NCBI GenBank assembly: GCA_029210965.1
Contig: JARGFZ010000001.1
Span: 124,001-188,000, forward strand
From: a bacterium
Lineage (GTDB): Bacteria > BMS3Abin14
Direction of reading: 5' to 3'
DNA length: 64,000 nucleotides
In this document: piece by piece, positions 1 through 64,000 of the stretch
Layout of the letters: each line of letters starts with the position of its first letter
Position numbering within the stretch: position 1 is the first letter of the stretch
The notes under the pieces: model-generated
What the model saw: the letters and a program-made list of their open reading frames with translations, nothing else
Told to the model about the DNA's origin: nothing
Databases searched by the model: none
Program-made: the position numbers and the translations under genes

Positions 1-91
1 CATTTCTGACGTAAGGCACTCCGATCATCCATCCCGAAATGAGGAGGTACAGGATGACGGCAGCTATGAGGTAGTTTCTTAACTTTTTCAT
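1..91 (-). CDS. N-terminus of an unidentified membrane-anchored or secreted protein (cut by window edge)
   Basis: Only the first 30 codons are inside the window. An ATG on the minus strand at 91 opens a frame that runs unbroken to base 1. The peptide begins MKKLRNYLIAA and continues with a hydrophobic stretch ending in a Gly-Trp, the layout of an uncleaved signal anchor or a signal peptide. It follows yajQ in the same direction, about 125 bases after that gene's stop. I do not see a strong ribosome binding site, and the family cannot be named from so little sequence. Confidence 0.5.
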   Translation of the reverse strand, partial: MKKLRNYLIAAVILYLLISGWMIGVPYVRN

Positions 92-215
92 TTGAGAATG
101 ATTACCACAAAATGAAAAAAAGTCAAAAGTGGAAACCAGAAGGAGGAATAGGGAAGGAGGGAGGGGGAATTATTTGCGTTTCTTCGTCCTTCATCCTTCC
201 ACCAGATCCAGGTCC

Positions 216-707
216 TCAGTCTTTCATATTCACATATTGCAGCGGGATCTCCATATCCTTTTCCCTGAGCATGGCAATGACCGACTGGAGATCGTCGATC
301 TTTTTCCCCGTTACCCTCACCTGGTCATCCTGGATAGCCGCCTGGACCTTAAGCTTCGAATCCTTGATCATTTTGACGATCTTCCGTGCCGTTTCCTTGT
401 CGATCCCCTGCTGGAAGGCCCCCTCGCATTTGAGATGTCCCTGGCTCGTGGGCTCGTGCTCGGCAAAGTGAAGCCCCTTGGCCTCGATCTTCCTTCTCAC
501 AAGCTGGGTGATAACGATCTCCTTAATGGCCTTTAACTTCATCTCATCGGCCGCCAGGATCTTGACCTTCTCCTCCTTGCGGTCCAGGTCCAACTCGGAC
601 CGCGACTGGCGAAGATCGTACCGGGTGGCGATCTCTTTTTTGGCATTGTTAACTGCGTTGTCCACTTCCTGCATGTCAATACGGTTTACGACATCGAAGG
701 ACGGCAT
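216..707 (-). CDS. yajQ: YajQ family nucleotide-binding protein (DUF520)
   Basis: The 163-residue protein begins [15 protein letters not shown] and ends in [10 protein letters not shown], both typical of YajQ, and its length matches the family (about 161-163). YajQ folds as two ferredoxin-like domains and binds nucleotides; in Xanthomonas a member binds cyclic di-GMP and works with a transcription factor, and other members are known only as small cytoplasmic nucleotide-binding proteins. The conserved ATRYDLR segment near residues 27-33 and the basic middle region are visible. The ATG at 707 is preceded by GGAG-type sequence. It is transcribed leftward and separated from lepB by a long gene-poor stretch, so it is probably its own unit. 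Family call is firm; the physiological role here is not known. Confidence 0.93.
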
Positions 708-724
708 GGGAGGACTCCTTGGTA

Positions 725-770
725 TATGTAAAAGTATAAGTATAAGTATTAGTAGAGGTAGGAGTAATCC
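725..770. repeat. Word repeat, unit AAGTATAAGT-like
   Basis: Seen directly: the trimer-rich unit AGTATAAGTATAAGTATTAG continues into AGTAGAGGTAGGAGTA, each unit differing by one or two bases. It sits just upstream of yajQ. One of about twenty loci in the window with this kind of degenerate tandem word. Confidence 0.7.
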
Positions 771-806
771 TAACTCCGTTCCAGAACCTTTTTACCAGAA
801 AAAGCA

Positions 807-840
807 AGAATGTAGAATGTAGAATGTGGAACGCAGAATA
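807..840. repeat. Word repeat, unit GTAGAAT
   Basis: The unit AGAATGT occurs three times in a row and is followed by a variant GGAACGCAGAAT. The reverse-complement word (CATTCTGCATTCTACATTC) occurs 59 kb away at 59751-59781, so the same word is used at unlinked intergenic sites. Confidence 0.7.
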
Positions 841-902
841 TAAGCTAACGATTTGGTGGACTAATGAACCGGTGCACTCCCTAATTCCTGGTTCTCGGAT
901 TT

Positions 903-944
903 TGCCCTTGGACAAAGCTCAGGACCCCGAACCTGTCCAGGGGG
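903..944. repeat. Degenerate palindromic repeat related to CCTGAGCCTGTCGAAGG
   Basis: Arms CCCTTGGACAAAGCTCAGGA and CCTGTCCAGGGG face each other around a short centre. This is a decayed form of a palindromic intergenic repeat that I know from many unrelated bacterial genomes (arms CCTTCGACAAGCTCAGG / CCTGTCGAAGG). A half copy with the intact core is at 2435-2453. Confidence 0.55.
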
Positions 945-1015
945 ATCTTGTTTTCCAAGTCATTTTGAGATTTGAGATTTGAGAACGGAACGAACATGTG
1001 CCAGTTGTGCAGAGC

Positions 1016-1282
1016 CTAGTACAGAGAAACGAGCCACACCGCGGTGGACCACGCCCACATCGTCCTGCGCCAGAGACCGATGGCAAGAGCCGCATTGATG
1101 CCGGTGTTGCCCGTAAGATCCAAACGCTCAAACCACGATACGGGCTCGTCAAGGGGATGGAGGGCTAAATAGATGGCGGTGATGACGTTGAAAAGGACCT
1201 GGACGGCGAACCAGATGGAGATCAGGCGCAGCGACCAGGGTCGCGGTTTCAGGTTTCGAGTTTCAGGTTTCAGGTTACTCAC
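1016..1282 (-). CDS. Small Trp-rich membrane protein or gene remnant
   Basis: An 88-residue frame starting at a GTG. It has two or three hydrophobic segments (roughly residues 18-40, 58-70 and 75-88) and many Trp residues, as in small polytopic membrane proteins. The first 15 residues come from a word repeat (1245-1276), so the true start is unclear. The stop codon is followed in the same frame by a sensible-looking continuation (ALHNWHMFVPF) before another word repeat, which suggests a decayed or truncated gene. I do not recognise the family. No ribosome binding site is obvious. Confidence 0.35.
   Translation of the reverse strand: MSNLKPETRNLKPRPWSLRLISIWFAVQVLFNVITAIYLALHPLDEPVSWFERLDLTGNTGINAALAIGLWRRTMWAWSTAVWLVSLY
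1245..1276. repeat. Word repeat, unit TTTCAGG
   Basis: The word GTTTCAGGTTTC recurs with a GAG-for-CAG variant, four units in a row. It overlaps the presumed start of the small membrane protein gene and so may mislead start prediction. Confidence 0.65.
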
Positions 1283-1423
1283 GGGATCAGTCTAAACTCT
1301 GGAATTTGTCAGAGTCTACAACCTGTCGATGTTTGTAATCTGAAATCGCGTCTAACATAGCCCGTTTCTATCGGCTGTCAAGAGTGTGCCGGGCACGAGG
1401 CTCGACTGACGAGGCAACCGTGG

Positions 1424-1447
1424 TCCCGCCAGCGGCGGGATGAGGAT
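1424..1447 (+). repeat. Short GC hairpin, partial GATGCAAGG-family element
   Basis: TCCCGCC and GGCGGGA form a perfect 7-bp stem around a 3-base loop and are followed by TGAGGAT. The same stem occurs at 49699-49716 and 49740-49756. The trailing GAGGAT links it to the longer element at 1517-1601. Confidence 0.55.
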
Positions 1448-1516
1448 TACATAGGTGTGTGATTGCCGTGATCGCATTTGGGTGGAATGCGCTAACCGGC
1501 GCGCTAGAAGGGGTGA

Positions 1517-1601
1517 GATGCAAGGCCCGAGGGAGCGTGGGACCGCAGACGTACATGGCTGAGTACTTCGAGGATCACGCGCGACTGAGAACGAAGCAGA
1601 T
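1517..1601 (+). repeat. GATGCAAGG-family element, copy A
   Basis: The copy starts with GATGCAAGGCC, has a central palindrome (GTAC, 8 bases, GTAC within a longer imperfect stem), and then reads TTCGAGGAT, GCGACTGAGAACG and AAGCAGAT. Copy B (47394-47456, minus strand) has the same ends and order, but a different central stem. Copy C (49666 onward) has the same left end and TCGAG. Elements of this general form occur in the intergenic DNA of other deltaproteobacteria as far as I recall; I know no function for them. Confidence 0.6.
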
Positions 1602-1630
1602 TGCCCGTTATTGCGCGCCGAACCCCTTTA

Positions 1631-2284
1631 CTAATCAATTCCATCCCCTATTCGGCCAAACCGCGGCCAGTTTCGCGACTTATCCCACGACCAGTAAATA
1701 ACGATGGCCTTCCCCCTAACATCCGCCAGATCCACAAACCCCCAGAAACGGCTGTCGTTGGAGTTATCCCGGTTATCCCCCATGACGAAAACCTTTCCCT
1801 CGGGAACGGTCACCGGTCCAAAGGTGTCCCGTCCGGTCAAGAACGTCCCTTCATCAAGGAAAACGGCTTGCGGAAAATCAATCGCTTCTCCGTTGATGAA
1901 AACCCGTTTATCCCGGACCTCCACTGTCTCCCCTCCCACACCCACACATCTTTTTATAAAATCCAGTTTTTTGTCCCTGGGGTATTTGAAAACAATGACA
2001 TCCCCCCGTTTGGGCCCTCGAAGGGCCATGATCTTATGGTCGGAAAAGGGCGTCTTGAACCCGAAGAGAAATTTATTGACCAGAATATGGTCACCCACCA
2101 GCAGGGTAGGTACCATGCTTGGGGAAGGGATCTTGAAAGCCTGAATTACAAAGGTGCGGATGAAAAGGGCCAGGATAAGCGCCAGTATGATAGCTTCGGC
2201 GTACTCCCTGATCTTACTCTTGGTGCTACCCAACACTTGTTCTGGTGTATTGATCTTTTCAGTTCTGGTCATATCGCTGGACAA
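1631..2284 (-). CDS. lepB: Signal peptidase I
   Basis: The enzyme cleaves signal peptides from secreted proteins at the outer face of the inner membrane. The 217-residue protein has one N-terminal membrane segment (residues 31-49), then the catalytic Ser in PSPSMVPTL (Ser56), the general-base Lys in DFIKRCVG (Lys111) and the box GDNRDNSNDSRFWG (169-182). The start is a TTG at 2284: AAGGAG lies about six bases upstream of it, whereas the ATG four codons later would be too far from that site. It lies downstream of lepA, a gene pair often found together, but here a paired-arm word repeat (2305-2468) separates them. Length is normal for the short class of signal peptidase I. Confidence 0.95.
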   Translation of the reverse strand: MSSDMTRTEKINTPEQVLGSTKSKIREYAEAIILALILALFIRTFVIQAFKIPSPSMVPTLLVGDHILVNKFLFGFKTPFSDHKIMALRGPKRGDVIVFKYPRDKKLDFIKRCVGVGGETVEVRDKRVFINGEAIDFPQAVFLDEGTFLTGRDTFGPVTVPEGKVFVMGDNRDNSNDSRFWGFVDLADVRGKAIVIYWSWDKSRNWPRFGRIGDGID

Positions 2285-2304
2285 AAGTTTCTCCTTGAGA
2301 ATCA

Positions 2305-2468
2305 GTGAACCGTGAAGGGTGAAGGGTGAAGGGTAATAACCAACCCTGATAACAAACGAAGGTGAGGGTAACGGATTTTACGCAAAAAACCAAAGGTCAA
2401 GGTTTAAAGTTCACGGTTCACGGTTCACCGCCTGCCCTGAGCCTGTCGAAGGGTTCACAGTTCACAGG
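2305..2468. repeat. Paired-arm word repeat between lepA and lepB
   Basis: Left arm (2305-2335) is GTGAACCGTGAAGGGTGAAG continuing with GGTGAAGGGT. Right arm (2409-2468) is built of the inverse word (TTCACGGTTCACGGTTCACC, then GGTTCACAGTTCACAGG). Between the halves of the right arm sits a half copy of the CCTGAGCCTGTCGAAGGG repeat (2435-2453). The two arms could pair in a leftward transcript running from lepA to lepB. Confidence 0.7.
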
Positions 2469-2474
2469 CTACTT

Positions 2475-4271
2475 TCACTCAATTTTCAAAATCGCCATAA
2501 AAGCCTCCTGTGGGATCTCCACACGGCCCACGCTCTTCATTCTTTTCTTGCCTTCCTTCTGTTTTTCCAAGAGCTTGCGCTTCCTGCTCACGTCTCCTCC
2601 GTAGCACTTGGCCAGCACGTTCTTTCTCAGGGCCCTCACCGTTTCCCTGGCGACGATACGGCTACCGATGGCCGCCTGGATAATAACCTCGAACATCTGC
2701 CTGGGGATGAGTTCCTTCATTTTCGCAGCAAGGTCACGACCCCTGTAATAGGCCTTTTCCTTTGGTGCTATGACCGAAAGGGCATCAACCGTTTCCCCGT
2801 TGACCTTAATATCCAGTTTTACCAGATCACCGGCCCGATACCCCACGGGGTCGTAATCCAGGGAAGCGTAGCCTCGGCTGGTGGACTTGAGCCTGTCATA
2901 GAAATCGAAGATGATCTCGGCCAGAGGGAGATCGTACTCCAGCATAACCCTTCTGTCCTCGAGATAGGTCAGGCCCTTCTGTACTCCTCGGCGATCCGTA
3001 AGAAGGGAAAGCAGCCCTCCGAGGTACTTGTCGGGGACCAGGATGGTGGCTCGGACGTAAGGTTCGTGGATCTCATCATAATCACCGGAAAAGGACAATT
3101 TTGCTGGGTTGTGAACTTCGATCCATTCGCCGTTCTTTTTAAGAACTTTGTAGACAACTGTGGGCGCTGTGGTGACAAGGTCAAGCTGATGGTGTCTCTC
3201 CAGGCGCTCCTGTACCACTTCCATGTGCAGCATACCCAGAAACCCGCATCGGAACCCGAAACCCAGAGCTTCGGATGTCTCTGGCTCAAAGGAGAGAGCC
3301 GCGTCGTTCAAGACCAGTTTTTCAAGAGCTTCACGAAGTTGGGCGAAATCCTCGCTCGCCGCGGGATAAAGGCCTGTATAGACCATAGGTCGAACAGGTC
3401 TGAACCCGGGCAACGGTTCGGTTGCGGGTGAAGACGCGTTGGTGACAGTATCACCGACCTGAAGTTTTTTCAGGTCCTTGATACCGGGCACCAGATACCC
3501 CACGTCTCCCGCTCCCAGTGATTTTTCCTTCACGGACGCGGGACGAAAAGTACCGATCTCACCAATATCATAACTGCCGCCCTGGATAATGAGCTTTATT
3601 CTGGAACGGGCATAAAGCGTACCCTCGAACACCCTTACAAGGCTGACGACACCTACGTAATTGTCGTACCACGAGTCCACAACAAGTGCGCGCAGAAGGC
3701 CTGTGCGATCACCTATTGGAGCGGGCACTCGCTTAACCACGGCCTCTAGAAGTTCCTTGATACCGATCCCCGCCTTGGCGCTAACCTCCAGCACTTCATC
3801 CGGATCGATCCCCAGTAATGACACCAGCTCTTCCTTGACTCTCCCGGCATCGGCATTGGGTAGATCGATCTTGTTGATAACCGGTATGATGACAAGGTCC
3901 TGCTCCACCGCCAGATAGGCGTTGGCGATAGTCTGGGCTTCTACCCCCTGGACAGCGTCCACTACCAGTAACGCTCCTTCACAGGCCGACAGGGACCGTG
4001 AGACCTCGTAGGAAAAGTCCACGTGGCCAGGGGTGTCAATGAGGTTGAGGGCGTACTCCTGCCCGTCAACCCCCTGGTAATGCAACCTGACAGTCTGGGC
4101 CTTTATCGTGATTCCCCGTTCCCTCTCTATATCCATGGAATCGAGGACCTGTTCGGTCATCTGCCTTTTGGTAAGGGCTCCAGTGGCTTCCAGGAGACGG
4201 TCTGCAAGGGTGGATTTCCCATGGTCGATATGGGCGATGATAGAAAAGTTGCGGATGTTGGCTTGATTCAT
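2475..4271 (-). CDS. lepA: Elongation factor 4 (LepA), ribosomal back-translocase GTPase
   Basis: LepA is a translational GTPase, close to EF-G in its first domains, that acts on stalled or mistranslocated ribosomes. The 598-residue length is standard. The G1 loop AHIDHGKST (residues 13-21), G3 DTPGH (79-83) and G4 NKID (133-136) are intact. The C-terminal region contains the family's [14 protein letters not shown] box and ends with the [16 protein letters not shown] segment typical of LepA rather than EF-G. The ATG at 4271 begins [18 protein letters not shown], matching the family start. It is followed at 190 bases by lepB and preceded by a small membrane protein gene and lptD. Confidence 0.97.
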
Positions 4272-4320
4272 AAAATTCTAATTCCAGTTTTCAGATTCCG
4301 TATTCCAAAAGTTAGGTAAA

Positions 4321-4392
4321 TCGTGAAGTGTGAACAGTGAATGGATATAAACAATATGCATTATTTACTATTCACCTTTCACTATTCACGGT
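4321..4392. repeat. Paired-arm word repeat upstream of lepA
   Basis: Left arm 4321-4344 (GTGAAGTGTGAACAGTGAAT) and right arm 4368-4392 (ACTATTCACCTTTCACTATT followed by CACGG) are inverse versions of the same TTCAC/GTGAA word, separated by about 25 bases. The right arm runs into the 3' end of the small membrane protein gene. Confidence 0.7.
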
Positions 4393-4614
4393 TATCTGTT
4401 CCTGTTCCTGTTCCTCTTCTAGCTCCTGCTCTTTTTTCGCATTTTCCCCTCCACTCTGCCCATTACACTCTGCACTCCCCTCCAGAGGAGGGGCTCCGAA
4501 CATTCTGAACGGCCGGGCCGGGTCTTTCAGAAAAATGGAGACGACGAGGAAAACGGCGAACAGGGCGAAAGCCAATCCGAAGGGCGCTAAAATGTAGAAC
4601 AGTGGTCCAGACAT
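4372..4614 (-). CDS. Small single-pass membrane protein with repeat-derived tail
   Basis: An 80-residue protein I do not recognise. Residues 4-28 are a strong membrane segment (FYILAPFGLAFALFAVFLVV), followed by KDPARPF and a tail of mostly Glu, Gln and Lys. The last 20 or so codons are encoded by a CTGTTCCTGTTCCT-type word repeat and by the right arm of the neighbouring paired-arm repeat, so the tail may be a recent extension. An AAAGGA sequence lies about 12 bases before the ATG. It sits between lptD and lepA in the same direction, compatible with one transcript. Confidence 0.55.
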   Translation of the reverse strand: MSGPLFYILAPFGLAFALFAVFLVVSIFLKDPARPFRMFGAPPLEGSAECNGQSGGENAKKEQELEEEQEQEQITVNSER

Positions 4615-4641
4615 GTCAAGGTATATCCTTTACATTATAGT

Positions 4642-4741
4642 TCAGAGTGCAGGGTTTAGAGTGCAGAGCACTTCCTCAATATCAGCCTTCAGTTCCTTTT
4701 GGTGTTTCCTCTACACACGACACTTTACACTCTACACTGCA
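4642..4741. repeat. Paired-arm word repeat between lptD and the small membrane protein
   Basis: Left arm 4642-4669 repeats the word AGAGTGCAG; right arm 4710-4741 reads CACGACACTTTACACTCTAC and ACTGCA, the inverse word. The same ACTCTACACTGCA word is used at 50413-50444 near ispD. It begins just past the stop codon of lptD. Confidence 0.7.
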
Positions 4742-4744
4742 TTT

Positions 4745-6673
4745 TTATATGCCCAGCTCCAATTTCAGTTTCCAGTCTGTCCTGTCAGGGCTGCGAGAGC
4801 GCCCCACACTCAATGTCCAGCATCGCCCCGGGATGAGGACGGTTACCGTATCATCAGCCAAGGTATCGGCATCCATATCGTAGAAAGTTTCACCCGAAAC
4901 CCGAACCCCAGCCAGGGTTAAATGGCCTTTACCGCTGAGCATTCCCGATGACCCATCAGTAGAATCTCGGCCCACCGTGACACCAAAAGCATTTGATTCA
5001 TACCCCGCGTCAACGTGCCAGCCACGCAGGGAGTCCCTGTCAACAGGAATGGATGGCAGCACGAGGCTAAAAACGTCGTCCCGGTTCCTCGAAGCTCCCA
5101 GGAAAACCCCGGAATAAGACAGGCGGGTTATAGCGTAAGACTGTGCCAGATCCAGTTCGTGATCCCGCCAGCTTCCGGCCGTCAGATCCCACCTTAACCG
5201 GGATGAGGTCAAAAGACTGCGCACACGGGCATCAATAACTTTTCTCTCCTCGACCAGGTCCCTTCCGTCTCGGATGACCGATTCTCCGAAGGCCGCTCCC
5301 TGAGCTGCCGAGGCGGTTATCTCCAGATCTACAAGGTGCTTTCCCCAGGCGCCGGAGGATTCAGCAGCAAGTTTTTCAGCTAAAATGACAATGTAGGCTT
5401 CATCCTCAGTAGACCCTTCACCCCCTCCTGTCCCTATGATACCTCGGCCCTGGATGTGTCCAGCCAGTTTCCAGGGGCCAGGGATTTGTAGAACCAGGGT
5501 CGGACTTACAAGTGTGCGTTTTTCTCCGCCATCAAAATGTGTATCTTCGGCTTGGATCCCGACCCGCCATAAGTCCCCTCCTGCGGGACCTAATCGGACA
5601 ACCCCCAGATCACGGTTCAGGACAGTCCCTAACGTATCGCTTCTGGCAAGTGACCCATCGGCCAGGAGACTGCTGGTCTGAATATTGAAGCCCAGAATGC
5701 CATGATCTCCCTCAAGGGATGCGTGCCGGTAAACAGCCCCAGGGTATCTCTCTTCAAACGTACCCCCGAACACAGCGGCAGAATTCGCCTCTCCGGTATC
5801 GTACCACCGTCCCCTTAACCACAGATCCGGTGTCAAGGCCATGGCATGATGGGCCCGGACATACCACATGTCAGACCGTTCACCACTCATGGCGAAACCG
5901 GCTATCTGCCCTCTGCCTCCCCAATCCAGTCTGTAGCGGGACTCAAGACCTAGTCCGGAGCTGTCACGACTGAACATTCTCGGGCTTACTGTGGCATCGG
6001 CATGGGATCCCAAAGTTATAAAAACAGGCCATATGGATTCCAGCCCTTTCTCATCGGAAAAACCGAATTCCGGGAACAGCAGCCCTGTCTGCCTCTTTGT
6101 CTTAACAGGATAAAAAAGGTAAGGGGTATAAAAGACCGGTATTCCGAATATCCTGAAAGCAGCGTGTCTTGCTTCCAGGTACCCCTCCTTGCGAACCTTT
6201 ATTCTCGAAGCGGTGATGGACCAGTCGGGACATTCGCCAGGGCAGCTGGTGAAGACCCCCTTTCGAATACTGTACTCCTCCGGCCCGGTGCGATTGATAT
6301 CTTCCCCGAGCACTCTGAAACCGTTTGGAACAATGATGATCTCTCCCCGGCTTATACCTCCAGTGAGATCGGCCAGGTCCAGGGCCAGTGCATCTCCGGT
6401 GAAAGCCCCTCCCCCGTCCTCCTTCATGACAACGTTGCCTGTAAGAATGAGAGTATCGGAACCAGGATCGTATCTGAGGTTGTCGCCCCTGACGGTCACC
6501 CCTTCTCCCTCGACCAGAACATTTCCTTCAGCTATGAGGGTCCCATCGGGAAAGGATGTCATGCTCCCGGCTGTAACGGAGATCTCCTGTCTCTTCTCCT
6601 GTGCCCACGAATCAGCCGGCCCGAGAAGGGAAACAAACAGGAAGGATGCAACAATGAAATATGCGTATCTCAA
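4745..6673 (-). CDS. lptD: LPS-assembly protein LptD (OstA), outer-membrane translocon
   Basis: LptD with LptE inserts lipopolysaccharide into the outer leaflet of the outer membrane. The 642-residue protein has a signal peptide (about residues 1-24, ending ADSWA), an N-terminal OstA/LptA-like beta-jellyroll (about 30-130, with repeated LIAEGNV and LILTGNV motifs) and a C-terminal barrel rich in alternating aromatic strands. The box IPVFYTPYLFYPVKTKRQTG (about 170-190) is diagnostic of LptD. It is shorter than the enterobacterial protein (about 780). The start is a TTG at 6673 with GAGG about eight bases upstream. It lies 61 bases after folC on the same strand. Its presence argues for an LPS-bearing Gram-negative host. 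Confidence 0.9.
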   Translation of the reverse strand: MRYAYFIVASFLFVSLLGPADSWAQEKRQEISVTAGSMTSFPDGTLIAEGNVLVEGEGVTVRGDNLRYDPGSDTLILTGNVVMKEDGGGAFTGDALALDLADLTGGISRGEIIIVPNGFRVLGEDINRTGPEEYSIRKGVFTSCPGECPDWSITASRIKVRKEGYLEARHAAFRIFGIPVFYTPYLFYPVKTKRQTGLLFPEFGFSDEKGLESIWPVFITLGSHADATVSPRMFSRDSSGLGLESRYRLDWGGRGQIAGFAMSGERSDMWYVRAHHAMALTPDLWLRGRWYDTGEANSAAVFGGTFEERYPGAVYRHASLEGDHGILGFNIQTSSLLADGSLARSDTLGTVLNRDLGVVRLGPAGGDLWRVGIQAEDTHFDGGEKRTLVSPTLVLQIPGPWKLAGHIQGRGIIGTGGGEGSTEDEAYIVILAEKLAAESSGAWGKHLVDLEITASAAQGAAFGESVIRDGRDLVEERKVIDARVRSLLTSSRLRWDLTAGSWRDHELDLAQSYAITRLSYSGVFLGASRNRDDVFSLVLPSIPVDRDSLRGWHVDAGYESNAFGVTVGRDSTDGSSGMLSGKGHLTLAGVRVSGETFYDMDADTLADDTVTVLIPGRCWTLSVGRSRSPDRTDWKLKLELGI

Positions 6674-6698
6674 GCTTGTGGCCTCAGATTTTCATAAA

Positions 6699-6735
6699 TG
6701 CACACGTGCACAGGTGCACGGTGCACAAGTGCACT
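6699..6735. repeat. Word repeat, unit GTGCAC
   Basis: GTGCACAGGTGCACGGTGCA is followed by CAAGTGCACTTAA; each unit is itself a palindrome. It fills the folC-lptD gap and extends to the folC stop codon. Confidence 0.65.
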
Positions 6736-8024
6736 TAATCGTCTTTCTCCCCATCCCCTCTTCTCCTCTTCTCCTCTTCTGCTACTTCCAGTTCCTTAAG
6801 AACTTCCCCGGCCAGGACCACAGACCCCGCCACGACAATGCGCCCCTTGCCGCCTGCAAGGCTCCTTGCTGTATCGAGGCCCTGTTTCACAGTGGGAGCT
6901 TTTATTATATCGGCACCTTCCGGCATTTCTTCCTCTAGCTCCTGAACGGTTTTTCCCCTTGGATGGTCCAGGGCGACAAGAACAAAACGGTTCCCCAACC
7001 GGATCATCTCTTCGGCCATTGCTCCAAAGTCCTTGTCGCGCAGAGCGGAGATCAGCCAGACGACCTCTTTTTCATGGCCCAGAGAATCGGTCAGGGCTTT
7101 CACAGCTGCCGGGTTGTGGGCGGCGTCCACGATAATGGGCGGTGAACCTTCAAACTCCTGGAACCGACCCTGCCATTTTGTGGATTCAATTCCCAGGACA
7201 ACCTTCTCATACACCATTTCAAAACCCGATACCGAAAGCTCTTCGAGAGCAGCAAGGGCACAAGCTGCATTATCCAGCTGAAACAACCCCGCCAGTCCTG
7301 GAACCAGCCTGTTTATACTCCACTTCATACCCTCAAATTGCAAGCTGCTACCGTTAATATCACGATCTGCACTGAAATCCCTGCCAAACAGAACCACCCT
7401 GGCACCGGCCGCTTCGGCTTCTTGAAGAATAACTTCCCTCGCAGCACGACCCACCGGACCCACTACCACAGACCTTCCTTTTCTCATGATCCCCGATTTT
7501 TCCCGGGCAACATCCTCAAGAGTATTGCCGAGCCAATTCTTGTGATCCAGGTCCACTGAGGTGATGACCGATAGCACCGGGCTGGTAACGTTGGTTGCGT
7601 CCCAGCGCCCACCAAGACCTACCTCAAAAATGGCAAGATCAACTTTCTGACGAGCGAAATAGAGGAGGGCCAAAACGGTAGCGAACTCGAAATAGGTCAT
7701 GTCAACCCCGACATCCTTCACTTCCTGGAGGAGTCCAGGAAGCTCGTCACGAGTCACTGCATGGCTGTCAACCACAATGCGTTCTTCAAATTTGATGAGA
7801 TGTGGCGAGGTGAAGAGTCCGACACGATATCCGGCACAGCTCAGGGCAGCGCCCATGAAGGACACCACCGAACCCTTACCGTTTGTGCCTCCAACCAGTA
7901 CATGGGGGAAATTGAAATGGGGGGATCCGAGAGCCTTCAAGGCCTCTCTAATCCGTCCAAGACCAGGTCTGATTCTGGACTCGTTCAGGCTGGCCAGATA
8001 GGAAAGGGCCAGCTCGTAGGTCAT
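6735..8024 (-). CDS. folC: Dihydrofolate / folylpolyglutamate synthase
   Basis: FolC ligates glutamate to dihydropteroate and extends polyglutamate on folates, using ATP in the cytoplasm. The 429-residue protein carries the Mur-ligase-type P-loop GGTNGKGS (residues 45-52), the FTSPHL loop (71-76), and the [12 protein letters not shown] box. The C-terminal domain with VDAAHNP is present. The last 15-20 residues ([16 protein letters not shown]) are encoded by a GAAGAGGAGAAGAGGAGAAG word repeat and are not part of the fold. The ATG at 8024 overlaps the accD stop codon (ATGA), the usual accD-folC coupling, so the two are translated from one message. Confidence 0.95.
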
Positions 8025-8887
8025 TGATCAGTGAACGTCTTCAGGGTGAAAGCCCTCAAGAGGTTAACGATGGTTTTCTTCAGTTCCTTACGGTTAACAA
8101 TACGGTCGATCATCCCGTGTTCGAGAACGAATTCAGATCTCTGGAACCCTTCGGGTAGTGCCTGCCGGATCGTTTGTTCGATAACACGAGGACCCGCAAA
8201 CCCGATAAGGGCCTTGGGTTCGGCAAGGTTCACATCACCGAGCATAGCGAAGCTGGCCGTAACTCCCCCCGTTGTGGGATCAGTAAGGACCGAGATAAAG
8301 GGCAGCCGCTCCCGCCTGAGTCGTGCGAGAGCAGCGCTGGTCTTGGCCATCTGCATAAGGGACAGGGCGCCCTCCTGCATCCTGGCGCCACCAGAGGAAG
8401 AGATCACGATCAAACCGCATTTTTCCTCCACGGCTTTTTCAGCTGCACGAGTAATTTTCTCGCCGACAACGGATCCCATGCTGCCACCCATGAAGAAAAA
8501 ATCGAAGACGGACAATACAACCTGGACACCATCCAGAGTGCAAATTCCTGAGATCACGGCGTCGTTGAGTCCTGTCTTTTTTCGGGCCGTCTTTATGCGG
8601 TCAAGGTATTTCAGGGAATCCTTGAACCCAAGGGGATCTTCGCTCTGGAGCTGGCTATCGAATTCGATAAAGGTTCCGGGATCAACCAGAAGCTCGATGC
8701 GTTCTCTCGCTGTGATCCTGAAATGATACTCGCATTTGGGACAGACCTTGAGGTTCCGGTCGATCTCCTTGCTGTACACGATCTCTGCACAGTTGTTGCA
8801 CTTTATCCAAAGACCCTCAGGAACAGTAACTTTTTTACTGTCCGATCTTTCAGGGCGGATGGACCGTCTACGGAACCAGGATACCAT
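8021..8887 (-). CDS. accD: Acetyl-CoA carboxylase, carboxyltransferase beta subunit
   Basis: AccD with AccA transfers the carboxyl group from biotin to acetyl-CoA, the first committed step of fatty acid synthesis. The 288-residue protein has the four-Cys zinc ribbon (Cys 30, 33, 49 and 52) at its N-terminus and the crotonase-type core with [11 protein letters not shown] and the [17 protein letters not shown] box for CoA binding. The ATG at 8887 follows trpB2 by 12 bases, and the 3' end overlaps folC by four bases. accD-folC is a common pair in proteobacteria, where trpB often lies upstream; accA is not in the window. Confidence 0.96.
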
Positions 8888-8899
8888 AATCCGTTATTC

Positions 8900-10255
8900 C
8901 TATTTTACCTGGGGCAGGTTCTTGAGAGACTCGGCTATTTTTTCTTCGGGGTAGGTGTAATCCACCAGATCGCCGGCCAGATAGGAATCGTAGGCCGCCA
9001 TGTCAAAGTGACCGTGACCGCTGAGGTTGAACACGATGACATCGTCTTTACCCTCTTCTTTGCAGCGGAGCGCCTCGTCAAAAGCTGCTTTCACAGCATG
9101 GGCAGATTCGGGTGCGGGGATGATCCCCTCAACCTGCGCAAAGGTCACAGCCGCCTCAAATACGGGGTTCTGGGTATATGCAACGGCTTCTACGATCCCC
9201 TCTTTGTGCAGCTGGCTTACCAGAGGCGAATCCGCATGGTAGCGCAGTCCACCCGCATGGATACCCGGCGGAACGAAATCGTGGCCCAATGTATACATAA
9301 GCATCAGAGGTGTCGTCTGGGCCGTATCTCCAAAATCGTAAGCGTATACACCCTTGGTCAGGGTGGGGCAGGAAGTTGGCTCTACGGCTATCATCCTGAT
9401 ATTCTCACCTGCCGCTTTCTCTGGAATGAAAGGAAAAGCAAGACCGGCAAAGTTGCTGCCGCCGCCGCAGCAGCCTATAAGAACGTCAGGTTTCTCTCCC
9501 ACCTTCTTGAGCTGCTCCTTAACCTCAAGCCCGATGACCGACTGATGTGTCATTACATGATTAAGGACACTGCCGAGGGCATATTTGGTATCGTCCCTTG
9601 AGGCGGCATCCTCCACCGCTTCACTTATGGCCATACCCAGGCTGCCCGGTGAATCAGGGTCTTTAATCAGCATATTCCGTCCCGCGTTGGTCCTGTCCGA
9701 AGGACTGGGGATGACTTCTCCTCCCCAGGTCTGCATCATGGAGCGGCGATAGGGTTTCTGCTGATAACTGACCTTGACCATATAGATAGTGCATTCGAGG
9801 CCAAACATCTTGCATGCGAGCGACAGGGCGCTGCCCCACTGCCCGGCACCGGTCTCTGTAGCCAGGCGTTTTACACCTTCCTGCTTATTGTAATATGCCT
9901 GCGGGATGGAGGTGTTGGGTTTGTGACTGCCGGCCGGGCTGACACCTTCGTATTTGTAGTAGATCTTCGCTGGTGTTCCAAGAACCTGCTCCAGATGGTA
10001 GGCCCGAAACAGCGGAGTCGGACGCCACAGGCTGTAAATGTCGAGAACCTCTTCCGGTATGTTGATCCAGCTATCCTGGGAGACTTCCTGGGCGATGAGC
10101 CCCATTGGGAAAATAGGAGCGAGATCCTCGGGACCTATAGGCTGGCCGGTGCCGGGGTTAAGCGGAGGCGCCGAAATGCTGGGCATGTCAGGAAGGACAT
10201 TATACCAGGCCTTTGGTATCTCACTATCCTGCAGGGTGATCTTTTTCGTTTGCAT
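8900..10255 (-). CDS. trpB2: Tryptophan synthase beta chain, TrpB2 type
   Basis: A PLP enzyme that makes tryptophan from serine and indole. At 451 residues it is about 50 longer than the TrpB1 that pairs with TrpA, and it has the long N-terminal segment of the TrpB2 class (residues 1-75, including the [14 protein letters not shown] stretch). The PLP lysine is Lys112 in GSHKPNT, and the phosphate-binding [12 protein letters not shown] loop is present. No trpA or other trp gene is nearby, which fits a TrpB2 acting alone, perhaps to salvage indole. An AAGGAG ribosome site precedes the ATG at 10255. It is followed by accD and folC. Confidence 0.94.
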
Positions 10256-10381
10256 CTCCCACTCCTTTCAAAGTTGTTCTAAACCTATATTGTTTCCGGA
10301 ATATGGAATTTGTAATTAGTCAATAATGAACAGCCGCGCCTGGGAGAGGCGCCCGGATCAGTGGCTGAAATACAGGTCATT

Positions 10382-10453
10382 GATCCGTGAGGGGAGGAAA
10401 AACCGCGCTTTTTCCTTCCCGTTGAGCCAAAGTCTCGCACAGACTTTGGTGAT
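10382..10453 (+). repeat. Double-hairpin element, copy 1
   Basis: GATCCGTGAGG leads into stem 1 (arm GGGAGGAAAAA-like, 11 of 12 pairs, loop CCGCGC), the linker GTTGAGC, and stem 2 (arm CCAAAGTCT, 9 perfect pairs, 5-base loop), closing with GGTGAT. Copy 3 at 13221-13292 shares the leader GATCCGCGAGG and the same layout with different stems. Confidence 0.65.
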
Positions 10454-10472
10454 ATATAAGCAGTCTCTGTAA

Positions 10473-10535
10473 GGAAAGTGAAAACGACGCTTTTCACTTT
10501 CCGAGGAGCAAAAAGATGATAACGGACTTTTTGCG
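10473..10535 (+). repeat. Double-hairpin element, copy 2
   Basis: Stem 1 has the arm GGAAAGTGAAAA with 12 perfect pairs around the loop CGACGC; the linker is GAGGAGC; stem 2 has the arm GCAAAAAG with 8 pairs and an 11-base loop; it closes with GCGACC. The GATCCG leader is missing in this copy. Confidence 0.65.
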
Positions 10536-10617
10536 ACCATGTGAATATTAGTTAACATGGTTCATGAAAAAGTTCAAGAAACACGGCGATTTGGGCCGTT
10601 ACTCACATTGTGCTTCC

Positions 10618-12339
10618 TCATTCTTCTCCTTTCGCCAAAGCCAGAAGCTTTTTCCTGGCAACGACCGGATCGAGGATAGTGTCAGGAAGGGCTACCCCCA
10701 TCTCCAGCAGTTCTTCCCTCAGAACAAGGTGGTCTGGAAGGAACTGTGTTGGTAGAGTTCTCTCCGGACCAGTCAGGACACCGGAGGGCGGACCGGAGGA
10801 CTGGATCATACCTCCGGCTAAATGTCCAAAATGGTCAATGCAGTGGATCTGCTCGGGTACGGCATGAGTGGCAATTAAGACGGCTGTTCCGGTTTCATCA
10901 CAGTACCGTCTGGTACTGGCAATGAATTCTCTTACACCACCCGGATCCAGCCCGTCAGTAGGTTCATCCAGAACCAAAATTTCAGGCTCCATGGCCAGGA
11001 CACCGGCCACGGCCGCCCTTCTCATTTGTCCTCCCGACAAAGTGTAAACTGGGCGGGTAAGCAACGTTTCCGGAAGGCCCACCCACTTGGCTGCTTTCAG
11101 AACTCTACCCTCTATTTGACGGGCGCTGACCCCAAGGTTCCGCGGTCCAAAAGCGATATCATCGGCAACCGTAGCTGAAAAAAGCTGCCGTTCCGGGTTC
11201 TGGAACAGGAGCCCTACCCTGGCCGTGACTCCTCCCCGTTTTTTTCCCCAGTTCTTGAGCTGCCGGCCACCCAAAATAATTTTTCCGTCATCCGGCGTAA
11301 CGAGACCGTTGGACATCTGCAATAGCGTGCTCTTGCCTGATCCGTTAGCACCACAGATAAGGGCCACAGTACCTTTATCAACAGCAAAGTTCACACCGTT
11401 CAGTACCCCTTTTACCCCCGGGGCATCCTTTTCATAACTAAAACCGACTCCGTCAAAGGTCAGGACCGGTTCACCCCTATGAATTGCCGCATGGTGTCCT
11501 GTGTCTTTTGAGCTGAATCCTTTACGAACATTCATACCGTTAACGACCGTGCGAGCCAAAGAACCAGGGGAACAAGGCCACTTTACCTCAATTCCCGCTG
11601 ATCGCATCTCCAGAACCAGACTAAGGAAAAAGGGAGGGAAAATGCCATATCGGTCACCGAGCCCAGGCTTGGAGAAAACATCTTCCGGGGGGCCGTGCCT
11701 GGCAGCACGGCCGCTTTCAAAAAGTATCACCCTGTCAGCATTTGCCGCTTCTTTCATATCGTGGGTGATTAAAATAATGATCTTGCCCTGATCGACCAAT
11801 TTCCGCATGAACCCAAGAACGGAAACCCTGGCATAAGGGTCAAGGTAGGTAGTAGGTTCATCCAGTATCAGGATATCAGGGTCCAGAACAAGCACACCTG
11901 CCAGAGCCGTCATCTGCTGCTCGCCGCCGGACATTAGGTGCGGCATGCGCTTTCTCAGGTGGGTGACCTTCAGCCGTTCCAGCATTTTTTCAACCTTTTT
12001 GGCTATCTCTTCTGAGGGTTCCCCAAGAACTTCAAGACCGAACGCCACATCTTCTTCTACTATGGATGTGACAAGCTGGTTCTCCGGGTTGGAAAACAGG
12101 ATTCCCACCCCCGGATTGGTTCCACTGGTCACTTGCTCCTTGCCGTTGATCCTGACCTTTCCAGAATCAGGTTGGAGCAAACCTTTTAAAAGTAGCGCGA
12201 AAGTGCTCTTACCTGCTGCGTTGGACCCTATCACCGCGATAAGTTCACCACGGTCAGCGTCAAGGTTGAGCCCATCCAAAGCTCGAACACCTGTATTGGG
12301 GTAGGTGTAGGTAAGATCGCGAATTTCGAGAAAAGCCAT
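10618..12339 (-). CDS. Fused two-cassette ABC ATPase of the ECF (CbiO/EcfA) type
   Basis: The 573-residue protein holds two ATP-binding cassettes that together would power an energy-coupling-factor importer for a vitamin or metal. Cassette 1 has Walker A GSNAAGKST (38-46), signature LMSGGEQ (about 135-141) and Walker B ILILDEPT. Cassette 2 has Walker A GANGSGKST (330-338), Q-loop LLFQNPERQ, signature LSGGQ (434-438) and Walker B ILVLDEPT. In cassette 1 the Q-loop Gln is replaced by Ser (LFSNPENQ, Ser83), so its coupling to a membrane partner may be altered. I place the start at the ATG at 12339; an upstream frame is only word repeat. No EcfT or S component is in the window, so the substrate is unknown. 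Confidence 0.85.
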   Translation of the reverse strand: MAFLEIRDLTYTYPNTGVRALDGLNLDADRGELIAVIGSNAAGKSTFALLLKGLLQPDSGKVRINGKEQVTSGTNPGVGILFSNPENQLVTSIVEEDVAFGLEVLGEPSEEIAKKVEKMLERLKVTHLRKRMPHLMSGGEQQMTALAGVLVLDPDILILDEPTTYLDPYARVSVLGFMRKLVDQGKIIILITHDMKEAANADRVILFESGRAARHGPPEDVFSKPGLGDRYGIFPPFFLSLVLEMRSAGIEVKWPCSPGSLARTVVNGMNVRKGFSSKDTGHHAAIHRGEPVLTFDGVGFSYEKDAPGVKGVLNGVNFAVDKGTVALICGANGSGKSTLLQMSNGLVTPDDGKIILGGRQLKNWGKKRGGVTARVGLLFQNPERQLFSATVADDIAFGPRNLGVSARQIEGRVLKAAKWVGLPETLLTRPVYTLSGGQMRRAAVAGVLAMEPEILVLDEPTDGLDPGGVREFIASTRRYCDETGTAVLIATHAVPEQIHCIDHFGHLAGGMIQSSGPPSGVLTGPERTLPTQFLPDHLVLREELLEMGVALPDTILDPVVARKKLLALAKGEE

Positions 12340-12367
12340 AATAATCGGTGCCAAGTCCTTAGTGCTT

Positions 12368-12420
12368 GGAGATAAGTGATTCACGTGCTTTTGTAGTTCA
12401 TCACCTATCACTTATCTCTG
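12368..12420. repeat. Paired-arm word repeat between rplQ terminator and ECF ATPase
   Basis: Arms GAGATAAGTGATTCACG and ATCACCTATCACTTATCTC face each other across about 15 bases. The pairing GAGATAAGTGAT with ATCACTTATCTC is perfect over 12 bases. It lies in the untranslated DNA upstream of the ATPase. Confidence 0.7.
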
Positions 12421-12438
12421 AGCGATGAGGTTTGCGCA

Positions 12439-12476
12439 TAAAAAAAGAGCAAGGTCGCTTAACCTTGCTCTTTTAT
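12439..12476 (-). terminator. Intrinsic terminator after rplQ
   Basis: On the minus strand AAAAGAGCAAGG pairs with CCTTGCTCTTTT around an 8-base loop and is followed by a run of seven T residues. It lies 27 bases past the rplQ stop and closes the whole ribosomal-protein array. Confidence 0.88.
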
Positions 12477-12502
12477 ATCTTAAATAGCAGACCGAGTCGC
12501 TC

Positions 12503-13108
12503 CTATTCCTTCTCCTCTTTATCTGCCTTTTTCTTGACAGCTGCTTTCTTTTTCGGTTCAGCCTTATCAGCCTTTTTCTCAGCGGCTTTTTTAGCTGGAG
12601 CCTTCTTCTTCGGTTCTGCGCCTTCCTTTACGACCTTTTCTTCCCCAACCTTACTGGTTTTTGCCTTTGAGCTTTGGGCTTTTGACTCTTTTTTAGCCTT
12701 GGTCTCTTTAGATTCTTTGGACTTTGGACTTTTTTCCTTGGACTGTGTTATTGGCCTGTCCACGAGTTCTACCAAAGCCATTGGAGCGTTGTCCCCTGCC
12801 CTTGGCTCAAGTTTCAGCACTCTCGTGTAACCACCTGCACGATCGGCGTAACGTTGAGCATATTCGGAAAAAACCTTTTTAACCACTTCATCACTGCGAA
12901 TAAAAGCCACTGCCTGCCGTCGGGCATGAAGATCTCCCCTTTTCCCAAGGGTTAACATCTTCTCCGTCTGCCTGCCAATTTCTTTGGCTTTAACTTCAGT
13001 GGTGACAATCCGCTCATGCTGGAGAAGGGACGTTACCATATTCCGAAACATGGCCTTCCTGTGAGAGGGTGTTCTACCCAACTTTTTTCCTGCCTTACCA
13101 TGACGCAT
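12503..13108 (-). CDS. rplQ: Ribosomal protein L17 with long Lys/Ala/Glu tail
   Basis: L17 sits near the exit of the ribosome's peptide tunnel. The first 122 residues ([20 protein letters not shown] to ELVDRPITQ) are ordinary L17. The remaining 79 residues are a Lys, Ala, Glu and Ser tail of low complexity; most L17 proteins stop at 115-130. The beginning of the tail is encoded by AGTCCAAAGTCCAAAG, the same word found in non-coding repeats near ispD, which suggests that a word repeat extended the gene. It is the last gene of the operon, 192 bases after rpoA, with a double-hairpin element in the gap. Tail function unknown; basic tails of this kind could bind rRNA. Confidence 0.95.
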
Positions 13109-13220
13109 TCTTTACCCGCCTTTCCAGCTTAACAGTCCTTTCACTGGCGATGGAGCCGTAAAACCTCATCGAACGCCCCCCGCGGGGCTTTCGGACCGAC
13201 AAAGGGAAGTCTGCGTTATC

Positions 13221-13292
13221 GATCCGCGAGGAAAGGAAAACCACGCTTTTAACTTCCGATGAGCAGAAAGTCCCGGCAGGACTTTCTGCGAC
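13221..13292 (+). repeat. Double-hairpin element, copy 3, between rpoA and rplQ
   Basis: GATCCGCGAGG, then a weaker stem 1 (AGGAAAA, loop CCACGC, TTTT...CTTCC), linker GATGAGC, and a perfect 10-bp stem 2 (arm CAGAAAGTCC, 5-base loop), closing with GCGACC. It lies in transcribed DNA inside the rpoA-rplQ gap, so its reverse complement is present in the mRNA. Confidence 0.65.
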
Positions 13293-13300
13293 CCTATCAA

Positions 13301-14329
13301 TCAGACCGTTTCCTGGGCCTCTTCCGGCTCCTCTTCAGAAGGGATCCAACCGCGAATATCCATGCCAAAACTGAGCCCCATTTCTTCGAGAATCTCTTTA
13401 AGTTCGTTCAGCGACTTCCTTCCGAAATTTTTGGTACGCAGCATTTCTGATTCGGTTTTTTGCACCAACTCACCAATGCTGTCTATGTTGGCGTTCTGCA
13501 GGCAATTGATCGATCGCACTGACAATTCCAGCTCATTAACATGTTTGTTTAACTTGTCAAAAAGTTTTTTCTTTTCGTGCTCTGATTCCTGTTCCACCCG
13601 CTCGTCCTGGACATGGTCCTCCTCAAAATTAATGAAAAGGTTCATATGCTCTTTGATGATTTTGGCCGAGATGGCAAGAGCTGTTTCGGGTGGAATGCTG
13701 CCGTCTGTGGTGATCTCCATGATAAGTTTATCGTAGTCGGTCATCCGGCCGACCCTGGCGTTCTCAACCCAGTACATGACCTTAACAACCGGCGAATGAA
13801 TCGAGTCCACGGCAATATAATCTACCGAAAGTTCTTCATCTTTGTTGCGTTCGGCCGGTACGAAGCCTTTGCTGAAAGTCACTACCATCTCCATTTTGAG
13901 ATGGGCTCCCTTTTCGAGGGTAGCAATTGTCAGGTCTGGGTTAAGAATCTCCACATCCTGGTCGGTAATAATATCTGCTCCAGTGATAGCTCCTTCGCGT
14001 TCTATGTCGACAGAGATAATTTTGGGAACAGTTGAATGGGTACGGAAACGAAGCTCCTTCAGGTTGAGAACAATCTGAGTAACATCCTCATAAACACCCG
14101 GGATCGTTGAGAATTCATGTAAAACGTTCTCGATTCGGAACGCAGTGACAGCACCGCCCTGTAAAGAGGAAAGCAGCACTCTTCTAAGAGCGTTTCCGAA
14201 AGTTGTACCAAAACCTCGCTCGAACGGTTCTGCTGTGAACCTGCCGAAAGTGTCTGTCTTGCTGTCGGCAACAAATTCCAGCTTGTTTGGACGTGTGAGA
14301 TTTTTCCAGTTCTTTTCCATCATGGTCAT
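13301..14329 (-). CDS. rpoA: DNA-directed RNA polymerase alpha subunit
   Basis: Alpha dimerises to start assembly of RNA polymerase and contacts promoters and regulators through its C-terminal domain. The 342-residue protein shows the N-terminal assembly domain (RRVLLSSLQGGAVTAFRIENV, residues about 48-69, split here only for reading) and the C-terminal domain with SVRSINCLQNANI and the LRTKNFGRKSLNEIKE-like box (LRTKNFGRKSLNELKE). The extension EEEPEEAQETV at the end is acidic. The ATG at 14329 is followed by two further Met codons within three residues, so the exact start is open by six bases. It lies between rpsD and rplQ as usual. Confidence 0.97.
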   Translation of the reverse strand: MTMMEKNWKNLTRPNKLEFVADSKTDTFGRFTAEPFERGFGTTFGNALRRVLLSSLQGGAVTAFRIENVLHEFSTIPGVYEDVTQIVLNLKELRFRTHSTVPKIISVDIEREGAITGADIITDQDVEILNPDLTIATLEKGAHLKMEMVVTFSKGFVPAERNKDEELSVDYIAVDSIHSPVVKVMYWVENARVGRMTDYDKLIMEITTDGSIPPETALAISAKIIKEHMNLFINFEEDHVQDERVEQESEHEKKKLFDKLNKHVNELELSVRSINCLQNANIDSIGELVQKTESEMLRTKNFGRKSLNELKEILEEMGLSFGMDIRGWIPSEEEPEEAQETV

Positions 14330-14350
14330 TTTCCCCTTTTGATGGATCGC

Positions 14351-14977
14351 TTACTTGGAATAGAGCTCAACTATGAGCTGTTCATTAACCGGCATAGCAA
14401 CCTCTTCCCGAATTGGATAGCTCTTGAAATATCCTCTGAACTTGGGAGCTTCCAATTCCAGCCATGCGGGGGTGCTTTTTCTCTCTGCCGAAACCATAGA
14501 TTCCTGCACCCTGACAGATTTTCGGCTTTTTTCACTGATCTCGATCTGATCGCCGGGCCTCATCAGGAAAGAAGGTATATTGACCTTCCGGTCGTTGACC
14601 AGAACGTGGCCATGCCGCACAAGCTGGCGCGCATCTGCCCTTGAACCGGCAAAACCAAGTCTGAACACAGTGTTGTCCAGTCTTCGCTCAAGAAGGATGA
14701 TGAGGTTCACACCGGTAACACCTTTCTGGCGGTCAGCCATTTTAAAGTAGTTCCGGAACTGTCCTTCCATAACACCATAGATCCTTCTGGCCTTCTGTTT
14801 CTCTCGAAGCTGAACGCCATAGTCGGAATGTTTGATCCGTCTGGTTCCATGCTGCCCAGGGGGATAAGGCCTGCGCTCAACAGCGCACTTATCTGAATAA
14901 CACCTGTCACCCTTAAGGAAAAGCTTGGCACCTTCCCTTCGGCAGAGCCGACATACTGATTCTCGATACCTCGCCAA
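14351..14977 (-). CDS. rpsD: Ribosomal protein S4
   Basis: S4 binds the 5' domain of 16S rRNA and starts assembly of the small subunit. The start is a TTG at 14977 with AAGGAGG four to five bases upstream of it; this gives 208 residues, the standard length, beginning (M)[15 protein letters not shown]. An open frame continues further upstream but would add 17 unrelated residues. Four Cys in CRLCRREG and [10 protein letters not shown] form the zinc-binding N-terminal site of the C+ type. The S4 RNA-binding domain ([15 protein letters not shown] onward) is intact. It lies 16 bases after rpsK and 21 before rpoA. Confidence 0.96.
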
Positions 14978-14993
14978 TTTACTCCTCCTTATA

Positions 14994-15383
14994 TCAGACC
15001 CGGCGCCTCTTGGGCGGACGGCATCCATTGTGAGGGATGGGGGTCACATCCTTGATCAAGGTAACTTCCAAACCGGAAGCCTGAAGCGATCGCAGAGCCG
15101 CTTCCCGGCCGGAGCCAGGTCCCTTAACAAGGACATCAACCTTCCTCACACCGTTTTCCATGGCCCTCTTGGCAACGTCTTCCGCAGCCAACTGAGCAGC
15201 GAACGGGGTGCTTTTCCTTGAACCCTTGAACCCCTTGCTACCGGCACTACACCAGGCAAGCGTGTTTCCCGCTGGATCTGTTATTGTAATGATCGTATTA
15301 TTGAACGTAGCCTGTATATGGGCCACACCGACAGGAACGTTCTTCTTAACCCTCCTGCCTGATCCTTTTTTCGGCTTAGCCAT
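14994..15383 (-). CDS. rpsK: Ribosomal protein S11
   Basis: S11 lies on the platform of the small subunit near the Shine-Dalgarno helix. The 129-residue protein has the normal length and the conserved ends: [18 protein letters not shown] near residues 18-35 and the closing [22 protein letters not shown] start at 15383, 20 bases after rpsM; rpsD follows after 16 bases. Standard alpha-operon position. Confidence 0.98.
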
Positions 15384-15403
15384 CTATTCCTCCCGTGCTT
15401 GGG

Positions 15404-15775
15404 CTATCTCTTCTTCCGGCCGCCAATAGACGGACGGTGTCCCTTCCTGGATCTTGCATTAGTTTTGGTCCTTTGGCCTCTGACAGGAAGTCCCCGTCTG
15501 TGCCGCAGCCCCTCGTAACTGCCGAGATCCATCTTATTCTTGATATTGAAGGAAATCTCCCTGCGGAGGTCTCCTTCCACCATATGGTTCTTAACGATTA
15601 GATCCCTGAGCCGAATAACCTGACCTTCGTCCAGATCAACAACCCTGGTATCCGGATTGACATCAGCTTCAGACACGATCTTTGTTGCCGTAGTCTGCCC
15701 AATGCCATAGATATAGGTCAGTGCGACTTCTATCCTCTTATTTCTCGGTAAATCAACTCCGGCAATACGAGCCAC
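15404..15775 (-). CDS. rpsM: Ribosomal protein S13
   Basis: S13 sits in the head of the small subunit and touches the P-site tRNA and the large subunit. The 123-residue protein begins (M)[21 protein letters not shown] and ends with the basic [20 protein letters not shown] tail that reaches the tRNA. The start codon is GTG at 15775, preceded by CAGGAGG at a normal distance. rpmJ lies 17 bases upstream and rpsK 20 bases downstream. Confidence 0.98.
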
Positions 15776-15792
15776 GCGAACACCTCCTGATA

Positions 15793-15906
15793 TCAGCCCT
15801 GACGCTGCTTATGCTTAGGGTTCTCACAGAGCACCCGGACAACGCGTTTGCGCCGGATGATCTTGCATTTGTCACACATCTTCTTTACAGAAGGTCGAAC
15901 TTTCAT
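15793..15906 (-). CDS. rpmJ: Ribosomal protein L36
   Basis: A 37-residue gene, found by reading the gap between infA and rpsM. It begins [20 protein letters not shown] and ends [11 protein letters not shown]. The residues Cys11, Cys14, Cys27 and His32 form the zinc ribbon, so this is the zinc-bound (C+) version. It packs against 23S rRNA near the peptidyl-transferase side of the large subunit. Spacing of 27 bases to infA and 17 to rpsM fits the spc/alpha junction. Confidence 0.95.
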
Positions 15907-15933
15907 GACATCCTCTTTCTTACGGGCCTATTA

Positions 15934-16152
15934 CTACTTTGCCCTATAGGTGATTCTGCCCCGGGTCAGGTCGTAAGGAGACAGTTCAACCGTGACCTTG
16001 TCCCCAGGCAAAATCCTTATATAATGCATCCGCATTTTCCCAGAGATGTGGGCGAGTACCTGATGCCCGTTCTCCAGCTCCACACGGAACATGGCGTTAG
16101 GCAGAGGCTCGACTACTGTCCCTTCCACTTCAATCGCTTCTTCCTTAGCCAT
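15934..16152 (-). CDS. infA: Translation initiation factor IF-1
   Basis: IF-1 blocks the ribosomal A site during initiation. The 72-residue protein is one OB fold: [20 protein letters not shown], then [20 protein letters not shown] and the closing [11 protein letters not shown]. The length is exactly standard. Its ATG shares one base with the TGA of map (TGATG), so translation is probably coupled. rpmJ follows. Confidence 0.97.
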
Positions 16153-16928
16153 CAGTTCCTTTTCTCCTCCCCAAACGTTTCATCGATGGTCAGAATCTTC
16201 GGCCCATTTTCTGTTACCGCAATGGTGTGCTCGAAATGGGCTGACAGGCTACCGTCGGTGGTGACAGCCGTCCAACCGTCATCCAAAACACGAATATCGT
16301 CCGATCCGGCGTTAACCATTGGTTCGATCGCAAGCGTCATACCCTTCTTGAGACGAACCCCGCACTGGGAATCACCGTAGTTGGGTATCTGCGGTTCCTC
16401 GTGCAGGCTCCGTCCTATTCCGTGACCGACGAAAACCTTGACCACAGACATCCCGTTTTTCTCCACATGGCTCTGGACGGAGTGGGAGATATCTCCTATA
16501 CGGTTGCCCACAATAGCGGCTTCGATTCCTATGTAAAGAGCATCCCGGGTAACCTCCAGGAGTCGAAGGGTCTCCGGAAGCGTTTCCCCGACCGACAGAG
16601 TGACAGCTGCATCAGCATAAAACCCTTTGTAAAGGGCTCCAAAATCCAGTCCAACGATATCTCCATCCTTGAGGACTCTGCTCCTGGACGGGATGCCGTG
16701 TACTACTTCTTCATTCACTGACACGCAGATAACAGCTGGATACCCATTGTAGCCCTTGAAAGCCGGAACAACCTCCAGGGTTCGTGCCATATGGTCTGCT
16801 TCTTCCTCAATATCCATGGTGGTTATACCGGGTCTAACCACCTCCTTCATTCTCTGAAGGACCTTTGCTACAACACGGCCACCCTCCTGCATGATGGCTA
16901 TTTCAGCAGCCGACTTCCTATGGATCAT
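16152..16928 (-). CDS. map: Methionine aminopeptidase, type I
   Basis: The enzyme removes the initiator Met from new proteins in the cytoplasm. The 258-residue protein has the pita-bread fold without the extra N-terminal extension. The five metal ligands can be placed: Asp in [14 protein letters not shown] (two Asp), His in [18 protein letters not shown], Glu in LAIEPMV and Glu in FEHTIAVTE. The His in VVHGIP is the usual substrate-side residue. ATG at 16928, 46 bases after adk; it overlaps infA by one base. secY-adk-map-infA is the standard spc-operon end. Confidence 0.97.
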
Positions 16929-16974
16929 ATACGCTAACGCTTCTGGTTACCGGCACTAACCTCCAATAGGAGGT

Positions 16975-17622
16975 TCAGTTCCCAGCAGCCTCAAGAACCC
17001 GGGAAAAAATATTCTCGATACTGCCTGTCCCCGGTATGCGCCTCAGCTTTCCCTGTTTTTCATAATGGGAAATGAGAGGCTGAGTCTGCGCACTGTAGAC
17101 GGCCAGGCGCTGTCGTATGGTCTCTTCCTTGTCATCATCCCGCTGGTACAATTCACCGCTGCAGCGATCGCAGATGCCCTCACGGGAAGAGGGGTTGAAA
17201 ACGACATGAAAGCTTTCACCGCATTCCTTGCACATCCTGCGCCCTGTCAACCGAGTCACCAGTTCCTCGTCTTCGACCTCAATGCTGATAACATGGTCGA
17301 TGGCTCTATCAAGGCCATCAAGGATCTGTTGAAGCGCCTCTGCCTGTGGGATGGTTCTCGGAAAACCGTCAAGAATAAAACCGTTGACAGCGTCATCTTC
17401 CTTGAGCCTCTCGGCAATGATACCGATGACGACTCTATCAGGAACCAGTTCTCCTTTATCCATGAAACCCCTGGCTTCAACACCCAGGGTCGTGCCCTCG
17501 CGAACAGCTGCGCGAAGAATGTCCCCGGTGGAGACCTGGGGAATATTCCATTTGTCCACCATCAACTTGGCCTGAGTTCCTTTACCGGCCCCAGGAGGAC
17601 CCAGCAGAATAAAATCCATCAT
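16975..17622 (-). CDS. adk: Adenylate kinase with zinc-type LID
   Basis: Interconverts ATP, ADP and AMP. The 215-residue protein begins (M)[15 protein letters not shown] with the P-loop GPPGAGKGT, has the AMP-binding STGDILRAA and GFPRTIPQA boxes, and a long LID with four Cys ([12 protein letters not shown] and CDRCSGE) that would hold a zinc ion, as in Gram-positive and many deltaproteobacterial enzymes, unlike the enterobacterial LID. ATG start at 17622 overlaps the secY stop (ATGA); a second ATG follows immediately. Confidence 0.97.
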
Positions 17623-18926
17623 CGCCTCCCCTTGATTCTACCCTTCTTCATAAAACCTTCGTAGTGTCTGGTCACCAGGTGGGTCTCTATCTGGGTGACG
17701 GTGTCTAACGCCACACCGATGACGATAAGGAGCCCCGTCCCACCGAAATAAAACGGTACATTGAAAATTCGATAGAGGATCTCTGGCAATACACAGACAG
17801 CCGACAGGTAGAGCGCTCCGGCGAAGGTTATCCGTGAAAGAACACGATCAATGAACTCCGAAGTCTTCCTGCCGGGGCGTATACCTGGAATATAACCCCC
17901 ATACTTCTTCAGGTTATCAGCCACGTCCACGGGGTTGAACTGAATCGCCGTGTAGAAATAACAGAAAAAGATGATAAGCCCGACATAAACTACGGTGTAA
18001 AGCGGCCGCCCTGGGGCGAAGGTGTTTGCAATCGCCTCCATGAAGGGGTTTTTGATGAACCCTGCTATGGTCGCCGGAAACATCAGAATTGAAGAGGCGA
18101 AGATGGGCGGGATCACGCCAGCGGTGTTGACTTTCAACGGTAAATGGGTGCTCTGTCCGCCGTACATCTTTCTGCCCACAACCCGCTTGGCGTATTGAAC
18201 TGGGATCTTTCGCTGACCCCGCTCCATGAAGATAATGAAGCCCACAGCCGCCACCATAAGCACAAGAACGAAAAGCATCAGGAATGCCGATATTTCACCA
18301 GTTCTAAGAAGAGTGAATGTCTGCCACGTGGCCTGCGGCATCCTGGCAACGATTCCGGCGAAAATGATAAGTGATATCCCGTTTCCGATCCCTCTTTCGG
18401 TGATCTGTTCACCCAACCACATGATAAAGGCCGTTCCGGCCGTCATCGTGAGAACGGTCATGAGTCTGAATCCCCAACCGGGATTCGGGACAATGGCCGC
18501 TCCGCCCGGGCTTGTCATCTGCTCAAGTCCTATGGAGATTCCAAAGCTTTGAAAGGCGGCAAGACCGACTGTTCCATAGCGGGTGTACCTGATGATCGTA
18601 CGGCGGCCAGCCTCCCCTTCTTTAGCCAAACGTTCCAAATGGGGTATAACCACCGTGAGCAGCTGAATGATAATGCTTGCCGAGATGTAAGGCATGATCC
18701 CGAGAGCGAAGATGGCCATTCTCTCGAGGGCGCCACCCGCAAACATGTCGAAAAACCCCAGAAGTGTCCCGGCAGCCTGTTTAAAGAACTCGCCCAGGGC
18801 ATTTCCGTCTATACCGGGTGTGGGAATATGAGCTCCGACCCGGTAAATAGCCAATAAACCGAAAGTAAAGAAAATCCGTCTTTTCAGCTCAGGTATCTTG
18901 AAGATGTTCAGCAGGCTGGCAAGCAA
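17619..18926 (-). CDS. secY: Protein translocase subunit SecY
   Basis: SecY is the pore of the Sec translocon in the inner membrane. The 435-residue protein has ten predicted membrane segments; the plug region [20 protein letters not shown] and the cytoplasmic loop near [15 protein letters not shown] are recognisable. The start is a TTG at 18926: the resulting N-terminus ([14 protein letters not shown]) aligns with the usual start of deltaproteobacterial SecY, and a GAGGGGG sequence lies just upstream. It follows rplO by 10 bases and overlaps adk by four. Its partner secE is at 43679-43864. Confidence 0.97.
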
Positions 18927-18936
18927 TTGGGCCCCC

Positions 18937-19371
18937 TCAGATGATCTCTACTTTTCCGCCGGCCTTTTCGATCTTGGAGGCCGCCGCAGCGCTGATTTTA
19001 TGTGCCCTAACGGTAACGGCACGAGCAAGGTCCCCCTCAGCGAGGATCTTCACCGGCATCCCTTTGCGAGCGAGACGTAACTTGACCATCAGGTCGGGAT
19101 CGATAACATCCACATCCTGAACCCGGTCAAGATCACGGAGGTTGACCACCGTGTACTCGGTACGGAATATGTTAGTGAAGCCGCGTTTGGGGAGTCGCCG
19201 CTGCAGGGGCATCTGACCACCCTCGAAGCCGGCTTTGACTCCGCCACCCGAACGGGACCACTGGCCGTTGTGACCGCGACCGCAGGTCTTGCCTGAACCA
19301 CTGCCAGGGCCGCGTCCAACACGTTTACGGTTCCTGACTGAGCCCTTTGACGGCGTTAGTCTGTAAAGCAT
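18937..19371 (-). CDS. rplO: Ribosomal protein L15
   Basis: L15 is a late-assembly protein of the large subunit. The 144-residue protein has the Gly/Arg-rich N-terminal arm ([21 protein letters not shown]) that threads into 23S rRNA and the C-terminal globular domain ending [18 protein letters not shown] at 19371 directly abuts the rpmD stop codon, and secY follows after 10 bases. Confidence 0.97.
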
Positions 19372-19560
19372 CTATTCTTCCTCCACAGTCTCGACCCGGA
19401 GGAGATGGGATACCTTATCGACCATCCCCCTGATACAGGGGTTGTCCTCGTGCCGAACTGTCTGGTTTAGCTTTCTCAATCCCAGGCTACGCACCACCTT
19501 GTGGTGTTTACCCGGTCTGCCTATGGTGCTTTTCACCAATGTCACGTCGATCTTTCCCAT
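19372..19560 (-). CDS. rpmD: Ribosomal protein L30
   Basis: A 62-residue bacterial-type L30 with KIDVTLVKSTIGRPGKHHKV and RSLGLRKLNQTVRHEDNP, matching the family from end to end. It binds the large subunit near 5S rRNA. The gene stands between rpsE (16 bases) and rplO (no gap). Many bacteria lack L30, so its presence is worth noting but not unusual. Confidence 0.96.
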   Translation of the reverse strand: MGKIDVTLVKSTIGRPGKHHKVVRSLGLRKLNQTVRHEDNPCIRGMVDKVSHLLRVETVEEE

Positions 19561-19576
19561 TATGCAGTCTCCCGAA

Positions 19577-20104
19577 CTAGCCGTGCAGTATCTCGCTGAC
19601 CTTCTTGCCGCGAATATCCGCTATGACTTCCGGACTCCTGATGGAAAGGAGACCTTCCATAACAGCTTTAAGAACGTTGTTGGGGTTGTTGGTCCCGAGA
19701 GACTTGGTAAGAATATCTTTGACACCCAGGGCCTCCATCATGGCCCTCACAGGACCTCCGGCAATAACTCCGGTACCCGCACTGGCTGGCTTCAGGAGGA
19801 CCCTTGCAGCTCCCCATCTCCCCATGACCTGGTGGTGGATAGTGGTACCTTTCAGGGGAATCCTGTAGAGGCTTTTCTTTGCGTTTTCAATCCCCTTGCG
19901 GATTGCTTCGGGCACTTCGTTGGCCTTCCCGTACCCTACACCCACGAGACCCTTACCGTCACCTACCACCACAAGGGCACTGAAGCGAAATCTACGCCCA
20001 CCCTTAACGACTTTGGCTACACGGTTGATAAATACGACCTTATCGATGAGTTCAGTCTCGTCGATGGTCACGTCTCTCAACGGTTGCTTAAAGGCTTTTT
20101 TCAT
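19577..20104 (-). CDS. rpsE: Ribosomal protein S5
   Basis: S5 acts in decoding fidelity and mRNA unwinding at the entry channel. The 175-residue protein shows the double-stranded RNA-binding-like domain ([20 protein letters not shown]) and the C-terminal domain with [23 protein letters not shown] start at 20104. It follows rplR by 45 bases and precedes rpmD by 16. Confidence 0.98.
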
Positions 20105-20149
20105 ACTTATGCACCTATCGTCCTGTCTGGTGTCCCGGGTCCTGAGAGT

Positions 20150-20518
20150 CTAAAACTTCAGGCCCCCGTCCCTGACGGCTTCCGCTAGCGCCTTGACCCG
20201 GCCGTGGTATTTGAACCCGCCCCGGTCAAAGGAAACCGCCTCGATTTTCTTCGTTGCAGCACGCTCAGCCAGGAGTTTTCCAACCTCCCGGGCCGCGTCG
20301 ACATTTCCGCAGCTCTTGTTTGATCCTCGGAGCTGTGCTTCCATGGTCGATGCACTTGCCACTACAGCACCTATATCATCATTGATGATTTGGGCATATA
20401 TATGACGGGTGCTCCTGAAGATCGACAGTCGCGGCCTTTCCGCGGTCCCGTGTATCTTGCCCCGTATGCGCCTCCGCCTGTTCAGGCGGTTCCTCTTCTT
20501 GTCTTCAATCCTGCCCAC
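20150..20518 (-). CDS. rplR: Ribosomal protein L18
   Basis: L18 carries 5S rRNA into the large subunit. The 122-residue protein has a basic N-terminus ([19 protein letters not shown]), then [20 protein letters not shown] and the closing [20 protein letters not shown]. The start codon is GTG at 20518, placed to match the family length. rplF lies 24 bases upstream. Confidence 0.97.
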
Positions 20519-20542
20519 TTTACTAACCCTCCAAAACAGTGC

Positions 20543-21079
20543 TTATACGCCTGTTTTCCCGGCCTTGCGCCTGATTTTTTCCCCGACGTACATTATCCCC
20601 TTGCCCTTGTAGGGTTCGGGGGGCCTGATCGCCCGAATATCAGCCGCAGTCTGACCGACCTTTTCCTTGTCGATACCGCTTATGGTGATCCGGTTTGATT
20701 TATCTACCTCAGCTGAAATACCCTCTGGCAGAGGAAATTCCACCGGGTGAGAAAAACCAACATGAATCTCGAGACCCTTATCTTTGGACATTGCCCTGTA
20801 GCCTACACCCACCATATCCAACTCTTTTTTGTACCCCTCCGAAACACCCACCACCATATTGCTGAGCAGGCTGCGAGTCAGGCCCTGGAAAGCGGTCTTT
20901 TCCCTGGGTCGGGAGGGTGGGAGCACCTGAAGGCTGTCGCTGCCGATTTCGATCTTGACTCCCAAAGGGAGATCCCGGCTCAGAAGTCCCTTGGGTCCCT
21001 TGACCGTTGCCTTGCGCCCATCAAGTTTGACTTCGACCCCGCTAGGGATGAGAACCGGCTGTTTTCCTATTCTCGACAT
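20543..21079 (-). CDS. rplF: Ribosomal protein L6
   Basis: L6 sits at the base of the L7/L12 stalk near the factor-binding centre. I set the start at the ATG at 21079 (MSRIGKQPVLIPSGVEV), which has GGAGAG about eight bases upstream and gives 178 residues, the usual length; an in-frame TTG nine codons upstream is less likely. Two L6 repeats are visible and the family ending RPPEPYKGKGIMYVGEKIRR is intact. It follows rpsH by 64 bases. Confidence 0.97.
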   Translation of the reverse strand: MSRIGKQPVLIPSGVEVKLDGRKATVKGPKGLLSRDLPLGVKIEIGSDSLQVLPPSRPREKTAFQGLTRSLLSNMVVGVSEGYKKELDMVGVGYRAMSKDKGLEIHVGFSHPVEFPLPEGISAEVDKSNRITISGIDKEKVGQTAADIRAIRPPEPYKGKGIMYVGEKIRRKAGKTGV

Positions 21080-21143
21080 GGTTTTCTCTCCACACTGTGT
21101 CTTCAAACCTGCCGCGAGGCAGGAGGCGGTGAACGCTTATCTG

Positions 21144-21542
21144 TTACCAGATATAGCAGAGGACCTCACCGCCCACGTTTTGAACCTTGGACTCCCTGTC
21201 AGTAAGAATACCTTTGGAAGTTGACAGAATAGCAATTCCGAGCCCGTTGAGCACTCTCGGAACCTGTTTGGCACCCACATAAACTCGCCGCCCAGGCTTG
21301 CTGATCCGCTTCAGGTTCTCAATGGCCGGAGCGTCTGGATCTCCGTACTTTAGGGTGATCCGGAGTACACCTTGATTGGTATCCTCGATCACCCTGTAAT
21401 TTATGATGTAACCCTCCTCCTTCAGTATCCGTGCGATACCTTCCTTCAGCGCGGAAGCGGGTACATCAACTTTCTCCTTGCCGGCCATGAGAGCGTTTCG
21501 GACTCTCGTAAGCATATCAGCGATGGGATCAGTCATGGACAT
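21144..21542 (-). CDS. rpsH: Ribosomal protein S8
   Basis: S8 binds the central domain of 16S rRNA; in E. coli it also represses the spc operon. The start is set at the ATG at 21542, giving [18 protein letters not shown] and 132 residues; GGAGG lies nine bases upstream. The open frame continues upstream into the rpsN end and is not coding there. The C-terminal box [20 protein letters not shown] and the ending VLCYIW are diagnostic. Gap to rpsN 13 bases. Confidence 0.97.
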
Positions 21543-21555
21543 ATCAACAATCCTC

Positions 21556-21741
21556 CTACCAGCTTGCCTTAACGACGCCCGGAATTTCTCCAGCAAGGGC
21601 CCGGTTCCTGAAACAGATCCTACACATAGCGAAGCGTCTCAGGTACGCCCGGGACCGGCCACAGATGGGACATCTGTTGTATGCGCGGACAGCGTATTTG
21701 GGTTTTCGTTTGGCTTTGTTAACTAGAGATTTCTTAGCCAT
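21556..21741 (-). CDS. rpsN: Ribosomal protein S14, zinc-binding type
   Basis: A 61-residue S14 ([20 protein letters not shown] to [11 protein letters not shown]). The short length and the two pairs of Cys in [10 protein letters not shown] and CRICFRN show the zinc-bound type Z form rather than the 101-residue zinc-free form. It lies in the head of the small subunit. Start is the ATG at 21741 with GGAGGAG upstream; an in-frame extension of twelve codons reads through the rplE stop region and is rejected. Confidence 0.97.
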
Positions 21742-21754
21742 TTCTCCTCCGGTC

Positions 21755-22294
21755 CTACTTTCTGAACGGCATACCAATAAGGGCCAGGAGCTCTTTGGCC
21801 TCTTCGTCGGTCTTGGCGCTCGTAACGATGGTAATATTCATGCCTTTGGTCTTCTCGACATCGTCGTAATTAACTTCCGGGAAAATAAGCTGCTCCCGGA
21901 CACCGAGGGTATAGTTGCCCCGTCCGTCAAAAGCCCTGAGAGACACTCCCTTGAAGTCCCTTACCCTTGGAAGTGCGATATTGAGAAGCCGGTAAATGAA
22001 ATCGTACATCCGCGCTCTTCTCAGGGTCACACAACACCCAATGGGGTTGCCCTCCCGTAGCTTAAAATTAGCGATTGATTTTCTGGCCCTCGTAAGCACA
22101 GGTCTCTGGCCTGTGATCGTGGCCAGTTCTTCCATGGAGGTGTCAAGGATGCGTGCATTTTCCAACGCCTCACCCAGACCCATGTTAAGCACGATCTTTT
22201 CCAGTCTCGGCACCTGCATGACGTTCTTGTAATTGAACGTCTTCATCATGGCCGGGACGACTTCTTCCCTGTATCTATTCTTAATGTCACTCAT
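21755..22294 (-). CDS. rplE: Ribosomal protein L5
   Basis: L5 holds 5S rRNA and bridges to the small subunit head. The 179-residue protein has the family signature [15 protein letters not shown] near residues 29-43, the [15 protein letters not shown]-like segment (here [20 protein letters not shown]) and the closing [19 protein letters not shown]-like end. ATG at 22294, 16 bases after rplX. Confidence 0.98.
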
Positions 22295-22310
22295 GGGAAA
22301 TCACTCTCGA

Positions 22311-22631
22311 TCAGTCAAAGGATTCGCCACAACCGGCACATAGACGGACGGCATGACCATCCTCCAAGCGCTGCCTGCGGATCCGGACGCCTTTGCCACA
22401 CTTTTCACAGAAAAGCATGACGTTGGAAAGGTGCAAAGGCCCTTCCCGCTCAATTATGCCACCTTGCTTCTGGCCACTGGAGGGTTTCTGATGGCGTTTG
22501 ATGAAATTCACCTTTTCCACAATTACCCTATCCTTTTCCCTCAGGACACGGAGTACCTTGCCCTTTTTACCCTTTTCTTTCCCCGCCGTAACAACGACGA
22601 AATCGTTCTTTTTGATAGCAATCCCAGACAT
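22311..22631 (-). CDS. rplX: Ribosomal protein L24
   Basis: L24 starts large-subunit assembly and lies beside the tunnel exit. The 106-residue protein opens with the KOW motif ([20 protein letters not shown]) and includes the [14 protein letters not shown] segment. The C-terminal third has two CxxC pairs (FCEKCGKG and LCAGCGES), which could form a zinc ribbon; this is common in many lineages but absent in others. ATG at 22631, nine bases after rplN. Confidence 0.97.
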
Positions 22632-22640
22632 GGCAGCCTC

Positions 22641-23009
22641 CTAGAGGACCTCGGGTGCGAGGGAGACGATCTTCATGAAGTTCTTCACTCTCAACTCCCG
22701 GGAAATGGGGCCGAAAATACGCGTACCGATCGGCTCTCGTGCCTCGTTGATAATAACCGCCGCGTTGTTGTCGAAACGGATGTAAGAACCGTCCGGTCTG
22801 CGAACTTCTTTTTTTGTCCGGACGATAACGGCCTTGTGCACCTCTCCTTTTTTTACTTTGGATTCGGGTACGGCCTCTTTGACAGAAACTACTATTATGT
22901 CGCCCACGCTGGCCGATTTACGCTTGGATCCGCCGAGAATCCTGAAACACAGGACCTTTTTGGCACCGCTGTTATCGGCAACGTCGAGTATCGTTTCAAC
23001 CTTGATCAT
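22641..23009 (-). CDS. rplN: Ribosomal protein L14
   Basis: L14 lies at the subunit interface. The 122-residue protein is full length: [40 protein letters not shown], and the ending [18 protein letters not shown]. It follows rpsQ by 29 bases and precedes rplX by nine, the normal spc order. Confidence 0.98.
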
Positions 23010-23038
23010 CTCTCAAATCCTCTTCAACAATGCGGGTT

Positions 23039-23308
23039 TCAGACCTGTGGACCCCGCTCCAGAACTTCAAGGAGCCGCCACCTCTTGTTTTTAGAAAGCG
23101 GCCTTGTTTCGACGATCCTGACAATGTCGCCAACGTTAAGGTCGTTCGTTTCATCGTGGACCTTGTACTTGACTCGCTTGCTCACATACTTTTTGAATAC
23201 AGGATGGGCAAAACGTCTCTGGACCTGGACAACAGCTGTTTTTTCCATACGGCTGCTCACCACTGTACCGCTAATGATCTTCCGTTGGGTGCTTTTAATT
23301 TCCGACAT
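23039..23308 (-). CDS. rpsQ: Ribosomal protein S17
   Basis: S17 is an OB-fold protein binding the 5' domain of 16S rRNA. It shows the family core KTAVVQVQRRFAHPVFKKYV and the closing VGDIVRIVETRPLSKNKRWR. The ATG at 23308 shares one base with the rpmC stop (TGATG); a GTG one codon earlier is an alternative. The length is 89 residues. Confidence 0.97.
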   Translation of the reverse strand: MSEIKSTQRKIISGTVVSSRMEKTAVVQVQRRFAHPVFKKYVSKRVKYKVHDETNDLNVGDIVRIVETRPLSKNKRWRLLEVLERGPQV

Positions 23309-23514
23309 CACTCAGTCCTCTCGGCCGACTGCTCTTTCTGGGCTATCACGGTTTTGACCCGCGCCAGATCCTTTTTGGTCAGCGGCAGTCGCATTGGGTT
23401 CTCCAGCTGGTTGGTCGCAAGTTGAAAACGCAGGTTGAACAGCTCCGAATTAAGGTCGCTTTCCTTCTGCCGAAGCTCCTCCAGTGTCAGATCACGAAGT
23501 TCACTTGGCTTCAT
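23308..23514 (-). CDS. rpmC: Ribosomal protein L29
   Basis: A 68-residue helical-hairpin protein near the tunnel exit. The conserved stretch LRQKESDLNSELFNLRFQLA followed by TNQLENPMRL is the L29 signature. ATG at 23514 overlaps the rplP stop codon by one base (TAATG), and the stop overlaps the start of rpsQ. Confidence 0.97.
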   Translation of the reverse strand: MKPSELRDLTLEELRQKESDLNSELFNLRFQLATNQLENPMRLPLTKKDLARVKTVIAQKEQSAERTE

Positions 23515-23927
23515 TATATTTCCTCCCTGACCAGAATCTTGGTTTTAATAGGGAGTTTGTGAGAGGCAAGCCTCATGGCCTCTTTGGCAACGGCTTCAGT
23601 AACACCTTCAAGTTCGTATAAAACGCGGCCTGGCCTCACCACCGCTACCCATGCCTCCGGTGAACCCTTACCCTTACCCATCCTGGTTTCTGCGGGTTTA
23701 CTTGTAATGGGTTTGTGGGGGAAGACACGAATCCATACCTTGCCACCCCTTTTGACGTGCCTGGTGATGGCGATACGGGCTGATTCGATCTGGCGCGCTG
23801 TCAGCCATCCAGGCGTAAGAGCTTGGAGTCCAAAATCCCCGAAGCTGAGCTTATTGCCCCTCATCGCGGCGCCTCTCATACGGCCCTTCATCTGTTTTCT
23901 GTATTTAACCTTTTTGGGCATTAACAT
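23514..23927 (-). CDS. rplP: Ribosomal protein L16
   Basis: L16 organises the A-site side of the peptidyl-transferase centre. The 137-residue protein opens [19 protein letters not shown] and contains [22 protein letters not shown], both standard; the Arg that is hydroxylated in some species is in that region. ATG at 23927 with GGGAGA upstream; a second Met at codon 3 could also serve. It follows rpsC by 52 bases. Confidence 0.97.
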
Positions 23928-23979
23928 GACGCTGTCTCCCGGTAGAAACCCTTTTCGGGTCTCTGATCTACACTATTTG

Positions 23980-24636
23980 TCAGGCCTGGTTCTCGTCTCC
24001 GGCCGCCTCTTTCCCTGTGATCATTCCCTTGAAGACCCACACCTTCACACCGATGATCCCGTAGGTCGTCTTGGCCTCCGCAAAACCGTAATCGATGTCG
24101 GCCCTGAGTGTCTGAAGCGGCACACGACCTTCCCTGTACCATTCCCGGCGGGACATCTCGGCACCGTTAAGGCGCCCGGCGACCATGACCTTGATCCCTT
24201 CGGCACCGAACCTGAGAGCTGAAGAAACGCTCCTTTTCAGAGCACGCCTGAAGGCAACACGTCTTTCAAGCTGTCCGGCGATATTTTCCGCGACCAGCTG
24301 GGCCTCTATTTCCGGTTTCCTGACCTCAACGATATTGATGAAGATGTCTTTTTCGGTCATCTTCTGGATCTCGCGGCGCAAACCTTCGACTTCGGAACCC
24401 TTCTTTCCAATTATTATCCCAGGCCGAGCCGCATGGATATTGATCCTCGCACGCTTAGCCGTTCTCTCGATGATGATTTTCGACACACCGGCACTGAAGA
24501 GCCGCCCCTTTATGTAGTCGCGGATACGAATATCCTCATGAAGCAGTTTTGCGTAATCTTTTTCAGCGTACCAGCGTGAATCCCAGTCCTTGATAACGCC
24601 TAAACGAAAACCTGTTGGGTGAACTTTCTGGCCCAA
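23980..24636 (-). CDS. rpsC: Ribosomal protein S3
   Basis: S3 forms part of the mRNA entry channel. The 218-residue protein has the KH domain with [20 protein letters not shown] (residues about 72-91) and the C-terminal S3 domain with [20 protein letters not shown]. The start is TTG at 24636, directly preceded by AAGGAGGAAGG, and the resulting N-terminus (M)[13 protein letters not shown] matches the family exactly. Confidence 0.98.
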
Positions 24637-24647
24637 ATCCTTCCTCC

Positions 24648-24980
24648 TTACTTCTCTGAGAGGACTACAGTAATATGACTGGTCCTCTTACGGATCATGG
24701 TAGCTCGGCCCATGGCTCGAGGCATGTGCCTCTTAAGGGTAGGACCCTCATCCACGAAGGCCTTGGCAATAATGAGGCCATCTGTGCTCATGTCGTGATT
24801 ATTCTCCGCATTGGCAACAGCGGACTTGATCACCTTGGCAACTACAGGCGATGCCGCTTTCTGTAGCAGACCGAGGGTCTGAAGAGCTTCAGTCACCGGT
24901 TTGCCCCGGACCATATCCATGACCAGCCTCACCTTCCTTGGTGCGATCCGTACATGCCTTGCTTTTGCTGTCGATTCCAT
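24648..24980 (-). CDS. rplV: Ribosomal protein L22
   Basis: L22 lines the peptide tunnel with a long beta-hairpin. The 110-residue protein shows [20 protein letters not shown] and the hairpin region [20 protein letters not shown], where the tunnel-facing residues and macrolide contacts lie; nothing is deleted there. ATG at 24980, 36 bases after rpsS and 11 before rpsC. Confidence 0.98.
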
Positions 24981-25016
24981 ATCTCGTCCTTAGTATTCAG
25001 GGCTTTCAGGGTCAGG

Positions 25017-25298
25017 TTACTTCTTACCTCGCCTGTCGGCCTTGGATGCGTGGCCCTTGTATGTCCGCGTAGGAGAAAACTCCCCAAGTCTTTGCCCGAC
25101 CATATTCTCGGATACGAAGACCGGTATGAATTTATTCCCGTTGTGGACAGCGAAGGTGTAACCCACCATCTCGGGGATGATCATGGACCTTCTGGACCAT
25201 GTCTTGACAACCTTTTTATCACCGCTCTCCTCCATGGTTTGCACCTTCCTTAAAAGGTGATCGTCCACAAAGGGGCCTTTTTTAATGGACCTGGCCAA
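25017..25298 (-). CDS. rpsS: Ribosomal protein S19
   Basis: S19 lies in the small-subunit head and contacts S13. The 93-residue protein reads (M)[19 protein letters not shown] and later [20 protein letters not shown] and [12 protein letters not shown]. The start codon is TTG at 25298 with GGGAGGA a few bases upstream; no ATG fits the family start. Confidence 0.97.
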
Positions 25299-25313
25299 CG
25301 CTATCCTCCCGGT

Positions 25314-26138
25314 TTAGGACCGCTTTTTGACAATATAGCGATCAGAATTCTTGTTTTTCTTCCTCGTCTTAAAACCTTTAGTGGGCTGTCCCCACGGAGT
25401 GCACGGATGACGCCCGCCAGAGCTCTTACCCTCACCACCGCCCATGGGGTGATCTACAGGGTTCATGGCTACGCCTCTGACGTTAGGTCTTTTACCGAGC
25501 CACCGGTTTCGGCCGGCTTTACCGATGGAAATGATCTCGTGCTGCGTGTTACTGACCTGTCCCACCGTGGCCATACACTCCAGACGAACCATCCTGATCT
25601 CGCCTGAGGGAAGCCTAAGGGTCGCATAATTCCCTTCTTTGGCCATGAGCTGGGCGAAGTTTCCAGCGCTCCGCACCATCTGTCCGCCCTTGCCCTCTTT
25701 GAGCTCTACATTATGGACGTGGGTTCCAAGAGGAACGTTACGAAGCTTCATCGCGTTCCCGGGCCTGATATCGGTTTTTTCGTCGCTGACTATCTCATCC
25801 CCTACCTTGAGATGGAGAGGAGCGAGGATATACCTTTTCTCACCGTCCACATACGCTAAAAGGGCGATATACGCGCTGCGGTTGGGGTCATACTCAATGG
25901 TCTTCACCTTCGCGGGTATCCCGAACTTGTTCCGTTTGAAATCAATGATCCGGTAACGCCGCTTGTGGCCACCGCCGCGCTGCCATGCGGTGACTCTTCC
26001 GGTATTGTTCCTTCCGCCGGTCCTCTTGAGAGGTGCGAGAAGGCTCTTTTCCGGTTTGTCTGCCGTGACTTCAGCGAAGTCATTGACCGTCATGAAACGT
26101 CGGCCCGGTGATGTCGGTTTAAGAGTCCTGATTGCCAT
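25314..26138 (-). CDS. rplB: Ribosomal protein L2
   Basis: L2 is one of the oldest large-subunit proteins and is needed for subunit joining and peptidyl transfer. The 274-residue protein is full length ([15 protein letters not shown] to [14 protein letters not shown]) and contains the conserved [20 protein letters not shown] segment with the His near the catalytic centre. ATG at 26138, 17 bases after rplW and 15 before rpsS. Confidence 0.98.
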
Positions 26139-26155
26139 GCTAAACGCTCCTTACC

Positions 26156-26446
26156 TTATACTCCCTCAAAGAATTCAATGGTGCTTCCTTCTTTAAGGGT
26201 GACGATAGCCTTTTTCCAGTCACGGCGTCGGCCAATTTTACGGCCAACCCTCTTGAGCTTACCACGAACATTGAGAACGTTGACCGACTGGACCGAGACC
26301 TGGAAAGCCTCTTCCACAGCCTTCTTGATCTCTATTTTGTTTGCGTCAGGGGCCACTTCGAATACAACCCTGTTATGGTGCTCTTTCAGTGCAGCGTTCT
26401 TTTCAGTCAAAAGAGGCCTGATGATCACTTTGCTGTAGGGTCTCAT
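26156..26446 (-). CDS. rplW: Ribosomal protein L23
   Basis: L23 surrounds the tunnel exit and docks trigger factor and SRP. The 96-residue protein has [20 protein letters not shown] and the closing [20 protein letters not shown], normal for the family. The ATG at 26446 overlaps the rplD stop by four bases (ATGA). Confidence 0.98.
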
Positions 26447-27063
26447 CGGGACATCGCTCCTTCCAGCGTCTCAAGTGCCTTCCGGGTAACAATGAGAGTT
26501 TCGAAAGCCAGCACATCGTAGGTGTTGACCTTGTCAGGTGTAACGATCTTCACCCACTTAAGGTTGCCAGATGCCCTGTCAAGCTCCTCGGAAAGGCTAT
26601 CGACCACTATGACAGCGCTAATAATGTCAAATCGATCCATCGCTGCAACAAGCTCCCTGGTTTTAGGCGCTTCAAGCAAAAAATCATCAACGATCAGGAG
26701 GCTTTCCGAGGCTGCTTTGTGAGCCAGCACGTTCTGCAGAGCTTTTCTGGACATTTTTTTGTTCATTGACTTTGAGTAATCTCGCGGATGAGGACCGAAG
26801 ACTACTCCGCCGCCCCTCATATTGGGAGCACGAATTGTCCCCTGCCGGGCGCGTCCGGTTCCCTTCTGTCGGAAAGGCTTGGCACCACCGCCGCGGACAT
26901 CAGTCCGGCCCTTGGACGAGTGAGTACCTCTTCTGGCACCAGCCCTGGCCGTGACGACAGCTTGATGGATGAGGGAAGAGTTCCCTTGCTCATTCCACCA
27001 TGGAGCAAGGTCTACCTTGCCCACAACTTCATTTTTTATATTGAGAATGTCCATCTGAGGCAT
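26443..27063 (-). CDS. rplD: Ribosomal protein L4
   Basis: L4 lines the peptide tunnel and in E. coli represses its own operon. The 206-residue protein contains the loop region [20 protein letters not shown] that reaches the tunnel and [23 protein letters not shown] at 27063, with AAAGGAC just upstream. It stands only 14 bases after rpsJ: the gene for L3, which nearly always lies between rpsJ and rplD, is not there. The gene itself is intact. Confidence 0.98.
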
Positions 27064-27077
27064 GTCCTTTACCCCCC

Positions 27078-27389
27078 CTACGAGAGTTTGATCTCCACGT
27101 CCACGCCTGCGGAAAGATCCAGCTTCATAAGGGCATCCACTGTCTGGGGAGTGGGTTCAACGATATCCAGCATGCGTTTATGAATGCGGATTTCAAACTG
27201 CTCCCTGGACTTCTTGTCTATGTGCGGTCCCTTTAGGACCGTGTAAATACTCCGCCTGGTGGGCAGAGGGATGGGACCACAGACCCTGGCGCCTGTGCGC
27301 CTGGCGGTCTCTACAATCTCGGTGACCGAAGTATCCAAGATCCTGTAGTCATAGGCCTTGAGCTTAATTCTGATTTTCTGCTGATCCAT
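27078..27389 (-). CDS. rpsJ: Ribosomal protein S10 (NusE)
   Basis: S10 is a small-subunit head protein that, as NusE, also links transcription antitermination and translation. It reads [20 protein letters not shown] and [20 protein letters not shown], the family core, and ends [13 protein letters not shown]. The ATG at 27389 and a GTG one codon earlier (27392) are both possible; GGAGG suits either. It follows tufA by about 60 bases. The next gene on the message is rplD, not rplC. Confidence 0.97.
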
Positions 27390-27448
27390 CACCTTGCCGC
27401 TCCTCCATTATCCGGACGGAATTACTTGTATTTTTCGGTGCCTCGGCT

Positions 27449-28648
<1,200 letters not shown>

Positions 28649-28686
28649 TGTCTCCTCCTTGAGTAATCAACCCCTTAAAGGATCCT

Positions 28687-30768
28687 TCAAGCAACGCCCG
28701 AGTGGGCGAGTACTTCCTCGGATATATTTTGAGGCACCTTCTCATAGTGCGCGAAATGCATCGTATACGTAGCCCGGCCCTGGGTCATGGACCTGAGCTC
28801 CGTGGCATAACCAAACATTGCCGCAAGGGGTACCTTGGCATCAATAACCTTGGCTCCTGCCCTGTCATCCATGTTGGAAACCTTGCCCCTGCGGCTGCTG
28901 AGATCCCCCATGACGTCTCCCATATAATCTTCCGGGACAACGACTTCCACATCCATCATGGGTTCCAACAGGACAGCTCCCGCTCTCCTGGCTCCGTCCT
29001 TAAAAGCCATGGAACCTGCCACTTTAAAGGCCATTTCTGAGGAGTCCACCTCGTGGAAGGAACCATCGTAAAGGGCAACTTTCACATCAAGTACGGGATA
29101 CCCGCCAAGAATGCCCTGCTGCGAGGCTTCCATGACGCCTTTCTGGACAGCGGGGACATACTCCCTGGGGACAACTCCTCCCACAATCTTGTTCTCGAAC
29201 ACGATTCCGCTCCCGACTTCGCCGGGTTCCATCTCCAGCCATACGTGGCCGTACTGGCCCCGACCGCCGGACTGCTTAATAAAGCGCGCCTCAACCTTGA
29301 CGGAGGCCGTGATCGTCTCCCTGTAGGCCACCTGAGGTCGGCCCACAGTGGCACCCACCTTGAATTCACGCATGAGCCTGTCGACGATGATCTCAAGATG
29401 AAGTTCGCCCATACCGGCGATAAGAGTCTGACCGGTATCTACATCGGTTGTGACTTTGAAGGTGGGATCTTCCTGCGACAGTTTCTGCAGAGCAGTACCA
29501 AGCTTCTCCTGGTCCACTTTTGTCTTGGGCTCGATCGCAATGGAGATCACCGGCTCAGGAAAGTCCATTTCCTCCAAAAGGATGGGCCTGTCAGGAGAAC
29601 AGAGGGTATCACCTGTCATTGATTTTGACAGTCCCACACAGGCGACGATGTCCCCTGAGTACACATCCTTGATGTCCTCACGCTTGTTGGCGTGCATTTT
29701 GAGGAGCCTTCCGATGCGTTCTTTCCTGCCCGAGGTGGCGTTAAGTACATAACTGCCGGCAGCCAGATGTCCCGCATAGATCCTGATGAAGGTCAGGTGA
29801 CCCACAAAGGGGTCGGTCATGATCTTGAAGGCCAGCGCGGAAAACGGGGCATCGTCGTCAGCCGTTACCGAAACTTCACCATCACTATCAACGAGACGTC
29901 CGATTATCTCAGGGGCATCCAGCGGTGACGGGAGGTAATCCACTACGGCATCGAGAAGGGGCTGAACACCTTTGTTCTTAAATGCGCTCCCACACAGGAC
30001 AGGCACTATGGCCATTTCAAGGGTGGCTTTGCGGATGACAGATTTCATGTGGTCAATGTCGATAGGGAGGGCTTCCACGTAACTTTCCATGAGGCTTTCG
30101 TCCACATCAGCCAAAGATTCAATCAGTACTTCCCGGGCGGCAGCGACCTCATCGGCCATCTCCTCCGGAATTGGATTTTCCTCTATGGTGGCCCCGAGGG
30201 CTGTATCATCAAAGGTGTACATGACCTCTTTTACCAGATCGATGACGCCACGAAAGTTGTCCTCCGCGCCTACAGGCAACTGAATAGGGACGGCAACGGC
30301 CCCGAGACGGCTCTTCATCATCGCGACAACCCTTGCAAAATCGGCCCCGACGCGATCCATCTTGTTGATAAAAGCGATCCTGGGAACGCGGTATTTATCG
30401 GCCTGGCGCCACACCGTTTCCGATTGTGGTTCCACGCCCCCTACCGAACAGAAGACCGCAACAGCCCCATCCAGGACACGCAGTGATCTTTCCACCTCAA
30501 CGGTGAAATCAACGTGTCCAGGGGTGTCGATAATATTGATGCGGGTGTCTTTCCAGTATGTAGTGGTAGCGGCAGAGGTAATTGTAATGCCGCGCTCCTG
30601 CTCCTGCTCCATCCAATCCATAACGGCTGCGCCGTCATGGACCTCACCCATCTTGTGGGATACTCCCGTATAGAAGAGGATTCTCTCGGTGGTGGTGGTT
30701 TTGCCGGCATCAATGTGCGCCATGATGCCAATATTCCTGTGATTTTTTAGTTGATACTGCCTTGCCAC
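28687..30768 (-). CDS. fusA: Elongation factor G
   Basis: EF-G drives translocation and, with RRF, ribosome recycling. The 693-residue protein has the five-domain plan: G1 [10 protein letters not shown] (residues 17-26), G3 DTPGHVDF, G4 NKMD and the domain IV loop region GGGGQYGHV-like ([15 protein letters not shown]). The start codon is GTG at 30768 ([20 protein letters not shown]). It lies 35 bases after rpsG and 38 before tuf. It is a normal-length, single-copy EF-G in this window. Confidence 0.98.
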
Positions 30769-30803
30769 AATAGTTCAGCGACGCTACGCGTCTGCCGCCT
30801 CCT

Positions 30804-31289
<486 letters not shown>

Positions 31290-31661
31290 TTACTTGGGCC
31301 TTTTGGCCCCGTATTTCGACCGACTCTGTCGCCTGTCGGCCACACCAGCTGTATCCAACGTCCCGCGAACAATGTGGTAGCGGACTCCGGGCAAATCCTT
31401 GACCCTGCCACCGCGAATAAGAACGACCGAGTGCTCCTGCAGGTTGTGTCCCACACCGGGGATATAGGAGGTAACTTCGATACCGTTCGTCAGCCTCACG
31501 CGTGCAACTTTCCGGAGCGCTGAGTTCGGTTTCTTGGGGGTCGTCGTATAAACCCGCGTGCAGACGCCCCGTTTTTGTGGGCACCCCTGCATGGCCGGTG
31601 TTTTTGATTTTTTAACTATCTTCTTCCGGCTTTTTCTCACCAACTGGTTCAATGTCGGCAT
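31290..31661 (-). CDS. rpsL: Ribosomal protein S12
   Basis: S12 sits at the decoding centre. The 123-residue protein contains [20 protein letters not shown] and [17 protein letters not shown]; the two Lys that mutate in streptomycin resistance (in TPKKPNSAL and GRVKDLPG) are the wild-type residues. ATG at 31661 is the first gene after the promoter at 31883-31911, leaving a leader of roughly 210 bases. Confidence 0.98.
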
Positions 31662-31882
31662 TTTCTACTCCTCGTTTCGACCCAAGGTTTCAGGGTCAGC
31701 CCCGCACGAAATGCCCCTTAAGGGCAAAAGAAGCCTTTAGCGGCACGGTCCCACCTCATCAGGACCGTTCCAGCTCCCTATCCTCCGGTTCGTAAAACTT
31801 GTAACTCTTTGAAATGAACCGGTAATTATTTACGGATCTATCCTCACACAAGGTAGATATCCGCTCTAGGGAAAACTCGATG

Positions 31883-31911
31883 ACTTTATCGGCGATAGAT
31901 ATGTTTGTCAA
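31883..31911 (-). promoter_or_regulatory. Sigma-70-type promoter of the str-S10-spc-alpha array
   Basis: On the minus strand a perfect TTGACA (-35, bases 31906-31911) is followed after exactly 17 bases by TAAAGT (-10, bases 31883-31888, four of six consensus positions). It lies between the rpoC terminator and rpsL, and faces rpsL. Confidence 0.75.
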
Positions 31912-31942
31912 GGCCTTTAACAGTTAACACTTAAACAATAAT

Positions 31943-31981
31943 AAAACAGCGGGCCACCTTTCGGGAACCCGCTGTTTTTAA
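31943..31981 (-). terminator. Intrinsic terminator after rpoC
   Basis: On the minus strand AAACAGCGGG pairs with CCCGCTGTTTT around a GC-rich loop and ends in TTTTATTATTG. It starts about 18 bases past the rpoC stop codon, so the rpoBC message ends before rpsL. Confidence 0.88.
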
Positions 31982-31998
31982 TAAAATATCGTGGTGCC

Positions 31999-34900
31999 CT
32001 ACGCTCCCTCTTTCTCCTTAATGACCTGCTTTACCTCATCTGTGATCTCGGATGGCATTGCTCCCGCATCCTGATAACGTTTAAGACCGGTACCAGCCGG
32101 GATAAGGCGGCCCACGATGATGTTTTCCTTGAGCCCGCGAAGGTGATCGATCTTTCCGGAGATACTGGCCTCTGTGAGCACCCTGGTTGTCTCCTGGAAA
32201 GAGGCCGCCGAAAAGTAGCTCTCCGTATTCAGCGCAGCCTTGGTGATCCCCTGCAGGATCGGTTTTCCTGTGGCCGCTCTACCGCCATCATTCATAACGC
32301 GCTCGTTCTCCGTTGCAAAATCCGGGCGGTCAAGCTGCTCACCCACCATGAAGCGTGTGTCACCCACCTCTTCAATCCGGACCTTGCTGAGCATCTGGCG
32401 GATGATCACCTCGATATGTTTGTCGTTGATCTTGACACCCTGCAGAAGGTAAACCTCCTGAACCTCATTTACGAGGTATTTCTGGAGTTCCTTCTCACCC
32501 AGGACGTGAAGGATATCGTGAGGATTGGGTGAGCCGTCCATGAGCGGTTCACCAGCACGAACACGGTCACCCTCATGAACGCTTATATGTTTTCCTCTGG
32601 GGATAAGGTATTCACGTGGTTCCCCCACATCCGGGCGCACTTCGATCCGCCTTTTACCCTTCACATCTCGCCCGAAAAAGACCACACCGTCGATCTCACT
32701 GATAGTGGCCTGTTCCTTGGGTACCCGGGCCTCAAACAACTCTGCAACTCTGGGCAGACCGCCCGTGATATCTTTTGTTTTGGTAGTCTCGATGGGTATC
32801 TTGGCAATAATATCACCGGGCTGAATATCATCGTTTTCGTTGACCATGACAATGGCGTTGGAAGGCATGAAGTACCGTGCAGTAGATTTGGAACCAGGCA
32901 CCTTGAGAGTTTTACCTTCCGCGTCCTTGACAGAAACCCTGGGCTTGTAATCGGTACCCTGGTATTCGGTGATCACCTTGGAAGCAATACCGGTGACCTC
33001 GTCAACCTGTTCCTTCATGGTCACGCCCTCACGGATGTCACCGAATTTGATCTTGCCGCCCACCTCTGTGAGAATTGGAGTGCTGAAGGGATCCCATTCA
33101 GCAAGAAGCATCCCTTTTGTCACCTTACCTCCGTCCCCAACCTTGAACCTGGCCCCATAAATGACCGGGTATTTCTTCTTTTCTCGACCGTTTTCATCGA
33201 CGATGGCAACCTCACCATTACGGTTCATCGCAACCTGGTCGCCCATCCTGTTTTCAAGGATATTAAGGTTGATAAAGCGAAGTTCCCCGTCGATAGGAGC
33301 TTCAAGTGAGGTCTGCTCCACATGCCGGCTGGCGGTTCCGCCGATATGGAATGTTCTCATGGTAAGCTGCGTTCCCGGTTCTCCGATGGACTGCGCGGCA
33401 ATGATACCGACTGCCTCACCCATTACCACGAGCTGTCCGCGTGCCAGGTCACGTCCGTAACACTTGGCGCAAACACCGCGCCTGGCCCGGCAGGTAAGAG
33501 CTGACCTGATAGGCACGCCCTCGAACCCGAGACCACGCTTTTCGATCTCCTCAACCGCTTTCTCGTCAATCTCTTCGGAGGCCTGGACGATCACCTCATT
33601 GGTTTCAGGGTCCCTGATATCATCCAGGGCCATTCTGCCGAGGATCCGCTCCTCGAGGGGCTGGATCACTTCACCGCCCTCGACGAGGGATGTGACGATG
33701 ATCCCGTCGAGTGTTTCACAGTCATCCATAGAGACGATGCATTCCTGGGCCACATCAACGAGCCTTCGCGTGAGGTACCCGGAGTTGGCAGTTTTAAGGG
33801 CCGTGTCAGCGAGTCCCTTACGGGCACCGTGGGTTGAGATGAAGTATTCGAGGACCTTCAGGCCCTCCCTGAAGTTGGCACGGATAGGAGTTTCGATGAT
33901 CTCACCCGATGGTTTGGCCATGAGACCACGCATCCCGGCCAACTGCCGGATCTGCTGAGCGGAACCCCTTGCCCCGGAATCGGCCATCATGTAGATGGAG
34001 TTGAAGGTACCTTGTCCTCCCACACCCTCCTCTTCGAGAGCGCTTATAACCTCATTGGCCACCTCTTCGGTTACCTGGGCCCAAATATCAACGACTTTGT
34101 TGTAACGCTCGCCATCGGTTATGAGACCTTCGGTGTATTGCGTTTGAACCTCAGTGACTTCCAATTCAGCGCGATCCAGAAGTTCAGCCTTCCTGGGTGG
34201 AATGTGCATATCTTCAATGCAGATAGAAAGACCGGACTTGGTGGCATAGGTGAACCCGAGGGCCTTGAGGTTATCCAGCAGATGGATAGTTTTTTCGTTA
34301 CCCGCCCACATAAAGGAGTTGGTGACAATTTCTCCCAATTCCTTCTTTCGAAAAAGCCGGTTGACCATTGAAAATGGAATTTCTTCCGGAACAATATCGT
34401 AGAGCAGGACCCGACCCACTGTAGTGTCGGTCATTTTACCATCGCGACGCACTTTGATATTTGCCTGAAGGTCGACGACATCCCTGTCATAGGCCATCCG
34501 CACTGAATCAAAACTGGAAAAAATCATCCCCTCGCCCTTGGATTTTGGCCTTGCTTTGGTCATCCAGTAGACCCCCAGTACAATATCCTGGGTCGGAACC
34601 ACTATGGGCCGGCCGTCAGCCGGGGACAGAACGTTGTTGGTAGCCAGCATGAGTGTCCTGGCCTCCATCTGGGCCTCAAGGGAAAGAGGCACGTGGACCG
34701 CCATCTGGTCACCGTCGAAGTCTGCGTTGAATGCAGCACAGACAAGGGGGTGAAGCTGAATGGCCTTACCCTCGATAAGGACCGGCTCGAAAGCCTGGAT
34801 ACCGAGTCGGTGCAGCGTAGGCGCCCGGTTGAGCATTATAGGATGATCCTGGATCACTTCGTCCAGGACATCCCAGACCTCAGGTCTCTCCTTCTCAACC

Positions 34901-36114
34901 ATTTTTTTGGCGCTTTTTATCGTCGTAACATGCTCATACAGCTCGAGCTTGTGGTAAATGAACGGCTTGAATAGTTCCAACGCCATCTTCTTGGGAATGC
35001 CGCATTGATGAAGTTTGAGTTCGGGACCAATGACGATGACACTCCTTCCGGAATAGTCAACGCGCTTGCCCAGCAGATTCTGCCTGAACCGCCCCTGCTT
35101 ACCCTTCAGGCTGTCCGAGAGAGATTTGAGGGGCCGTTTGTTGGAACCTACGATGGGACGCCCTCGCCTGCCGTTGTCAAACAGGGCATCCACAGCTTCC
35201 TGGAGCATCCTTTTTTCGTTACGTACAATGATCTCGGGAGCCCGGAGTTCCATAAGCCTCTTGAGGCGATTATTTCTGTTGATGACTCTTCGGTACAGGT
35301 CGTTGAGGTCCGAGGTTGCGAAACGGCCTCCGTCCAGTGGTACCAGGGGACGCAGCTCCGGAGGAAGCACGGGAATAACATCGAGGATCATCCACTCAGG
35401 CTTGTTCCCGGATCCTCTGAACGACTCCACCGTTTTGAGTCTTTTGACCACCTTCTTGCGTCGGGCCTCGGAGTTTGTGTCGAGCATCTCGGCCCTGAGG
35501 TCCACGGCAAGGAGGTCAAGGTCCAATCTCAGCAAAAGCTCTTTGACCGATTCAGCTCCCATACCGGCGATGAAACTGTCACCAAACTGCTCCCGCAGTT
35601 CCCGGTAGCGATCCTCCGAGAGCAGTTCGTTCTCCTTCAGACCGGTTTCTTCGGGGCCGGGATCGAGCACAATATACTCTTCAAAATACAGGACCCTCTC
35701 CAACTCCCTGAGGGACATGTCAAGCATGAGACCGATTCGGCTAGGAATCCCCTTCATAAACCAGATGTGAGCTACGGGGGATGCGAGCTCGATATGCCCC
35801 AGCCTCTCCCTGCGGACTTTGGACTGGATCACCTCGACACCACACTTCTCACAAACGATGCCGCGGTGTTTCATCCTCTTGTACTTTCCGCAGTTGCATT
35901 CGTAATCCTTGGTGGGACCGAATATCTTTGCGCAAAAGAGGCCGTCCCGCTCCGGTTTGAAGGTCCGATAATTGATCGTCTCGGGCTTCTTGACTTCGCC
36001 ATAGGACCAGGCCCGGATCTTCTCCGGTGACGCCAGCTTGAGTCTGATGGCGTTGAAGTTTGTGGGATACTTCGGCCGGTCGAAGTACTCACTGTAAAAG
36101 TCGGTCAAAGCCAT
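31999..36114 (-). CDS. rpoC: DNA-directed RNA polymerase beta' subunit
   Basis: The 1371-residue catalytic subunit. The absolutely conserved [16 protein letters not shown] with three metal-binding Asp is present near residues 457-472. The N-terminal zinc ribbon ([11 protein letters not shown] and CEKCGVEV, about 70-92) and the second zinc site ([16 protein letters not shown]) are intact. The bridge-helix and trigger-loop regions ([33 protein letters not shown]) are visible. The ATG at 36114 is 98 bases after rpoB, a gap filled by a word repeat, and the gene is followed by a terminator. The length is close to deltaproteobacterial norms. Confidence 0.98.
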
Positions 36115-36126
36115 TATTACCTCCAG

Positions 36127-36164
36127 TTATAAGCTGTCAGCTATCAGTCTATAAGCTGTCAACC
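36127..36164. repeat. Word repeat in the rpoB-rpoC gap
   Basis: ATAAGCTGTCAGCTATCAGT is followed by CTATAAGCTGTCAACC: the word TAAGCTGTCA occurs twice and TCAGCTATCAG once between them. It lies in the transcribed gap between two essential, coordinately expressed genes. Confidence 0.65.
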
Positions 36165-36212
36165 CTAAGAATTCAGCATTTGGTACTTACGTATTGCCTG
36201 ATCGGAAACCGA

Positions 36213-39200
36213 TCAGGCTTTCTTCTCCTCCTCGAGGAGTTCCACATCCAGGCAAAAGCTTTGAAGCTCTTTGATCAAAACGTTGAAGGATTCAGGCAGA
36301 CCCGCCTCCATGGAATTGTGACCCTTAACGATGGCTTCGTACATCTTTGTCCTGCCAGCAACATCATCCGATTTGACGGTGAGCATCTCCTGGAGAGTGT
36401 GGGCAGCCCCGTAGCCTTCCAGGGCCCAGACCTCCATCTCACCAAAACGCTGTCCGCCAAACTGGGCCTTACCGCCCAGGGGCTGCTGTGTCACCAGGGA
36501 ATAGGGTCCGATGGAACGGGCGTGGATCTTGTCGTCGACCAGGTGGTGAAGCTTCATCATGTAGATATATCCGACTGTCACAGTACGGTGAAAAGGATCG
36601 CCGCTCTTGCCGTCGAAAAGTCTGGTCTGCCCCCTTAAGGGAAGGTCGGCAATGGCCAGTAGATCTCGAACTTCTTCCTCATTGGCCCCGTCGAAAACGG
36701 GAGAGGCAACGAGAAGGCCGTCATTGAGTTCCATGGCCAGGGTCCGTATATCATCGTCATCCATTTCGTCGAGAGCCAATTTGAGTCTCTTGCCGGCTTC
36801 AGTGTTTTTGTCCGCTCCGTAGACCTCCCTGAGGATGGTCCTGAGTTTCGCAATGGTGGCGCCGCTGTCCAGCATCTTTGCGACCTTTTCACCAACACCT
36901 TTGGCAGCCCATCCCAGCATTGTCTCGAGAATCTGCCCTACGTTCATGCGGCTGGGCACACCCAGGGGATTTAATACCATATCGACGGGGGTACCGTCCT
37001 CCATATAGGGCATGTCCTCCACGGGAACGATCTTGGACAAAACACCCTTGTTCCCGTGTCTACCGGCCATTTTGTCGCCAACGGAAAGCTGACGTTTGAT
37101 AGCCAGATAAACCTTCACCATCTTGATGACGCCTGGAGGAAGTTCATCACCCTTCCGCAGTTTCTCGATCTTGCCGTCAAAGAGCCGCCGGATCATCTCT
37201 TCCTGGTTCTCTGATCGCCGGCGCAGGATCATCATGCGCTCTAAGGCCTTCGAATCGGAAAGAGGGATATCGAACCATTTGACCTTGGGAAAATCGTCCA
37301 GGATCCTGGTCGTTACCTTGCCCTCTTTTTTCCCGAGGAAACTGCCATCCGGGCCTTTCAGGTCCGCGGCAAGTTTCCTTCCCAGGATGGTAGAACGAAT
37401 TTTCTCGTACATGCTGTTGCGTACGATCCTGATCTCGTCGTCCCTGTCCTTGATGTAACGGGCGACCTGATCATCTTCGATTGTCTGGGCACGTGTGTCC
37501 TTTTCCATGCCCCTCCTGGAGAAAACTTTCACGTCGATGACAACGCCTTCGACGCCCGGAGGAACCCGGAGAGAGGTATCGCGAACATCTCCGGCCTTTT
37601 CTCCGAAGATAGCCCGGAGAAGTTTCTCCTCGGGTGTAAGCTGGGTCTCCCCTTTCGGAGTAACTTTCCCAACCAGGATATCCCCGGGATTCACTTCGGC
37701 ACCGATACGTACGATCCCCGATTCATCCAGGTCCTTGAGCGCCTCTTCTCCCACGTTGGGGATATCTCTTGTGATCTCTTCCTTGCCCAGTTTAGTGTCC
37801 CGGGCCATCACCTCAAACTCCTCGATGTGTATGGAAGTGAACACGTCCTCCTGGACGAGCCTCTCGCTCACGAGGATGGAGTCTTCAAAGTTGTATCCGT
37901 TCCATGGCATGAACGCCACGAGGATGTTTTTGCCGAGGGCCAGTTCCCCATTTTGGGTGGCGGGGCCGTCGGCGATGACCTCTCCGGCCTGAACGTGCTG
38001 ACCGGGTTTTACAATGGGCACCTGGTTGATGCAGGTGTTCTGGTTTGAACGCATGAACTTGGTCAAGTGGAAGATGTCCACATTGGATGACCCCTCCACA
38101 CCCTCTTTTTCTTCCTCGTCCTCATCGACCTGGATAACGATGCGTCCGGCATCAACGCTTTCCACCCAGCCGCTTCGCTTGGCGATATCTACAGCTCCGG
38201 AATCTCTTGCCGACACAGCCTCCATGCCGGTGCCCACCAGTGGAGAGGTCGTGGTGAGGAGCGGCACAGCCTGACGCTGCATATTGGATCCCATGAGAGC
38301 ACGGTTGGCATCATCGTTCTCGAGGAAGGGGATCAGGGAGGCCGCTACGGACACCAGCTGTCTGGGGGAAACATCCATGAGATGAATCTCTTCCCTGGGG
38401 ACCATGGTGGGTTCTCCACCCTTTCTTGCGGCTACGAAATCGTCCTCTAATCTGTTTTTAGCATCTAGTGGAGCATTCGCCTGAGCGATGGAATACTTGT
38501 CCTCCTCCAGCGCCGAAAGGTAGATGATATCGCTGGTGACATGGGCATTATCAACCTGGCGATACGGCGTCTCGATAAACCCGAACTCGTTGATCTGGGC
38601 GTAGGTGCTCAGGGAAGAGATAAGGCCGATATTTGGACCTTCCGGGGTCTCAATAGGGCAAATCCTGCCGTAGTGAGTTGGGTGCACGTCCCTGACTTCA
38701 AAGCCGGCCCTCTCCCTGGTAAGACCGCCCGGGCCGAGAGCCGAAAGGCGCCTCTTGTGTGTAACTTCGGAAAGAGGGTTGGTCTGGTCCATGAACTGGG
38801 AAAGCTGGCTGGAACCGAAAAACTCTTTCACCACAGCTGAGACCGGCTTGGCGTTGATGAGATCGTGGGGCATGACCGTTTCCATTTCCTGGATGCTCAT
38901 GCGCTCCTTGATGGCTCGCTCCATACGGACCAGCCCTATCCTGAACTGATTCTCGAGAAGTTCGCCGACGCTTCTCACACGACGGTTCCCCAGATGGTCG
39001 ATATCGTCTGCAAGGGCCTCCTGGGTGCCGCTTCTAAGCTTCACCAGGTATTTCATGATGGCCACAATGTCCTCTCTCATGAGAACGCGGGCCTCCAGAG
39101 GTGGTACCTCGCCACCGAAGATCTCCTTGAGCTCCTCGGCAAGCTTGATATTGATCTTCAAGCGTCCAACGCGGGAAAGATCATAACGATCATCCGAGAA

Positions 39201-40394
39201 GAACAGTCTGTCAAAGTGAGCTTTGGCCGTTTCCAGAGTCGGGGGATCTCCGGGGCGTAATTTCCTGTAGATCTCCAGGAGAGCGTCCTCTTCATTGAGA
39301 ACCTTGTCCGTCGCCAGGGTGTCCCTGAGGGAACTCTCATAGCGGTTGTTGTCGATGAAGATGATTTCCAGTTCCTCTACACCGGCGGCCGTGATCTGCT
39401 CAAGCATCTCCTCCGTGATCTCCTCGTTGCAATCCCCGATGATCTCACCTGAGGCGGTGTTAACGACAGGGGTGGCCAGGTATCGCCCTATAAGATCAGA
39501 GTGGAGGTCGATCTCAAATTCTGTGATCCCCGCGGCTTCGATTTTTCTGGCGGAGGAGGCGAAGACTTTTCGGCCCTCCCGCACGAGGACATCTCCCGTT
39601 GCAGGATCGGCAATATCCAGGGAAACGTTCTGCATTTCGATGGTTTTTAGCTGGTAGGTCTTGAAGCCTTTGCCGCCGTCCAACCGGACCCGATCAATAA
39701 GGTAGAACAGCCGGATAATTTGCTCGGGGTTGTAACCGAGGGCCTTGAGCAGGATTGTCGCCGGAATCTTGCGTCGCCTGTCTATGCGCACATTAATGAG
39801 GCTCTTTGCGTCATATTCGAAATCCAGCCATGATCCACGATAAGGGATGACACGGGCCGAATACAGGGGGCGTCCTCCGATCATGGATTTGCTTTTGTCA
39901 AGTTCGTAGAAGACACCCGGACTCCGGTGAAGCTGACTGACGATGACCCGCTCGGTCCCGTTGATGATGAAAGTCCCGTTGGTCGTCATCAGAGGGATCT
40001 CTCCCAGATAAACGTCCTGTTCCTTGACTTCACGCACCTTTTTGGTCTTCGTCTCCTCGTCAACCTCAAGGTGAATCAGACGTATCGTGACGTTGAGCGG
40101 GGCAGCATAGGTCATGCCCCTGTCCTGACATTCCTGAACATCAAACTTGGATTCCAGGATGTCATACTTGACGTAATCGAGAAGAGTTGTCCTGGAGTAA
40201 TCCTCAATAGGGAAAATACCCTTGAAGACAGCATGGAGACCAGTCTCTTCCCGCTGCCCGGGTTCAATTTTCATCTGCAGGAACTTCTCGTAGGACTCTT
40301 TCTGGACCTCGATCAGATTGGGCATACCGATGATGGAAGGTAATCGGGAAAAATCTCTGCGCAGCGGTATGTGGGATCTTGGGGCTTGTGCCAT
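36213..40394 (-). CDS. rpoB: DNA-directed RNA polymerase beta subunit
   Basis: The 1393-residue beta subunit. The rifampicin region reads [20 protein letters not shown] followed by [11 protein letters not shown]: the Asp, His and Ser at the main resistance positions are wild type, and one Asn is Thr. The C-terminal region shows [31 protein letters not shown] and the clamp helix. The ATG at 40394 begins [19 protein letters not shown]. It follows rplL by about 110 bases that hold a hairpin, and precedes rpoC. Confidence 0.98.
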
Positions 40395-40451
40395 CGTCTC
40401 ACCTCACGTGAATGCGGCAAAAAGTCTATTAGACTGGTAAAAGCAAGTATT

Positions 40452-40479
40452 GGAGGAGGCCTTCAGAAGGCTCTCCTCC
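40452..40479 (-). promoter_or_regulatory. Hairpin between rplL and rpoB, possible attenuator or processing site
   Basis: On the minus strand GGAGGA pairs with TCCTCC and the inner GCCTT with AAGGC around a 3-base loop. It is not followed by a T-run, so a full terminator is unlikely. In E. coli an attenuator and an RNase III site lie in the same gap; that this hairpin does the same is inference. Confidence 0.5.
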
Positions 40480-40503
40480 CTTTACAACAAACTAAACGCC
40501 GGA

Positions 40504-40884
40504 TTACTTGATCTCAATCTTGGCGCCAACCTCTTCAAGCTGTTTTTTGGCATCTTCGGCCTCGTCCCTGGAAATGCCTTCCTTGACATTGCCGGGCGCA
40601 CTGTCAACCAGGTCCTTAGCCTCCTTGAGGCCAAGACCGGTAAGAGCGCGTACAACCTTGATAACCTTGATTTTCTCGGAACCGATATCGGAGAGAACCA
40701 CATCAAACTCAGTCTTCTCCTCCTCCGCAACGCCGGCAGCAGCAGCTGGACCAGCGACCATGGCCACCGGAGCGGCTGCCGATACACCGAACTTCTCTTC
40801 AAGCTCTTTGACAAAATCAGCCATCTCGAGAACGGTCATGTTCTCAATAAACTGTACTACATCTTCCTTCTTGATATCTGCCAT
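40504..40884 (-). CDS. rplL: Ribosomal protein L7/L12
   Basis: The multicopy stalk protein that recruits translation factors. The 126-residue protein has the N-terminal dimer domain (about 1-33), an Ala-rich hinge (about 36-54) and the C-terminal factor-binding domain with [20 protein letters not shown] and AGAKIEIK-like end (VGAKIEIK). ATG at 40884 with a good purine-rich ribosome site. It follows rplJ by 52 bases and precedes rpoB. Confidence 0.98.
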
Positions 40885-40936
40885 CGTATTTTCCTCCTGA
40901 TACGAATTTTAATTCATTCAAAAATTCTGAAGGGGC

Positions 40937-41458
40937 CTAGGCGGCTTCCTTCTGGCGTTGTATGGAACCTAGAACTCTGACGAAACTGGAAGGTATTTCG
41001 GACAACGTCCGGACAAAGTTGGTTGCCGGGGCACTCATGGAGGCCAGAGCCATGGCGATCATGACATCCTTGCTCGGCATAGCCGCCAGCAGTTTGATCT
41101 CTGCTGCACTTATTGCCTCGCCGGACAAAACGCCTACCTTGACCTCAAGCTTGTCGTTGCTCTTGATGAAATCCATCAGAGCCTTGGCAGGCCCGACCGG
41201 ATCTCCTGCTGTATAAAGGATCGCAACAGGACCCGTGAAATATTCCTTCACGGCTTCGAGAGGGGTCCCATCGGCCGCACGGATGGACAATGTGTTCTTG
41301 ACCACCCTAAAGCGAGCCTCAACATCACGGAGCTTCGTTCTCAGATTGGATAGTTCTTCCACAGTAAGCCCGCGATAGTCTGCGAGCACAGCCATTTCGA
41401 ACGCGGAGAACAGTTCGTGAAGCTCCTGGACCTGTTTATCTCTATCAGCTCGTCCCAA
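40937..41458 (-). CDS. rplJ: Ribosomal protein L10
   Basis: L10 anchors the L7/L12 stalk to 23S rRNA and, with L12, represses its own message. The 173-residue protein opens (M)GRADRDKQVQELHELFSA, contains LADYRGLTVEELSNLRTKLR and has the C-terminal L12-binding helix. The start codon is TTG at 41458, directly preceded by AAAGGAGGAGACGAA. A 393-base leader separates it from rplA. Confidence 0.97.
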   Translation of the reverse strand: MGRADRDKQVQELHELFSAFEMAVLADYRGLTVEELSNLRTKLRDVEARFRVVKNTLSIRAADGTPLEAVKEYFTGPVAILYTAGDPVGPAKALMDFIKSNDKLEVKVGVLSGEAISAAEIKLLAAMPSKDVMIAMALASMSAPATNFVRTLSEIPSSFVRVLGSIQRQKEAA

Positions 41459-41851
41459 TTCGTCTCCTCCTTTCTTTGTGTTTTCTGACGTGACGTTCAG
41501 TACGCCGGCCAGACATATGACAGGATGAGACTAGAAGTGGTCCGCAGTCTTCCAGGGTTGTCCCTTGAAAGGCATTAGACTCACACCGCATCTCGGCAGG
41601 GCGCTCACACAGAGCATTTAATCGGCCATAGCTCAGATTCTTCTTTTGAGCGACGGCTGACCCGGCTGTCACTGATCTTCCGGTGTGGCCAGTATTGAAC
41701 AATGTCGTCAACGGGCAATGGGCAGAGCAAAACGCTCTACCCGATCCGACCGCTCACTCCTGAGAGGGAGCCACCCGAGCATCGATGCTGAACTTCGATA
41801 ATCCTGGTAAGTTTCTACGAATGAATGGACTGTTATTTCAGGCCATCCAAA
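41459..41851 (-). ncRNA. rplJ leader, candidate L10 leader RNA
   Basis: No gene fits this 393-base gap between rplA and rplJ. In the leftward transcript there is a strong hairpin (GGTAGAGC and GCTCTGCC, about 41719-41744) and, nearer rplJ, the run CCTGCCGAGATGCGGTG followed by CCTGGAAGACTGCGGACC. Such segments resemble the conserved L10-binding leader found before rplJ in many bacteria. This is judged by eye; a covariance-model search would settle it. Confidence 0.5.
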
Positions 41852-42553
41852 CTATCTAAGGGCATTAACGGCCCAAACAGGATCGACTTTAACTCCCGGC
41901 CCCATAGTGGACGAGAGCGTAATGGACCTGAAATAGCGTCCCTTGCTGGCAGTCGGTTTAAGTTTGAGCAGTGAGTCCAGAAAAGCAGTCAGGTTCTCTG
42001 AAAGCTGCTCAGTAGTAAAGCTGGCCTTCCCGATGGCGGAATGGACAATGCCGTTCTTCTCGGTCTTGAACACCGCTTTTCCTGCCTTGATCTCTTCGAT
42101 GGCCTTGGTCAGCTCAAAGGTCACGGTTCCCAGTTTGGGGTTCGGCATCATTCCACGGGGTCCGAGAATCTTGCCCAGCTTCCCAACGGTCCCCATCATG
42201 TCCGGTGTTGCCACGACCCTGTCGAACTCGAGCCATCCGCCCTGGATCTTTTCGGCCAGTTCGTCGCCACCGACGTGGTCGGCCCCGGCGTCCCTGGCTT
42301 CCTTATCCTTTTCGCCCTTGGCGAAGGCGATGACTCTCTCGACCTTACCGAGACCGTTAGGAAGAAGGGTGGCTCCTCGAACCATCTGGTCGCTCTTGCG
42401 GGGATCAACACCCAATCGGACAGCACACTCAACCGTCTCGTCGAACTTGGCGGTAGATGCTTCCTTGAGAATCCCAATGGCCGTCTCAAAATCGTAGGCC
42501 TTTAAGGGATCCACCTTCTCGGCTGCTGCCGAGTATCTCTTACCTGCTTTCAT
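41852..42553 (-). CDS. rplA: Ribosomal protein L1
   Basis: L1 forms the mobile stalk at the E site and represses rplK-rplA in E. coli. I set the start at the ATG at 42553 ([20 protein letters not shown]), where GGAG lies eight bases upstream; a GTG three codons earlier is less well placed. This gives 233 residues, the usual length. The signature [14 protein letters not shown] and the closing [19 protein letters not shown] are present. Confidence 0.97.
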
Positions 42554-42564
42554 AATTAACACTC

Positions 42565-42598
42565 CACTAGAAACTAGAATCCGGACACTAGATATTTG
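42565..42598. repeat. Word repeat in the rplK-rplA gap
   Basis: ACTAGAAACTAGAATCCGGA followed by CACTAGATATTTGAC: the word ACTAGA occurs three times with small changes. It lies in the short transcribed gap between two ribosomal-protein genes. Confidence 0.5.
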
Positions 42599-42610
42599 AC
42601 GTTTAAGGCA

Positions 42611-43036
42611 CTAGCTTTCGACGACAATACCCATACTCCGGGCCGTACCTGTGACCATTTTCATGGCCTCCTCGATGCTGTAAGCATTAAGGTCCGGCAT
42701 CTTGGTACGGGCGATCTCCTCGACCTGGGCTTTTGTGACCTTTCCCACCTTGAGTTTATTAGGCTCTCCAGAGCCTTTTTCGATCCCCGCCGCCATTCTA
42801 AGCAGGACGGCCGCGGGAGGCGTCTTGGTTATAAAACTGAAGGAACGATCGGCGTAAACCGTTATAACCACAGGGATGATCATTCCGCTCTGATCCTGAG
42901 TCTGGGCATTGAACGCCTTGCAGAACTCCATTATGTTGACACCATGCTGACCCAGAGCAGGCCCAACAGGAGGTGACGGGTTGGCCTGCCCGGCCGGAAT
43001 TTGAAGCTTTATAAGACCTATAACCTTCTTTGCCAT
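42611..43036 (-). CDS. rplK: Ribosomal protein L11
   Basis: L11 forms the GTPase-associated centre with 23S rRNA. The 141-residue protein shows [38 protein letters not shown] and the C-terminal RNA-binding domain ending RSMGIVVES. The Pro residues of the thiostrepton contact in the N-terminal domain are present. ATG at 43036, 96 bases after nusG. Confidence 0.98.
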
Positions 43037-43132
43037 CTGCGTTTCCTTCCTTCGTGCAAAACTATTACATGATCACCCGTTGATCCCACACGGGCGGGAT
43101 TCTAGGGTAGGGACAAACACCCGGTCTGTCCG

Positions 43133-43672
43133 CTAATTCTTCTCCACCTGCAGGAACTCAAGCTCCACCGAAGTGGCTCGACCGAAAATGGTGACCAGTA
43201 CCTTGAGTTTGCCCTTCTCCTCATTGACCTCTTTAACGATACCGTTGAAGTTCGTGAAAGGTCCATCTACGACTCTCACACTTTCGGCAACGGAGAAGAC
43301 CACCTTGGGTGTGGGCCGTTCGGCTCCCTCCACCACCTGCTGTTGGATCTTATTAACCTCATTGGGCGACAGCGGTGCCGGGTTGGCCCCACCGACGAAT
43401 CCCGTGACCTTGGGGAGGCCGCTGACCAGATGCCAGTTCTCATCGTTGAGAACCATCTGCACCATGATGTAGCCCGGGAAAAATTTTCTGGAGGAGATCT
43501 TTTTCTTGCCTTTTTTTAGTTCTACGACCTCCTCGGAAGGGATCATGACATCACCAATCTCTTCCTCCCGCCCTTTTTCCCGGAACTTCTGGAAGATAGA
43601 ATCCCGCACCCGGGCTTCAAAGCCTGTATGGGTGTGAACGACAAACCAGTTCATAATGTTTTGCTCAGTCAT
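43133..43672 (-). CDS. nusG: Transcription termination/antitermination factor NusG
   Basis: NusG binds RNA polymerase and couples it to Rho or to the ribosome through S10. The 179-residue protein has the NGN domain (WFVVHTHTGFEARVRD; FPGYIMVQM) and the C-terminal KOW domain (VRVVDGPFTNFNGIVKEVNE). The ATG at 43672 follows the secE stop by six bases; a second Met at codon 7 would give the shorter MNWFVVHT start that is common in the family. Confidence 0.97.
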   Translation of the reverse strand: MTEQNIMNWFVVHTHTGFEARVRDSIFQKFREKGREEEIGDVMIPSEEVVELKKGKKKISSRKFFPGYIMVQMVLNDENWHLVSGLPKVTGFVGGANPAPLSPNEVNKIQQQVVEGAERPTPKVVFSVAESVRVVDGPFTNFNGIVKEVNEEKGKLKVLVTIFGRATSVELEFLQVEKN

Positions 43673-43678
43673 GGCCAG

Positions 43679-43864
43679 CTATCCGAAGAGCGATGTGACC
43701 ATTCTACTCAGGAGGATATCAATTATCCCGAGATAGAATGAAATAATGAAAACGACAACCAGCACAACACCCGTAGAAGACATGGTGTCCTGTCGTGAGG
43801 GCCACGAAACTTTTTTCAGCTCAACTCGGACATCGGTGAAAAAAATGCGTGTTCTTTTCAGCAT
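43679..43864 (-). CDS. secE: Protein translocase subunit SecE
   Basis: SecE clamps SecY in the inner membrane. The 61-residue single-span form has the conserved amphipathic segment VRVELKKVSWPSRQDTMSST before the membrane helix (VVLVVVFIISFYLGIIDILL). It lies between tRNA-Trp and nusG, the universal secE-nusG pairing. Confidence 0.96.
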   Translation of the reverse strand: MLKRTRIFFTDVRVELKKVSWPSRQDTMSSTGVVLVVVFIISFYLGIIDILLSRMVTSLFG

Positions 43865-43923
43865 GGGCAGGTATCCCCAATCAATAACAGCATTATAAGC
43901 CCTTCCCTCGCCAGAAGGGTCAA

Positions 43924-44000
43924 TGGCAGGCCAGGAGGGATTCGAACCCCCATCACCCGGTTTTGGAGACCGGTGCTCTAACCGTTAGAGCTACTGGCCT
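43924..44000 (-). tRNA. tRNA-Trp (anticodon CCA)
   Basis: The minus-strand sequence folds with acceptor AGGCCAG/CTGGCCT, a D arm GCTC...GAGC, an anticodon stem CCGGT/ACCGG with loop CTCCAAA (anticodon CCA), and a T arm with TTCGAAT. A 3' CCA is encoded. It lies between rpmG and secE, as in many bacteria. Confidence 0.95.
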
Positions 44001-44024
44001 TCCCCTTTAAGCGACAGAGCAAAT

Positions 44025-44174
44025 CTACTTCGTTTCCTTGTGGGGCCTGTGGCCACCACAGAAACGGCAGAATTTTTTTATCTCCAACCTCTCGGTGGTA
44101 TTCTTCTTGTTTTTGGTCGTTGAATAGTTGCGCTGTTTGCACTCGGTGCATTCAAGCGTAATAATCACACGCAT
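44025..44174 (-). CDS. rpmG: Ribosomal protein L33, zinc-binding type
   Basis: A 49-residue gene between tuf copy 2 and tRNA-Trp. It reads [20 protein letters not shown] and ends [15 protein letters not shown]. Two CxxC pairs (ECTECK and FCRFCG) mark the zinc-bound (C+) form. L33 lies near the E site of the large subunit. The rpmG-(tRNA-Trp)-secE-nusG order is common. Confidence 0.95.
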
Positions 44175-44223
44175 CTCGCACTTTCCCCGCTCCGGGTCTC
44201 AAACGGTCAGATCGGACCCGATT

Positions 44224-45423
<1,200 letters not shown>

Positions 45424-45510
45424 TGTCTCCTCCTTAGAGCTGAATCGGGCGCCTTCGCGCTCCCGAATCCGTTTATCCTGACCCGGGAGGCCCCTGCATT
45501 TCGTCTATTA

Positions 45511-45585
45511 TGGAGCCCACGGCCGGGATTGAACCGGCGGCCTCTTCCTTACCAAGGAAGTGCTCCACCACTGAGCTACGTGGGC
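45511..45585 (-). tRNA. tRNA-Thr (anticodon GGT)
   Basis: Acceptor GCCCACG/CGTGGGC with U discriminator and encoded CCA; anticodon stem CTTCC/GGAAG with loop TTGGTAA, anticodon GGT; T loop TTCAATC. It is the last of the four tRNAs before tuf. Confidence 0.95.
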
Positions 45586-45596
45586 TCGTTGTCAAT

Positions 45597-45673
45597 TGGA
45601 GCGGGAAACGGGATTCGAACCCGCGACCCTCAGCTTGGAAGGCTGACGCTCTAGCCATCTGAGCTATTCCCGC
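45597..45673 (-). tRNA. tRNA-Gly (anticodon TCC)
   Basis: Acceptor GCGGGAA/TTCCCGC with U discriminator and encoded CCA; anticodon stem TCAGC/GCTGA with loop CTTCCAA, anticodon TCC; T loop TTCGAAT. It is 11 bases from tRNA-Thr(GGT). Confidence 0.95.
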
Positions 45674-45807
45674 CCGATCCATCACGTCCCGGCTCCCGGA
45701 TTCAAAACGGATTTAACCCGCCCTTGAACGGTCCTGGAAGGGACACTTTATCAAGAATCTGGTCACTTCTGTATATTAAAGACGGGCATATGACCCGTAA
45801 AATCGCA

Positions 45808-45892
45808 TGGTGGGGAGTGATGGATTTGAACCACCGTAGGCATCGCCAGCGGGTTTACAGCCCGCCCCCTTTAGCCACTCGGGCAACTCCCC
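45808..45892 (-). tRNA. tRNA-Tyr (anticodon GTA)
   Basis: Acceptor GGGGAGT/ACTCCCC, A discriminator, encoded CCA; long variable arm; anticodon stem GCGGG/CCCGC with loop CTGTAAA, anticodon GTA. It lies between tRNA-Thr(TGT) and tRNA-Gly. Confidence 0.95.
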
Positions 45893-45932
45893 GGATACAT
45901 TTTTTCAGTCCTATCCCTGTCTTGACCCACAG

Positions 45933-46008
45933 TGGAGCTGGCGAAGGGACTTGAACCCGCAACCTGCGCATTACAAATGCGCTGCTCTACCAATTGAGCT
46001 ACGCCAGC
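45933..46008 (-). tRNA. tRNA-Thr (anticodon TGT)
   Basis: Acceptor GCTGGCG/CGCCAGC with U discriminator and encoded CCA; anticodon stem GCGCA/TGCGC with loop TTTGTAA, anticodon TGT; T loop TTCAAGT. It is the first gene of the tRNA-tufB operon, about 180 bases after the promoter. Confidence 0.95.
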
Positions 46009-46021
46009 AATCTATTTTATT

Positions 46022-46138
46022 AACCTCGTAAAAGGTTACTTCGACTCATTTTACGAGGCGGTCACGCCGTCAGCTTGACTACCCCAGGATGCTTGCATCG
46101 CGCACATCCTGCTTGATGGACTTTTAAAAGTCCATCAA
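46022..46138. repeat. AACCTCGTAAAA-type composite hairpin element
   Basis: Three inverted repeats in a row: AACCTCGTAAAA facing TTTTACGAGG (46022-46058); CAGGATG facing CATCCTG (46085-46111); and a perfect 26-base palindrome centred at 46125/46126 (arm TTGATGGACTTTT). A second short copy of the first motif is at 54172-54190. It lies in the untranslated leader of the tRNA-tufB operon. Confidence 0.7.
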
Positions 46139-46186
46139 AATTCGAGGCAGTTTCAACCAGGTTCTGCGCATAAAGGATAACACGCT

Positions 46187-46215
46187 TATTTAGAGGCTCA
46201 GCGATTGTTTGTCAA
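46187..46215 (-). promoter_or_regulatory. Sigma-70-type promoter of the tRNA-tufB operon
   Basis: Minus strand: TTGACA (-35, 46210-46215), 17-base spacer, TAAATA (-10, 46187-46192). The -35 is perfect and the -10 weaker. It points at tRNA-Thr(TGT) and would drive the tRNAs, tuf, rpmG and possibly secE-nusG. Confidence 0.65.
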
Positions 46216-46243
46216 GAGGGAAATTGACCGGAACATCCGCCCG

Positions 46244-46335
46244 GTACCAGAATCCAGTAGCCAGTAAAAAAACTAAAAAAACTACCATCCAAAACGTTTT
46301 CCAGACCTCCTGGCTCCCGGATACCAGATACTGGG
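46244..46335. repeat. Paired-arm word repeat near the rlmB 3' end
   Basis: Left arm ACCAGAATCCAGTAGCCAGT and right arm (46308-46335) CTCCTGGCTCCCGGATACCA then GATACTGG are inverse forms of the word CCAGNA/CTGG. The same word is used at 49060-49092 and 59465-59500. Confidence 0.65.
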
Positions 46336-46349
46336 TCCTCATAACGTGA

Positions 46350-47093
46350 TCAGTATCTTTTCCAATGCCTGATCACGTGGTAAATCGCTATCCCCGCTGC
46401 CACCGACAGGTTCAGAGATCCCGTTGGACCCTCTCCTTCGATAGTGACGATCTTCGAGCAGGCCGCCCGGACCCTTGGCGGGAGGGCCCTGTCCTCGCTT
46501 CCCAGAACCAGGGCGATTTTTCCAAAAACATCACTGATCGCCGAGAGCGCTTCACCTCGCAGCTCCACTCCCACAACCTCGTATCCAGCCTCGGATAACA
46601 GATCGCAGCCAACGGGCGCGGATTTCACAACTGCTACAGGCAGGCTTTCCAGTGCTCCCGCTGAAGAACGAGAGGCCGTTGTGCTTAAGGGAGCCGTGCC
46701 CCTGGATGGCAGCACAAGTGCTCTTACACCCAGAAAGGAACAGGTCCTTGCCACGGCACCAAGGTTCCTCGGATCCTCCACTCCTGCGAGGAGAACGAGC
46801 AAATCCCTTCCGTCCGTCGGTTCGTATTTCAAAAGTTCTTCAAGGGGGAATATGGGTAGAGCACCGCACTCCAGGACGACACCCTGGTGCTTTGTGGTCC
46901 CCGCCAGTTGTCCGACCTTCTCTGTAGTTGCTGTCTGGACCTTAATACCGGCATCTTCCGCTCGCCGGACCAGTTCCTCAGAATCTTTCTGTCTGGAGAC
47001 GAAGAGGCGGTAGAGGGGGCGGCGGCGGTGCCGCAAAGCCTCCAGTACGGGCTGGATGCCGGAGAGATACTGGACTTCATTGAATTCATTCAT
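46350..47093 (-). CDS. rlmB: 23S rRNA (guanosine-2'-O)-methyltransferase RlmB / TrmH family
   Basis: A SPOUT-fold rRNA methyltransferase. The start is set at the ATG at 47093 (MNEFNEVQYLSGIQPVLEAL), giving 247 residues; an in-frame extension upstream is word repeat. The N-terminal ribosome-substrate domain (VLEALRHRRRPLYRLFVSRQ) is followed by the trefoil-knot motifs: DPRNLGAVARTC (motif 1), LVLGSEDRALPPRV (motif 2, less canonical than the usual GxEGxG) and SLNLSVAAGIAIYH (motif 3). It lies beside cysS, a common pairing in deltaproteobacteria. RlmB is the likely member; a TrmH-like substrate cannot be ruled out. Confidence 0.88.
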   Translation of the reverse strand: MNEFNEVQYLSGIQPVLEALRHRRRPLYRLFVSRQKDSEELVRRAEDAGIKVQTATTEKVGQLAGTTKHQGVVLECGALPIFPLEELLKYEPTDGRDLLVLLAGVEDPRNLGAVARTCSFLGVRALVLPSRGTAPLSTTASRSSAGALESLPVAVVKSAPVGCDLLSEAGYEVVGVELRGEALSAISDVFGKIALVLGSEDRALPPRVRAACSKIVTIEGEGPTGSLNLSVAAGIAIYHVIRHWKRY

Positions 47094-47118
47094 ATTTAAT
47101 GTCCAGTATCTGGTAAAG

Positions 47119-47199
47119 AGTATGGGGGTTCGGGGGTAATGGGTAAGAAGTTCGCAGTTTCCCCTTACTCCCGTACTCCCATACACCCATACCCATCAA
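47119..47199. repeat. Paired-arm word repeat upstream of rlmB
   Basis: Left arm GTATGGGGGTTCGGGGGTAA then TGGGTAAG; right arm (47161-47199) CCCCTTACTCCCGTACTCCC then ATACACCCATACCC. Same inverse-word architecture, different word from the other loci. Confidence 0.7.
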
Positions 47200-47207
47200 G
47201 ATACTCC

Positions 47208-47345
47208 TCAGATATCTTTTACTGGAATGAGAACCGGACCCTGAGGTGTATCCTGTACAGTATACCCCAGTTCAGCTATCGCGTCTCTCAACTCGTCCGC
47301 CTTGGACCAATCCTTGTTGTTTCTCGCCTCGACTCGCTCCAGGGC
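47208..47345 (-). pseudogene. Remnant of a second cysS 3' end
   Basis: The last 46 codons of a cysteinyl-tRNA synthetase survive here: [20 protein letters not shown], then [20 protein letters not shown]. They match the C-terminus of the complete cysS next door ([34 protein letters not shown]) at most positions but use GC-richer codons. Upstream in the same frame the homology stops at about 47345 and the GATGCAAGG-family element follows. It has no start of its own and is not a functional gene. Confidence 0.8.
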
Positions 47346-47393
47346 CATGGCCTGGGAGGTTGAGTTGGATAATGCGGTGAGCGATAGCAGACC

Positions 47394-47456
47394 ATCTGCT
47401 GCGTTCTCGGTCGTCGGCAATCCTCGATCACGCCAACGGCGTGACGGCCTTGCATC
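47394..47456 (-). repeat. GATGCAAGG-family element, copy B
   Basis: Read on the minus strand: GATGCAAGGC, a perfect stem TCACGCC/GGCGTGA with 3-base loop, then TCGAGGAT, CGACCGAGAACG and AGCAGAT. The flanking motifs and their order match copy A at 1517-1601, while the central stem differs. It sits between the cysS remnant and the functional cysS stop codon. Confidence 0.65.
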
Positions 47457-47499
47457 TGACCCACTCTCCCTCACCTCAAAGTCAAAATCGCACGAATAG

Positions 47500-49050
47500 C
47501 TATTTTTTTATGAGCACTGCTATCGCACCTTGCGGAGTGTCCTGTACTGTGAATCCCAATTCAGCAATTTTGTCTCTTAATTCATCAGATAGTGCATAAT
47601 TTTTTTCTTCACGCGCCTTTTCCCGTTCTGCAATAAGTTCATTAACTTCTCTTGGGATGACATAACCTTCAGTCTTCATGCTCGCTGTCCCTGAAAAAGA
47701 AGTTTCTACTGAAAGAACTGTCCCTTTAGCGTGTGGCACACCTAATTGAACCGTGACATCTTGAATACCAAGAAACTTATGCCCCCAATCAATACCATCC
47801 TCAAACAATCCCAGTATTGAACCTACTTTTCTAAAAAAGGCATCAATTGTTTCGAACGCTTCTTTAGATACGCCCACTTGCGATTCTTCATCAGCTTTGT
47901 TCAGCATTGCGTTAACCAGAGGAATCGCTTTAAACAGATGACCAATTGCCCCCGCTGTGTTGAAATCGTCATTCATCGACTTGACAAATGAGGGTTCAAT
48001 ATCATTCGCAAAGGAATCCAGAACTTCCTTTTCATCGTCATTTGTTTCGCGGTTTTCTTGACCGATGCGCGCCATTCGCACAAACAGGTTGGCAAACTTA
48101 TTTAATCCTATTCGAGCTTTATCAAGAGCATCATCCGAGAAGTCCAAGGGACTTCGATAATGGGTTGAAAGAAGAAAAAACCGTACAACATCAGGATCAA
48201 ACTTTTCCAGCACCTCCCGGATGGTGAAAAAGTTACCCAGGGACTTGGACATCTTCTCGCTGTCGATATTTACGAAGCCGTTGTGCATCCAATAGCGGAC
48301 GAACTCTCTACCTCCCGCCGCCTCGGACTGGGCGATCTCGTTTTCATGGTGGGGAAAGATGAGGTCTTTGCCCCCGCCGTGGATGTCCAGAGGTTGGCCG
48401 AGGATCTCCGCAGACATAGCCGAACATTCAATGTGCCATCCCGGCCGCCCTTTGCCCCAGGGGCTGTCCCATTCGGGTTCACCCGGCTTGGAACTCTTCC
48501 ACAGCGCGAAATCCAGGGGGTTGACCTTCCTCTCGTCCACGTCGATGCGAGCCCCGGCCTGCAGATCATCCAGATTCCGTTTTGAAAGTTTTCCATACCC
48601 ATGGAACTTTTCAACTTCGAAGTAGACATCACCTTCCACCTCATAAGCAAACCCTTTGTCCACAAGAACCTTCACGATGGCTATTATCTGGGCCATATAA
48701 TCAGTGGCCCTGGGCTCCACGTCGGCCCTCTGCACCCCCAGAGCACCCATGTCGGTATCGTGAGCTTTGATGAAGGTCTCGGCCAGTTCCTTCCAGTGAA
48801 CGCCCTGTTCGTTGCTGCGGTTGATGATCTTGTCGTCAATGTCGGTGTAGTTGCGCACGTAAGTGACATCGTAGCCTGCAAACCGCAAGTAACGTGCAAT
48901 GACGTCGAAGGCCACAGACGCCCGCGCATGCCCTATATGGCAGTAGTCGTAGACGGTGACGCCGCAAGCGTACATGCCCACCTTGGGTGGGCTGATTGGT
49001 TTGAACTCTTCCTTTTTACCGGAAAGGGTATTGTAAACGCGCAGGGTCAT
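47500..49050 (-). CDS. cysS: Cysteinyl-tRNA synthetase (apparent recombinant gene)
   Basis: Charges tRNA-Cys in the cytoplasm. The 516-residue class I synthetase has HIGH at residues 38-41, KMSKS at 266-270, and the zinc ligands Cys29, Cys209, His234 and Glu238. It is somewhat longer than the usual 460-490. The 3' half (about 47500-48210, downstream of KMSKS) uses clearly AT-richer codons (many AAT, GAA, TTA, AAA) than the 5' half, and a remnant of another cysS 3' end lies just downstream, so the C-terminal half was probably replaced by homologous recombination. All catalytic residues come from the older half. ATG at 49050. Confidence 0.95.
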
Positions 49051-49059
49051 TGTTCTACC

Positions 49060-49092
49060 TCAGGAGTCAGGAGCCAGAATCCAGGAGCCAGC
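49060..49092. repeat. Word repeat, unit CAGGAGCCAG
   Basis: CAGGAGTCAGGAGCCAGAAT followed by CCAGGAGCCAGCAG, upstream of cysS. It uses the same word as 46244-46335 and 59465-59500. Confidence 0.65.
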
Positions 49093-49156
49093 AGAAAAAA
49101 TAATAACACGAAAATCCAGGTGCCAAATATCAGAAAAGGCAGTCAGAATTTACCAT

Positions 49157-49522
49157 TCACGGCTGCGATTTATCGACTTCTACGATCTGTACCTTTGGAG
49201 AGATGATCAGGTTCAATGCCGATAACTGTACCAACAACGGGTTCAGAAGGCTTACTTCATAACGATATTCAGTGCCACCCTCAGTTAGAATGACAAAATT
49301 AATGGGATCGATGGAAAGATCGGGAGGTTCGAGGAATTCTCCTGTTTTTTCACCCTTTACGGTTAAATCGAGCAGAATCAGTTCTTTCCCCTGGTCATAG
49401 GCCTTTTGCTGAAATCTTGAATGATTCCACTGCCCCAATGCGACGAAAAGAAATATAACAAAAAGAAGTATGAAAAAATTTTTCACTAACAAATTCATAA
49501 TAATCTGGCTCTTTCTTTCCAT
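49157..49522 (-). CDS. Unidentified single-pass membrane protein
   Basis: I do not recognise this protein. From the ATG at 49522 it has 121 residues: a short cytoplasmic start (MERKSQIIMNLLVKN), one membrane segment (FFILLFVIFLFVALG) and a C-terminal periplasmic part with many beta-type residues (GGTEYRYEVSLLNPLLVQLS). A second Met eight codons later and a GTG 21 codons earlier are alternative starts; no clear ribosome site decides. Codon use is AT-rich like the 3' half of neighbouring cysS, so it may also be foreign. It lies between ispF and cysS. Confidence 0.5.
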   Translation of the reverse strand: MERKSQIIMNLLVKNFFILLFVIFLFVALGQWNHSRFQQKAYDQGKELILLDLTVKGEKTGEFLEPPDLSIDPINFVILTEGGTEYRYEVSLLNPLLVQLSALNLIISPKVQIVEVDKSQP

Positions 49523-49665
49523 ATTTTTGTTAGTGCCTCTGGATACCTGGCTGTGGAATACAAGATTTTGTCCTTCCACCGACACTCCGACACATCACAG
49601 TGAAACTTCCTCGACTTAGTCGCATTCGATGGTCCCGCTCCCTTAAGGCCGTTCAGAGTGCGTCA

Positions 49666-49756
49666 GATGCAAGGCCAGAGGGGTGAGGTAACCGGAGGTC
49701 CCGCCTGTGGCGGGATCGAGACCGCCGAACCCCGATAATCCCGCCATCGGCGGGAC
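49666..49756 (+). repeat. GATGCAAGG-family element, copy C, with extra GC hairpin
   Basis: GATGCAAGGCC, then a perfect TCCCGCC/GGCGGGA stem (49699-49716 region) followed by TCGAG, and a second TCCCGCC/GGCGGGA stem at 49740-49756. The right end of the element (GAGAACG...AGCAGAT) is not recognisable here. It fills the gap after the ispF stop codon. Confidence 0.5.
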
Positions 49757-49781
49757 AGGTGGCGTGCTATGGACGGCCGCA

Positions 49782-50264
49782 TTAAACCCTCTTTATCATA
49801 GCAACTGCATGCGCCGCCATCCCCTCCCCGCGTCCAACAAACCCCATCCCCTCACCAGTAGTAGCCTTAATGTTGACCGACCCTTCCGGCATCCCTGCGG
49901 CCTCGATGTTCACGATCATCTGACCGATGTGGGGGGCGATCTTCGGCTGTTCGGCTATCACGGTAATGTCCGCGTTCACTGGTTCATAGCCGTCTGATCC
50001 CAAAATGATAAGGACCTCCTTGAGCAGTTCGAGACTGTCGGCGTCTTTGTAGGCTTCATCCGTATTGGGAAAGTGCTGGCCGATGTCCCCTAACGCCGCT
50101 GCCCCAAGCAGGGCATCCATGAGGGCATGAAGCAAAACGTCCGCGTCGGAGTATCCAAGAAGACCTCTCTCCGCAGGGATGTCCACTCCGCCGAGGATGA
50201 GTTTTCGGCCCTCGACCAGGCGGTGCGAGTCATAGCCTATTCCCACACGTAGTTGGTCAATCAT
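49782..50264 (-). CDS. ispF: 2-C-methyl-D-erythritol 2,4-cyclodiphosphate synthase
   Basis: Fifth enzyme of the MEP route to isoprenoids. The 160-residue protein has GIGYDSHRLVEGR with the metal-binding Asp and His, GYSDADVLLHALMDALLGAA with the second metal His, FPNTDEAYKDADS, and KATTGEGMGFVGRGEGMAAH at the end. Trimeric zinc enzyme of the cytoplasm. ATG at 50264. It lies after ispD in the same direction, the common ispD-ispF pair, separated here by about 180 bases with word repeats. Confidence 0.97.
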   Translation of the reverse strand: MIDQLRVGIGYDSHRLVEGRKLILGGVDIPAERGLLGYSDADVLLHALMDALLGAAALGDIGQHFPNTDEAYKDADSLELLKEVLIILGSDGYEPVNADITVIAEQPKIAPHIGQMIVNIEAAGMPEGSVNIKATTGEGMGFVGRGEGMAAHAVAMIKRV

Positions 50265-50302
50265 AGTTCTCTCCCATCAGTTCCCACGGTGTGGGAATAG
50301 AC

Positions 50303-50338
50303 TGGTATCGGCGTATCGGGGTAACGGGGTATCGGGGC
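50303..50338. repeat. Word repeat, unit TATCGGGG
   Basis: GGTATCGGCGTATCGGGGTA followed by ACGGGGTATCGGGGC, between ispF and ispD. About 75 bases further (50413-50444) lies a second word, CTCTACACTCTACACACTGC, the same word as in 4642-4741. Confidence 0.65.
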
Positions 50339-50447
50339 AAAAGCAAAACCACTCATCTCACCTGCCGAAAAACCGACTATTTCCATAACTACCGCACTCC
50401 CTTACCGTTTTCTCTACACTCTACACACTGCACTCTACACTCCATAG

Positions 50448-51155
50448 TCAAGGCGTCGAGCCTTGAATCTGGATGATCCCCCTGACAAGTTCAAGATCAT
50501 CCAAGGTGGTAATTTTAATATTTCTCTCCTCACCGGGGACTATGCGCACTTCGTGTCCCATCTGCTCGATAAGGGAGGCATCGTCGGTGACCTCCCACCT
50601 CTCCTTGCGGGCCCTGCGGTGGGCAGAAACGATAAGATCCCGATGAAAAGCCTGGGGGGTCTGGGCGCGGTAGAGCCTCGTCCGGTCCACCGTTCCTGAA
50701 ACGGTTTCACCACCGTCAATGGACTCCTTGAGCGTATCCGTGATGGGGATGGCCGCAATAGCGGCGCCCCACTTTGCTGCGGCTTCCAGAACCTCGTGGA
50801 TCAGTTTTGCGCTGACCAGGGGCCGCGCCCCGTCGTGGATAAGGACAAGGTCTCTCTCCGGAGGCGCGGCGGCCACAAGAATGTCAGCTGTCTGTTGTCG
50901 TTTTTCACCCCCGGCGATGACTTTAACCTTGTCAGCAAGACCCAGCTTTTCCACTATCTCGCCGCCAGCTAACGCCACCTCGTTGGGCCGCACAGCCACT
51001 GTCAGCCGATCGATAAAAGGACTTGCCAACAGAGACTCGATGGTCATCGCGATGAGAGGTTTGCCTGCGACGTCCACGTATGCCTTGCTGTAACCCAGGC
51101 CCATACGGATGGCCGACCCCCCCGCGGGAACGATGGTGTAAACACGACCTAGCAT
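50448..51155 (-). CDS. ispD: 2-C-methyl-D-erythritol 4-phosphate cytidylyltransferase
   Basis: Third enzyme of the MEP pathway. I set the start at the ATG at 51155 (MLGRVYTIVPAGGSAIRMG), with GGAG about nine bases upstream, giving 235 residues; the open frame continues 85 codons upstream only through word repeats. The nucleotide-binding loop reads PAGGSAIRMGLGYSKAY, slightly different from the usual AAGxGxRMG...PKQ. HDGARPLVS and IPITDTLKES are family boxes. Neighbours are ispF and a YhaM-like RNase. Confidence 0.93.
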   Translation of the reverse strand: MLGRVYTIVPAGGSAIRMGLGYSKAYVDVAGKPLIAMTIESLLASPFIDRLTVAVRPNEVALAGGEIVEKLGLADKVKVIAGGEKRQQTADILVAAAPPERDLVLIHDGARPLVSAKLIHEVLEAAAKWGAAIAAIPITDTLKESIDGGETVSGTVDRTRLYRAQTPQAFHRDLIVSAHRRARKERWEVTDDASLIEQMGHEVRIVPGEERNIKITTLDDLELVRGIIQIQGSTP

Positions 51156-51180
51156 GAGTCCATGCTCCAGGACCACCGGC

Positions 51181-51274
51181 AGTCCAAAGACCAAAGTCCA
51201 AAGACCAAAGTAAGGCTGTTTAGTGCCAAACAGGCACAAGTAACTCTTTGGACCTTGGGCTTGGAACCTTGGGC
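51181..51274. repeat. Paired-arm word repeat between the YhaM-like gene and ispD
   Basis: Left arm AGTCCAAAGACCAAAGTCCA then AAGACCAAAG; right arm (51246-51274) CTTTGGACCTTGGGCTTGGA then ACCTTGGGC. The word CCAAAG/CTTTGG also appears inside the coding sequence of rplQ (tail) and, as ATCCAAGATCCAAAATCC, near the groEL stop codon. Confidence 0.7.
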
Positions 51275-51291
51275 TATCGCGATTGCCGCGC

Positions 51292-52374
51292 TCAAAACAG
51301 CTCCTCCTGCCCATCTGACTTCCCCGTGTCTCCGCGTCCCCGAGTCCCCGTGTCCTGGTCTTCTTCGCCCTGCGCCCTGCGCCCTGCGCCCTGTTCTTGC
51401 TCTTCCCCACCGTTCTCCGTGTCTCCGGGTCTCCGGGTCTCCGTGTCCGGACGATCGTTTCTGTAAAGAAACGATCGTCTCAGTCCTCTCACAAAAGCCT
51501 CTTCTGTACCCGGTTCCTCTCCAGCCGACTTCACCATGTCCAGCTTAGCGTCCAGGTCGTCGGCAAAGTGGACTACCAGGGCCTCGGCGGTAACCGGTGT
51601 TTTTGGGGAGCCGAACTCCAGTTGGCCGTGGTGGGAAAGGAGTATGTGAAGAACATCCAAAGCAAGGCGCTCCGGGAAATCCGGGATTCGGCTGATCCAC
51701 TTTTCCACCACGGAGTGCCCCTTAACGATGTGCCCCTGGAACTTTCCCTCGAGGGTGTAGCGAAAATCTCCCGCAACCTCGTACTCCAGGACCTTTCCTA
51801 TGTCGTGAAGGAGCGCTCCTGCCGTGAGGAGACCCCGGTGGAGCCAGGGTGCCACGGCAACAGCCGCGTGGGCCAGCCTGCAGACGTTTAAACTGTGCTC
51901 GGCCAGCCCTCCGATACGTGCGTGATGCATGGAAATGGCGGCTGGACAGGTAAAGAACGCGTCCGAGATTTTCCTGTCCTGAAGCATGGCCTCCATTAGT
52001 GTCTTGAGCGCCGGTTCTTCTATTCCTTCAACAAAGTGATTGAAGTCCTCCCGCAGCTGTTTCTCGGAGGCGCTGGTGGAAGGATAAATACTCCTCGGAT
52101 CAACCGGTTGGGCCACTTTGGAGATCTCTTCAACGATAAGCTGGATCTTCTCCTGATAGCGCTGGGCCGATCCTTTCACCTGGACCGGGTCCCCTTCCAG
52201 AAACCCGGGAAGGGAGCTCATCTCCATATCCCAGACGCGGCCGTCCCAGGTTCCCTCGGAGGTCCCGAGTATCACTGTGAGGTAGGGTTTGCCCGCTTTG
52301 GTCCGCCTCTCGTCGATCCCCTTGAGGAGGAAGATGCGGTCGAAAGTTTCGTTGGGTTCAAAAGTGATAGTCAT
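51292..52374 (-). CDS. YhaM-like 3'-5' exoribonuclease (OB-fold plus HD domain)
   Basis: The N-terminal 90 residues resemble an OB-fold nucleic-acid-binding domain (KGIDERRTKAGKPYLTVILG). The HD metal-dependent phosphohydrolase domain follows: HHARIGGLAEHSLNVCRLA, LLHDIGKVLEYE, GHSVVEKW, LLSHHGQLEFGSPKTPVTAE and HFADDLDAKLD. This matches the YhaM/CBF1 family of exoribonucleases. From about residue 312 the protein becomes a Gly, Glu, Arg and Asp tail (TETRRPGDTENGGEEQEQGA and so on) encoded by a word repeat of GTCTCCGGGTCTCC type, and then ends QEELF, an ending that looks original. ATG at 52374. Confidence 0.85.
   Translation of the reverse strand: MTITFEPNETFDRIFLLKGIDERRTKAGKPYLTVILGTSEGTWDGRVWDMEMSSLPGFLEGDPVQVKGSAQRYQEKIQLIVEEISKVAQPVDPRSIYPSTSASEKQLREDFNHFVEGIEEPALKTLMEAMLQDRKISDAFFTCPAAISMHHARIGGLAEHSLNVCRLAHAAVAVAPWLHRGLLTAGALLHDIGKVLEYEVAGDFRYTLEGKFQGHIVKGHSVVEKWISRIPDFPERLALDVLHILLSHHGQLEFGSPKTPVTAEALVVHFADDLDAKLDMVKSAGEEPGTEEAFVRGLRRSFLYRNDRPDTETRRPGDTENGGEEQEQGAGRRAQGEEDQDTGTRGRGDTGKSDGQEELF
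51318..51455. repeat. Word repeats inside the 3' end of the YhaM-like gene
   Basis: Two words are seen: GCGCCCTGCGCCCTGCGCCC (near 51370-51395) and TCTCCGGGTCTCCGGGTCTC (near 51415-51445), with CGTGTCTCCGCGTCCCCGAG at 51330-51350. They stay in frame with the gene and encode its low-complexity tail. Confidence 0.65.
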
Positions 52375-52387
52375 GGGTTTTTCAATC

Positions 52388-52486
52388 CATATTCAGAATT
52401 CAAAATTAAAAACGTCTTCCTCTGCGCCCTTCGCGAACTCTGCGTTCAATTTGCTTTTGATCTTGTTCTGGATTCTGGATTCTGCC
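52388..52486. repeat. Three word repeats upstream of the YhaM-like gene
   Basis: ATTCAGAATTCAAAATTAAA (52391-52411), CTCTGCGCCCTTCGCGAACT then CTGCGTTC (52420-52447), and CTGGATTCTGGATTCTG (52468-52485). All three have the degenerate tandem character of the other loci. Confidence 0.6.
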
Positions 52487-52550
52487 TTTTCCATATATCG
52501 GGAATTCCTGTTAGCCACTCTTTTCAGAGTGATGCCAACAGGAATTTCTG

Positions 52551-54197
52551 TCAAGCGTCCCTGCCATGAAGGGATCCACTGATGGATAGAACCATGGCAA
52601 CATGCCGGGCAAAGAACTCCAGCATGGTCACTGTCTCGGGGGGTATTGGACGATGAGTGTGCTTCCTGTCCGCACCGATAACACCGATCACCTGTCCCAG
52701 ATGGTTGATAAGCGGCACAACAACGAAGATCGTGGAACGGATAGCCGCAATCTTGCTGTAGGGGGAAGCCAATCGAAGTTCCTTGGGAACCGATCCCCTG
52801 CCGTCGAAAAAAATAGTTCTGCCCTCCCTGAAAGCCATGGATATGGCTCCTCCCCTCTCATCTATGGGAACCTGGATATCCTCCTGTGGATAATCCTCAA
52901 TACCCACAGAGGTAAAACACTGGAGCATTCCCCGCTCTTCATCCGGGAGGAACAGGTTCAGCCGATCAAGTTCGAACATATCCTTGGCCATGATCTCGTG
53001 AGCGCCCTGTATGACCCCGGAGATATCCCCACTTGCGAGGAATGTTTTACTTAGTTCATGCTGGAGTTCGTGAAGCCGCATCAGGTGCCGGTTACTCTCA
53101 GACAGACCCAGGTTGCTCCTGCCAAGATCCCGGCGCAACCGAAGGAGTTCCAGTTCCATCTCAACCGAATCCATGAGTGCCGAGAGGATCTCCACCTGCT
53201 CCTCCAGAAGAACAGCCTCCTTTACCGGAAAGGCCAGTACCAGGGTAACCGAGGATTGATTCTCGTGACACCGGACGAAATGTCTGGACTCTACATCGCC
53301 TTGTTGTGGTAGCCGCTTGGAGGTCCTGGCCCCGTCACTTTCACAGCCGGGATCAATTCCCTGCTCCAGGACCCAATTGGTAACATGTTTCGGTGGTTCT
53401 CCGAAGGTTTTGGTTATTAGCTCCGACCGGTCAGGGGAGCGCCTGTGCAGAAGGAAAAGCCATGCCGGTTCGCAAACAGAGTGGACGCTGTCGAAAACCT
53501 TTTCATACACAGGATCGTATTCATCAATTCCGCGGACCTCTATGAGGAAACGGTGGAGGAGGTTGATCTCCGCCAGACGCATCTCCTTCTCGGCATTGGC
53601 TTTTTCCAGGGCAGCCGTATACCTTCTGACCTCATCATGGGTGGAGGACAGTTCACGCGACAGTCTCTCGGAACGCTGTTTTTCGGTAACGGAGCGAAGC
53701 CCGATGACCCTGAGTGTGATGGCAAGGAACCAGAGAAGAAGGATACGGACCACAAAGTCGAACCAGTGCGCTTCCCTGAAAGTCTGCCCAACAGCAGCGA
53801 TGTCTACCAGGGTCGCAACGCCGGCGATCATGAAAGTTTGTGTCCAGGAGTGATAAGGCGCCCTCAAGGCCACCATAAAAAACAGGAGGAGATGCATCTC
53901 GCTCTGGGCACCTCCGGAAAGAGCAATGAGTAAGCCCACAAAAAGCATATCCCCGATCACGAAGACCGGGCTCTCCCTGGGAAGGCTCTGCCAATTCTGC
54001 TCCCAAACGAAAATGGTAGTAGCGTAGAGCAGGAAGCCAATAATCAGAAAGTGGAGATTGGTGGGATCGGGAGAAGGCTTCCCTAACTCGATCCACAGGA
54101 AAGCACCGGCCCCGAAAAGTATCCTGAGCATGAACCTTTGAAGATGGGGGGTAAAAAAACCACTCAAAATTGATAACCTCGTAAAAAGATTATTCAA
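52551..54197 (-). CDS. Membrane protein with coiled coil and two GAF domains, no output domain
   Basis: A 548-residue likely sensor. Five or six membrane segments lie in residues 20-180 (MLRILFGAGAFLWIEL, FLIIGFLLYATTIFVW, VIGDMLFVGLLIALS and others), then a charged coiled coil (about 180-220), a GAF-like domain (about 220-350), a second coiled coil (350-400), and a clear GAF domain (395-545, with DRLNLFLPDEERGMLQCFTS and VPLINHLGQVIGVIGADR). No kinase, GGDEF, EAL or HD domain follows, so it must signal through a partner or be a truncated regulator. The start is uncertain: a TTG at 54197 lies inside an AACCTCGTAAAA repeat; the ATG at 54131 would remove 22 residues. Confidence 0.75.
   Translation of the reverse strand: MNNLFTRLSILSGFFTPHLQRFMLRILFGAGAFLWIELGKPSPDPTNLHFLIIGFLLYATTIFVWEQNWQSLPRESPVFVIGDMLFVGLLIALSGGAQSEMHLLLFFMVALRAPYHSWTQTFMIAGVATLVDIAAVGQTFREAHWFDFVVRILLLWFLAITLRVIGLRSVTEKQRSERLSRELSSTHDEVRRYTAALEKANAEKEMRLAEINLLHRFLIEVRGIDEYDPVYEKVFDSVHSVCEPAWLFLLHRRSPDRSELITKTFGEPPKHVTNWVLEQGIDPGCESDGARTSKRLPQQGDVESRHFVRCHENQSSVTLVLAFPVKEAVLLEEQVEILSALMDSVEMELELLRLRRDLGRSNLGLSESNRHLMRLHELQHELSKTFLASGDISGVIQGAHEIMAKDMFELDRLNLFLPDEERGMLQCFTSVGIEDYPQEDIQVPIDERGGAISMAFREGRTIFFDGRGSVPKELRLASPYSKIAAIRSTIFVVVPLINHLGQVIGVIGADRKHTHRPIPPETVTMLEFFARHVAMVLSISGSLHGRDA
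54172..54190. repeat. AACCTCGTAAAA motif, second copy
   Basis: GATAACCTCGTAAAAAGATT overlaps the first codons of the GAF membrane protein gene. The same 12-base core begins the composite hairpin element at 46022. Confidence 0.6.
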
Positions 54198-54198
54198 C

Positions 54199-55359
54199 CT
54201 ACTCTATTCGGCCGAAAAGCCGGCGCAGAGACTCGGTAACCAGGGCCATGGTTGGATAATCTATATTGAACGCGTTGTCCATGGCCGAATGTCTAATGTA
54301 GTTCGGATAATCAGAATACCACACTGTTCGAACGCCTCTGGAGGCAAAGGGGGTGTGGTTGCTTTTTCCGCTTTTGGAACGAACCTTTTCCACTTTGTGG
54401 CCCATCTCGTCCAGGACTCCGGCAGCCAGGCGAGTCAGCTCTTCGTCCATCACCGCACCTCTATCCCTTGCGATGAGGCAGAGGTTGGGCCATCCCACCG
54501 CGTCCAGGTTAACCATAGCCGCCACCTCCCGCAGCTGATTAGTCCGGTAGAGCTGGTCTGCATAAGTCTCGGCCCCGATACACCCTTCCTCTTCACAATC
54601 GGCAAAGAGATAGCGAACCGGAAGTCCTGCATCTGCATCATAACCGTTTTGAATGTACGCCAGCATGGACGCAACACCCGAAGCATCGTCGCTGGCACCC
54701 GGCGTATGGGGCCTGCTGTCGTAATGGGAGGCGAGAAGTATGTAATGACTGTCAGATACTTCCCGACCTGCCTCAATGTTGCGGCAGCGAATGTTCCGGT
54801 TCCGTGAACGGATGGAAAGGCGGGTCCTTCCCCCCCCAGCCTCCAGAACCCTCTGGGCATCAGACTTGCGGATCGATACCCCCGGAATGGGAGACAGGGA
54901 GTAATCACAGGCACCAGAATATAGTTCATCAATGTAGTCGTTATACCATATGAGTGAAGACGCCCCGCGCATGGCAGCTTCGGAGATCTTTACCGTTTCG
55001 TGGTTCTTCCAGAGCTGGGCAAGGTGAGTGCGCCCATCGGTACCGTCCAGGGAGGCGTAATCCTCATCCCTGGCATGACCCACAGGCAGAATGTCGGCCA
55101 CGAGACTTTTTACGGATGGAGATCCGATTCCGGGCAGGCACTGGACCTTCTCATATCCCTTACCGAAATCGATCTGCAGCAACCACTTCACAGGTACAGT
55201 TATATTGACCGTAAAAGGCTGGACATGGACATGGAGGCCCCAGGTTCTGAGAAGGCCCTTTATCATTCCAAATGCCTTCCTGTGCCCCCTCGATCCGATG
55301 AATCGATCAAGCCCCACCGATGTCAGGCTTTCAATGTAGGTTCTGAGTTCTTTTTCCAT
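54199..55359 (-). CDS. M28 family zinc peptidase
   Basis: A 386-residue metallopeptidase of the aminopeptidase Y/S type. The two-zinc site can be read: His and Asp in LLASHYDSRPH, Asp in GASDDASGVA, Glu in FADCEEEGCIG (also the catalytic Glu), Asp in VNLDAVGWPN and the final His in YPNYIRHSAMDN. A domain inserted before the catalytic part (about 60-190) resembles the PA-like or cap segment of the family. No signal peptide is visible, so it is probably cytoplasmic. ATG at 55359; the stop is followed directly by the GAF membrane protein gene. Substrate unknown. Confidence 0.88.
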   Translation of the reverse strand: MEKELRTYIESLTSVGLDRFIGSRGHRKAFGMIKGLLRTWGLHVHVQPFTVNITVPVKWLLQIDFGKGYEKVQCLPGIGSPSVKSLVADILPVGHARDEDYASLDGTDGRTHLAQLWKNHETVKISEAAMRGASSLIWYNDYIDELYSGACDYSLSPIPGVSIRKSDAQRVLEAGGGRTRLSIRSRNRNIRCRNIEAGREVSDSHYILLASHYDSRPHTPGASDDASGVASMLAYIQNGYDADAGLPVRYLFADCEEEGCIGAETYADQLYRTNQLREVAAMVNLDAVGWPNLCLIARDRGAVMDEELTRLAAGVLDEMGHKVEKVRSKSGKSNHTPFASRGVRTVWYSDYPNYIRHSAMDNAFNIDYPTMALVTESLRRLFGRIE

Positions 55360-55411
55360 TAGGGGATCCCGTATTGAGGATTCAGGATAAAGTATTTAGC
55401 TACTGAAGCAT

Positions 55412-55521
55412 AAGTGAATAGTGAAAAGTGAAGAGTGAAGGGTAAGGCAGTATTCCATTCACGGTTTGCTATTAGCTGATCACTGCCTCTCCTGTTCACG
55501 GTTCACAGTTTATTGTTCACC
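55412..55521. repeat. Paired-arm word repeat between the TPR lipoprotein and M28 peptidase
   Basis: Left arm GTGAATAGTGAAAAGTGAAG then AGTGAAGGGT; right arm (55457-55521) ATTCACGGTTTGC and later TTCACGGTTCACAGTTTATT then GTTCACC. It uses the same GTGAA/TTCAC word as 2305-2468 and 4321-4392. Confidence 0.7.
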
Positions 55522-55556
55522 GATGGATTCCTAAACATAGTACAATTCCTCAACAA

Positions 55557-56150
55557 TCAATATGTATTATCTTCCAATCCATCCTTGAGCCTTTCTATCT
55601 CACTTATCAGCTCCCCCAACTGCTCTTTCATCCGTGTGTCATATTCTGGCGTGAGGGAAAAAGCGGCACGCGCATCCACGGCAGCCTCGTCGTAACGGTG
55701 AAGTTTCATAAGGGTTCTGGTCCTTGTCTCAAGGTAAGGGTACAAAGGGGCAGGATCCATAGCGATGGCCCTGTCCACAAGAGCCAGCGCTCTGTCTGGA
55801 TTATCCTTCTCGAATTCGATCCAGGCCAGGTTATTGAGGATCATGGGATCTTCCCCTCCTGTTTCCAGGGCCTTCTCGAAATAAATCGATGATTTCTTCA
55901 GGTCACCTTTCAACCAGAAAAGCTCACCCAGCATGGCACAGGCCTCGGGCCGTCCTTCCTCCTGGGTAATCGCATCCTCCAGGAGGGGAATGGCCTGATC
56001 CTGTTGTCCTCCCTGAATGTAGATAGAGGCAAGCTGGATCCTGTCCTCATAGGGCATAACAAGGGATTCACGGACAGATACCCCTGCGCACGAGACAACC
56101 GTTATCGCCAGAAAGGCACACATGAAAAACCTGAAGGAGGTCAAGATCAT
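55557..56150 (-). CDS. TPR lipoprotein, partner of the C39-like protein
   Basis: A 197-residue protein with a lipobox (residues 18-21, VVSC) after a hydrophobic N-terminus, then about four TPR-like helix pairs (YEDRIQLASIYIQGGQQDQA, ACAMLGELFWLKGDLKKSSI, ILNNLAWIEFEKDNPDRALA, YLETRTRTLMKLHRYDEAAV). It should be anchored in the envelope. The ATG at 56150 overlaps the stop of the C39-like gene (ATGA). In Pseudomonas PA2778-type proteins, as I recall, the C39 part and TPRs are in one chain; here they appear as two coupled genes. Confidence 0.8.
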   Translation of the reverse strand: MILTSFRFFMCAFLAITVVSCAGVSVRESLVMPYEDRIQLASIYIQGGQQDQAIPLLEDAITQEEGRPEACAMLGELFWLKGDLKKSSIYFEKALETGGEDPMILNNLAWIEFEKDNPDRALALVDRAIAMDPAPLYPYLETRTRTLMKLHRYDEAAVDARAAFSLTPEYDTRMKEQLGELISEIERLKDGLEDNTY

Positions 56151-56701
56151 CCTTCCCTGTGGACAGTGAGCATCCAGAACCCCGACTCGGACCAGAACTT
56201 ATCGAACCGGTCCAGCTTCATCCATGATAGTTTTCCGTCCCCCCAAAGAAGAAAAAATCCGTATGGGTCGGAAGAGTATCCTGTGACAAGGATAAAATGG
56301 CCGGCAGATCCACTGAGACCGTGATATTTGAACAGAACGATAGCCGGGCCGTGATCCCGGAGTTCCTTTACCAGTATTTCTTCAGATCCCTCCAGCTGCC
56401 GGGTTTCAAGACCTCTTCGCCTTGCCTCAAGAAAAAGATCCATAGTCAGGGTCCCCCCGGCTCCGGGGCTGTATAGCTTCTGAACGAGCTGGTCAAGATC
56501 GGCCTTTATCCCGATATTTTCAAGGAGAGCAGCAAGAGCAAAAGGCCCGCACTGTTCAGGTTCCTGCAGATACGGGCCTACGCGATGTATCCGTACGGCC
56601 TCGGGGAGGCGGTGCGGCTCAGTCAACCGGATGGTACACGAGAAAATAAGCGGTACCCAGGCGAATACTGCAGCGAACCATACCCACCTGCCCGATCTCA
56701 C
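56147..56701 (-). CDS. C39-like cysteine peptidase lipoprotein (PA2778 family)
   Basis: A 184-residue lipoprotein with lipobox IFSC (about residues 19-22). The papain-like C39 triad is readable: Cys in EPEQCGPFALAALL (residue 51), His in SAGHFILVTGY and Asp in LLWGDGKLSW. C39 domains cut after double-Gly leaders in bacteriocin exporters; here there is no transporter, and the PA2778 family's role is unknown. The start is GTG at 56701, overlapping the stop of the next gene upstream. Together with its neighbours it forms a three-gene envelope operon. Confidence 0.82.
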   Translation of the reverse strand: MRSGRWVWFAAVFAWVPLIFSCTIRLTEPHRLPEAVRIHRVGPYLQEPEQCGPFALAALLENIGIKADLDQLVQKLYSPGAGGTLTMDLFLEARRRGLETRQLEGSEEILVKELRDHGPAIVLFKYHGLSGSAGHFILVTGYSSDPYGFFLLWGDGKLSWMKLDRFDKFWSESGFWMLTVHREG

Positions 56702-57090
56702 TTGATGGTGATCTCCTTATCCATGAGTTTAAGAATAACAATCACAAGAAGAATGACAACCAGGAGCGTTACGACTCCGTTACCGCCTGCCTGGATCTGG
56801 TCGAGATCTTCCATGACAGCCTGCCTCTCTTCAGGTGTAAGCCCATCCAGTCGCGTCCGGATCTCGTCGGAAGACAGGCCAAGGGATGCGAGCTTTTCGG
56901 TGAGAATGCCTGTTTCCAGCACTTCTCTCACGGTGGCCAGAGTATCGACATCCATACCAGCCAGGGTTTCTTCCGAGGGGGAGATAAAGGCTGCCTGTGC
57001 AGCGGCGGGCAAAATAAAGAGTCCGGAGAGCGTGAAGGCCAGATACCAACAGATCAAACGAACAGCGGGATAACGAAGCATCTTTCTCAT
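56698..57090 (-). CDS. PA2779 family membrane protein
   Basis: A 130-residue protein with an N-terminal signal or anchor segment (CWYLAFTLSGLFILPAAAQA), a small extracytoplasmic part (TLAGMDVDTLATVREVLETG), and a C-terminal membrane segment (GVVTLLVVILLVIVILKLMD). It matches what I know of the PA2779 family, whose genes accompany PA2778-type C39 peptidases. The Gly-Gly-Asn before the last membrane segment (QAGGNGVV) could be a cleavage site for the neighbouring C39 protein; this is inference. Confidence 0.78.
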   Translation of the reverse strand: MRKMLRYPAVRLICWYLAFTLSGLFILPAAAQAAFISPSEETLAGMDVDTLATVREVLETGILTEKLASLGLSSDEIRTRLDGLTPEERQAVMEDLDQIQAGGNGVVTLLVVILLVIVILKLMDKEITIK

Positions 57091-57155
57091 GGTCAGTTCT
57101 CCTTTTTGTTACAAGCACGACTTTCAGAGGATCCTGCCGAGGCCGAAACCCCGGA

Positions 57156-57965
57156 TCATCCGTCCATACTACCCGATCGCAGCCCCTCCAGGTCAAGGGT
57201 CACATAACGATAACCCAGAGTCTTCAAGGCCGCAACAAGTCTTTGGCGCCTTACAGTTTCCGTCAGATGACCAACCATCATTTCCGGGACCTCGATCCTG
57301 GCGATGTCGCCGTGTACCCGGAGCCTGAGATCCGCGAGACCTTCTCCTCGCAGGATAGATTCCCCTTCTTTTACCATTTCAATGTCCCTGTCCGTGATGG
57401 GTTGATCGTAGGGGAAGCGGGTTGCGAGACAGGGGGCGGAAGGCTTATCCCATGTTTCAAGGCCATCCGACCTGCTCAAGTCCCGAATCAGCTTCTTGGT
57501 AAGTCCCGCTTCTTTCAAAGGGCTCCTTACACCCAACTCTTCGAGAGCCTGTATACCCGGCCTGTAGCCCTCACCATCGTCCGCGTTGGTACCATCGAGG
57601 AGCCAGGGAATTCCGTTATTATCTGCCAGTTCCCGCAGGTGGGAAAAAATATACTTTTTACAATGGTAGCATCTTGAGGGAGCGTTGCCCGAGACTTCCT
57701 GGATGTGGCGAGGGTCCAGATCGAGACGGTGTGTCGTTTTAACACCCATCCCGCGAGCCAGAGCTATCGCCTCTGAAGCCTCCCCTTCTCTCAGGAGGGG
57801 ATGCTGAACAAAAACGGCAGAAACAGCTTCAGGACCCAGGCTCCGCAGACAAAAATTGAGCAGATAGGTGCTGTCCACCCCCCCAGAATAGGCAACGAGC
57901 ACCCTGCCCATCTCGAGGATAATGGACCGCAGCCTACTGACGGGGACAGCAATTTCAGTCATCAT
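57156..57965 (-). CDS. larE: ATP-dependent sacrificial sulfur transferase LarE
   Basis: LarE adds sulfur to the nickel-pincer cofactor of lactate racemase, giving up its own Cys sulfur. The 269-residue protein has the PP-loop SGGVDST (27-33), the CYHCKKYIF segment and the sacrificial-type Cys in KPSAPCLATRFPY (Cys179). The ATG at 57965 starts (M)MTEIAVPVSRLRS. No larA, larB or larC lies in the window, so it could serve another nickel-pincer enzyme or be a LarE-like PP-loop protein. Its neighbours are not related. Confidence 0.85.
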   Translation of the reverse strand: MMTEIAVPVSRLRSIILEMGRVLVAYSGGVDSTYLLNFCLRSLGPEAVSAVFVQHPLLREGEASEAIALARGMGVKTTHRLDLDPRHIQEVSGNAPSRCYHCKKYIFSHLRELADNNGIPWLLDGTNADDGEGYRPGIQALEELGVRSPLKEAGLTKKLIRDLSRSDGLETWDKPSAPCLATRFPYDQPITDRDIEMVKEGESILRGEGLADLRLRVHGDIARIEVPEMMVGHLTETVRRQRLVAALKTLGYRYVTLDLEGLRSGSMDG

Positions 57966-58051
57966 TTTATTGAGTTGATATTCGGCATGGATACTATCGC
58001 CGCCACGTGCGGCTGATTACATAATTTCTGACATGAATCAGGATCGAAATA

Positions 58052-58513
58052 TCAGATGTGATAGGTGTAGGGATGGTCATACTCTCTCTGAACACCAGTT
58101 TTCCGGGCTTTTTCACAGAGATCGCTAATGGCAATAGAATCGAAAAATTTGCCTATCTGCACGCTTATGTCCAGCCACATTTCACTGGCAACACAATTAT
58201 CCTTTCGGGGACAGCTTTTACGTGGTGCATTGCCAACGCAAAACACCAGTTCGAAGGGTCCCTCGGTAGCACGGACAATATCGCCGAGGGTAATATCACC
58301 GGGTTCTTTGATAAGATAGTAGCCGCCGTTGGGACCCCGCTTGCTTCCAAGTATCTGAGCTTTTTTCAACTTCTGGAAGATCTGCTCGAGATATCTGGGG
58401 CTGATCTGTTGACGCCTGGAAATATCCTTGATCTGGGTAGGAAGACCTACGGAGTGGTAAGCGATGTCGAAAAGAGCTCTGACACCGTAACGGCTCTTGG
58501 TGGAAAGTCTCAT
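58052..58513 (-). CDS. Rrf2 family transcriptional regulator, Fe-S type
   Basis: A 153-residue winged-helix regulator of the IscR/RsrR group. The DNA-binding start MRLSTKSRYGVRALFDIAYH is typical, and three Cys (92, 101 and 107, in FCVGNAPRKSCPRKDNC) would hold an iron-sulfur cluster, with spacing slightly different from IscR. It likely senses iron-sulfur status or redox and may repress itself. It has its own promoter (58549-58577). No isc, suf or nif gene lies nearby, so its targets are elsewhere. Confidence 0.9.
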   Translation of the reverse strand: MRLSTKSRYGVRALFDIAYHSVGLPTQIKDISRRQQISPRYLEQIFQKLKKAQILGSKRGPNGGYYLIKEPGDITLGDIVRATEGPFELVFCVGNAPRKSCPRKDNCVASEMWLDISVQIGKFFDSIAISDLCEKARKTGVQREYDHPYTYHI

Positions 58514-58548
58514 TATTGCCCCCTTTTAGGGTGTTTAAATGTTGCCAA

Positions 58549-58577
58549 AGATTATTTTTTTACAGCTATTTTGTCAA
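58549..58577 (-). promoter_or_regulatory. Promoter of the Rrf2 regulator gene
   Basis: Minus strand: TTGACA (58572-58577), exactly 17 bases, TAATCT (58549-58554). Both boxes are close to consensus, and the start site would lie about 35 bases before the ATG, room for self-repression. Confidence 0.75.
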
Positions 58578-58784
58578 GTTTAAAATCGGCTTCGTCCCTT
58601 TATCTGCCTGCCCTTTACCCCGTAGATGGGGGGATCGGAGAGGCACCTTCAACCGCCGATTCTGAGTTCGGAACCTCCCGGAGCACCTTACCCGGAGTAC
58701 TTTATATTTTGGATCCGGAGTTCCGGGCGAAAAGAGGGGGAACCTGTGCTAGTATATATCTCACGCAGAAAGGAGCCTTAACAA

Positions 58785-59456
58785 ATGAGACTGAGAAGCA
58801 TTAACTCCTGGAACCTTTCCCCCGTTGAGGCAGTCGCCATCCAGAGGGAACTTGTAGGCCAGGTCCAGGGCGGCACCCTCCCCCATGTCAGAACTGTACT
58901 GGGTGTCGACGTTTCTTACAGCCGCGCAGAGCAGACATTTACGGCCTGCGCTATCCTGTTGGAGCTTCCGAAACTTGTGCCTCTGGACTCCTGCTGTGGC
59001 TTTGGGAACGTCTCTTTTCCTTATATACCCGGACTACTTTCCTTCAGGGAGATCCCGCCTCTTATCCCCATGCTGAAAAAGGCACCGAGGCCCGACCTTA
59101 TTATCGTGGACGGCCACGGCACTGCCCACCCCAGAGGCTTCGGCCTGGCCTGCCACCTGGGACTTATAACGGGTGTCCCAACCATCGGGTGCGCCAAGAG
59201 CCTCCTTGTGGGTACTTGCGAAAAACCAGGTCCGGAGCGTGGAGACATGACACCCATGACCTACGATGGGGGTATCGTAGGGTACGCCTTGAGAAGCAGG
59301 AAAGGCAGCAAACCTCTGTACATCTCCCCGGGCCACATGCTGGATCCCGAAGAGGCGGTCAAGGGGGTACAGATGTGTTTGAAGGGCTACCGCCTGCCGG
59401 AGCCGATAAGGCTGGCACACAAACTGACCCAGCAGACGAGAGAGTTGGGGGCTTAA
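58785..59456 (+). CDS. nfi: Endonuclease V
   Basis: Nicks DNA (and in some cases RNA) next to deaminated bases such as inosine. The 223-residue protein has the RNase H-like fold motifs GVDVSY (Asp42), PGLLSFRE (Glu89), DGHGTAHPRGFG (Asp109) and GCAKS, matching the E. coli catalytic residues 35, 89 and 110. It is on the plus strand, divergent from the Rrf2 regulator. AAAGGAG lies eight bases before the ATG at 58785. Downstream are word repeats and no clear terminator. Confidence 0.95.
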   Translation: MRLRSINSWNLSPVEAVAIQRELVGQVQGGTLPHVRTVLGVDVSYSRAEQTFTACAILLELPKLVPLDSCCGFGNVSFPYIPGLLSFREIPPLIPMLKKAPRPDLIIVDGHGTAHPRGFGLACHLGLITGVPTIGCAKSLLVGTCEKPGPERGDMTPMTYDGGIVGYALRSRKGSKPLYISPGHMLDPEEAVKGVQMCLKGYRLPEPIRLAHKLTQQTRELGA

Positions 59457-59789
59457 AAGAAATACAGGAGCCAGTACTCAGGAGCCGGGAGCCGGGAGCA
59501 GATCAAAGGTAAAAAAACAATTTACCGCTGAGGATGCCCAGGAGGTTGTAAGGATGGGGGGAAGGACATTTCCTGAGGACATTTCCTGTTAAGAAAATGT
59601 TTTTTCAACACCAAGACACAGTGGATACAGAGAAGGGTTGAAATCAGGGGAAATTTGTTCATCCTTCCATACAGGGTCAAACCGTTAAACGGTATCCGGC
59701 CCAAATTGTCATCGCGAGCTGATACCCATGCGAAGCGATCCCGGTTTCCTTCTGCGTTCTGCATTCTGCATTCTACATTCCGATTGGTT
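59457..59789. other. Gene-free stretch with word repeats and a palindromic element
   Basis: Between endonuclease V and the PAP2-like gene (convergent). It holds CAGGAGCCAGTACTCAGGAG then CCGGGAGCCGGGAGC (59465-59500), the element 59706-59743 (see separate entry) and TTCTGCGTTCTGCATTCTGC then ATTCTACATTC (59751-59781). No gene seen. Confidence 0.6.
59706..59743. repeat. TCATCGCGAG...GCGATCCCGG palindromic element
   Basis: TGTCATCGCGAG and GAAGCGATCCCGG flank 14 bases. It resembles a widespread intergenic repeat (forms such as GTCATTGCGAGC...GAAGCAATCCCGG) that I know from many proteobacterial and metagenomic sequences. Single copy in this window. Confidence 0.5.
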
Positions 59790-60650
59790 CTACAGCTTGA
59801 ATTCCACCTTCAGCCCCAGGGCCGCTTCCCCATTATGCTCCAGCACCGGAACAAGAGTGAAGTTCGACCCCCTTCCCTTCCTTGAGCGGGCCACCACCGT
59901 CCTGCCGATGGCTGCTCCGAGAACAGAGCCCAGGAATACGTCGGAAGGCCAGGCATCCTGGTAGTAGAGTCGGCTGTAGGCAGTGCCGGCGGCGATCCCG
60001 TAGTAGAGCAGAGCCTCCAGGAACGGTTTTTCGTAAGAGAAAACACTGGCAACGGAAAAAATAAGTGAGGAGTTCATATCAGGCATGGAGCGGTACTTGC
60101 TGAACGGTTCAAAATCGAACGAGTCGCCGCTGTCTTCGGGTCCCTTGTGCCCGATCACGTATCCGGAACCAGCCGTGAACAGGGCTGTCATTGCGACAGC
60201 CTCAAGGCTTTCCAGAGAATTGGATTTCAGGTTTCTGCTGTCAAGGAAATAACCCAGGAGATAAAGCCCGGTAGTAATCTCGGGTATGTTCCGCCCGAGG
60301 GTCCTGAATCTATCGAACACATCGTCTGAACTCTCACTGCGGGTATCCGCGATGTTCTGCAAAAACTCCTCGTCATTGTTCACCAGGATCAGGGTGCCTA
60401 ACAGGGTCAACCCCGTAATCGCTGTTCCCCTGGGAGTCAACCGTACCGGGGAAGAGAGGATGTGCCTGAGGTCCCCATCGATCTTATCCATGATCATCTC
60501 GAAAGCAGGATCGAGGTGCTGAACCTCGTCCGACGGCTCCAGGATCCTGAGCTGCCGATCCGGCTCCTCTTCTGACTGGGCGTGAACCTGCGGGACCATT
60601 ATCCCGAAACATACCCAGACTAGAAAGATAAAGCGCGCCATCCGGCTCAT
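59790..60650 (-). CDS. PAP2-like protein with lost catalytic residues
   Basis: A 286-residue protein with a signal peptide (about 1-24, ending VHA-Q) and the C-terminal layout of type 2 phosphatidic acid phosphatases. Motif 3 reads SRLYYQDAWPSDVFLG (226-241): Ser, Arg and Asp are kept but the catalytic His is Ala233. Motif 2, normally PSGH, reads PDMN (190-193), so the second His is also lost. Motif 1 is vague. It is therefore probably not a phosphatase; it may bind lipids or support envelope structure. The chain ends in a possible beta strand (LGLKVEFKL). The ATG overlaps the stop of the DUF502 gene (ATGA). Confidence 0.75.
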   Translation of the reverse strand: MSRMARFIFLVWVCFGIMVPQVHAQSEEEPDRQLRILEPSDEVQHLDPAFEMIMDKIDGDLRHILSSPVRLTPRGTAITGLTLLGTLILVNNDEEFLQNIADTRSESSDDVFDRFRTLGRNIPEITTGLYLLGYFLDSRNLKSNSLESLEAVAMTALFTAGSGYVIGHKGPEDSGDSFDFEPFSKYRSMPDMNSSLIFSVASVFSYEKPFLEALLYYGIAAGTAYSRLYYQDAWPSDVFLGSVLGAAIGRTVVARSRKGRGSNFTLVPVLEHNGEAALGLKVEFKL

Positions 60651-61333
60651 GAGGCGCCTTCCTTGGGATCTTCCTCTTCCAACCTGATGATGCTTTTTTC
60701 CAGGGCTTCCTTCAATGCCGGGATCTTTTCTTCTTCACCCGGCATTATCACGCCCGCGGAGATGATGACCCTGAACGCCTCATCCACTGTCCAGTCCAGG
60801 GTGATCGCTTCTTCCTCCGGCACTACGAGGAGAAATCCGGAGGTCGGGTTGGGCGTGGTGGGTATAAAGACCGTGTAGGAGCGGGCCGGTATATGTTTTT
60901 CAAACTGCCCGATGGCTTCCCCGGTGATGAAGCCAATGCTGTAGATACCCTTTCGCGGATACTCCACGAGGATGGCCCTGCGAAAGCTGTCCTGCCCGCT
61001 TATGAAAATAGCTTCCAGGATCTGTTTGGAGGAAAAATAGAACCAGCGGAGCAACGGGATCTTCTCCAGTATCTTCTCACCCGTGTTGAGGAATTTACGT
61101 CCCGCAACGTTGGCAACCAAGGCGCCGATTACAAATATGATGGAGACTGTAAGGATCAGGCCTAGCCCCGGGATATTGAAACCCAGGAGATTCTCCGGTC
61201 GATACACCGGCGGAATGAGCCGGAGTGCCCTGTCGGTCCACCTCATGAGGGTGAGTAATACCCACCCTGTAAGGAACAGGGGGCTCAGTACCAGAATCCC
61301 GGTGAGCAGGTATTTCTTAATGGTGATTCTCAT
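60647..61333 (-). CDS. DUF502 family membrane protein
   Basis: I set the start at the ATG at 61333 (MRITIKKYLLTGILVLSPLF), giving 228 residues; the upstream open frame is word repeat. Two membrane segments are clear (about 8-30 and 55-80), followed by the DUF502 pattern: EKIPLLRWFYFSSKQILEAI and YPRKGIYSIGFITGE, FIPTTPNPTSGFLLVVPEEE. The family is widespread in bacteria and plants and has no firmly known function. It overlaps the PAP2-like gene by four bases, so the two are likely translated together. Divergent from groES. Confidence 0.85.
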   Translation of the reverse strand: MRITIKKYLLTGILVLSPLFLTGWVLLTLMRWTDRALRLIPPVYRPENLLGFNIPGLGLILTVSIIFVIGALVANVAGRKFLNTGEKILEKIPLLRWFYFSSKQILEAIFISGQDSFRRAILVEYPRKGIYSIGFITGEAIGQFEKHIPARSYTVFIPTTPNPTSGFLLVVPEEEAITLDWTVDEAFRVIISAGVIMPGEEEKIPALKEALEKSIIRLEEEDPKEGAS

Positions 61334-61517
61334 GATGAGCGACGAGGCTCCTTGCAAAGGGTGATCCGTAGATCCAAAAGATCCTTCCCGTTGTCGGGTC
61401 CCATTTAACAACAACTCGAAAATTGAAACTTGAAACCCTAAACTCTTATATTCTATGAAACCGCAACCATGTTTACAAGAGTAGATGGACAATATACAAA
61501 AAAAACACTTTAAACAC

Positions 61518-61545
61518 TTGATTTTTAATTAGCGAAGGTTATATT
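61518..61545 (+). promoter_or_regulatory. Promoter of groES-groEL
   Basis: TTGATT (61518-61523), 16 bases, TATATT (61540-61545). The expected start site would fall at the CIRCE operator, the usual arrangement for HrcA repression. Confidence 0.65.
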
Positions 61546-61554
61546 CCCTCATAG

Positions 61555-61581
61555 TCAGCACTCTGGAGGTGAGAGTGCCAA
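61555..61581 (+). promoter_or_regulatory. CIRCE operator (HrcA binding site)
   Basis: TCAGCACTC, nine bases, GAGTGCCAA. Against the CIRCE consensus TTAGCACTC-N9-GAGTGCTAA, each arm has one change, and the changes are not mirror-symmetric partners except for loss of the outer pair. HrcA would repress groESL here at normal temperature; the hrcA gene is outside the window. Confidence 0.9.
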
Positions 61582-61680
61582 AAAGCCCAAAGAAGGGGAT
61601 ATCAGCGGATCACCCCGATCAATCAACCGGGTCCGATGTTAATCTCGAAACTTTTTTAATTCAAGGAGGAGGATAAGAAG

Positions 61681-61971
61681 ATGAAGATCAGACCATTGCA
61701 GGATCGCATTCTCGTTAAAAGGCTGGAGGAAACAGCCAAAACAAAGGGTGGGATCATCATCCCGGATACAGCCAAAGAAAAGCCCCAGGAAGGTAAGGTT
61801 GTGGCTGTCGGAAAAGGCCGCGTCCTGGAGGATGGTTCTCAGCGTAAACTGGATCTGAAAGCCGGGGACAAAATTCTCTTCGGCAAGTATGCCGGTACAG
61901 ACGTCAAGATAGATGAAGATGACTATCTCATCATGAGGGAAGACGATGTCCTCGGTGTCATTGAGAAGTAG
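61681..61971 (+). CDS. groES: Co-chaperonin GroES
   Basis: The seven-fold lid of the GroEL folding chamber. The 96-residue protein is complete: [20 protein letters not shown], the mobile-loop segment [20 protein letters not shown] and the ending [27 protein letters not shown] lies just before the ATG. It is followed by groEL after 54 bases, and both come under the CIRCE operator. Confidence 0.98.
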
Positions 61972-62004
61972 TAATTAAGTGAAGTAGCAAAACAATCTTT
62001 TTAG

Positions 62005-63666
<1,662 letters not shown>

Positions 63667-63674
63667 TTGGATTA

Positions 63675-63704
63675 AATCCAAGATCCAAAATCCAAGATCC
63701 AAAA
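63675..63704. repeat. Word repeat after groEL, unit ATCCAAA
   Basis: AATCCAAGATCCAAAATCCA then AGATCCAAAAT, between the groEL stop codon and the terminator. The unit GATCCAAAATCCAA occurs twice. Confidence 0.65.
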
Positions 63705-63705
63705 T

Positions 63706-63737
63706 GAAGCCCGGAGTGAAAACTCCGGGCTTTTTTA
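63706..63737 (+). terminator. Intrinsic terminator after groEL
   Basis: AAGCCCGGAGT pairs perfectly with ACTCCGGGCTT around a 4-base loop (GAAA) and is followed by TTTTTT. It ends the groESL transcript. Confidence 0.92.
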
Positions 63738-64000
63738 CTTTCAATGCCCTTGAGAACCAGGGGAAACCTTATATTGTGTCAGGAACATTAATTTCATTTC
63801 ATCAGTCCTCCGGGGGGAAAACAGATTGATCAGATCAGAGTCCCGGATAAATGTTGTGGTTCATGGACACCACCTCCCTATCTGTGCTATTCATTTCAAC
63901 GGGCTCAGGAAAAAACCGAGGTTTGAAGGAAAACGGACCGACGCTGCCACCGGGAGAGGGATAGGGGCTCAACATGGCAACCGCAACTATTGACTGAGAC
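63738..64000. other. Right-hand end of window, no confident gene
   Basis: The only candidate is a minus-strand frame that enters from the right edge and stops at 63835, encoding about 54 residues with no recognisable domain. A plus-strand ATG at 63974 stops after seven codons. Nothing here is strong enough to call a gene. Confidence 0.4.

Follow-up and report, generated by a model that had tools for sequence, protein, structure and literature searches.

The S10 gene cluster

The window, i.e. the whole 64-kb stretch of DNA analysed, carries on its minus strand a gene cluster in the order rpsL-rpsG-fusA-tuf-rpsJ-rplD-rplW-rplB-rpsS, otherwise canonical as far as checked (Table 1). Few gene orders are better conserved in bacteria than rpsJ-rplC-rplD. 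Ribosomal protein L3, the product of rplC, helps to start the assembly of the large subunit. Compared with the canonical S10 operon (rpsJ-rplC-rplD-rplW-rplB), all neighbours checked stand in their usual order, whereas rplC does not lie between rpsJ and rplD: it has been excised and is located alone elsewhere, with its own predicted promoter. The rpsJ stop (27078) and the rplD start (27063) are separated by a 14 bp gap, occupied by the ribosome-binding site of rplD. The rpsJ ORF is listed as 27078-27392, with a GTG start; the ATG at 27389 is the likelier one. The preliminary description reported rplC as missing from this junction and from the whole window, and this is confirmed by the junction sequence, the Pfam assignments and a scan of the whole genome for the L3 family (PF00297). 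The window also contains two tuf-sized ORFs of 399 residues, the second being assigned by size and lying near a tRNA cluster.

Table 1. Features of the S10 cluster, of the relocated rplC and of related loci. The first six rows are in window coordinates.
Feature	Position	Strand	Remarks
tuf (EF-Tu)	27449..28648	-	Pfam GTP_EFTU; upstream neighbour of rpsJ
rpsJ (S10)	27078..27389	-	Pfam PF00338 Ribosomal_S10, E=7e-37
rpsJ-rplD junction	27064..27077	-	purine-rich ribosome-binding site of rplD, without rplC
rplD (L4)	26443..27063	-	Pfam PF00573 Ribosomal_L4, E=6.5e-61
rplW (L23)	26156..26446	-	Pfam PF00276; downstream neighbour of rplD
second tuf-sized ORF	44224-45423		tRNA cluster at 43927-46000
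rplC (L3), source genome	G000:C6:69495-70433 (L001:1225-2163)		313 aa
PF00297 match	G000:C6:69771-70043		above cut-off
rplC leader, source genome	G000:C6:69425-69497 (L001:1155-1227)		predicted structured leader
acidic tail of L3	L001:1864-2163		also L082-L089
selC upstream of rplC (examples)	L149:2152-2249, L150:3966-4063, L152:9651-9748		tRNA-Sec
response-regulator receiver genes after rplC	L145:8273-8695, L147:8557-8970, L148:8254-8673, L152:8367-8780
23S rRNA gene	L175:954-4743 (G000:C71)
ORF in the 23S rRNA gene	3202-3726		174 aa

The L3 gene and its new location

The PF00297 search yields a single place in the genome, outside the window and on another contig (C6). There lies one intact, single-copy rplC, so that of the explanations offered earlier, the one by which the gene had moved elsewhere in this genome is upheld. 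Family match and single copy identify the product as bacterial L3 (uL3). It is composed of ~215 residues of normal L3, alignable with other bacterial L3 proteins up to residue ~210, followed by an acidic Glu/Ala/Pro-rich tail. Its matches among named genomes are at most 56% identical, and the L3 of G001, a genome of the same genus, is 94% identical and likewise encoded away from rplD. Such C-terminal tails, of up to ~100 residues, occur in most of the phylum and are short in G003, G005 and G010. A tie between relocation and tail was considered and rejected based on these three short tails; it is also contradicted by G017, in which rplC occupies its normal place and the match nevertheless reaches residue 308.

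The phylum was sampled as one family of 12 genomes, 11 of which yield both L3 and L4. rplC and rplD are apart in all 11. The distance is ~1.7 Mb in G003, a single contig estimated as 100% complete, and 32 and 331 kb in G002 and G004, also single contigs, in which N runs near rplC weaken the evidence for gene order. The rpsJ-rplD junction without rplC, proposed earlier as a point of comparison, is indeed shared by close relatives, with gaps of 7-14 bp where measured.

The new address of rplC is conserved across the phylum, with selC upstream where visible and tatA and an ArsR-type gene downstream. selC was located in nine of the 11 rplC loci, not in those of G002 and G004, and either precedes rplC directly or is separated from it by genes for a MoxR-type ATPase, a DUF58 protein and a vWA-like protein. 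Downstream, the recurring genes are tatA, the ArsR-type regulator, an uncharacterised lipoprotein-like gene and an aminotransferase, then a B12-type methyltransferase. A stand-alone response-regulator receiver gene directly follows rplC in G003, G005, G006 and G010.

Displaced rplC in other lineages

rplC and rplD are adjacent in 42 of the 48 genomes of other families that possess both genes, and apart in six (G039, G042, G044, G051, G054 and G059), where direct reading of the sequence shows tuf/fusA-rpsJ-rplD with no rplC in between. The canonical arrangement holds at 76 of 80 named L3 loci. The four displaced ones come from an uncultured proteobacterium, an Omnitrophota MAG and two deltaproteobacterial MAGs. 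When the phylum of G039 was drawn evenly, adjacency was found in none of the 21 genomes with both genes, G298 being ambiguous as both genes lie near contig starts. Mapped on the S10-L4-L23-L2 tree, the displaced trait requires at least five changes. The displacement of rplC is a recurrent, lineage-wide change. Since it is found in six of 48 genomes and essentially in one whole further phylum, with at least five changes on the tree, the term "rare" used for this rearrangement in the preliminary description was too strong.

These other lineages (G039's phylum, G042, G044, G051, G054, G059; loci L002, L004, L006, L011) resemble the phylum of the source genome in that rplC lies outside rpsJ-rplD and is often preceded by a promoter-like sequence. 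They differ in their neighbourhoods, and have no match to the phylum's rplC leader described below. No common leader or neighbourhood was seen among them, nor, by eye, any single common element in the upstream regions of G039's phylum.

Origin of the relocation

In the L3 tree and in the S10-L4-L23-L2 tree alike, the phylum forms one clade (100/100 in both), with largely similar inner groups. From this agreement, the moved rplC appears to be native and vertically inherited, and the simplest reading of the sequences is that it moved once, before the phylum diversified. By this comparison, rplC left the S10 operon before the radiation of the phylum and settled between selC and tatA, probably by duplication to the new place followed by loss of the original copy.

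Other origins were weighed against this one. The loss of ~650 bp at 27064-27077 through an assembly error, a collapse or a strain-level deletion, also put forward earlier, is conceivable for a 157-contig draft such as the source genome. Yet all 11 L3-bearing genomes of the phylum share the separation, the rplC-less type of junction occurs in the other phylum genomes, the single-contig G003 among them, the source genome has an intact rplC at another place, and the L3 gene of G001 is also off rplD; this explanation is so improbable that it can be set aside. The idea that C6 is a contaminant or mis-binned contig was rejected as well, as G001-G010 exhibit the same separation and L3 tracks the phylum's own tree. 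An rplC acquired from another lineage might instead have landed near selC and taken over from a deleted native gene: integration at tRNA genes, including selC, is known, and the GC content of the rplC core is 0.55 vs 0.50-0.54 in its flanks. However, the phylum's L3 proteins form a single clade whose major inner groups match those of the S10-L4-L23-L2 tree, and no L3 of another lineage is nested within it, the deep branching being too weak to decide against an old transfer; a foreign copy is improbable. Finally, all displaced lineages might stem from one ancient excision, the gene wandering later, as could be suggested by the L3 tree, in which six L3s of displaced genes group together with support (97/92). 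The S10-L4-L23-L2 tree speaks against it, with its five or more changes and a borderline rejection of a single displaced clade (p-AU 0.044), and so does the lack of neighbours or leader seen in common with the other displaced lineages. One shared excision is thus unlikely, if by no means negligible. The move of this essential ribosomal gene is real and ancient, extends over the whole phylum and recurs elsewhere.

A conserved leader upstream of rplC

A TTGACN-N17-TANNNN sequence, predicted to be a sigma70-like promoter, is present upstream of rplC in all 11 phylum genomes, and the DNA further up is not conserved. The leader measures 61-108 nt when counted up to the start codon from a point nine bases ahead of CUAAA. 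Two of its segments, CUAAAMCAU and GGAUAAGAU, are invariant in the 11 genomes. The consensus fold obtained with RNAalifold comprises three helices. In the predicted P1, a 5' pyrimidine tract (YUCUCC) pairs with the Shine-Dalgarno (SD) sequence; the predicted P2 is formed by CUA/UAG and followed by an AAMC/AAGA internal loop; the predicted P3 is a hairpin of variable length (AUYCR...). In this fold, five pairs are changed on both sides. On a stem alignment with loops hand-trimmed for length, two-sided changes were counted in four P3 pairs (e.g., GC to AU in G007 and G008), and one P2 pair goes from UA to UG. Pairing amounts to 92.6% in register vs 32-41% when slid. The covariation score was reached by 18 of 500 shuffles and, with 11 related sequences, covariation is modest and mainly confined to the outer part of the P3 hairpin. 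Changes in the SD helix P1 are mostly C/U exchanges against the constrained SD, and this helix is weak in G009 and missing from the minimum free energy folds of G001 and G006. Folding z-scores range from -0.8 to -2.8 in the seven leaders tested.

A covariance model was built from ten leaders, G008 being left out. It yields one match per phylum genome (11/11), always before rplC, and recovers the left-out G008 leader with E=3.4e-9; none of 279 genomes outside the phylum was matched. The strict leader pattern occurs at most once per genome, and Rfam provides no match for the leader. The element thus shares with r-leaders a consistent position upstream of a ribosomal protein gene and a conserved structure with covariation, of modest strength in these 11 sequences.

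In G000, G001, G002 and G006, the GATAGG of the leader core has a second potential partner, a CCTATC located just before the start codon, and G004 displays a matching change (GATGG/CCATC). This alternative pairing is possibly the other state of a switch.

A candidate L3 autoregulatory RNA

In E. coli, the S10 leader mediates autogenous control by L4 of the whole S10 operon, which normally covers rplC. The element proposed here would resemble it in that autogenous control reaches rplC, and differs in being a short leader before rplC only, with L3 instead of L4 as the proposed ligand. At its new place, rplC would be transcribed from its own sigma70-type promoter, the transcript starting at or near the pyrimidine tract YUCUCC. 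Pairing of this tract with the SD, a prediction with partial compensatory support, would close the leader around CUA/UAG, the AAMC/AAGA loop and P3. Free L3 may then bind the invariant core, stabilise the SD-sequestering form and repress its own translation, so that control by the leader would replace the operon-level control lost with the exit from the S10 operon.

L3 is favoured as ligand because rplC is the sole gene always found behind the leader; in such cases, Eckert and Weinberg (2020, PMC7247131) take the sole regulated ribosomal protein as the ligand. PMC9687910 and PMC10931766 present L3 as a primary binder that joins early in assembly, and primary or early binders most often supply r-leader ligands according to PMC7247131.

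Mimicry of the protein's rRNA site, frequent among r-leaders although not a requirement, was sought as well, with no convincing case. The leader GGAUAAG matches H97 of the 23S rRNA and AGAUAG/CUAA matches the base of H101, both in domain VI; matches this short may be due to chance and constitute only a lead. The 23S rRNA gene of the source genome exceeds the bacterial model by ~865 bases and contains an ORF resembling, by eye, a LAGLIDADG homing endonuclease. The extra segment is probably an intron; at gathering threshold, no intron family of Rfam matches it.

The relocation being real, the leader might nonetheless be a constitutive SD hairpin, an element that affects mRNA stability or the site of another regulator. 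Translation can be tuned by an SD hairpin on its own, and part of the core overlaps the alternative hairpin near the start codon seen in four genomes and, in altered form, in G004. Against this, the invariant letters of the internal loop, on both strands, exceed the needs of a simple SD hairpin, and the leader is tied only to rplC, once per genome. Such a non-L3 function is a serious possibility, held at rather low probability. We propose that the leader is a new candidate regulatory RNA acting as an L3 autoregulatory element before the moved rplC. The joint explanation, namely a relocation before the radiation, an own promoter and an SD-pairing leader serving as L3 switch, is considered probable.

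Relation to known leaders and significance

The r-leaders surveyed by Eckert and Weinberg (PMC7247131) are likewise conserved, structured 5' UTRs of ribosomal protein genes with predicted SD sequestration, and the present element differs from them in that rplC is alone downstream. L3 is not among the ligands in Table 1 of that 2020 survey, where rplC figures only under an archaeal L4 leader, and in the review PMC10931766 uL3 comes up a single time, with no word of autogenous control. The chances seem evenly balanced that the element represents the first L3-binding autoregulatory leader RNA, arisen in one phylum because rplC, after its escape from the S10 operon, needed its own feedback. The claim to be first is provisional, resting on Table 1 of PMC7247131.

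The lineages with a displaced rplC are natural experiments on how a moved ribosomal protein gene regains balanced expression. The displaced junction is a possible lineage marker, and methods that need contiguity of the S10 cluster would miss L3 in whole phyla. The rplC-specific leader, if true, would add L3 to the ligands of r-leaders and provide a short L3-RNA system.

Follow-up and report, generated by a model that had tools for sequence, protein, structure and literature searches.

The window analysed here, a 64,000-nucleotide stretch of contig JARGFZ010000001.1 (positions 124,001 to 188,000) from a BMS3Abin14 bacterium, contains an unusual locus for cysteinyl-tRNA synthetase (CysRS, encoded by cysS). 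Read along the minus strand, ispF comes first, then a small AT-rich gene, cysS, a gap of 144 bp, a fragment of a cysS tail, and rlmB. Gene names were assigned from Pfam and NCBIfam matches. The features of the locus are as follows:

49782-50264, minus strand: ispF (Pfam/NCBIfam)
49157-49522, minus strand: small AT-rich gene without a Pfam or NCBIfam match
47500-49050, minus strand: cysS, a chimera of 516 residues
48200-49050, minus strand: host-derived part of cysS, residues 1 to about 283 (catalytic domain with HIGH, zinc ligands and KMSKS), delimited by identity, GC3 and tree
48200-48229, minus strand: 5' crossover zone, the codons for FTIREVLEK, with the breakpoint best placed at 48200-48212 (maximum chi-square, GC3, block alignment)
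47500-48200, minus strand: foreign part of cysS, residues about 284 to 516 (helical bundle, DALR_2, long disordered linker, CysS_C), delimited by identity, GC3, tree and Pfam
47477-47499, minus strand: AT-rich 23 nt separating the repeat from the foreign stop codon, probably from the donor
47371-47476, minus strand: dispersed intergenic repeat of about 106 nt with GATGCAAGG (copy alignment, genome matches)
47356-47370, minus strand: 15 nt between repeat and remnant, with the 3' join at 47355/47356 (start of the alignment to G001 and G002)
47208-47355, minus strand: remnant, the final ~49 codons of the former host cysS (identity to G001 and G002, PF23493)
46350 to about 47089, minus strand: rlmB (Pfam/NCBIfam)

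The flanking rlmB has 90.5% nucleotide identity to that of G001, a genome from the same genus, so the cysS locus is the native one. At this locus, both G001 and G002 carry an intact cysS of single origin. The genome has one cysS plus the tail fragment, and further copies are absent. The AT-rich small gene encodes a protein with a hydrophobic N-terminal segment. A preliminary description of this DNA had noted that this gene too is AT-rich; we rejected it as part of the foreign tract, as it is kept directly upstream of cysS in G001, G002 and G006 and is native.

The two parts of cysS have different origins. Residues 1-279 are 97.5% identical in amino acid sequence to G001, 90% to G002 and 89% to G006 (the host-derived part is 90.2% identical to G001 at the nucleotide level), whereas the last 237 residues are 42% identical to both G001 and G002. 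For the foreign part the best amino acid identity is 49%, to G011 from another genus of the same family, and loci outside the family reach at most 35%. A maximum chi-square scan against G001 placed the breakpoint at residue 284 (window 48200) with a chi-square of 298.5, compared with at most 17.4 in 2000 permutations and 34.0 in a G001-G002 control. The nucleotide match to G001 is 92% before this residue and 53% after it.

Base composition changes at the same place. GC and GC3 are 0.552 and 0.70 in codons 1-282 versus 0.413 and 0.33 in codons 283-516, and the 3' half is thus AT-richer than the 5' half, as had been noticed beforehand. GC values for the two parts in relatives are 0.57/0.57 (G001), 0.58/0.59 (G002) and 0.51/0.56 (G011). 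When the 56 long ORFs of the window were scanned for GC3 change points, the best split in cysS was codon 281 with a log-likelihood ratio of 36.2 (8.6 for the next-best ORF); no other compositional break in the window is as strong as this drop. Identity, GC3 and the chi-square scan together bear out the earlier proposal that cysS is chimeric. The second-strongest GC3 change point, far weaker than that in cysS, lies in 60647-61492, where GC3 is 0.38 in the first 48 codons and 0.70 in the rest; a wrong start codon may account for it. An apparent second chimera, in the cysS of G004 (L066; 86% identity with a sudden loss), was rejected because the assembly has an N run there.

Phylogenetic trees also separate the halves, as anticipated. 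In the N-half tree the sequence joins G001 within the family (support 99, starred). The C-half tree, built from nine usable relatives plus the query, groups the query with the family (all ten together, support 96/94, starred) and outside the nine other members; the inner node that makes it sister to them has support of 92/93, unstarred. Constraining the C half to pair with G001 was rejected (p-AU 0.00056), as was placing it with G001, G002 and G006 (p-AU 0.0019), while placement with genus g6 (G011 and G007) was not rejected (p-AU 0.165). Because the C half branches as sister to all nine relatives, we infer that the donor was probably an unsampled, more AT-rich, deep branch of the same group. 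The donor is absent among 12 genomes of the phylum. A search of 84,980 species genomes did not reveal it either; the best matches there were at most 35% identical, in a short-peptide-pattern scan that may miss moderately close donors and did not list the family members at 42-49%.

The fragment downstream of cysS is the host's own cysS tail. The preliminary description had recognized a second cysS tail of 46 residues at 47208-47345; this tail is real, and its homology begins three codons earlier, at 47355. The remnant matches CysS_C (PF23493, E 9e-8) and has 91.5% amino acid identity to the C terminus of G001 (47 aa) and 85% to that of G002. At the nucleotide level it is 92.4% identical to G001 over 47226-47356. 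Across 42 codons there are seven synonymous and three nonsynonymous differences from G001 (dS 0.30, dN 0.03); by the same measures the N half of cysS has dS 0.40 and dN 0.012. Because two tail copies stand side by side, a tandem duplication of the tail followed by fast divergence of the 3' half in one lineage could be imagined. We consider this extremely improbable: the remnant falls with the host genus and is only 58.5% identical to the present CysS C terminus (versus 62-91% to other genera), as the preliminary description had foreseen for a tail that is not a recent duplicate. Moreover, protein, synonymous sites and GC all change abruptly at one point, and the tree rejects membership of the C half in the genus.

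The state of the remnant bears on the timing of the swap. Had selection been absent from the fragment ever since the lineage separated from G001, some ten or more amino acid changes would be expected on the query branch. Its few changes imply either that the swap is recent relative to the species split or that the fragment is still useful. We favor a recent swap since the remnant is nearly undecayed; the donor half, whose composition is still unameliorated, points the same way.

The two joins differ in character. The 5' join falls just past KMSKS with the reading frame kept, in a region where family members share runs of ~15-25 bases around the FTIREVLEK codons. The breakpoint falls on equivalent codons in the two gene types, as expected for the homologous junction of homology-facilitated illegitimate recombination (HFIR). 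On the 3' side, alignment to G001 and G002 starts abruptly at 47355/47356, corresponding to G001 codon ~439/440; this codon is unrelated to the end of the foreign part. As judged from the recipient sequence, the 3' join looks illegitimate, without evident homology. The homologous recombination in the KMSKS region that was originally proposed therefore applies to the 5' join, just after KMSKS, and apparently not to the 3' join. Between the joins, ~155 host cysS codons (about 465 bp) are missing at the locus, and the replaced segment occurs nowhere else in the genome (its sole match lies inside the chimera). Thus the old 3' half was mostly deleted and not only displaced, which modifies the earlier view that it had been pushed downstream: this holds for the last ~49 codons, and the other ~155 are gone.

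A chimera of this kind could in principle be produced by the assembler if reads from two co-occurring relatives were wrongly joined. The genome is a draft of 157 contigs and no amelioration is visible in the donor half, as might be expected in that case. We nevertheless regard wrong assembly as unlikely, given that two separate wrong joins would be needed, leaving and re-entering one locus of a 298-kb contig. The first of these would have to be in frame, at a place where the gene types of the family share no long identical stretch. Furthermore, the true host middle is absent from an assembly that is 99% complete, and no N runs were found.

We instead conclude, with a probability of about 0.8, that a functional-looking chimera arose through recent horizontal exchange, with a homologous crossover at the 5' side, a join lacking evident homology at the 3' side and deletion of host DNA. 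Less firmly, we favor a single HFIR event as the route; HFIR characteristically depends on RecA and shows micro-homology of a few bases where the DNA is illegitimately joined. A donor fragment carrying the 3' half of cysS from the unsampled AT-rich lineage would have recombined with the resident gene, first by crossover in the short conserved stretch after KMSKS (48200-48229), which kept the frame. The other end, in the intergenic DNA downstream of the donor gene, would then have been joined inside the resident gene at codon ~439/440, deleting about 465 bp of host cysS and leaving the last ~49 codons as the remnant. The genome encodes ComEC- and DprA-family genes, making DNA uptake possible; such genes also occur in bacteria that are not known to be transformable.

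The same end product could be reached in two steps, a possible but less probable route. Here, a circular or longer donor piece would integrate by a single crossover in cysS, giving the order host 5'-donor 3' followed by donor 5'-host 3', and a later deletion would span the DNA from the donor 3' end to the host tail. The repeat at the deletion edge would be a plausible deletion-prone site. On the other hand, no donor 5' half or vector genes were identified in the 144-bp gap or elsewhere, and two events would be needed although the remnant has decayed little. A third route would be that an element supplied a new 3' end for cysS on inserting there through its integrase, and was later lost; this is very unlikely. 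Such sites do typically show a new tail in place and the old one farther downstream, and phage 21 and e14 in icd are examples of insertion elements that bring their own gene tail. However, the old tail should then start where the new one does, and here 155 codons are missing. The gap is also too small for an integrase or element genes, the new tail differs by 58% in protein sequence from the expected host tail, and no relative of the donor half was detected on any IMG/VR viral contig.

The 144-bp gap consists largely of repeat sequence. An GATGCAAGG element was originally described between the two cysS ends; it is present, and is part of a dispersed repeat of ~106 nt. Matches to the repeat number 12 in this genome, and 10 of the 12 genomes of the family also have matches. 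The repeat core, GGCCTTGCATCTGAC, was counted 12 times at one mismatch or fewer (reversed control, 0). Copies of ~106-140 nt have conserved ends (AAGGTG... and ...CACCGCAT) and a variable middle, and further copies occur in L018, L019, L180, L181 and L182. The element at 47371-47476 has no Rfam match, and a structured RNA in the spacer was rejected (fold z-score -0.06, no Rfam family). Being carried family-wide, the repeat is no guide to whether donor or host supplied it; its probable source is normal intergenic sequence of the donor, together with the adjacent 47477-47499, which has no match to G001 or G002. The presence of a dispersed repeat within the 3' junction makes repeat-mediated steps conceivable. 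It is improbable that the repeat took part in the exchange as a shared landing site; if it did, such repeats would let distant members of the group swap gene tails, including those of essential genes.

Between ispF and the small gene, positions 49655-49676 hold a partial inverted copy of the dispersed repeat. With 47446-47467 this forms a 22-nt inverted pair, which we rejected as a transposon boundary: it is dispersed-repeat sequence with no transposase between the two arms. The interval between ispF and the small gene (about 49530-49780) seems ~165 bp longer than in G002.

Several known systems resemble this locus. HFIR is known from naturally competent species and has also been seen in E. 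coli conjugation; incoming DNA is joined by homology at one end and illegitimately at the other, where recipient DNA is lost (PMC3240628). Like those cases, cysS has one homologous join, another that looks illegitimate, and recipient DNA lost there. HFIR is known from laboratory transformation and conjugation; in the present case it is deduced from the scar left in the genome, within an essential housekeeping gene, and the donor was divergent and the homology short. HFIR has also been proposed for Vibrio effector genes with shifted 3' ends and for Rhs loci (PMC5361080). As in the C-terminal displacement of Rhs, CDI and T6SS loci with orphan 3' ends (PMC5361080), a constant 5' part has received a new 3' part and the old end lies downstream. 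Unlike those loci, cysS encodes a core enzyme without a toxin or immunity gene or diversifying selection, and it leaves just a short, non-functional-looking tail. None of ispF, rlmB and the small gene beside cysS is a recognized toxin or immunity gene by Pfam or NCBIfam. By analogy, the cysS case appears to work like Rhs/T6SS C-terminal displacement and is not a member of that class.

Mosaic genes such as penA (PMC10926701) are similar in that an ortholog segment replaces part of a vertically inherited gene. These usually show clean two-sided homologous replacement between close species, without a remnant; in cysS, by contrast, a remnant is still present and the donor half shares just 42% identity with the host half expected there. 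Events of this type are known. The cysS case stands out for how clearly its scar can be recognized, for the essential nature of the gene and for how distant the donor half is. Narrow word searches, with incomplete coverage of the literature, returned no published CysRS case of this kind. The locus provides a well-preserved natural record of a tail swap in an aminoacyl-tRNA synthetase, with the two joins, the deleted middle and the residual tail all recognizable. It shows that CysRS can combine a catalytic domain and an anticodon-binding half from lineages that are about half identical in the exchanged part. The case is also a caution against relying on whole-gene cysS trees, which can mislead, and the chimera itself points to an unsampled AT-rich relative of the group.

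The chimera is presumably the working CysRS of the cell, charging tRNA-Cys, because it is the only cysS in the genome. The predicted protein matches TIGR00435 over its full length (556 bits versus a cut-off of 340). It retains the HIGH and KMSKS signatures and the invariant Cys and His residues (invariant columns kept: C29, H38, G40, C209, H234, H235, E238, K266, M267, K269 and S270). PF09190 (DALR_2) was identified at residues 355-417 and PF23493 (CysS_C) at 465-507. An AlphaFold model has a mean pLDDT of 87 and a pTM of 0.79, with both C-terminal domains folded confidently; the only disordered part is the donor linker of 32 residues (431-462). In this model the crossover falls after the catalytic domain, between helices 277-283 and 286-294.

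Follow-up and report, generated by a model that had tools for sequence, protein, structure and literature searches.

The locus and its neighbours

The window considered here is the whole stretch of 64,000 nucleotides of bacterial DNA that was analysed, and a module of three genes lies on its minus strand. The first encodes a PA2779-family protein of 130 amino acids (56698..57090, minus strand), the second a PA2778-type C39 peptidase of 184 amino acids that starts with GTG and has neither a TPR nor an ABC part (56147..56701, minus strand), and the third a TPR lipoprotein of 197 amino acids that is a separate gene in the window (55557..56150, minus strand). A sequence-only reading of the window had described these genes as overlapping, and the open reading frames and the sequence itself bear this out, with a GTGA at 56698-56701 and an ATGA at 56147-56150. 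AAGGAG motifs, judged by eye as ribosome sites, precede the starts of the PA2779-family and C39 genes. Outside the module, the upstream neighbour is an ATP-pyrophosphatase-like gene (57156..57965, minus strand), which we take to be LarE-like, and the downstream neighbour is an M28 peptidase gene (54199..55359, minus strand). The ATP-pyrophosphatase-like gene is close to the module at six loci of the window's family and at one locus in each of two other families, and by eye the order Rrf2, ATP-pyrophosphatase, PA2779, C39, TPR and M28 in one relative (G003) matches that of the window. Apart from the TPR gene, no neighbouring family was found at a steady place near the module across many taxonomic families. 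Response-regulator-like genes occur near it in nine families, at scattered places and on both strands, and a recurring set of divergent upstream genes is seen near the module in families f72, f81, f87 and f121. Four relatives are metagenome assemblies; a fifth match (L189) was left out, as no C39 open reading frame was found there.

The PA2779-family protein and its juxtamembrane glycines

The first protein is a member of NF033919 (75.1 bits against a curated cut-off of 40) and also matches DUF6627 (36.4 bits, cut-off 27); in NCBIfam it matches NF033919 and a GspM model at E 0.065, and no others at E up to 1. It is laid out as an apparent signal peptide (an N-terminal hydrophobic stretch, judged by eye), a helical domain, the residues AGG, a C-terminal membrane helix and a short tail. 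The Gly-Gly previously noticed ahead of the C-terminal helix is indeed present as Gly102-Gly103, whose codons (56782..56787, minus strand) mark the C39 cleavage site proposed from conservation, and it is followed by a hydrophobic helix at about residues 105-123 (56722..56778, minus strand; mean hydropathy 3.07).

The glycines were followed through 124 PA2779 open reading frames taken from 140 loci and two plasmid loci. Two of the frames end ahead of the site, and the juxtamembrane pair in the 122 readable proteins is GG in 88, GA in 15, AG in nine, GT in five, GQ in two and GK, SG or GN in one each. Among 65 non-redundant proteins the counts are GG 49, GA 5, AG 5 and six others, and the two positions rank second and fifth of 120 by conservation in the alignment. 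C39 proteases of peptide biosynthesis are described in the consulted part of PMC10885120 as cleaving after GG, GA or GS, a rule that 103 of the 122 pairs obey and that AG, GT, GQ, GK, SG and GN do not; the window protein, with AGG after an amphipathic helix, has the form of a double-glycine C39 substrate. The same part of that source states that ComA recognises an amphipathic helix with hydrophobic residues at -15, -12, -7 and -4. The hydrophobic peaks of 76 PA2779 sequences lie at -15, -12, -8 and -5, so that two agree with ComA and two are shifted by one residue, and more peaks follow upstream.

When the mature part up to the glycines was compared for 76 members with Pfam and NCBIfam at E up to 10, DUF6627 was found in 74 and NF033919 in all 76, and any other family in at most eight. 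A Nif11 leader-peptide match in one of the 76 (E 0.023) was taken as chance. Profile matches to the PDB cover short stretches, the best being 5i8l (E 2.7e-5 over 32 positions), and none of them passes alone. The structure model of the protein is unreliable (pLDDT 48) and places the glycines in a loop between helices. A search of the window's phylum for PA2779-type tails gave nine strong matches, all of them PA2779 proteins; three weak ones (E 0.26-0.58) were taken as chance. The same tail search found no second such protein in the window's genome, where the C39 peptidase and the PA2779 protein thus look like a dedicated pairing. Several variations were observed along the way. Two loci (L062 and L109) carry PA2779 genes duplicated in tandem upstream of one C39 gene, and in family f62 the tail after the membrane helix is about 15 residues longer at six loci (L068-L070, L073, L074 and L078) and without this extension at L066. 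The GN case is a diverged homologue (L148, genome G275) with a Cys- and Asp-rich end, in which Gly-Gly is lost (KGNS); no C39 was found in its genome.

The C39 peptidase and its active site

The second protein scores 35.3 bits against the C39 family PF03412 (cut-off 22) and consists of the C39 domain only, without the fused ABC transporter of a PCAT. It was modelled in five runs, of which the best reached a mean pLDDT of 71.7 and a pTM of 0.73 and the other four a pLDDT of 40.7-53.4. The best model is predicted to have the fold of a double-glycine protease, its closest match being such a protease with leader peptide (6mpz; Z 17.6, rmsd 2.0, 133 aligned positions), followed by ComA (3k8u, Z 16.4); HlyB, a C39-like domain and Alr0975, a phytochelatin synthase, are among the further matches. 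No second C39 was found within the 64-kb window with a PA2778-type C39 profile, a result that bears on a double-glycine exporter only there.

The catalytic triad had been read as intact, and this holds for two of its residues. Cys51 (56549..56551, minus strand) and His135 (56297..56299, minus strand) are present and align with those of ComA, together with the oxyanion-hole residue Gln46 (56564..56566, minus strand), but the catalytic Asp of ComA aligns with Trp153 (56243..56245, minus strand) in a Leu-Trp-Gly-Asp motif, where the nearest Asp is Asp155 (56237..56239, minus strand). Asp155 is invariant in all six members of the window's family, the window included, and may substitute for the triad Asp. 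Loss of the triad in most homologues had been named as evidence against the reading, and among 112 readable relatives in the main set of genomes the outcome is divided: the Cys is kept in all 112, the His in 111 and the Gln in 104, while the triad Asp is found in only six. At its column (116) the relatives have Ser in 69, Thr in 16, Trp in seven, Asp in six, Ala in six, Asn in two and six others; the preceding column (115) is His in 66 and Asn in 25. Another column (51) is acidic in 90% of the family. A third phylum, that of genome G036, has the triad Asp in all five of its C39 domains, within the motif HDP, and hence a full triad. The cost of such a change is indicated by CvaB, where, in the part of PMC3335142 consulted, replacing Asp121 by Ala, Ser or Asn is reported to abolish the secretion of colicin V, and the D121A peptidase to have little activity. 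A C39 domain without the canonical Asp may use a helper residue (Asp155 or the residue at column 51), may work as a Cys-His dyad, or may not cleave.

The address of the enzyme also has to be considered. The window protein has a lipobox-like Cys22 (by eye), and in 84 C39 starts with a loose lipobox the +2 residue is never Asp. In E. coli, lipoproteins with a +2 residue other than Asp go to the outer membrane. By this rule the C39 lipoprotein is predicted at the outer membrane, away from a substrate in the inner membrane. Seven C39 starts in family f62 (L066, L068-L070, L073, L074 and L078) have no lipobox, a feature that would fit an enzyme dissolved in the periplasm. In P. aeruginosa clone CHA, the PA2778 start codon is listed as lost in the consulted part of PMC3697988.

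The split TPR part

The third protein matches several TPR models over cut-off and has a lipobox-like Cys21 (by eye). NF033920, an equivalog model with a cut-off of 150 bits, spans C39 and TPR in 255 positions, which agrees with the earlier statement that the two parts are one chain in Pseudomonas. The C39 gene of the window scores 79.4 bits over positions 3-145 of this model and the TPR gene 22.2 bits over positions 164-255; by sequence the two genes are a split homologue of both halves and not a scoring member. Of 114 C39 domains, 79 are followed by a separate TPR gene and 20 are fused to a TPR part, which makes the split arrangement of the window the commoner state in this sample; three have a long C-terminus without a TPR-profile match, for ten no TPR part was found, and two are at a contig end. 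On a tree of 108 of these domains, built from few columns and with many open forks, four changes are needed to explain the fusions. A single main clade of fused chains contains the plasmid copies of Azoarcus and Eleftheria, and a few fused cases lie elsewhere.

Co-occurrence and linkage

The main set comprises 395 genomes of one phylum, that of genome G034, which differs from the phylum of the window. C39 was counted there with a C39-only profile and a threshold placed in the score gap between 114 and 87 bits. PA2779 is present in 98 genomes and C39 in 99; both occur in 94, PA2779 alone in four, C39 alone in five and neither in 292. The Fisher value computed from these counts carries no correction for common descent of the genomes. 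A consistent co-occurrence of the two families is thus confirmed, with both in 94 of the 103 genomes that have either, unlinked cases included. Contig ends or fragments account for five of the nine exceptions. In G131, G240 and G284 the C39 gene is at a contig start and in G133 the PA2779 gene is at a contig end, so that the missing partner may be cut off, and in G406 PA2779 is immediately followed by a 76-bit C39 fragment. The exceptions left over are G259, G302, G409 and G275. A PA2779-domain profile found no match in G131, G240, G259 and G284 and only one at E 0.046 in G302. In genome G409 no C39 partner was found for a PA2779 protein with AGG, and this weakens the pairing. In the window's phylum, PA2779 and the C39 half occur in the same six of 12 genomes, among the matches listed.

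Linkage was examined in the 140 loci, which comprise the listed PA2779 places of the main set, of the window's phylum and of genome G036 together with 18 separate C39 places; weaker C39 places, such as those in G281, G287 and G298, are left out of this set. A C39 gene lies on the same strand within 4 kb downstream of 96 of the 124 PA2779 frames, at more than 1.4 kb in two of them (L139 and L172). The other 28 have the pairs GG 19, AG 4, GA 1, SG 1 and GN 1, with two cut, and 25 of them are in genomes that have C39 elsewhere, the exceptions being G133, G275 and G409. At one locus (L097) the genes are adjacent in the reversed order C39-TPR-PA2779, and a few other unpaired PA2779 genes are at contig ends. 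Five genomes from three taxonomic families (G130, G164, G342, G380 and G417) keep their only PA2779 and the C39 unlinked, with at least 3.7 kb upstream of C39 free of PA2779; in G164 and G380 the PA2779 gene is itself at a contig end. That both genes are kept without linkage argues for a joint function. The third phylum has PA2779 model matches in six of 80 genomes, and five of these six loci have an adjacent C39 gene and a PA2779-like Gly-Gly before the helix. The sixth has neither a C39 nor a GG protein and is probably a false match. At one locus (L092, G115:C7) PA2779 and TPR genes stand beside a partial C39 gene with a stop codon, and the same genome has a second copy of the module with an open C39 frame.

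Diverged clusters and mobility

Two genomes carry second, diverged clusters (L155, 406-2616 of G213:C77, and L172, 1817-4444 of G101:C64). Their PA2779-like proteins keep VGG with a longer spacer of about ten residues to the helix, and their C39 domains form a subclade of their own. Both clusters also carry a secreted-looking protein of about 180-190 amino acids without a Pfam family, which occurs in two of the 395 genomes, and a methyltransferase of the PEMT/ICMT family. The methyltransferase stands beside a putative C-terminal processing pair, and its family includes carboxyl methylases. A further PEMT-family methyltransferase gene comes after a PA2779 copy that has no C39 (L161, 3944-5016, genome G004).

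The window C39 matched four plasmid records. On the plasmids of Azoarcus KH32C and Eleftheria terrae PA2779 adjoins C39, and these two records, together with the NCBIfam model, are the evidence from Pseudomonadota; the other two matches are LysM-annotated proteins of Deinococcus with about 25% identity. Phage records gave no match to the Azoarcus C39. The module was taken not to be a mobile system.

A proposed mechanism and its alternatives

We propose that the C39 lipoprotein cleaves the PA2779 protein after xGG and releases the helical domain from its membrane anchor while the TPR part serves as a scaffold, and we give this reading an even chance. The PA2779 protein would be exported by its signal peptide and, with the C-terminal helix anchored in the inner membrane, would expose its helical domain to the periplasm. 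By means of Cys-His and the oxyanion Gln, the C39 lipoprotein would grip the amphipathic helix ahead of xGG and cut after the second glycine, so that a protein of about 68 residues ending in -AGG would be freed. The TPR module, separate here and fused elsewhere, would dock the substrate or the protease and is, by analogy with NlpI-Prc, probably a scaffold. The suggestion that Gly-Gly is the site of C39 is strengthened by conservation, by the diverged second pairs and by the third phylum, with the cleavage itself inferred from sequence; of the small processing and sorting system once envisaged, the processing part is plausible. Cleavage is made less certain by the triad Asp, which is mostly Ser or Thr and in the window Trp, since the matching changes inactivate CvaB, by the 19 of 122 juxtamembrane pairs that are neither GG nor GA, and by the predicted outer-membrane address of the C39 lipoprotein.

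Other readings were weighed. In some exporters, degenerate C39-like domains bind but do not cleave their substrate, and the C39 lipoprotein could likewise be a receptor of peptidase-like form that grasps the GG-helix region of PA2779. The canonical Asp is lost in the window and in most main-set relatives, changes of this kind are inactivating in CvaB according to the consulted part of PMC3335142, and the structural matches include HlyB and a C39-like domain. Mere binding, however, would not require the Cys kept in 112 and the His in 111 of 112 relatives, the third-phylum branch retains the full triad, and Asp155 may substitute in the window; we hold binding without cutting to be unlikely. The glycines might also be a structural hinge that joins the helical domain to the membrane helix, with the C39 enzyme acting elsewhere and PA2779 as its anchor, inhibitor or regulator. 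The pairs AG, GT, GQ, GK, SG and GN and the position of the glycines in an inter-helix loop of the low-confidence model would fit such a hinge, whereas the preference for GG and GA is not readily explained by it and the glycines are retained even where the spacer grows to about ten residues (L155 and L172); to us it is an improbable explanation.

Sorting of the C-terminal end has to be weighed beside cleavage. Like a sortase or rhombosortase, the enzyme would form a thioester at the glycine and pass the PA2779 domain to an amine of the envelope, on a lipid, peptidoglycan or a protein. Alr0975, a phytochelatin synthase of C39 fold that is presumably a transpeptidase, is among the structural matches. 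The end of PA2779 is tripartite, with xGG, a helix and a short tail often holding Lys or Arg, and the target gene is usually beside the protease, with extra or relocated copies elsewhere, which recalls the single targets of rhombosortases (PMC3237569, consulted section). There is a precedent in rhombosortase itself, whose substrate ends on a Gly joined to a glycerophosphoethanolamine-containing moiety, as the excerpt of PMC6219818 describes. Against this, only one protein with such a tail was found in the window's genome, the third-phylum proteins stop just past the helix and have no basic tail, and the acceptor is hypothetical; we judge sorting, too, to be improbable. The more specific version, a papain-fold cysteine peptidase that cuts at GG and transfers the C-terminal glycine to an envelope acceptor, has in our view quite a slim chance.

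What the module may mean

The PA2779/C39 pair itself is not new, since NCBIfam names both families after neighbouring genes of P. aeruginosa. A search of the open-access literature found no functional study of PA2778 or PA2779. PA2779 is reported as divergent from PA2780 (bswR) with a spacer of 407 bp (PMC3985676, in the part consulted). For Pseudomonas stutzeri, the consulted part of PMC10155442 lists a PA2779-family gene among 26 strong constitutive promoter candidates chosen by RNA-seq, and describes its promoter as about as strong as a gentamicin-resistance control. The pair is common, PA2779 being present in 98 of the 395 main-set genomes, and together with the measured P. stutzeri promoter this points to a common, apparently expressed envelope process without an assigned function. 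C39 peptidases are known as the parts of exporters that remove double-glycine leaders. In the present module the C39 enzyme is apparently exported, has no transporter and is linked to a membrane protein in which the GG is predicted to lie across the membrane, before a C-terminal anchor; we propose that double-glycine processing has moved to the periplasm and to such an anchor. The three-gene module would then hint at a scarcely studied route by which a protein is cut from the inner membrane. If the sorting version were true, the enzyme would be a separate class beside sortase, exosortase/archaeosortase and rhombosortase/myxosortase.

Comparison with known systems

The nearest known relative is the PA2779/PA2778 pair (NF033919, NF033920, DUF6627), in which the same two families adjoin with PA2779 first; the NF033920 chain joins C39 and TPR, whereas the window has two genes that score below the equivalog cut-off of 150. 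With the C39 domains of ComA, LahT, PCAT1 and CvaB the window enzyme shares the predicted fold, the Cys, His and Gln, and a partner with an amphipathic helix and GG. The exporter domains are cytosolic and come with an ABC transporter, while the window C39 is apparently exported, bears a lipobox and has no transporter; its triad Asp is replaced, and the GG precedes a C-terminal membrane helix, so that cleavage would release the "leader" side as the product. Rhombosortase and GlyGly-CTERM proteins share with the module the GG, the membrane helix, the short C-terminal tail and a protease beside its target, although full-length window PA2779 matched no GlyGly-CTERM model in NCBIfam at E up to 1. 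Rhombosortase is a rhomboid, whereas the window enzyme is a C39 cysteine peptidase with one small protein family as its target. NlpI-Prc, described in the consulted part of PMC5686067 as a TPR lipoprotein working with an envelope protease, has both of these components in common with the module. Prc, however, belongs to the PDZ proteases and breaks its substrate down completely.
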